13,764 nucleotides of DNA, from assembly GCA_947068385.1 (NCBI GenBank), contig CAMTBF010000037.1:1-13764 (forward strand), given 5' to 3'. Of the stretch, positions 1 through 13,764 are shown piece after piece (the stretch's first letter is position 1; the number at the start of each line of letters is the position of its first letter). The position numbers and the translations under genes are program-made. Origin of the DNA: an uncultured Lachnospiraceae bacterium. Lineage in GTDB: Bacteria; Bacillota; Clostridia; Lachnospirales; Lachnospiraceae. The notes below the pieces were generated by a model. It worked only from the letters and a program-made list of their open reading frames with translations, made no database searches and had not been told where the DNA came from.

Positions 1-296
1 CCAGACAGAGCCTGTGCATTGACCACCATGTGACCAATCCAGGCTATGCCCAGGACGTTGATGATGGCTCCCTTTTTCTTGACGGATGGCTCATTATCCC
101 ATCCTCCCAATTCCCGAGAGGGCGTCCCAAGGGCTTTAGCAAATAATTCTATTTTGGACTGTTGTAAGTCTACCTGGCCTTTTTCGATTTTTGTGATAGA
201 AGAGCGGTCAGTATATCCTGTTAATTTTGCCAGAGCATCTTGTGATAGGCCTTTTTCTTCGCGTAGTTTTTTTATGTTTTGGTATAATTTTAACAT
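1..296 (-). CDS. XRE-family phage repressor (CI-like), 3' part outside window
   Basis: Reading leftward from the ATG at 296-294 gives an uninterrupted frame of 98 codons to the window edge, so the stop is not seen. The N-terminus (MLKLYQNIKKLREEKGLSQ) followed by DALAKLTGYTDRSSITKIEKG is a classic XRE helix-turn-helix at about residues 4-60, and the segment after it (LQQSKIELFAKALGT) is the usual continuation in Firmicutes phage repressors. It is preceded by an AAAGGAAAGG ribosome site and a good leftward promoter, and it diverges from a Cro-like gene, so it is inferred to be the lysogeny repressor. The part after KKKGA is hydrophobic (INVLGIAWIGHMVVNAQ). It starts like the VLGxVxAGIP hinge of LexA/CI-type repressors but does not continue that way, so the type of C-terminal domain is open. 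Confidence 0.85.
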   Translation of the reverse strand, partial: MLKLYQNIKKLREEKGLSQDALAKLTGYTDRSSITKIEKGQVDLQQSKIELFAKALGTPSRELGGWDNEPSVKKKGAIINVLGIAWIGHMVVNAQALS

Positions 297-320
297 TTTA
301 TCCCGCCTTTCCTTTGCTTT

Positions 321-349
321 ATAATAACATGACTGTGAAAAAAAATCAA
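321..349 (-). promoter_or_regulatory. Leftward sigma-A promoter of the repressor gene
   Basis: On the minus strand TTGATT (349-344) and TATTAT (326-321) are separated by 17 nt, close to the sigma-A consensus. The -10 box lies 24 nt upstream of the repressor ATG, and an AAAGGAAAGG ribosome site falls between them. The call rests on consensus match and position only. Confidence 0.65.
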
Positions 350-400
350 CAAATCAGATAAAAATAGTTGACATAAATTCACAACAGTGATATAGTGAAT
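334..400. promoter_or_regulatory. Candidate repressor operators (TTCAC half-sites)
   Basis: The half-site TTCAC(A/T) occurs three times: as TGTGAA at 334-339, TTCACA at 378-383 and AGTGAA at 394-399. The last two form the inverted repeat ATTCAC-N12-GTGAAT (377-400), which spans the spacer and -10 of the rightward promoter. A second symmetry, TCAC-AACA-GTGA (379-390), is nested inside it. The first lies in the spacer of the leftward promoter. The placement suits binding by the flanking HTH proteins, but binding itself is inferred. Confidence 0.45.
368..396 (+). promoter_or_regulatory. Rightward sigma-A early promoter
   Basis: TTGACA (368-373, perfect -35) and TATAGT (391-396) are separated by exactly 17 nt. 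The -10 box lies 28 nt upstream of the Cro-like ATG. This is inferred to be the lytic promoter (P_R equivalent) driving the rightward early operon. No other strong rightward promoter was found before position 9900. Confidence 0.8.
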
Positions 401-402
401 TT

Positions 403-419
403 AAATCAGCAAAGGAGGT
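403..419 (+). repeat. Leader repeat copy 1 with ribosome site
   Basis: AAATCAGCAAA (403-413) runs directly into GGAGGT ahead of the Cro-like gene. The same 11 bases recur at 638-648 ahead of the next gene, and a near copy (AATCAACAAA) lies at 344-353 in the switch region. Confidence 0.6.
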
Positions 420-424
420 ATGAA

Positions 425-637
425 ATGACAGATGTAAAGGCGTTAAAAAAGTGCATTGAGGATTCTGGCATGACTGTTGTCGCTATCGCAGAAAAGTCGG
501 GAATATTGCGGGAAACGTTGTATAATCGCTTGAAAACAGGGGATTTTAAACTTTCGGAGATTTGTGCGTTGTCCACTGTATTAAGACTTGATAGAGATGA
601 TAGAGACAGAATTTTTTTTGCAACAAATAGTGAATAA
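425..637 (+). CDS. Cro-like small HTH regulator
   Basis: This is a 70-residue protein starting MTDVKALKKCIEDSG. The helix-turn-helix is MTVVAIAEKSGILRETLYNRLKTG (about residues 16-39), followed by FKLSEICALSTVLRLDRDDRDRIFF, a common ending in short XRE/Cro proteins of Firmicutes phages. The ATG at 425 has AAAGGAGGT at 411-419. A GTG at 395 in the same frame is rejected because it overlaps the -10 box and has no ribosome site. Position opposite the repressor, directly behind the strong rightward promoter, suggests a Cro-type role: shutting down the repressor promoter on entry into the lytic cycle. The role is inferred from context. Confidence 0.85.
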   Translation: MTDVKALKKCIEDSGMTVVAIAEKSGILRETLYNRLKTGDFKLSEICALSTVLRLDRDDRDRIFFATNSE

Positions 638-660
638 AAATCAGCAAACGAAAGGAGGTA
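638..660 (+). repeat. Leader repeat copy 2 with ribosome site
   Basis: AAATCAGCAAA (638-648) begins one base after the Cro-like stop codon and is followed by CG and the ribosome site AAAGGAGGTA (651-660). It is an exact match to the leader at 403-413, so the translation-start region may have been duplicated. Confidence 0.6.
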
Positions 661-666
661 AGGAAG

Positions 667-786
667 ATGTGGCAATGGCTACAAGAAAATCACCCCATAG
701 CTTACGAGGTGATTTGGAGTGCAGTAGCAGCGATGGGAATAGCCTCAATCGTGATCAGCATCATATGTATTGCAGGCAGAGGCTGA
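667..786 (+). CDS. 39-residue single-pass membrane peptide
   Basis: The ATG at 667 has a perfect AAAGGAGG at 651-658, 8 nt upstream. It opens a 39-codon frame that ends at TGA 784-786. The protein starts MWQWLQENHPIAYEVIWSAV and continues into a hydrophobic stretch (about residues 15-36) ending in GRG, consistent with one membrane helix and a short basic tail. No family is recognised. It is co-oriented with the Cro-like gene, 29 nt downstream, so it should be among the first products of the rightward promoter. Its last 26 nt overlap the 3' end of the convergent gene at 761-1114. Early membrane peptides in this position sometimes act in exclusion or host interference, but nothing here shows which. 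Confidence 0.65.
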   Translation: MWQWLQENHPIAYEVIWSAVAAMGIASIVISIICIAGRG

Positions 787-1114
787 CGATGCTCAGAACG
801 AATGCCGCGATGGCAATCAGAAGAGTGACCCATGCACGGAATTCGGTATGCCTGAAATGTTTCCGCTCTTTAAGGGCTTGGGAGATGGCCGCAATTCCTT
901 TGTAAGTGATTTCCAAGGGAGTATCAAAGGAGATTAGGTCTCCTTCAAGGGGATCTATCTCCACGCCTTTCCTGATATATCCCAGGGACATCAGGTAGTG
1001 TACGGAATCCGATAACGAAAAGGGATCTGCATTTAAGATTGCGCCCAGTTGAGTCAGGTTAAGGGTATGTCGTTCTTTAAAGAGTGTGAGCAGAGATAAT
1101 GTTGTGTCATCCAT
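761..1114 (-). CDS. Winged-helix-like protein with C-terminal membrane anchor, unknown function
   Basis: This is a 117-residue protein on the minus strand, opposite to its neighbours. Start MDDTTLSLLTLFKERHTLNLTQ; residues about 1-60 (LTQLGAILNADPFSLSDSVHYLMSLGYIRKG) resemble a winged helix-turn-helix. After a middle part (ISFDTPLEITYKGIAAISQAL) it ends in a hydrophobic segment (about residues 93-115, LLIAIAAFVLSIVSLCL) that looks like one membrane helix. The ATG at 1114 is preferred because AAAGGA lies 10 nt upstream and a strong leftward promoter lies at 1167-1195. The in-frame ATG at 1195 sits upstream of that promoter. An independent promoter and antisense orientation inside the early operon suggest a lysogeny-expressed accessory (moron-type) gene. 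Function is not recognised. Confidence 0.75.
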   Translation of the reverse strand: MDDTTLSLLTLFKERHTLNLTQLGAILNADPFSLSDSVHYLMSLGYIRKGVEIDPLEGDLISFDTPLEITYKGIAAISQALKERKHFRHTEFRAWVTLLIAIAAFVLSIVSLCLQYI

Positions 1115-1166
1115 AACAGTAAAGTCCTTTCTTGCGTACTCGGCTCTGGCGGGAGCCTGTACCATT

Positions 1167-1195
1167 AGTATAAAAGAGAGGTTAGGGAAAATCAA
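1167..1195 (-). promoter_or_regulatory. Leftward sigma-A promoter of the membrane-anchored winged-helix gene
   Basis: On the minus strand TTGATT (1195-1190) and TATACT (1172-1167) are exactly 17 nt apart. The predicted transcript starts near 1160, leaving a leader of about 45 nt with AAAGGA before the ATG at 1114. The -35 hexamer is the same as that of the repressor promoter. Confidence 0.7.
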
Positions 1196-1234
1196 GACAG
1201 AACAGAAGTCAAATCGGGAAGGAGGTGAGAGCGT

Positions 1235-1474
1235 ATGCCGAGGGTGGCAATCAACAAGAAGAAATACCTGCAGACGGACCTGCGGGAGTGGATGAAGGGC
1301 CGCATGGACACCCTTGGGAAGAACCAGGCGTACATGGGGGAGAAGCTGAGCATGAGCCAGCAGTCATTCGGCAAGCGGCTGAGGAACGGGAACTTCAACA
1401 ACGTGCAGCTCTACGTGATCTTCAAGGAGCTCGAGGCCACGGACGAGAAGATACTGCAGCTGATGAAGCTGTGA
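1235..1474 (+). CDS. Small phage HTH protein
   Basis: This is a 79-residue protein, MPRVAINKKKYLQTDLREWM..., with a basic start and an XRE-like helix-turn-helix around residues 30-55 (NQAYMGEKLSMSQQSFGKRLRNG), followed by LYVIFKELEATDEKILQLMKL. The MPRVAINKKKY start and EATDEKILxLMK ending are typical of a small regulator common in Firmicutes phage early regions; I recognise the type but not a named gene. The ATG at 1235 has GGAAGGAGGTG at 1217-1227. This is the first gene of the GC-rich part of the window, so the compositional change falls at its start. No rightward promoter of its own was found, so read-through from the promoter at 368-396 is likely. Confidence 0.8.
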   Translation: MPRVAINKKKYLQTDLREWMKGRMDTLGKNQAYMGEKLSMSQQSFGKRLRNGNFNNVQLYVIFKELEATDEKILQLMKL

Positions 1475-1510
1475 CAGGCAGCTATATGGCGACAGGAAAG
1501 GAGGAGGTGC

Positions 1511-2338
1511 ATGAACGGAAAAGATGTCAATAGATATCTTACGCTGTTAGACAGGAAGCTCTTCATCGTGGCACATTCCGGAGTGGAGTGGAAACCAGAG
1601 TATGGTCCGGAAATGGAAGCGATTGACCAGGAGCTTGTAGAACTGCGGAAACTGGTAGACCAGGAACATGGAAGGAGGAGAAGGATGGAGAAAGAGGTAC
1701 AGATGAAAGCATTCGCAAGTGAATCAGATTTTGACGAAGCCTATGAGAAGTTCCTGGCGGATCTGCCGCAGGCGGGAATTGCTGTCAGGAGCAGGCATGA
1801 AAGGATGGAGCGCAACTTCACGGCTTATTTAGATGCCTTTGAGAAGTGGGTGTTCCGGCATGCCTACGAGGCCGGATATGCCGCAGCGATGGCGGCAGGC
1901 AGCGGTGTCCCTTGCACGGATAGAGGGACGGTCATGGAGCAGATGAGGCGCGAGGCGCTGTATGCCCAGCGGTCCTACGCCGAAGACCTGCTGCACGATG
2001 TCTATGGCCAGGCGAAGATGGCGCGCCGGCTGGGGGCGATCACCAAGGAGGAGTTCCTGGAGCTGAACTATATGACGGTCTGCTTCATGAACACCGACCA
2101 GGAGTACATACGGCGCCGGAACGAGGCGTTCTTCAATGGCAGCAAGGAAACGGTGAAGGGGTACCGGGTGAAGTACTGGAACGGGGACGGGGACGGCGGG
2201 GAGGACTACATGGAATTCGACCGCGAGGATCAGGCGATGGGCTTCTACAACAGCCTGGATGGGAAAGCGGAAGTCCAGAGGTACATAGGGGAGCGCCATG
2301 AGTACGAAGCGTTCGTGTACCCCACGTTTGAAGTGTAG
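1511..2338 (+). CDS. Hypothetical phage early protein, apparently a fusion of small modules
   Basis: An uninterrupted 275-residue frame starts at ATG 1511, with AAAGGAGG at 1497-1504, 6 nt away. Several parts look like separate small phage proteins. Residues 1-55 start MNGKDVNRYLTLLDRKL and contain GVEWKPEYGPEM. Residues about 58-125 contain LPQAGIAVRSRHERMERNF and HAYEAGYAAAM. Residues about 140-210 contain LLHDVYGQAKMARRLGAIT and EEFLELNYMTV. Residues about 213-275 contain KGYRVKYWNG, YNSLDGKAEVQRYI and end YPTFEV. A good internal ribosome site (AAGGAGG at 1672-1678) precedes an in-frame ATG at 1685, so a shorter second product is possible. The first third is less GC-rich than the rest. The protein is soluble, charged and without recognised catalytic motifs; function unknown. 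The module reading is from memory of similar small proteins and needs a search. Confidence 0.75.
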   Translation: MNGKDVNRYLTLLDRKLFIVAHSGVEWKPEYGPEMEAIDQELVELRKLVDQEHGRRRRMEKEVQMKAFASESDFDEAYEKFLADLPQAGIAVRSRHERMERNFTAYLDAFEKWVFRHAYEAGYAAAMAAGSGVPCTDRGTVMEQMRREALYAQRSYAEDLLHDVYGQAKMARRLGAITKEEFLELNYMTVCFMNTDQEYIRRRNEAFFNGSKETVKGYRVKYWNGDGDGGEDYMEFDREDQAMGFYNSLDGKAEVQRYIGERHEYEAFVYPTFEV

Positions 2339-2350
2339 GAGGGATGCAGA

Positions 2351-2540
2351 GTGACGCACAGGATATTCAACGCGAGCAACGTGCTCGGGACGATAGCTTT
2401 CCTTGCGATGCTCGCGGCCCCGGGGGACATGGGAGGCGGCAATCGAAGGCAAGGGGCCATACATGGCGGCCATAGCCGTGACAGCTATATCCGGGGCATG
2501 CGCGTACCTGTCCATCAGGGAAGGCGGGAAAAAGAGGTAG
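2351..2540 (+). pseudogene. Small two-helix membrane protein gene, interrupted by a +1 frameshift
   Basis: A GTG at 2351 with AGGAGG at 2337-2342 (8 nt gap) starts MTHRIFNASNVLGTIAFLAMLAAPG, with a hydrophobic helix at about residues 8-24. After the C4G5 run at 2418-2426 this frame becomes polar and unlike a protein. In the frame one base later the sequence reads EAAIEGKGPYMAAIAVTAI and SGACAYLSIREGGKKR, then stops at TAG 2538-2540. That gives a second hydrophobic helix and a basic tail. Removing one G from the run restores a continuous 62-residue protein of two membrane helices. This could be a real inactivation, a sequencing error in a homopolymer, or programmed frameshifting. A separate start at ATG 2463 (AAGGGG 6 nt upstream) could still make the second half. 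No function is recognised. Confidence 0.65.
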
Positions 2541-2572
2541 GCCCCATCACCGATCAGAGCAAGGGGCCTACC
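2536..2572. repeat. 10-bp inverted repeat (hairpin) overlapping the end of the broken gene
   Basis: GGTAGGCCCC (2536-2545) and GGGGCCTACC (2563-2572) are perfect inverted repeats with a 17-nt loop. The left arm contains the TAG stop of the frameshifted frame. No T-run follows on the plus strand, so it is not a standard intrinsic terminator. It may be an RNA structure that protects or attenuates the transcript. Confidence 0.7.
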
Positions 2573-2586
2573 AAGGACATAATAAT

Positions 2587-2647
2587 GCGGATGCATCCAT
2601 TATAACGGATGCGGGGGGATAATGCAAGCGTAAGATTCGAGCCCCGC
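2587..2647. repeat. Two further nested inverted repeats in the 2541-2673 gap
   Basis: GCATCC (2593-2598) and GGATGC (2607-2612) flank an 8-nt AT-rich loop. GCGGATGC at 2587-2594 is almost repeated as ACGGATGC. GCGGGG (2611-2616) then pairs with CCCCGC (2642-2647). With the hairpin at 2536-2572 this makes the short gap unusually structured. No promoter is clear here. The ribosome site for the next gene is at 2660-2667. Confidence 0.45.
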
Positions 2648-2673
2648 CGCTTGCCCAGGAAGGAGGATGGGAC

Positions 2674-2814
2674 ATGCCGTACAGGACATGCGCGTACTGC
2701 GGCGCGCACCTGGATCCAGGGGAGACCTGCGACTGCCGGGAGGATGCCGCCATGGAGGACATATATAGGACGAAGAAGGAGGAAGAAGCAGATGTCATTG
2801 GAGAGGAACATTGA
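2674..2814 (+). CDS. 46-residue zinc-ribbon-like protein
   Basis: The ATG at 2674 is preceded by AGGAAGGAGG ending at 2666 and opens a 46-codon frame ending at TGA 2812-2814. The protein begins MPYRTCAYCGAHLDPGETCD and has four cysteines (C6, C9, C19, C21) in a CxxC-x9-CxC arrangement that could bind one zinc ion. It then has an acidic and charged tail ending IGEEH. Short CxxC ribbon proteins of this kind are common in early regions of Firmicutes phages. The partner and role are unknown. Its last 23 nt overlap the next gene in another frame, which suggests coupled translation. Confidence 0.75.
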   Translation: MPYRTCAYCGAHLDPGETCDCREDAAMEDIYRTKKEEEADVIGEEH

Positions 2815-3325
2815 GAGGATCGCGGACGCCATGGAGGCGGTCGCGAGGATGATGGGGGCCCAGGCACCCACCGAGAGGACGGGCCCGGCTGCGCCCCAGG
2901 CAGGCCAGCAGATGCCCGCGCAGCCGTCCATGCAGCAGGCCCGGCAGGAGGGATGGCAGGGGCAGACTCCCCTGCAGGGGAGCGGCCAGCCTGCCCAGAT
3001 GCAGCAGCCCCAGGGGGGCCAGGTGCCGGTGTCCCTGCCCGGGGGCATGGGGGCGCAGTGGCAGGGCGGCACGGCACAGGCCGGTGCTCCCCAGGCCCCG
3101 CCGGTGTCCAGCGCCCAGCCGCCCATGGGGGCGGTGCCGACGACGGCGTCCGCGCAACAGTACACGTTCGACCAGCTGGCGGTAGCTACGGCGAACCTCG
3201 CGTCGTCGGGCAAGGACGTGTTCACGATACTGGGGAGGTTCGGTGCCAGCATGCTGATGGACCTGCCCAAGGAGAGGTACGGCGAGTACGCGGCGGCGCT
3301 GAGAGAGGCAGGTGCGGTGGTCTGA
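2792..3325 (+). CDS. Pro/Gln-rich phage early protein with a conserved-looking C-terminal domain
   Basis: This is a 177-residue protein. The ATG at 2792 (MSLERNIERIADAMEAVARM) is chosen because AAGGAGG lies at 2776-2782; an upstream in-frame ATG at 2609 has no ribosome site and would cover the zinc-ribbon gene. Residues 1-25 form an amphipathic helix. Residues about 27-120 are low complexity, rich in Gln, Pro, Gly, Ala and Met, and probably disordered. Residues about 122-177 (YTFDQLAVATANLASSGKD, then LGRFGASMLMDLPKERYGEY) look like a folded helical domain. It ends at TGATG, overlapping the nuclease gene by one base, so it is translated with the recombination/replication genes. No family name is known to me. 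An accessory to the downstream nuclease and ssDNA-binding protein is a fair guess from position. Confidence 0.8.
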   Translation: MSLERNIERIADAMEAVARMMGAQAPTERTGPAAPQAGQQMPAQPSMQQARQEGWQGQTPLQGSGQPAQMQQPQGGQVPVSLPGGMGAQWQGGTAQAGAPQAPPVSSAQPPMGAVPTTASAQQYTFDQLAVATANLASSGKDVFTILGRFGASMLMDLPKERYGEYAAALREAGAVV

Positions 3326-4554
3326 TGGCGAAGAAGACAGAGGAGAGGAAGCACGCGCTGCTGTCGGCATCCAGCGCGAAGAAGTGGCTGAACTGCACGC
3401 CATCGGCGCGCCTGGAGGACGCAATCCCGGAGGAGCAGAGCCCCTATGCGGCGGAGGGCACCCTGGCACACGGCATCTGCGAGCTGAAGCTGGCGAAGCG
3501 GTTCACGGACAAGAACATGACGGACAAGGCCTACAGGAGCCGGATGGGGAAGCTGGCAAAGGACCCGCTGTACGCCAAGGAGATGGACGGGTTCACCGAC
3601 GCCTACGTGGACTACGTCACCGGGATTGCCTACGGCTTCCCCAGCGCCCCCTACGTGGCGGTGGAGAGGAGGGTGGACTACAGCCCATGGGCGCCGGAGG
3701 GGTTCGGCACCTGCGACTGCATACTGATCCATGGGGACACCATGCACGTATGCGACTTCAAGTACGGGAAGGGCAAAGCGGTCAGCAGCGCCGGGAACCC
3801 CCAGCTGATGCTCTACGCGCTGGGGGCCTGGAACGCGTTCCGGATGATATACCCCATCCGGAAGGTGTCGCTCCATATCATCCAGCCGCGCATCGACAAC
3901 ACGTCCTCCTGGGAGACGTCCGTGGAGGAGCTCCTGCGCTGGGGGGAGGAGACCGTGAAGCCCCAGGCGGAAAAGGCTTTCCGCGGCGAGGGGGAGTGCG
4001 TGCAGGGGGCATGGTGCGACGGCTGCTTCTGCCGCCTGTCCGCCACATGCAGGGCCAGGGCGGAGGCCAACATGTCCCTGATGGCGGAAGCAGAGAACCT
4101 GCCAGGCACCGGGCTGCCCATGATGAAGCTGCCTCCCCAGCTGAGCAACGGGGAGGTGGGAACGCTACTGAAAGAGGCACAGTTCCTGAAGTCCTGGGTG
4201 AACAAGCTGGAGGCCTACGCCCAGGGGGAGATCCTGGCAGGCCGTGCCGTGCCCGGCTGGAAGCTGGTGGAGGGCAGGAGCGTCCGCACCATCCAGGACG
4301 TGGACGCCGCCTATGAGGCGCTGCACGAGGCGGGCTATCCGGAGGCGGCGCTGTACAGGATGCAGCCCCTCCCGCTTGGGGAACTGGAGAAGCTCCTGGA
4401 GAAGGAGCACAAGAAGATACTGGAAAAATTCATCGTCAAGCCGCCGGGAAAGCCGACACTGGTGCCGGATGACGACAAGAGGCCCGCCGTATCGCCCGCA
4501 TCCATAGCGGAGGGCGCCTTCGGCGGGGAGAACGCATATAAGGAGGGAAAGTGA
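3325..4554 (+). CDS. DUF2800 family PD-(D/E)XK nuclease (Cas4/AddB-like)
   Basis: This 409-residue protein starts at ATG 3325 inside the TGATG junction with the previous gene. It has the DUF2800 features: GTLAHGICELKL (H49, E53), VAVERRV (E114), GTCDCILI (D131) and CDFKYGKGK (D144, K146), the last two being the metal-binding Asp and D-x-K of PD-(D/E)XK nucleases, then Q160 and Y164 of motif QLMLY. Cysteines C24 and C231, C234, C242 (with C236) follow the one-plus-three pattern that holds a 4Fe-4S cluster in Cas4 and AddB. The likely role is a DNA exonuclease in phage recombination or replication, working with the ssDNA-binding protein next door. The iron-sulphur cluster is inferred from the pattern. 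The C-terminus ends in the peptide AEGAFGGENAY (residues 395-405), which recurs in the next protein. Confidence 0.9.
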   Translation: MAKKTEERKHALLSASSAKKWLNCTPSARLEDAIPEEQSPYAAEGTLAHGICELKLAKRFTDKNMTDKAYRSRMGKLAKDPLYAKEMDGFTDAYVDYVTGIAYGFPSAPYVAVERRVDYSPWAPEGFGTCDCILIHGDTMHVCDFKYGKGKAVSSAGNPQLMLYALGAWNAFRMIYPIRKVSLHIIQPRIDNTSSWETSVEELLRWGEETVKPQAEKAFRGEGECVQGAWCDGCFCRLSATCRARAEANMSLMAEAENLPGTGLPMMKLPPQLSNGEVGTLLKEAQFLKSWVNKLEAYAQGEILAGRAVPGWKLVEGRSVRTIQDVDAAYEALHEAGYPEAALYRMQPLPLGELEKLLEKEHKKILEKFIVKPPGKPTLVPDDDKRPAVSPASIAEGAFGGENAYKEGK

Positions 4555-4556
4555 CC

Positions 4557-5411
4557 ATGGCGATAACGACAGGGAAGGTGAGGGCGAGCTACGTGCACAT
4601 ATTCCAGCCCCGCACCCCGGAGAACGGAGGGGAGCCGAAGTATTCCGTCACGCTGCTTATCCCGAAGACGGACACGGCGACCATCAACAGCATATACGCG
4701 GAGATAGAGAGGGCCAAGCAGGAAGGTGCGCAGAAGGCCTTCAACGGGAGCATCCCGCCACAGTGCAGGACGCCCATCTATGACGGCGACGGCTACCGCC
4801 CCTCCGGGGAGGCGTTCGGGGAGGAGTGCCGGGGATGCATGGTGATCACGGCATCGGCGAAGCAGCCGCCGGTCATCGTCGGGCTGGACATGCAGAACAT
4901 CCTGAACCCGGCGGACGTGTACAGCGGCTGTTACATCAGGGCGAACATCAACTTCTTCGCCTACAACAGCAACGGCAACAAAGGGATAGGCTGCGGGCTG
5001 AACGCGGTGCAGAAGGTAGGGGATGGGGAGCCGCTCGGCGGGCGCGTCAGCGCAGAAGAGGCCTTTGGCGGCGCGAACGCCTACACGGCTGCCGCAGGCT
5101 TCCAGCCGCCCATGCAGGGGCAGCAGAACATGGGGCAGGGCCAGTCGGCCTACGGCGGATACCAGCCGCCGCAGGGGAGCACGCAGGGCTACGGGGGCCA
5201 TCAGCCGCCCGTGCAGGGGCAGCCGCCGATGGGCCATGCGGGGTACGGAGGATACCAGCCGCCACAGGGGATTCCGCAGGGCTATGGAGGGTACCAGCCG
5301 CCGCAGGGAGGCCAGCAGCAGAACTATAACGGGTACCAGCCGCCCGCAGGGCAGACGGTAGACCCGATAACAGGCAGGCCCATGGCACCAGGAGGGGTGA
5401 TGGGGATATGA
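4557..5411 (+). CDS. DUF2815 phage single-stranded-DNA-binding protein
   Basis: This is a 284-residue protein. The ATG at 4557 (MAITTGKVRASYVHIFQPR, then GGEPKYSVTLLIPKTD) matches the usual start of DUF2815 proteins; AGGAGG is at 4541-4546, 10 nt upstream. A GTG at 4551 in frame is closer to the ribosome site and would add two residues. The OB-fold-like core covers about residues 1-160 (PVIVGLDMQNILNPADVYSG, then YIRANINFFAYNSNGNKGIG). The motif AEEAFGGANAY follows at 166-176. The rest (177-284) is a Gln/Pro/Gly-rich disordered tail with five repeats of YGGYQPP type. DUF2815 proteins replace the host SSB in many Firmicutes phages. It overlaps the DNA polymerase by ATGA, so the two are probably coupled. 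Confidence 0.9.
   Translation: MAITTGKVRASYVHIFQPRTPENGGEPKYSVTLLIPKTDTATINSIYAEIERAKQEGAQKAFNGSIPPQCRTPIYDGDGYRPSGEAFGEECRGCMVITASAKQPPVIVGLDMQNILNPADVYSGCYIRANINFFAYNSNGNKGIGCGLNAVQKVGDGEPLGGRVSAEEAFGGANAYTAAAGFQPPMQGQQNMGQGQSAYGGYQPPQGSTQGYGGHQPPVQGQPPMGHAGYGGYQPPQGIPQGYGGYQPPQGGQQQNYNGYQPPAGQTVDPITGRPMAPGGVMGI
5151..5351 (+). repeat. Repeat-coding tail of the ssDNA-binding protein
   Basis: Residues 199-265 of the DUF2815 protein contain five spaced copies of a Y-(G/N)-G-(Y/H)-Q-P-P unit: YGGYQPPQG, YGGHQPPVQG, YGGYQPPQG, YGGYQPPQG and YNGYQPPAG. Third-codon bases differ between copies, so the repeat looks kept at protein level rather than freshly duplicated. Confidence 0.85.
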
Positions 5412-7372
5412 GGACCCTCCATATCGACCTGGAGACGTATTCCAGCGTGGACATAAAGAAAGCGGGGCTGTACAAGTACGTGCAGTCCCCGGACTTCCAG
5501 ATACTGCTGTTCGCATACGCGCTCGACCAGGGGCCGGTGGAGGTCATCGACTGTGCCTGCGGGGAGCCCATCCCCGAGGGCATCGCCGCGATGCTCGGCG
5601 ACCCGGAAGTGACGAAGGCGGCCCACAACGCGGCCTTCGAGATATACTGCCTGAACAGGCGCTTCCACAGCCCCGTATGCCAGTGGCACTGCACCATGGT
5701 GCACGCCCTCTACTGCGGCTTCCCCGCATCGCTGGATGCCGCAGGGAGGGCCATGGGGCTGCCGGAGGACAGGAGGAAGATGGGGGTGGGGAAGCAGCTG
5801 ATACGGTATTTCTGTACCCCCTGCGTCCCTACTATGAGGAACGGCGGGCGCACCCGGAACCTCCCGCACCATGACCGGGCGAAGTGGCAGCTGTTCAAGG
5901 ACTACTGCCGCCAGGACGTGGTGACGGAGATGGAGATATACCGGAGGCTGGCGGGGCACCCCGTCCCGGAGCAGGAGCGCCAGTACTGGATCCTGGACCA
6001 GCACATCAACATGGCGGGGGTGAGGGTGGACATGGAGCTCGTCGCCGGGGCGCTGCAGATGCACGGCAGGATAAGCGACGAGCTGTCGGAGAAGGCGAAG
6101 GCCCTTACCGGGCTGGACAATCCGAACAGCGTCGCGCAGCTGAAGGGGTGGGTGGAGGAGAACTCCGGGCTGGAGCTGGAAAGCCTGGACAAGGCTACGG
6201 TGGCGGAGCTGCTGGCCGACAAGGACGGGGAAGGCCTCGTCAAGGAGGTGCTGAGGATCCGGAAGGAGCTGGGGAAGACGTCCGTGAAGAAGTACGAGGC
6301 CATGAGGGCATGCGTCTGCGGGGACGGGCGGATCCGAGGGCTGCTGCAGTTCTACGGGGCCAGCAGGACAGGGCGCTTCGCCGGACGGCTGGTGCAGGTG
6401 CAGAACCTCCCGCGGAACTACATCGAGGGCCTGGACACGGCGAGGGGCCTGGTGAAGGCCGGACAGCCCGACGCAGTCAGGGCCGTGTACGGGGACGTCC
6501 CGGATCTGCTCTCGCAGCTAATCAGGACGGCCTTCATACCGGGGGAAGGGTGCCGCTTCATCGTGGCGGACTTCTCCGCCATAGAGGCCCGCGTGCTGGC
6601 ATGGCTGGCAGGGGAGGAGTGGAGGCTGGACGTGTTCCGGACGCACGGGAGGATCTACGAGGCATCCGCCAGCGCGATGTTCGGCGTCCCAATCGAGAAG
6701 ATAAGGAAGGGGAACCCGGAGTACGCGCTGCGGGGCAAGGGGAAGGTGGCGGAGCTGGCCCTCGGGTACCAAGGGGGAGCCAGGGCGCTGGTCAGCATGG
6801 GGGCGCTGTCCATGGGGCTGTCAGAGGAGGAGCTCCCCGACATCGTGAGGCGCTGGCGGAAGAGCAACCAGAGGATACAGGATTTCTGGTACGCGGTGGA
6901 GAGCAACGCCATCGACACGGTGCGGTATGGGACCGTGCACGCCCTGCCGAAGGGGATTGGCTTCCACCGGGACAGAGACTACCTCTTCATCCGCCTGCCG
7001 TCGGGCAGGGAGCTGTTCTACTACCGTCCGGAAATCGTGACCAACGCTTACGGCAGGAGCGCGGTGGGCTTCCACGGCACCAGCCAGGCCACGAAGCGGT
7101 GGGAGCTGACGGAGACCTACGGCGGGAAGCTTACGGAGAACATCGTCCAGGCGGTGGCACGGGATTTGCTGTGCAGCGCCATGACGAACCTGCACCGGGC
7201 GGGGTACGCCATCCGCTTCCACATCCATGACGAGGTCATACTGGAGGCGCCGGAGGGGAGCGCGATGGGGCTGGGGGAGGCCATACGGCTGATGTGCGCC
7301 CTGCCCGGATGGGCAGAGGGGCTGCCGCTGGACGCAGCGGGATTCGAAGGACACTACTACAGGAAGGACTGA
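5408..7372 (+). CDS. Phage family-A DNA polymerase with 3'-5' exonuclease
   Basis: This is a 654-residue protein, starting at ATG 5408 within the ATGA overlap. The proofreading domain is intact: Exo I in HIDLETYS (D7, E9), Exo II in AAHNAAFE (N74), Exo III in YCRQDVVTE (Y166, D170). The polymerase domain has motif A FIVADFSAIEARVLAWLA (D388), motif B RGKGKVAELALGYQGG (R442, K446, Y454) and motif C FHIHDEVILEA (D608). No 5'-3' exonuclease domain is present, as usual for phage replicases of this kind. It should copy the phage genome together with the DUF2815 binding protein and the primase-helicase downstream. Length and order match many Firmicutes siphophages. Only 10 nt separate it from the next gene. 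Confidence 0.95.
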   Translation: MRTLHIDLETYSSVDIKKAGLYKYVQSPDFQILLFAYALDQGPVEVIDCACGEPIPEGIAAMLGDPEVTKAAHNAAFEIYCLNRRFHSPVCQWHCTMVHALYCGFPASLDAAGRAMGLPEDRRKMGVGKQLIRYFCTPCVPTMRNGGRTRNLPHHDRAKWQLFKDYCRQDVVTEMEIYRRLAGHPVPEQERQYWILDQHINMAGVRVDMELVAGALQMHGRISDELSEKAKALTGLDNPNSVAQLKGWVEENSGLELESLDKATVAELLADKDGEGLVKEVLRIRKELGKTSVKKYEAMRACVCGDGRIRGLLQFYGASRTGRFAGRLVQVQNLPRNYIEGLDTARGLVKAGQPDAVRAVYGDVPDLLSQLIRTAFIPGEGCRFIVADFSAIEARVLAWLAGEEWRLDVFRTHGRIYEASASAMFGVPIEKIRKGNPEYALRGKGKVAELALGYQGGARALVSMGALSMGLSEEELPDIVRRWRKSNQRIQDFWYAVESNAIDTVRYGTVHALPKGIGFHRDRDYLFIRLPSGRELFYYRPEIVTNAYGRSAVGFHGTSQATKRWELTETYGGKLTENIVQAVARDLLCSAMTNLHRAGYAIRFHIHDEVILEAPEGSAMGLGEAIRLMCALPGWAEGLPLDAAGFEGHYYRKD

Positions 7373-7382
7373 GGGACAGCCT

Positions 7383-9839
7383 ATGTATTACGACAAGCCA
7401 ATCAAGATATCGACCGGCGGCAGCCGGAAGGCGACCTCCTGGGTCGTGCAGGACACCTCCTGGTCGGCGTTCCTCGCGAGGCTCTCGCAGCCCGTCAGGA
7501 CGCCGGAGACGTTCCAGGAGTACAAGGCCCTGCCGAAGCCGAGGCAGGACGACCTGAAGGACGTGGGCGGCTTCGTAGGGGGCGTGCTGGCCGGGCCGCG
7601 GCGGAGGAAGGGCTCCGCAGGGGAGCGCTACCTGGTCACCCTGGACGCGGACTCCATAGGGCCCGGCGGCACCCAGGGCGTGCTGGATGCCGTGTCCGGC
7701 CTGGGCTGCGCCTATGCCGTCTACAGCACTAGGAAGCACGAGGGTGCGGCCCCAAGGCTGCGGGTGGTGGTGCCCTTGGACGAGCCCTGCACCGCGGAGG
7801 AGTACGAGCCGATTGCGCGGAAGCTGGCATCGTTCCTGGGCATACAGATGTTCGACCCGACCACCTTCGAGTCTGTCCGCCTGATGTACTGGCCCAGCTG
7901 CTCGGCGGACAGCGAGTTCGTCTTCCTGTACGGGGACAAGCCCTTCCTGTCGCGCTCCGGGATGCTGGGGCTGTACCGGGACTGGCGGAATGTAGCTGAA
8001 TGGCCGGAGGTGCCTGGAGCCGCAAAGATAAGGGACCGGTCCGCAAAGAAGCAGGGCGACCCGATGGAGAAGGGCGGCGTGGTGGGCGCGTTCTGCCGCT
8101 GCTACGGCATAGAGTCCGCCATGGAGCTGTTCATCCCTGGCACCTATGAGCCTTGCGTGGACGGGCGCTACACCTATACAGGCGGTTCCACGGTAGGAGG
8201 CGCTGTGCTCTATGATGATGGGAAGTTCATCTACAGCCACCATGCGACGGATCCCTGCAGCGGGAAGCTGTGCAATGCCTTCGACATGGTAAGGCTGCAT
8301 CTGTTCGGGGATGAAGACGCGGATGCAAAGCCGGACACCCCGGCAGGCAACCTGCCCTCTTTCCTGTCCATGTGCAAGTTCGCAGCGGCCCTGGAGCCTG
8401 TGGCGCAGGTGCTGAACCGGGAGCGGTATGAGAAAGCGGTACAGAGCTTCGATGCCCCTCTGGACACCACAGCGGAAAGGTTCGACTGGCTGGGGCAGTT
8501 GGCTACCCATCCGAAGACTGGGAAGCCGCTGCCGACGGTGGTGAATGTCCAGATCATCCTGGAGAATGACCCGCAGCTCAGGGGGAAGGTGTACCATGAC
8601 GACTTCAGCGACCGGCCCATGGTCTGCGACCGGCTCCCCTGGGAGAAGTTCGTCTTTGACGGCAGGCACCGTCTATGGAAGGATGCGGACGACTCCGGCC
8701 TGCGCGGCTACCTGGAGTCCCATTACGGGATATCCACCAAGAACAGCATCATGGACGGCTTCGCCGTATATGCCCTGAACCACAGGGTGAACCATCTCCT
8801 GGATTACTTGGCTGGCCTGCGCTGGGACGGCGTCCCGCGGGTGGACATGCTGCTGGTGGACTATTTCGGGGCAGACGACACCCCGTACACGAGAGAGGCC
8901 ATACGGAAGTGCCTGGTGGGGGCCGTGGCCAGGCTGCTGCACCCGGGGGTCAAGTTCGACCAGATGCTGATCCTGGCGGGCCCGCAGGGCATCGGAAAGA
9001 GCACCTTCTGGAGGATGCTGGGGATGAGGTGGTACACGGATTCCCTGTACACCTTCGAGGGCAAGGAGGCCGCTGAGCTGCTGCAGGGGTACTGGATCGT
9101 GGAGTGCGGCGAGCTGTCCGGGATGACGAGGTCCGAGATGAACACGGTGAAGCAGTTCATCAGCAAGTGCGAGGACACCTACAGGGCGGCGTATGGCCGC
9201 AGGACGGAGAATTATCCCAGGCGGTGCCTGCTGGTAGGGACCACCAACGAGAAGGAGTTCCTGAAAGATGAGACCGGTGGGCGGCGCTTCTGGCCCGTGG
9301 ACCTGGCGAGGCATCCGCCGAGGAAATCCGTGTTCCGGGACCTGCCGGAGGAGGTGCCGATGATTTGGGCGGAGGCCCTGCAGTTGTATAGGGACGGGGA
9401 GACCATGCTGCTGTCTGGGGCGGCGCAGGGCCAGGCCCAGGAAGCGCAGGAAGGGCACAGGGAGTCCGACCCCAATGAGGGGATTATAGCCGAGTTCCTG
9501 CAGAGGAAGGTGCCTGCAGGGTGGTACCAGAAGAGCCTGGCGGACAGGAGGAACTGGCTGGACAATACATTCAACCAGCAGCGGGAGGATGAGGGACAGA
9601 TGGTGTACCGGGACCGGATATGCGCGCTGGAGATATGGAACGAGTGCTTCCGGCAGTTCGCCCGCATGAAGAAGTCGGAGGCCAGGGAGATCAATGCCAC
9701 GCTCGGCAGGATGCCCGGATGGAAGCGGGCGGAGCGCGCGCTCCGGTTCGGAGGGGACTACGGGGTGCAGAGGGGATACATAAGGGACGTAACATGCCCC
9801 CTTTCCCCCGTAACAACTTCCAAAGAGAATGTAACATGA
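7383..9839 (+). CDS. VapE-type primase-helicase
   Basis: This is an 818-residue protein with two functional halves. The N-terminal part resembles an archaeo-eukaryotic-type primase: LVTLDADSI (D88, D90), YSTRKHEG (H119), PRLRVVVPLDE (R125-E134) and VRLMYWPS. The C-terminal part is a virulence-associated-E helicase/ATPase: Walker A GPQGIGKST (residues 533-541, K539), an acidic strand YWIVECGEL (E574, E577), and the typical FLKDETGGRRFWPVD segment with its arginines. It should prime and unwind at the phage origin. The ATG at 7383 has only a weak ribosome site (TGAGGG), so translation may depend on coupling to the polymerase gene ending 10 nt earlier. The last 17 codons (VTCPLSPVTTSKENVT) carry the first three GTAACA repeats of the array described separately. 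Confidence 0.92.
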   Translation: MYYDKPIKISTGGSRKATSWVVQDTSWSAFLARLSQPVRTPETFQEYKALPKPRQDDLKDVGGFVGGVLAGPRRRKGSAGERYLVTLDADSIGPGGTQGVLDAVSGLGCAYAVYSTRKHEGAAPRLRVVVPLDEPCTAEEYEPIARKLASFLGIQMFDPTTFESVRLMYWPSCSADSEFVFLYGDKPFLSRSGMLGLYRDWRNVAEWPEVPGAAKIRDRSAKKQGDPMEKGGVVGAFCRCYGIESAMELFIPGTYEPCVDGRYTYTGGSTVGGAVLYDDGKFIYSHHATDPCSGKLCNAFDMVRLHLFGDEDADAKPDTPAGNLPSFLSMCKFAAALEPVAQVLNRERYEKAVQSFDAPLDTTAERFDWLGQLATHPKTGKPLPTVVNVQIILENDPQLRGKVYHDDFSDRPMVCDRLPWEKFVFDGRHRLWKDADDSGLRGYLESHYGISTKNSIMDGFAVYALNHRVNHLLDYLAGLRWDGVPRVDMLLVDYFGADDTPYTREAIRKCLVGAVARLLHPGVKFDQMLILAGPQGIGKSTFWRMLGMRWYTDSLYTFEGKEAAELLQGYWIVECGELSGMTRSEMNTVKQFISKCEDTYRAAYGRRTENYPRRCLLVGTTNEKEFLKDETGGRRFWPVDLARHPPRKSVFRDLPEEVPMIWAEALQLYRDGETMLLSGAAQGQAQEAQEGHRESDPNEGIIAEFLQRKVPAGWYQKSLADRRNWLDNTFNQQREDEGQMVYRDRICALEIWNECFRQFARMKKSEAREINATLGRMPGWKRAERALRFGGDYGVQRGYIRDVTCPLSPVTTSKENVT

Positions 9840-9932
9840 AAGCGTAACATTCTGTAACATCGTAACAATCGAATGTTTCCGCTGGAACCATGATAGGCAC
9901 TGGCCCCATAGCATCCTGTAGCATTGTAACAT
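9789..9932 (+). repeat. GTAACAT direct-repeat (iteron-like) array, candidate origin or operator
   Basis: Eight same-strand copies: GTAACAT at 9789, 9831, 9844, 9854 and 9926, GTAACAA at 9810 and 9862, and GTAGCAT at 9918. Start-to-start spacings are 21, 21, 13, 10, 8, 56 and 8 nt, several near one or two helical turns. The inverse TGTTAC is absent. The array begins inside the 3' end of the primase-helicase gene and extends into the gap before the nuclease gene. Directly repeated sites beside an AT-rich stretch are the usual make-up of iteron origins. Binding by the phage initiator is inferred. Confidence 0.75.
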
Positions 9933-9953
9933 TCTTTTCTATATAGATAATAT
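9924..9953 (+). promoter_or_regulatory. Possible promoter overlapping the last repeat
   Basis: TTGTAA (9924-9929) and TAATAT (9948-9953) are 18 nt apart. The -35 overlaps the last GTAACAT copy, so a protein binding the repeats could control the downstream nuclease/helicase genes. The area is AT-rich, so a chance match is quite possible. Confidence 0.35.
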
Positions 9954-10010
9954 ATAAAGGGAAATAAGGGATACATATACCCCTGATACCCTTGATTTAT
10001 AAAAACAATA
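9933..10010. other. AT-rich island in GC-rich surroundings (candidate unwinding element)
   Basis: The gap 9840-10088 holds no recognisable gene. Its central part, from CTATATAGATAATATATAAA to TTTATAAAAACAATA, is strongly AT-rich while both flanking genes are GC-rich. It follows directly on the repeat array, the place where strand opening occurs in iteron-type origins. Function is inferred. Confidence 0.55.
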
Positions 10011-10021
10011 CGCATGCGTAT
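10008..10021. repeat. 14-nt perfect palindrome
   Basis: ATACGCATGCGTAT is fully self-complementary. It lies at the right edge of the AT-rich island, 68 nt before the chosen start of the nuclease gene. It could be an operator or part of the origin. Confidence 0.6.
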
Positions 10022-10088
10022 GTGCGCGGGAAATGATACAGGGGCAGGAGAGATACGGGAGGCAGGGGGAGAGATGGAGGAAAAAGGG

Positions 10089-10421
10089 ATGAAGGAAAAA
10101 GAGATCGAGAGGTATCTGGTGGACAGGGTAGCTGCGATGGGGGGCATGGCGTTCAAATTCGTCTCCCCCGGATGCACGGGGGCGCCCGACAGGCTGGTGG
10201 TCCTGCCGGAAGGGAAGGTCGGCTTCCTGGAGCTGAAAGCCCCGGGAATGAAGCCCCGGAAAGAACAGGTACACCGGATCAGGCAGCTGTGGGCCCTGGG
10301 GTGCTGTGCGGATGTCGCGGACTCCAGGGAAGCGGTGGACCTGTACCTGGCGGGCCTGTCAACGGGAGTCCCAGTGCCGGCCAGGATGCCCCGGATGCTG
10401 GAAACGGAGGCGCGCCGATGA
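10089..10421 (+). CDS. VRR-NUC domain nuclease
   Basis: This is a 110-residue protein made almost entirely of a VRR-NUC domain: KEKEIERYLVDRVAAMGG, FVSPGCTGAPDRLVVLP (D34) and VGFLELKAPGMKP (E48-x-K50), then EQVHRIRQLWALG. D34, E48 and K50 match the metal-binding PD-(D/E)XK core. The ATG at 10089 is chosen because GGAGG lies 8 nt upstream (10076-10080). In-frame ATGs at 10074 and 10014 have weaker or no ribosome sites; the 10014 ATG lies within the palindrome. Stand-alone VRR-NUC proteins are structure-specific DNA nucleases common in phages, usually next to an SNF2-type helicase, as here. The stop overlaps the helicase start by ATGA. A likely role is resolving branched replication or recombination intermediates. 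Confidence 0.9.
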   Translation: MKEKEIERYLVDRVAAMGGMAFKFVSPGCTGAPDRLVVLPEGKVGFLELKAPGMKPRKEQVHRIRQLWALGCCADVADSREAVDLYLAGLSTGVPVPARMPRMLETEARR

Positions 10422-11800
10422 TATTCAGGCCGCACGGCTACCAGAGGTACTGCATCCAGCGGATGCTGCAGGAGCCGGCTCTGGCGCTGTTCCTGGGCAT
10501 GGGCCTCGGCAAGACCGTCACCACGCTGACGGTGCTGAACGACCTGAAGTACAACCGCTTCCAGATGCGGAAGTGCCTGGTCATAGCCCCTAAGAAGGTG
10601 GCGGAGGACACCTGGACGCGGGAGCAGGCGAAGTGGGAGCACCTGCGGCTCCTGAAGGTGGTGCCGGTGCTGGGCAGCCTGCAGAAGCGGATCCGGGCAC
10701 TGGCGTCGCCGGGGGACGTGTACGTGGTCAACCGGGAGAACGTGGCATGGCTGGTGGACCATTACCGGAACGACTGGCCTTTCGACACGGTGGTGATAGA
10801 CGAGTCCAGCAGTTTCAAGAGCCACCAGGCGAAGCGGTTCAAGGCCCTGCGGAGCATCCGAGGGCACATCAGCCGCCTGTACGAGCTGACCGGCACACCG
10901 GCAGCCAACGGCTATATGGACCTATGGGCACAGGTCTACCTGCTGGACGGGGGGAGGCGGCTGGGACGGACCATAACGGAGTATCGGAACCAGTACTTCA
11001 TCCCAGGCAGCCGGAACGCCACCACGGTGTTCAGCTACGAGCCCCGGGACGGCGCACAGGGGCAGATACAGGAGAGAATCAGGGACATATGCATCAGCCT
11101 CTCCGCGGAGGACTACCTGGAGCTGCCGGAGCGCATGGACAGCACACGGTACGTGAGGCTGGACGCGAAGGCCCAGAAGGCCTATGACGAGATGGAGCGG
11201 CAGAGGATTCTGGAGTTCGGGGACACGGTGCTGGACGCAGGGAGCGCGGCGGTGCTGACGAACAAGCTGCTGCAGCTGGGGAACGGGGCCATGTACAGCG
11301 AGGGGGAGGACGGCAGGCGCAGGGTGGTCGAGATCCACGGCAACAAGGTGGAGGCCTTCATGGAGCTGGTGGAGGAACTGAACGGGAAGCCCGCGCTGGT
11401 GTTCTACAATTTCCAGCACGACCTGGAGCGCCTGGAGCGGGCGCTGCGGAGGACGGGGCTGAGGGTCAGGCGCCTGGAGGGCAGCCGGGACATAGAGGAC
11501 TGGAACGGCCACCGCGTGGACATCCTCCTGGCGCATCCCGCGAGCGTGGCTTACGGCCTGAACCTGCAGCAGGGCGGCAGCGACGTGGTGTGGTTCGGGC
11601 TGAACTGGAGCCTGGAGCTCTACCAGCAGGCGAACGCCAGGCTCCACAGGCAGGGACAGGAACATACCGTGTTCGTCCACCATCTGGTGGTTGCGGGGAG
11701 CGTGGACGAGGACGTCATGGCGGCGCTGGGCAGGAAGGGAGACTGCCAGGCAGAACTGCTGGAGGCCCTGAAGGCCCGGGTGGACAGGATTCGAGGGTGA
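10418..11800 (+). CDS. SNF2/superfamily-2 DNA helicase
   Basis: This is a 460-residue protein. The ATG at 10418 within the ATGA overlap gives MIFRPHGYQRYCIQRML, a typical start (Q-motif-like HGYQ). Motif I is GMGLGKTVT (K32), motif II VIDESSSFK (D128, E129; DESS instead of DEAH), motif III LTGTPAANGYMDLW (158-170), then in the second RecA-like domain LVFYNF, HPASVAYGLNLQ and motif VI QANARLHRQGQ (404-414, R408 and R411 being the arginine fingers). Small phage SNF2 proteins of this length translocate on double-stranded DNA. Pairing with the VRR-NUC nuclease suggests processing of DNA ends or forks, perhaps of host DNA. No extra DNA-recognition domain is visible. Confidence 0.93.
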   Translation: MIFRPHGYQRYCIQRMLQEPALALFLGMGLGKTVTTLTVLNDLKYNRFQMRKCLVIAPKKVAEDTWTREQAKWEHLRLLKVVPVLGSLQKRIRALASPGDVYVVNRENVAWLVDHYRNDWPFDTVVIDESSSFKSHQAKRFKALRSIRGHISRLYELTGTPAANGYMDLWAQVYLLDGGRRLGRTITEYRNQYFIPGSRNATTVFSYEPRDGAQGQIQERIRDICISLSAEDYLELPERMDSTRYVRLDAKAQKAYDEMERQRILEFGDTVLDAGSAAVLTNKLLQLGNGAMYSEGEDGRRRVVEIHGNKVEAFMELVEELNGKPALVFYNFQHDLERLERALRRTGLRVRRLEGSRDIEDWNGHRVDILLAHPASVAYGLNLQQGGSDVVWFGLNWSLELYQQANARLHRQGQEHTVFVHHLVVAGSVDEDVMAALGRKGDCQAELLEALKARVDRIRG

Positions 11801-11866
11801 TGACTATAAGGACCGAATCATGGGGAGGTTCCTGAAAGTCGAATGACAGGAAGGAGGGCTTTAGCG

Positions 11867-13462
11867 ATGTATGCGATGGACAGCGAATACAGTATGCTGG
11901 ACGATGCGATCAAGACCGTCATGAGGCGGTCGGCGGGCGATGCGGTGCTGCTGGGCTACCTGCTGCGCCGGATGATGGACGAGAAGCTGTGGGCGAAGCA
12001 GTACGACAGCCTCGACGGGTATCTGAGGGAGGAGCTGCACATGGACTATACCATGGCGTGCAGGTTCGAGGCCATCAACAGGAAGTATTCCATCGGCGGC
12101 CACAGCAAGGACATCGACGAGAAATGGGAGGGGTTCTCCCAAGGCGTCCTGATCGAGATGCTGAACATGCCGCCGGAACTGGAGGCGAAGGTGACGCCGG
12201 ACATGACCGTCAGGCAGGTCAGGGAAGTGAAGCGGCAGGCCAGGAGGGAGAAGGGACGGGCGGAGGACAAGGCAGTGCCACAGCAGCCGGAGGCTGTGGA
12301 GGTGGAGGCCGCTACAGATGGTGCGGCCCCAGCGGCATGCAGCATCCTGGCGGAGGCATCGTCCCAAGGAAGCGCCCCTCTGCATGAAAGGGTGGAGGGC
12401 GACAGGGAGGAGGAAGCCTTCCCAGCAAAGGACGAAGTCCCGGATGCCGAATACCGTGAGCTGCAGCCTGCGGAGGAAGTTGCGACGTCGCAACTCCCGG
12501 AACTGGTGAAGCCGGACAAAAAGCAGGGACAGTACCTGGACGACTTCGCCAAGCGGTTCATCCGCTTCAAGAAGGAATGGATGCTGGCCGACTTCGAGAA
12601 CAGGGTATCGGATGTCACAAAGTCCCCGGAAGAGATCAGGAAGCATCTGGGAGAGGGCGGAAGGACATGGTACTTCGCGTCAGGAAAGGACAAGGTGGCC
12701 CACATCGACATGTTCGATGGCTACGTGAAGCTATGGGACGGCAATGGGAACCATATGGGGGACTTCGACTGGTTCTATCTGGCGGCGTCCATCCAGCGGA
12801 TGTGGAACGCAGTATCCCTGGAGATGGCGAATAGGCTCATGGGCAAGGAACCGGATAGCTGCATCATGGATAGTGCCTCTGCTGAAGGCCATGCCTATAG
12901 CAGGACGGAAAGAGGGACAAAGCCCGATGGGCTGGCAGAGGTGAAAAAGATACTGGCCAAGGAGCAGAAGATGCTGGACGGCTGCATGGAGGCAGCATCG
13001 GAGGATGAAAGGGTCCTGGAAAGCCATATGTATAAGCGGCAGGCCGTCATAGTGGATGCCCTGACGGCCATGGTGCACAGCATGGAGGAGGCCCGGAAGG
13101 ATGGGTCGGAGGAGCGGGAGCAGCCGCCCCTGCCGCTGCTGAAGAACAACGACCAGCGCAAGGAATGGCTGAAGTCCTACAAGGACTGGGGCCTGTGGTA
13201 CAGGGACGACAACATCGGGGTGGACTATTACAAATACGATTTTGAGAATGGTGTCCGCCTGGTCGTGGAAGTGTACCAGGAGGAGGCCACAAAGTACTGT
13301 GGGGCCTATGAGTCCAGCTTCCTGCACCTCATAGGAGGGCGGAATGCGCCGGTGGACCAGCACGGGGTCTGCAAGTGGCAGATGCATAAGAGATACACCA
13401 GGTACCCGAACAGTGAGACGGAGCTGGTGGAGTTCCTGAAGGAGCTGCAGAAGAAAGGATAG
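11867..13462 (+). CDS. Large multi-domain phage/mobile-element protein, function unknown
   Basis: This is a 531-residue protein. ATG 11867 is chosen because AAGGAGGG at 11851-11858 is 8 nt upstream; ATG 11843 would place that site inside the gene. Residues about 10-125 (YLLRRMMDEKLW, YDSLDGYLREELHMDYTMAC, NRKYSIGGHSKDIDEKW, MPPELEAKVTPDMTVRQVRE) resemble a helical N-terminal domain found in Clostridial phage and conjugative-element proteins that often also carry ParB-like or DNA-binding parts; this is from memory and weak. Residues about 126-215 are acidic, Ala/Glu-rich and probably disordered. About 220-325 (DFAKRFIRFKKEWMLADFENR, WYFASGKDKVAHIDMFDGYV) and 425-531 (NNDQRKEWLKSYKDWGLWY, VDYYKYDFENGVRLVVEVYQ) look like two folded domains. 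It lies 3 nt before a Dam-like methylase, suggesting a DNA-linked role. Confidence 0.75.
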   Translation: MYAMDSEYSMLDDAIKTVMRRSAGDAVLLGYLLRRMMDEKLWAKQYDSLDGYLREELHMDYTMACRFEAINRKYSIGGHSKDIDEKWEGFSQGVLIEMLNMPPELEAKVTPDMTVRQVREVKRQARREKGRAEDKAVPQQPEAVEVEAATDGAAPAACSILAEASSQGSAPLHERVEGDREEEAFPAKDEVPDAEYRELQPAEEVATSQLPELVKPDKKQGQYLDDFAKRFIRFKKEWMLADFENRVSDVTKSPEEIRKHLGEGGRTWYFASGKDKVAHIDMFDGYVKLWDGNGNHMGDFDWFYLAASIQRMWNAVSLEMANRLMGKEPDSCIMDSASAEGHAYSRTERGTKPDGLAEVKKILAKEQKMLDGCMEAASEDERVLESHMYKRQAVIVDALTAMVHSMEEARKDGSEEREQPPLPLLKNNDQRKEWLKSYKDWGLWYRDDNIGVDYYKYDFENGVRLVVEVYQEEATKYCGAYESSFLHLIGGRNAPVDQHGVCKWQMHKRYTRYPNSETELVEFLKELQKKG

Positions 13463-13465
13463 AAG

Positions 13466-13764
13466 ATGCACAGAACATTGAAGTATTCAGGGAGCAAGTG
13501 GAACATAGCGAAAAAGCTGGTGGAGCTGATTCCGCCTCACCACAGCTACGTGGAGCCCTATTTCGGGAGCGGGGCCGTGCTGTTCAGCAAGGAGCCCTCG
13601 CACATCGAGACAATCAATGACCTGGACAGCGATGTCGTCAACCTGTTCAGGTGCATCCGGGAGGATCCGGAGCAGCTCGCACGGATTGTCATGACGACCC
13701 CATACAGCAGGGAGGCATATGAGGGCGCATTCATGACCGTGCCGTTCATGGGGATACCTTCAGG
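13466..13764 (+). CDS. Dam-family N6-adenine DNA methylase, 5' part only
   Basis: An ATG at 13466, with AAAGGA at 13453-13458, starts a frame of 99 codons that runs off the window. The start MHRTLKYSGSKWNIAKKLVE has the YxGxK element of D12-class methylases (Y7, G9, K11). It is followed by YVEPYFGSGAVLF (residues 28-40), the FxGxG S-adenosylmethionine site, and INDLDSDVVNLF (50-61), the acidic motif after it. The catalytic DPPY motif is beyond the window. Phage enzymes of this class methylate adenine in short sites and may protect phage DNA from restriction or mark replicated DNA. Only 3 nt separate it from the gene before. Confidence 0.9.
   Translation, partial: MHRTLKYSGSKWNIAKKLVELIPPHHSYVEPYFGSGAVLFSKEPSHIETINDLDSDVVNLFRCIREDPEQLARIVMTTPYSREAYEGAFMTVPFMGIPS

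What the first reader, a model, noticed from the sequence alone, without database searches (positions are those of the whole stretch)
9789..9932. Iteron-like GTAACAT array at the end of the primase-helicase gene
Seven exact GTAACA hexamers plus one GTAGCA occur within 144 nt, all in the same direction, with spacings of 21, 21, 13, 10, 8, 56 and 8 nt. A hexamer is expected once in roughly 4 kb per strand. They lie immediately beside the replication genes and an AT-rich island. A phage replication origin bound by the primase-helicase or a partner is the best explanation. An operator for the downstream genes is the alternative.
Basis: partly seen in the sequence, partly recalled or inferred. Interest (0 to 1): 0.72.

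Follow-up and report, generated by a model that had tools for sequence, protein, structure and literature searches.

The report
Phage replication origin with matching code
The repeats are almost certainly the start site for copying a gut phage's DNA, and across many related phages the repeat's spelling changes in step with two or three amino acids of the phage enzyme that most likely reads it.

Summary
Observation confirmed: seven GTAACA and one GTAGCA at 9789-9931, + strand, spacings as stated. Relatives of the VapE-type primase-helicase carry an array at the same place: in blind searches the most repeated stretch lies only at the gene's 3' end in 101 of 116 and 104 of 121 loci, against about 11% expected by area. 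The spelling differs between phages (GTAACA, GTTACA, GTAAACA, GTCAACA, GGCAACA and more) and follows residues in the wing of the enzyme's C-terminal winged helix. Residue 795 is the best-associated of about 660 columns for the bases before an AC core, residue 797 for the base after it. Held-out loci bear out the 797 rule (58/66 and 25/29, p=4e-12); close pairs bear out 795 (p=1e-8). Residue 795 alone predicts 37 of 98 held-out units. The domain matches PriRep1 solved with DNA; SaPI Reps are reported to bind iterons just downstream of rep. Best reading: a SaPI/PICI-type origin in whole phages, with a partly readable recognition code. Binding and replication were not tested.

The parts
7383..9839 (+). 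VapE-type primase-helicase, 818 aa; proposed initiator
   Evidence: Pfam PF05272 E 2.2e-78; PHROG 256 DNA helicase E 1.3e-303, PHROG 9765 DNA primase over residues 2-422; PDB 7pds PriRep1 E 5.4e-83 over residues 367-803
9453..9836 (+). C-terminal winged-helix domain (residues 691-818), proposed iteron reader
9738..9740 (+). Codon of residue A786, wing
   Evidence: rank 1 of 661 columns for the base just before the AC core
9765..9767 (+). Codon of residue V795, wing; follows the bases before AC
   Evidence: rank 1 for unit columns 3, 4, 4+5 and 3-5; close-pair test on columns 3-5 p=1.4e-8
9771..9773 (+). Codon of residue R797, wing; R with A after AC, K with T or C
   Evidence: rank 1 of 664; held-out Fisher p=3.7e-12
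9789..9794 (+). GTAACA copy 1 (inside the ORF); not changed in concert in L003
9810..9815 (+). GTAACA copy 2 (inside the ORF); not changed in concert in L003
9831..9836 (+). GTAACA copy 3 (inside the ORF); L019 and L028 have GAATGTTACA here, an opposite-strand GTAACATTC
9844..9849 (+). GTAACA copy 4 (GTTACA in L003)
9854..9859 (+). GTAACA copy 5 (GTTACA in L003)
9862..9867 (+). GTAACA copy 6 (GTTACA in L003)
9871..9880 (-). degenerate opposite-strand copy GGAAACATTC
   Evidence: 2 mismatches to TGTAACATTC
9918..9923 (+). GTAGCA, first of the tandem pair beside the AT-rich stretch (GTTACA in L003)
9926..9931 (+). GTAACA copy 7, second of the tandem pair, 8 nt on (GTTACA in L003)
   Evidence: a direct pair 8-9 nt apart sits at +60 to +200 after the stop codon in 164 of 205 loci
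9932..9971 (.). AT-rich stretch, proposed unwinding element (AT 0.78; window 0.39)
   Evidence: AT-richest 40 nt at median +133 in 204 loci
10008..10028 (.). 21-nt alternating purine-pyrimidine run (read directly from the sequence)
   Evidence: the longest run in this region exceeds all 19 shuffles in 127 of 208 loci
10031..10040 (-). degenerate inverted copy TGTATCATTT on the far side
   Evidence: far-side copies are on the opposite strand in 79 of the 106 loci with copies at both places
10074..10421 (+). VRR-NUC-type nuclease gene next to the array (start codon inferred)
   Evidence: PHROG 93 endonuclease E 2.2e-29 for the longer ORF from 10014; no Pfam match; VRR-NUC by the annotation of relatives
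10418..11800 (+). SNF2-family helicase gene
   Evidence: Pfam PF00176 E 9.5e-21

Best explanation
The array is the replication origin of a (pro)phage. The C-terminal winged-helix domain of the VapE-type primase-helicase, encoded immediately upstream and partly overlapping, binds the repeats as iterons. Copies on both sides of an AT-rich stretch position helicase rings there, the stretch melts, and the same protein unwinds and primes. The wing of that domain sets which iteron spelling is read: residue 795 (with 786) goes with the two to three bases before the AC core, and residue 797 with the base after it. Protein and repeats change together. Shown: array, position, conservation, covariation, homology and predicted fold. 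Inferred: physical binding, melting, origin activity, and that residues 795 and 797 contact bases.
For: Array enriched and conserved in place: exclusively the top repeat site in 101/116 and 104/121 loci, about 11% expected by area. 55 distinct unit 6-mers in 205 loci. Covariation with the wing: V795 and R797 rank first among 661-664 columns. Held-out R797 with A 58 of 66, K797 with another base 25 of 29. Close pairs: V795 p=1.4e-8 for the three bases before AC, next column 1.4e-3. V795 with GTA 26/26, L795 with GTT 11/16 where the unit is GTA or GTT, p=1e-6. Natural experiment: L003 (90% identical) has GTTACA at five places where L028 has GTAACA, and only five residues of 690-802 separate it from all three GTAACA relatives, 786 and 795 among them. 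Homology to PriRep1 solved with dsDNA. SaPI Reps are reported to use the C-terminal domain on iterons just downstream of rep, and the isolated Cch2 C-terminal domain binds its putative origin (PMC7581432, passages). PICI origins have two iteron sets around an AT-rich region 3' of rep (PMC6092414, passages).
Against: No binding, footprint or replication data. The array is absent at the gene end in L036, L037 and L046, weak in L038, L049 and L114, and 23 of 121 held-out loci fall under the unit threshold. The window's far-side copy is degenerate, and its own array loses the 7-mer blind test to a CAGCCGC repeat at 5001. Residue 795 alone predicts only 37 of 98 held-out trinucleotides (20 by nearest neighbour); V795 goes with GTA in 12 of 22 held-out loci. 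In the close-pair test V795 is not first for single bases (third for column 5, eighth for column 4, not in the top ten for column 3), and for the base after AC G442 (2.3e-5) and R411 (5.7e-5) come close to R797 (1.4e-5). Many columns outside the domain also associate with that base (17 of the top 20).
Confidence: 0.9

Rival explanations
1. The array is mainly an operator: the primase-helicase or a phage regulator binds it to control the VRR-NUC and SNF2 genes downstream.
For: It lies just upstream of the VRR-NUC gene. Initiators often also repress locally (general knowledge).
Against: The unit follows the primase-helicase C-terminus; no regulator was tested. The AT-rich stretch with inverted far-side copies is origin-like. 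Relatives of the protein are reported origin binders.
Confidence: 0.07
2. The repeats are by-products of coding or of simple repeat expansion and bind nothing.
For: Three copies encode VT dipeptides in the 17-residue tail.
Against: The array continues past the stop codon, copies occur on both strands, and the spelling tracks wing residues across diverged relatives.
Confidence: 0.01
3. Another protein of the same module (VRR-NUC, SNF2, SSB or a small HTH protein) reads the repeats, and the wing residues covary only by linkage.
For: Modules travel together. G442 and R411 come close to R797 in one test. Covariation with the other proteins was not computed.
Against: V795 stands alone in close pairs for the three bases before AC (1.4e-8 against 1.4e-3) and lies in the domain reported to bind iterons in related helicases. 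VapE-only elements with other neighbours also have such arrays.
Confidence: 0.04

Closest known systems
SaPI / PICI replicon (rep or pri-rep with iteron origin 3' of the gene)
   Same: Helicase with iterons directly downstream and an AT-rich region between two iteron sets (PMC6092414 and PMC7581432, passages). PriRep1 (PDB 7pds), whose SaPI origin is recalled, is homologous including the C-terminal winged helix
   Different: Here in phage genomes with PolA, SSB, VRR-NUC and SNF2 genes and an N-terminal primase part; far-side set often one copy; an alternating purine-pyrimidine run in between. [quoted passage not shown]
SCCmec Cch2 and its putative origin
   Same: Helicase whose isolated C-terminal domain binds the putative origin with direct repeats downstream of its gene (PMC7581432, passages)
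   Different: Described there as a Primase_Cterm/D5-type helicase with three AAGTG iterons; no code described in the passages seen
Phage P4 alpha protein and its ori (recalled, from no call)
   Same: Primase, helicase and origin recognition in one protein with a C-terminal winged helix
   Different: Satellite phage; not compared here directly
Iteron plasmids (RepA/RepE, Rep_3) and lambda O (recalled)
   Same: Short direct repeats beside an AT-rich unwinding element
   Different: Unrelated initiators without helicase or primase domains

Membership tests
SaPI/PICI-type origin | Iterons immediately 3' of the initiator gene | tested here: met
SaPI/PICI-type origin | Two iteron sets flanking an AT-rich region | tested here: inconclusive
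   Copies at +195 or beyond in 115 of 204 loci, on the opposite strand in 79 of the 106 that also have copies at +85 to +185; in the window only one degenerate far-side copy
SaPI/PICI-type origin | Initiator homologous to a SaPI Rep/PriRep including the C-terminal domain | tested here: met
SaPI/PICI-type origin | Rep and ori suffice for autonomous replication | not testable with these tools
   needs plasmid maintenance test
PICI (the element) | Satellite island induced by a helper phage | not tested
   The window is a 13.8-kb contig; eight named relatives with the array are deposited as complete phage genomes of 38-86 kb
Rep_3-type iteron plasmid | Rep_3 initiator gene | tested here: inconclusive
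   No such Pfam match among the 8 window proteins scanned; not all ORFs were scanned
P4 alpha family | Homology of the origin-binding domain to P4 alpha | tested here: inconclusive
   Foldseek and VIA lists show 7pds alone at high score; absence is no proof

The most novel reading that the evidence does not exclude
VapE-type initiators carry a compact protein-DNA recognition code in the wing of the C-terminal winged helix: residues 795 and 786 with the 2-3 bases before AC (most often V or P: GTA; L: T before AC; R: TCA; T: TAA; N: CT; K: GCA or GGA), and residue 797 with the base after AC (R: A; K: T or C). Phages move to new, presumably mutually incompatible origins by changing one or two wing residues while the array is rewritten in concert, and the same code serves phages, plasmid-like elements and SaPI-type satellites.
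Probability: 0.6. Interest if true: 0.87.

Novelty: new variant of a known kind. Interest (0 to 1): 0.76.

Why it matters
Relatives of this protein at E 1e-60 or better occur in 339 of 50,697 phage records, led by phages of Bacteroides, Staphylococcus and Streptococcus, often labelled virulence-associated protein E. This work points to a likely origin in most of the loci examined, from sequence alone. An origin layout that a PICI paper called unique to those satellites is found here in whole phages, which bears on where satellites got their replicons. The residue-to-base correspondence offers many natural allele pairs for studying how an initiator and its origin co-evolve and how co-resident prophages avoid firing each other's origins.

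Tried and rejected
A grouped-alphabet mutual information run (K and R merged) hid the 797 signal: for the base after AC it gave no C-terminal enrichment (5 of the top 25, p=0.39), and for column 4 little (6 of 25, p=0.21); columns 3 and 5 were enriched (9 and 14 of 25). The full-alphabet run was made after I saw the pattern by eye, which is why the held-out test and pair tests were done. The AC core is aligned by construction, so its near-invariance is not independent evidence. TGTAACA reads GTTACA on the other strand, so GTA and GTT units are told apart only by their flank; in L003 the flanked form is GTTACATT 7 to 3, in L019 and L028 GTAACATT 6 to 0 and 5 to 0, in the window 2 to 1.

In the 7-mer blind test ties count in the looser figure (111 of 116), which lets in L036 and L037 although they have no array, so the exclusive figure is quoted. 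The window itself is one of the 5 full misses, because CAGCCGC (7 copies from about 5001) outscores it. An inverted repeat in the AT-rich stretch is only modestly enriched (85 of 208 beat six shuffles, 30 expected). Rfam's best match at 9000-10700 was E 0.17, far under its gathering score. Foldseek and VIA listed no strong fold other than 7pds. GC skew and covariation with the other module proteins were not computed. Ten paper searches listed no paper that by title or opening of abstract is about origins of VapE phages or such a code; two papers were seen in passages, the rest only as listings. The library holds open-licence papers only, and the paper I recalled for 7pds is not held.

Dropped rows: L016 and L090 (early stop) and exact duplicates, leaving 117 of 127 listed loci, the window included; L042 (its vapE is annotated only in part) was left out of the counts; one locus with under 350 nt downstream was left out; five loci without a clear unit (L036, L037, L046, L049, L114) and one short protein were left out of the code test, leaving 111; 23 of 121 held-out loci under threshold were left out of the held-out test; rows with no called base after AC (1 of 111; 2 of 98) or with another residue at 797 (3 of 111; 1 of 98) stand outside the quoted R and K counts.

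Full report
What is there. The seven GTAACA and one GTAGCA are real and at the stated places; shuffles give 2.1 GTAACA in the whole window against 8 found. The array starts inside the last codons of an 818-residue VapE-type primase-helicase gene (PF05272 E 2.2e-78; PHROG helicase and primase families) and continues past its stop codon. It ends at an AT-rich stretch (9932-9971, AT 0.78 against 0.39 for the window). Beyond lie a 21-nt alternating purine-pyrimidine run (10008-10028), one degenerate inverted copy (10031-10040), and the nuclease (PHROG only) and SNF2 genes. Upstream are the SSB and PolA genes. The module is a phage replication module; the window is a whole contig of a draft bacterial genome of 3.78 Mb in 581 contigs, so a prophage or phage fragment.

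Is the array conserved? Two scans with the protein gave 16 viral and 12 genome loci. Nineteen named phage loci and five alignment-based viral scans followed. A blind test looked for the 350-nt stretch with the most repeated 7-mer anywhere in each locus. In the first 116 loci it lay only at the gene end in 101; counting ties, 111 (10.7% expected by area). In 121 held-out loci it lay only there in 104; counting ties, 111 (11.3% expected). The window itself is a miss of this test, and L036 and L037 enter the tie count without having an array. Of the 19 named phage loci I read the array as clear in 14 (Paenibacillus, Fusobacterium, Listeria, Enterococcus, Clostridioides, Staphylococcus, Acutalibacter, Streptococcus, Corynebacterium and Bacteroides phages). 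It is weak in L038 and L049 and absent in L036, L037 and L046; in L036 and L037 the next gene begins right at the stop codon.

The spelling changes. Each array is dominated by one unit; between phages it varies: 55 different 6-mers among 205 loci. Most can be written as three variable bases, AC, and one variable base. The AC is fixed by the alignment method and is not claimed as independent evidence.

The anatomy is shared. In 204 loci, copies lie mainly between the stop codon and +180, and the AT-richest 40 nt is at median +133. The longest alternating purine-pyrimidine run is near +212. Copies at +195 or beyond occur in 115, and of the 106 loci that also have copies at +85 to +185, 79 have them on opposite strands. 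A direct pair 8-9 nt apart sits at +60 to +200 in 164 of 205. The alternating run exceeds all 19 shuffles in 127 of 208.

Who reads it? Unit letters, called from DNA alone, were compared with every variable column of the primase-helicase (111 sequences). V795 ranks first for unit columns 3, 4, 4+5 and 3-5. A786 is first and V795 second for the base just before AC. R797 is first for the base after AC, although 17 of the top 20 columns for that base lie outside the domain (661-664 columns). In that set R797 goes with A in 68 of 76 and K797 with T or C in 29 of 31. I noted the rules and then tested loci under 90% identical to the first set: 98 of 121 representatives had a callable array; R797 with A 58 of 66, K797 with another base 25 of 29, Fisher p=3.7e-12. 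The 795 rules hold less tightly there: V with GTA 12 of 22 (14 of 16 in the first set), P with GTA 4 of 4, L with T before AC 11 of 15, T with TAA 7 of 18, R with TCA 4 of 8, N with CT 2 of 2.

Relatedness was handled with disjoint pairs of close relatives (91 pairs, median identity 0.80 over residues 1-690). V795 change tracks change of the three bases before AC at p=1.4e-8, the next of 643 columns at 1.4e-3; for single bases V795 is third (column 5), eighth (column 4) or outside the top ten (column 3). R797 is first for its base at 1.4e-5, but G442 (2.3e-5) and R411 (5.7e-5) are close behind. In the held-out set alone 795 gives p=3e-4 and 797 p=2e-3 over 45 pairs. As predictors for held-out loci, residue 795 by look-up gets 37 of 98 trinucleotides (nearest neighbour on the rest of the protein 20, majority 21), and 797 gets 84 of 96 (75 and 62). 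So the correlation is real, strong for 797, partial for 795.

A natural experiment. L003 is 90% identical to the window protein. Aligned with the window, L019 and L028, it reads GTTACA at five places where L028 reads GTAACA (L019 and the window each have GTAGCA at one of the five). A sixth, opposite-strand place changes in the same way between L003 and L019 or L028. The two outermost copies inside the gene do not follow. Only five of residues 690-802 distinguish L003 from all three: I701L, S718G, G775D, A786P and V795L. Over all loci with GTA or GTT before AC, V795 has GTA in 26 of 26 and L795 has GTT in 11 of 16 (p=1e-6).

Wider reach. VapE relatives in same-genus genomes and plasmid records also have downstream arrays. 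Base after AC, with residue 797 by eye: R and A in L435 (6 of 6), L449 (8 of 9) and L450 (7 of 8); R with A only the commonest in L439 (5 of 10) and L440 (4 of 8), with G next; K and C in L445 (8 of 9) and L451 (8 of 8), near copies of each other; K with C only the commonest in L441 (5 of 10). L448, a 14-kb S. aureus element with GGGACAA repeats, has Y at 797 and tests nothing.

Verdict. The added result is that the same protein's wing covaries with the iterons, which both points to the likely reader and suggests a code. Binding and origin activity remain to be shown.

Noticed in passing
window 10008-10028 and the matching place in relatives: A long alternating purine-pyrimidine run (such as ATACGCATGCGTATGTGCGCG) recurs between the AT-rich stretch and the far-side repeat; it exceeds all 19 shuffles in 127 of 208 loci. 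Z-DNA potential or another role is unknown.
   Followed up: partly
window 9957-9993; for example L035, L318, L127: Inverted repeats inside the AT-rich stretch (AAGGG...CCCTT type in the window's relatives, quite different sequences elsewhere), modestly enriched over shuffles.
   Followed up: partly
L439, L440, L441, L445, L451: VapE-only elements in Clostridia, apparently plasmid- or ICE-like, have iteron arrays after vapE; L439 and L440 have a ParM-like gene next (ParM by eye, not searched).
   Followed up: partly
window 5001-5350: CAGCCGC repeats in the Q/P/G-rich part of the Enc34-type SSB gene are the most repeated 7-mer stretch of the window.
   Followed up: no
window 13466-13762: Start of a D12-class adenine methyltransferase gene running off the contig (PF02086 E 1.1e-13).
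   Followed up: no
L036, L037, L046: Phages of Croceibacter and Bacteroides with the same helicase family but no array at the gene end; no dense array was evident in the stretches held. Their origin is unplaced.
   Followed up: partly
L434, L016, L090, L042: Copies of the vapE gene with an early stop or only partly annotated in the record; described and set aside, not mended.
   Followed up: no
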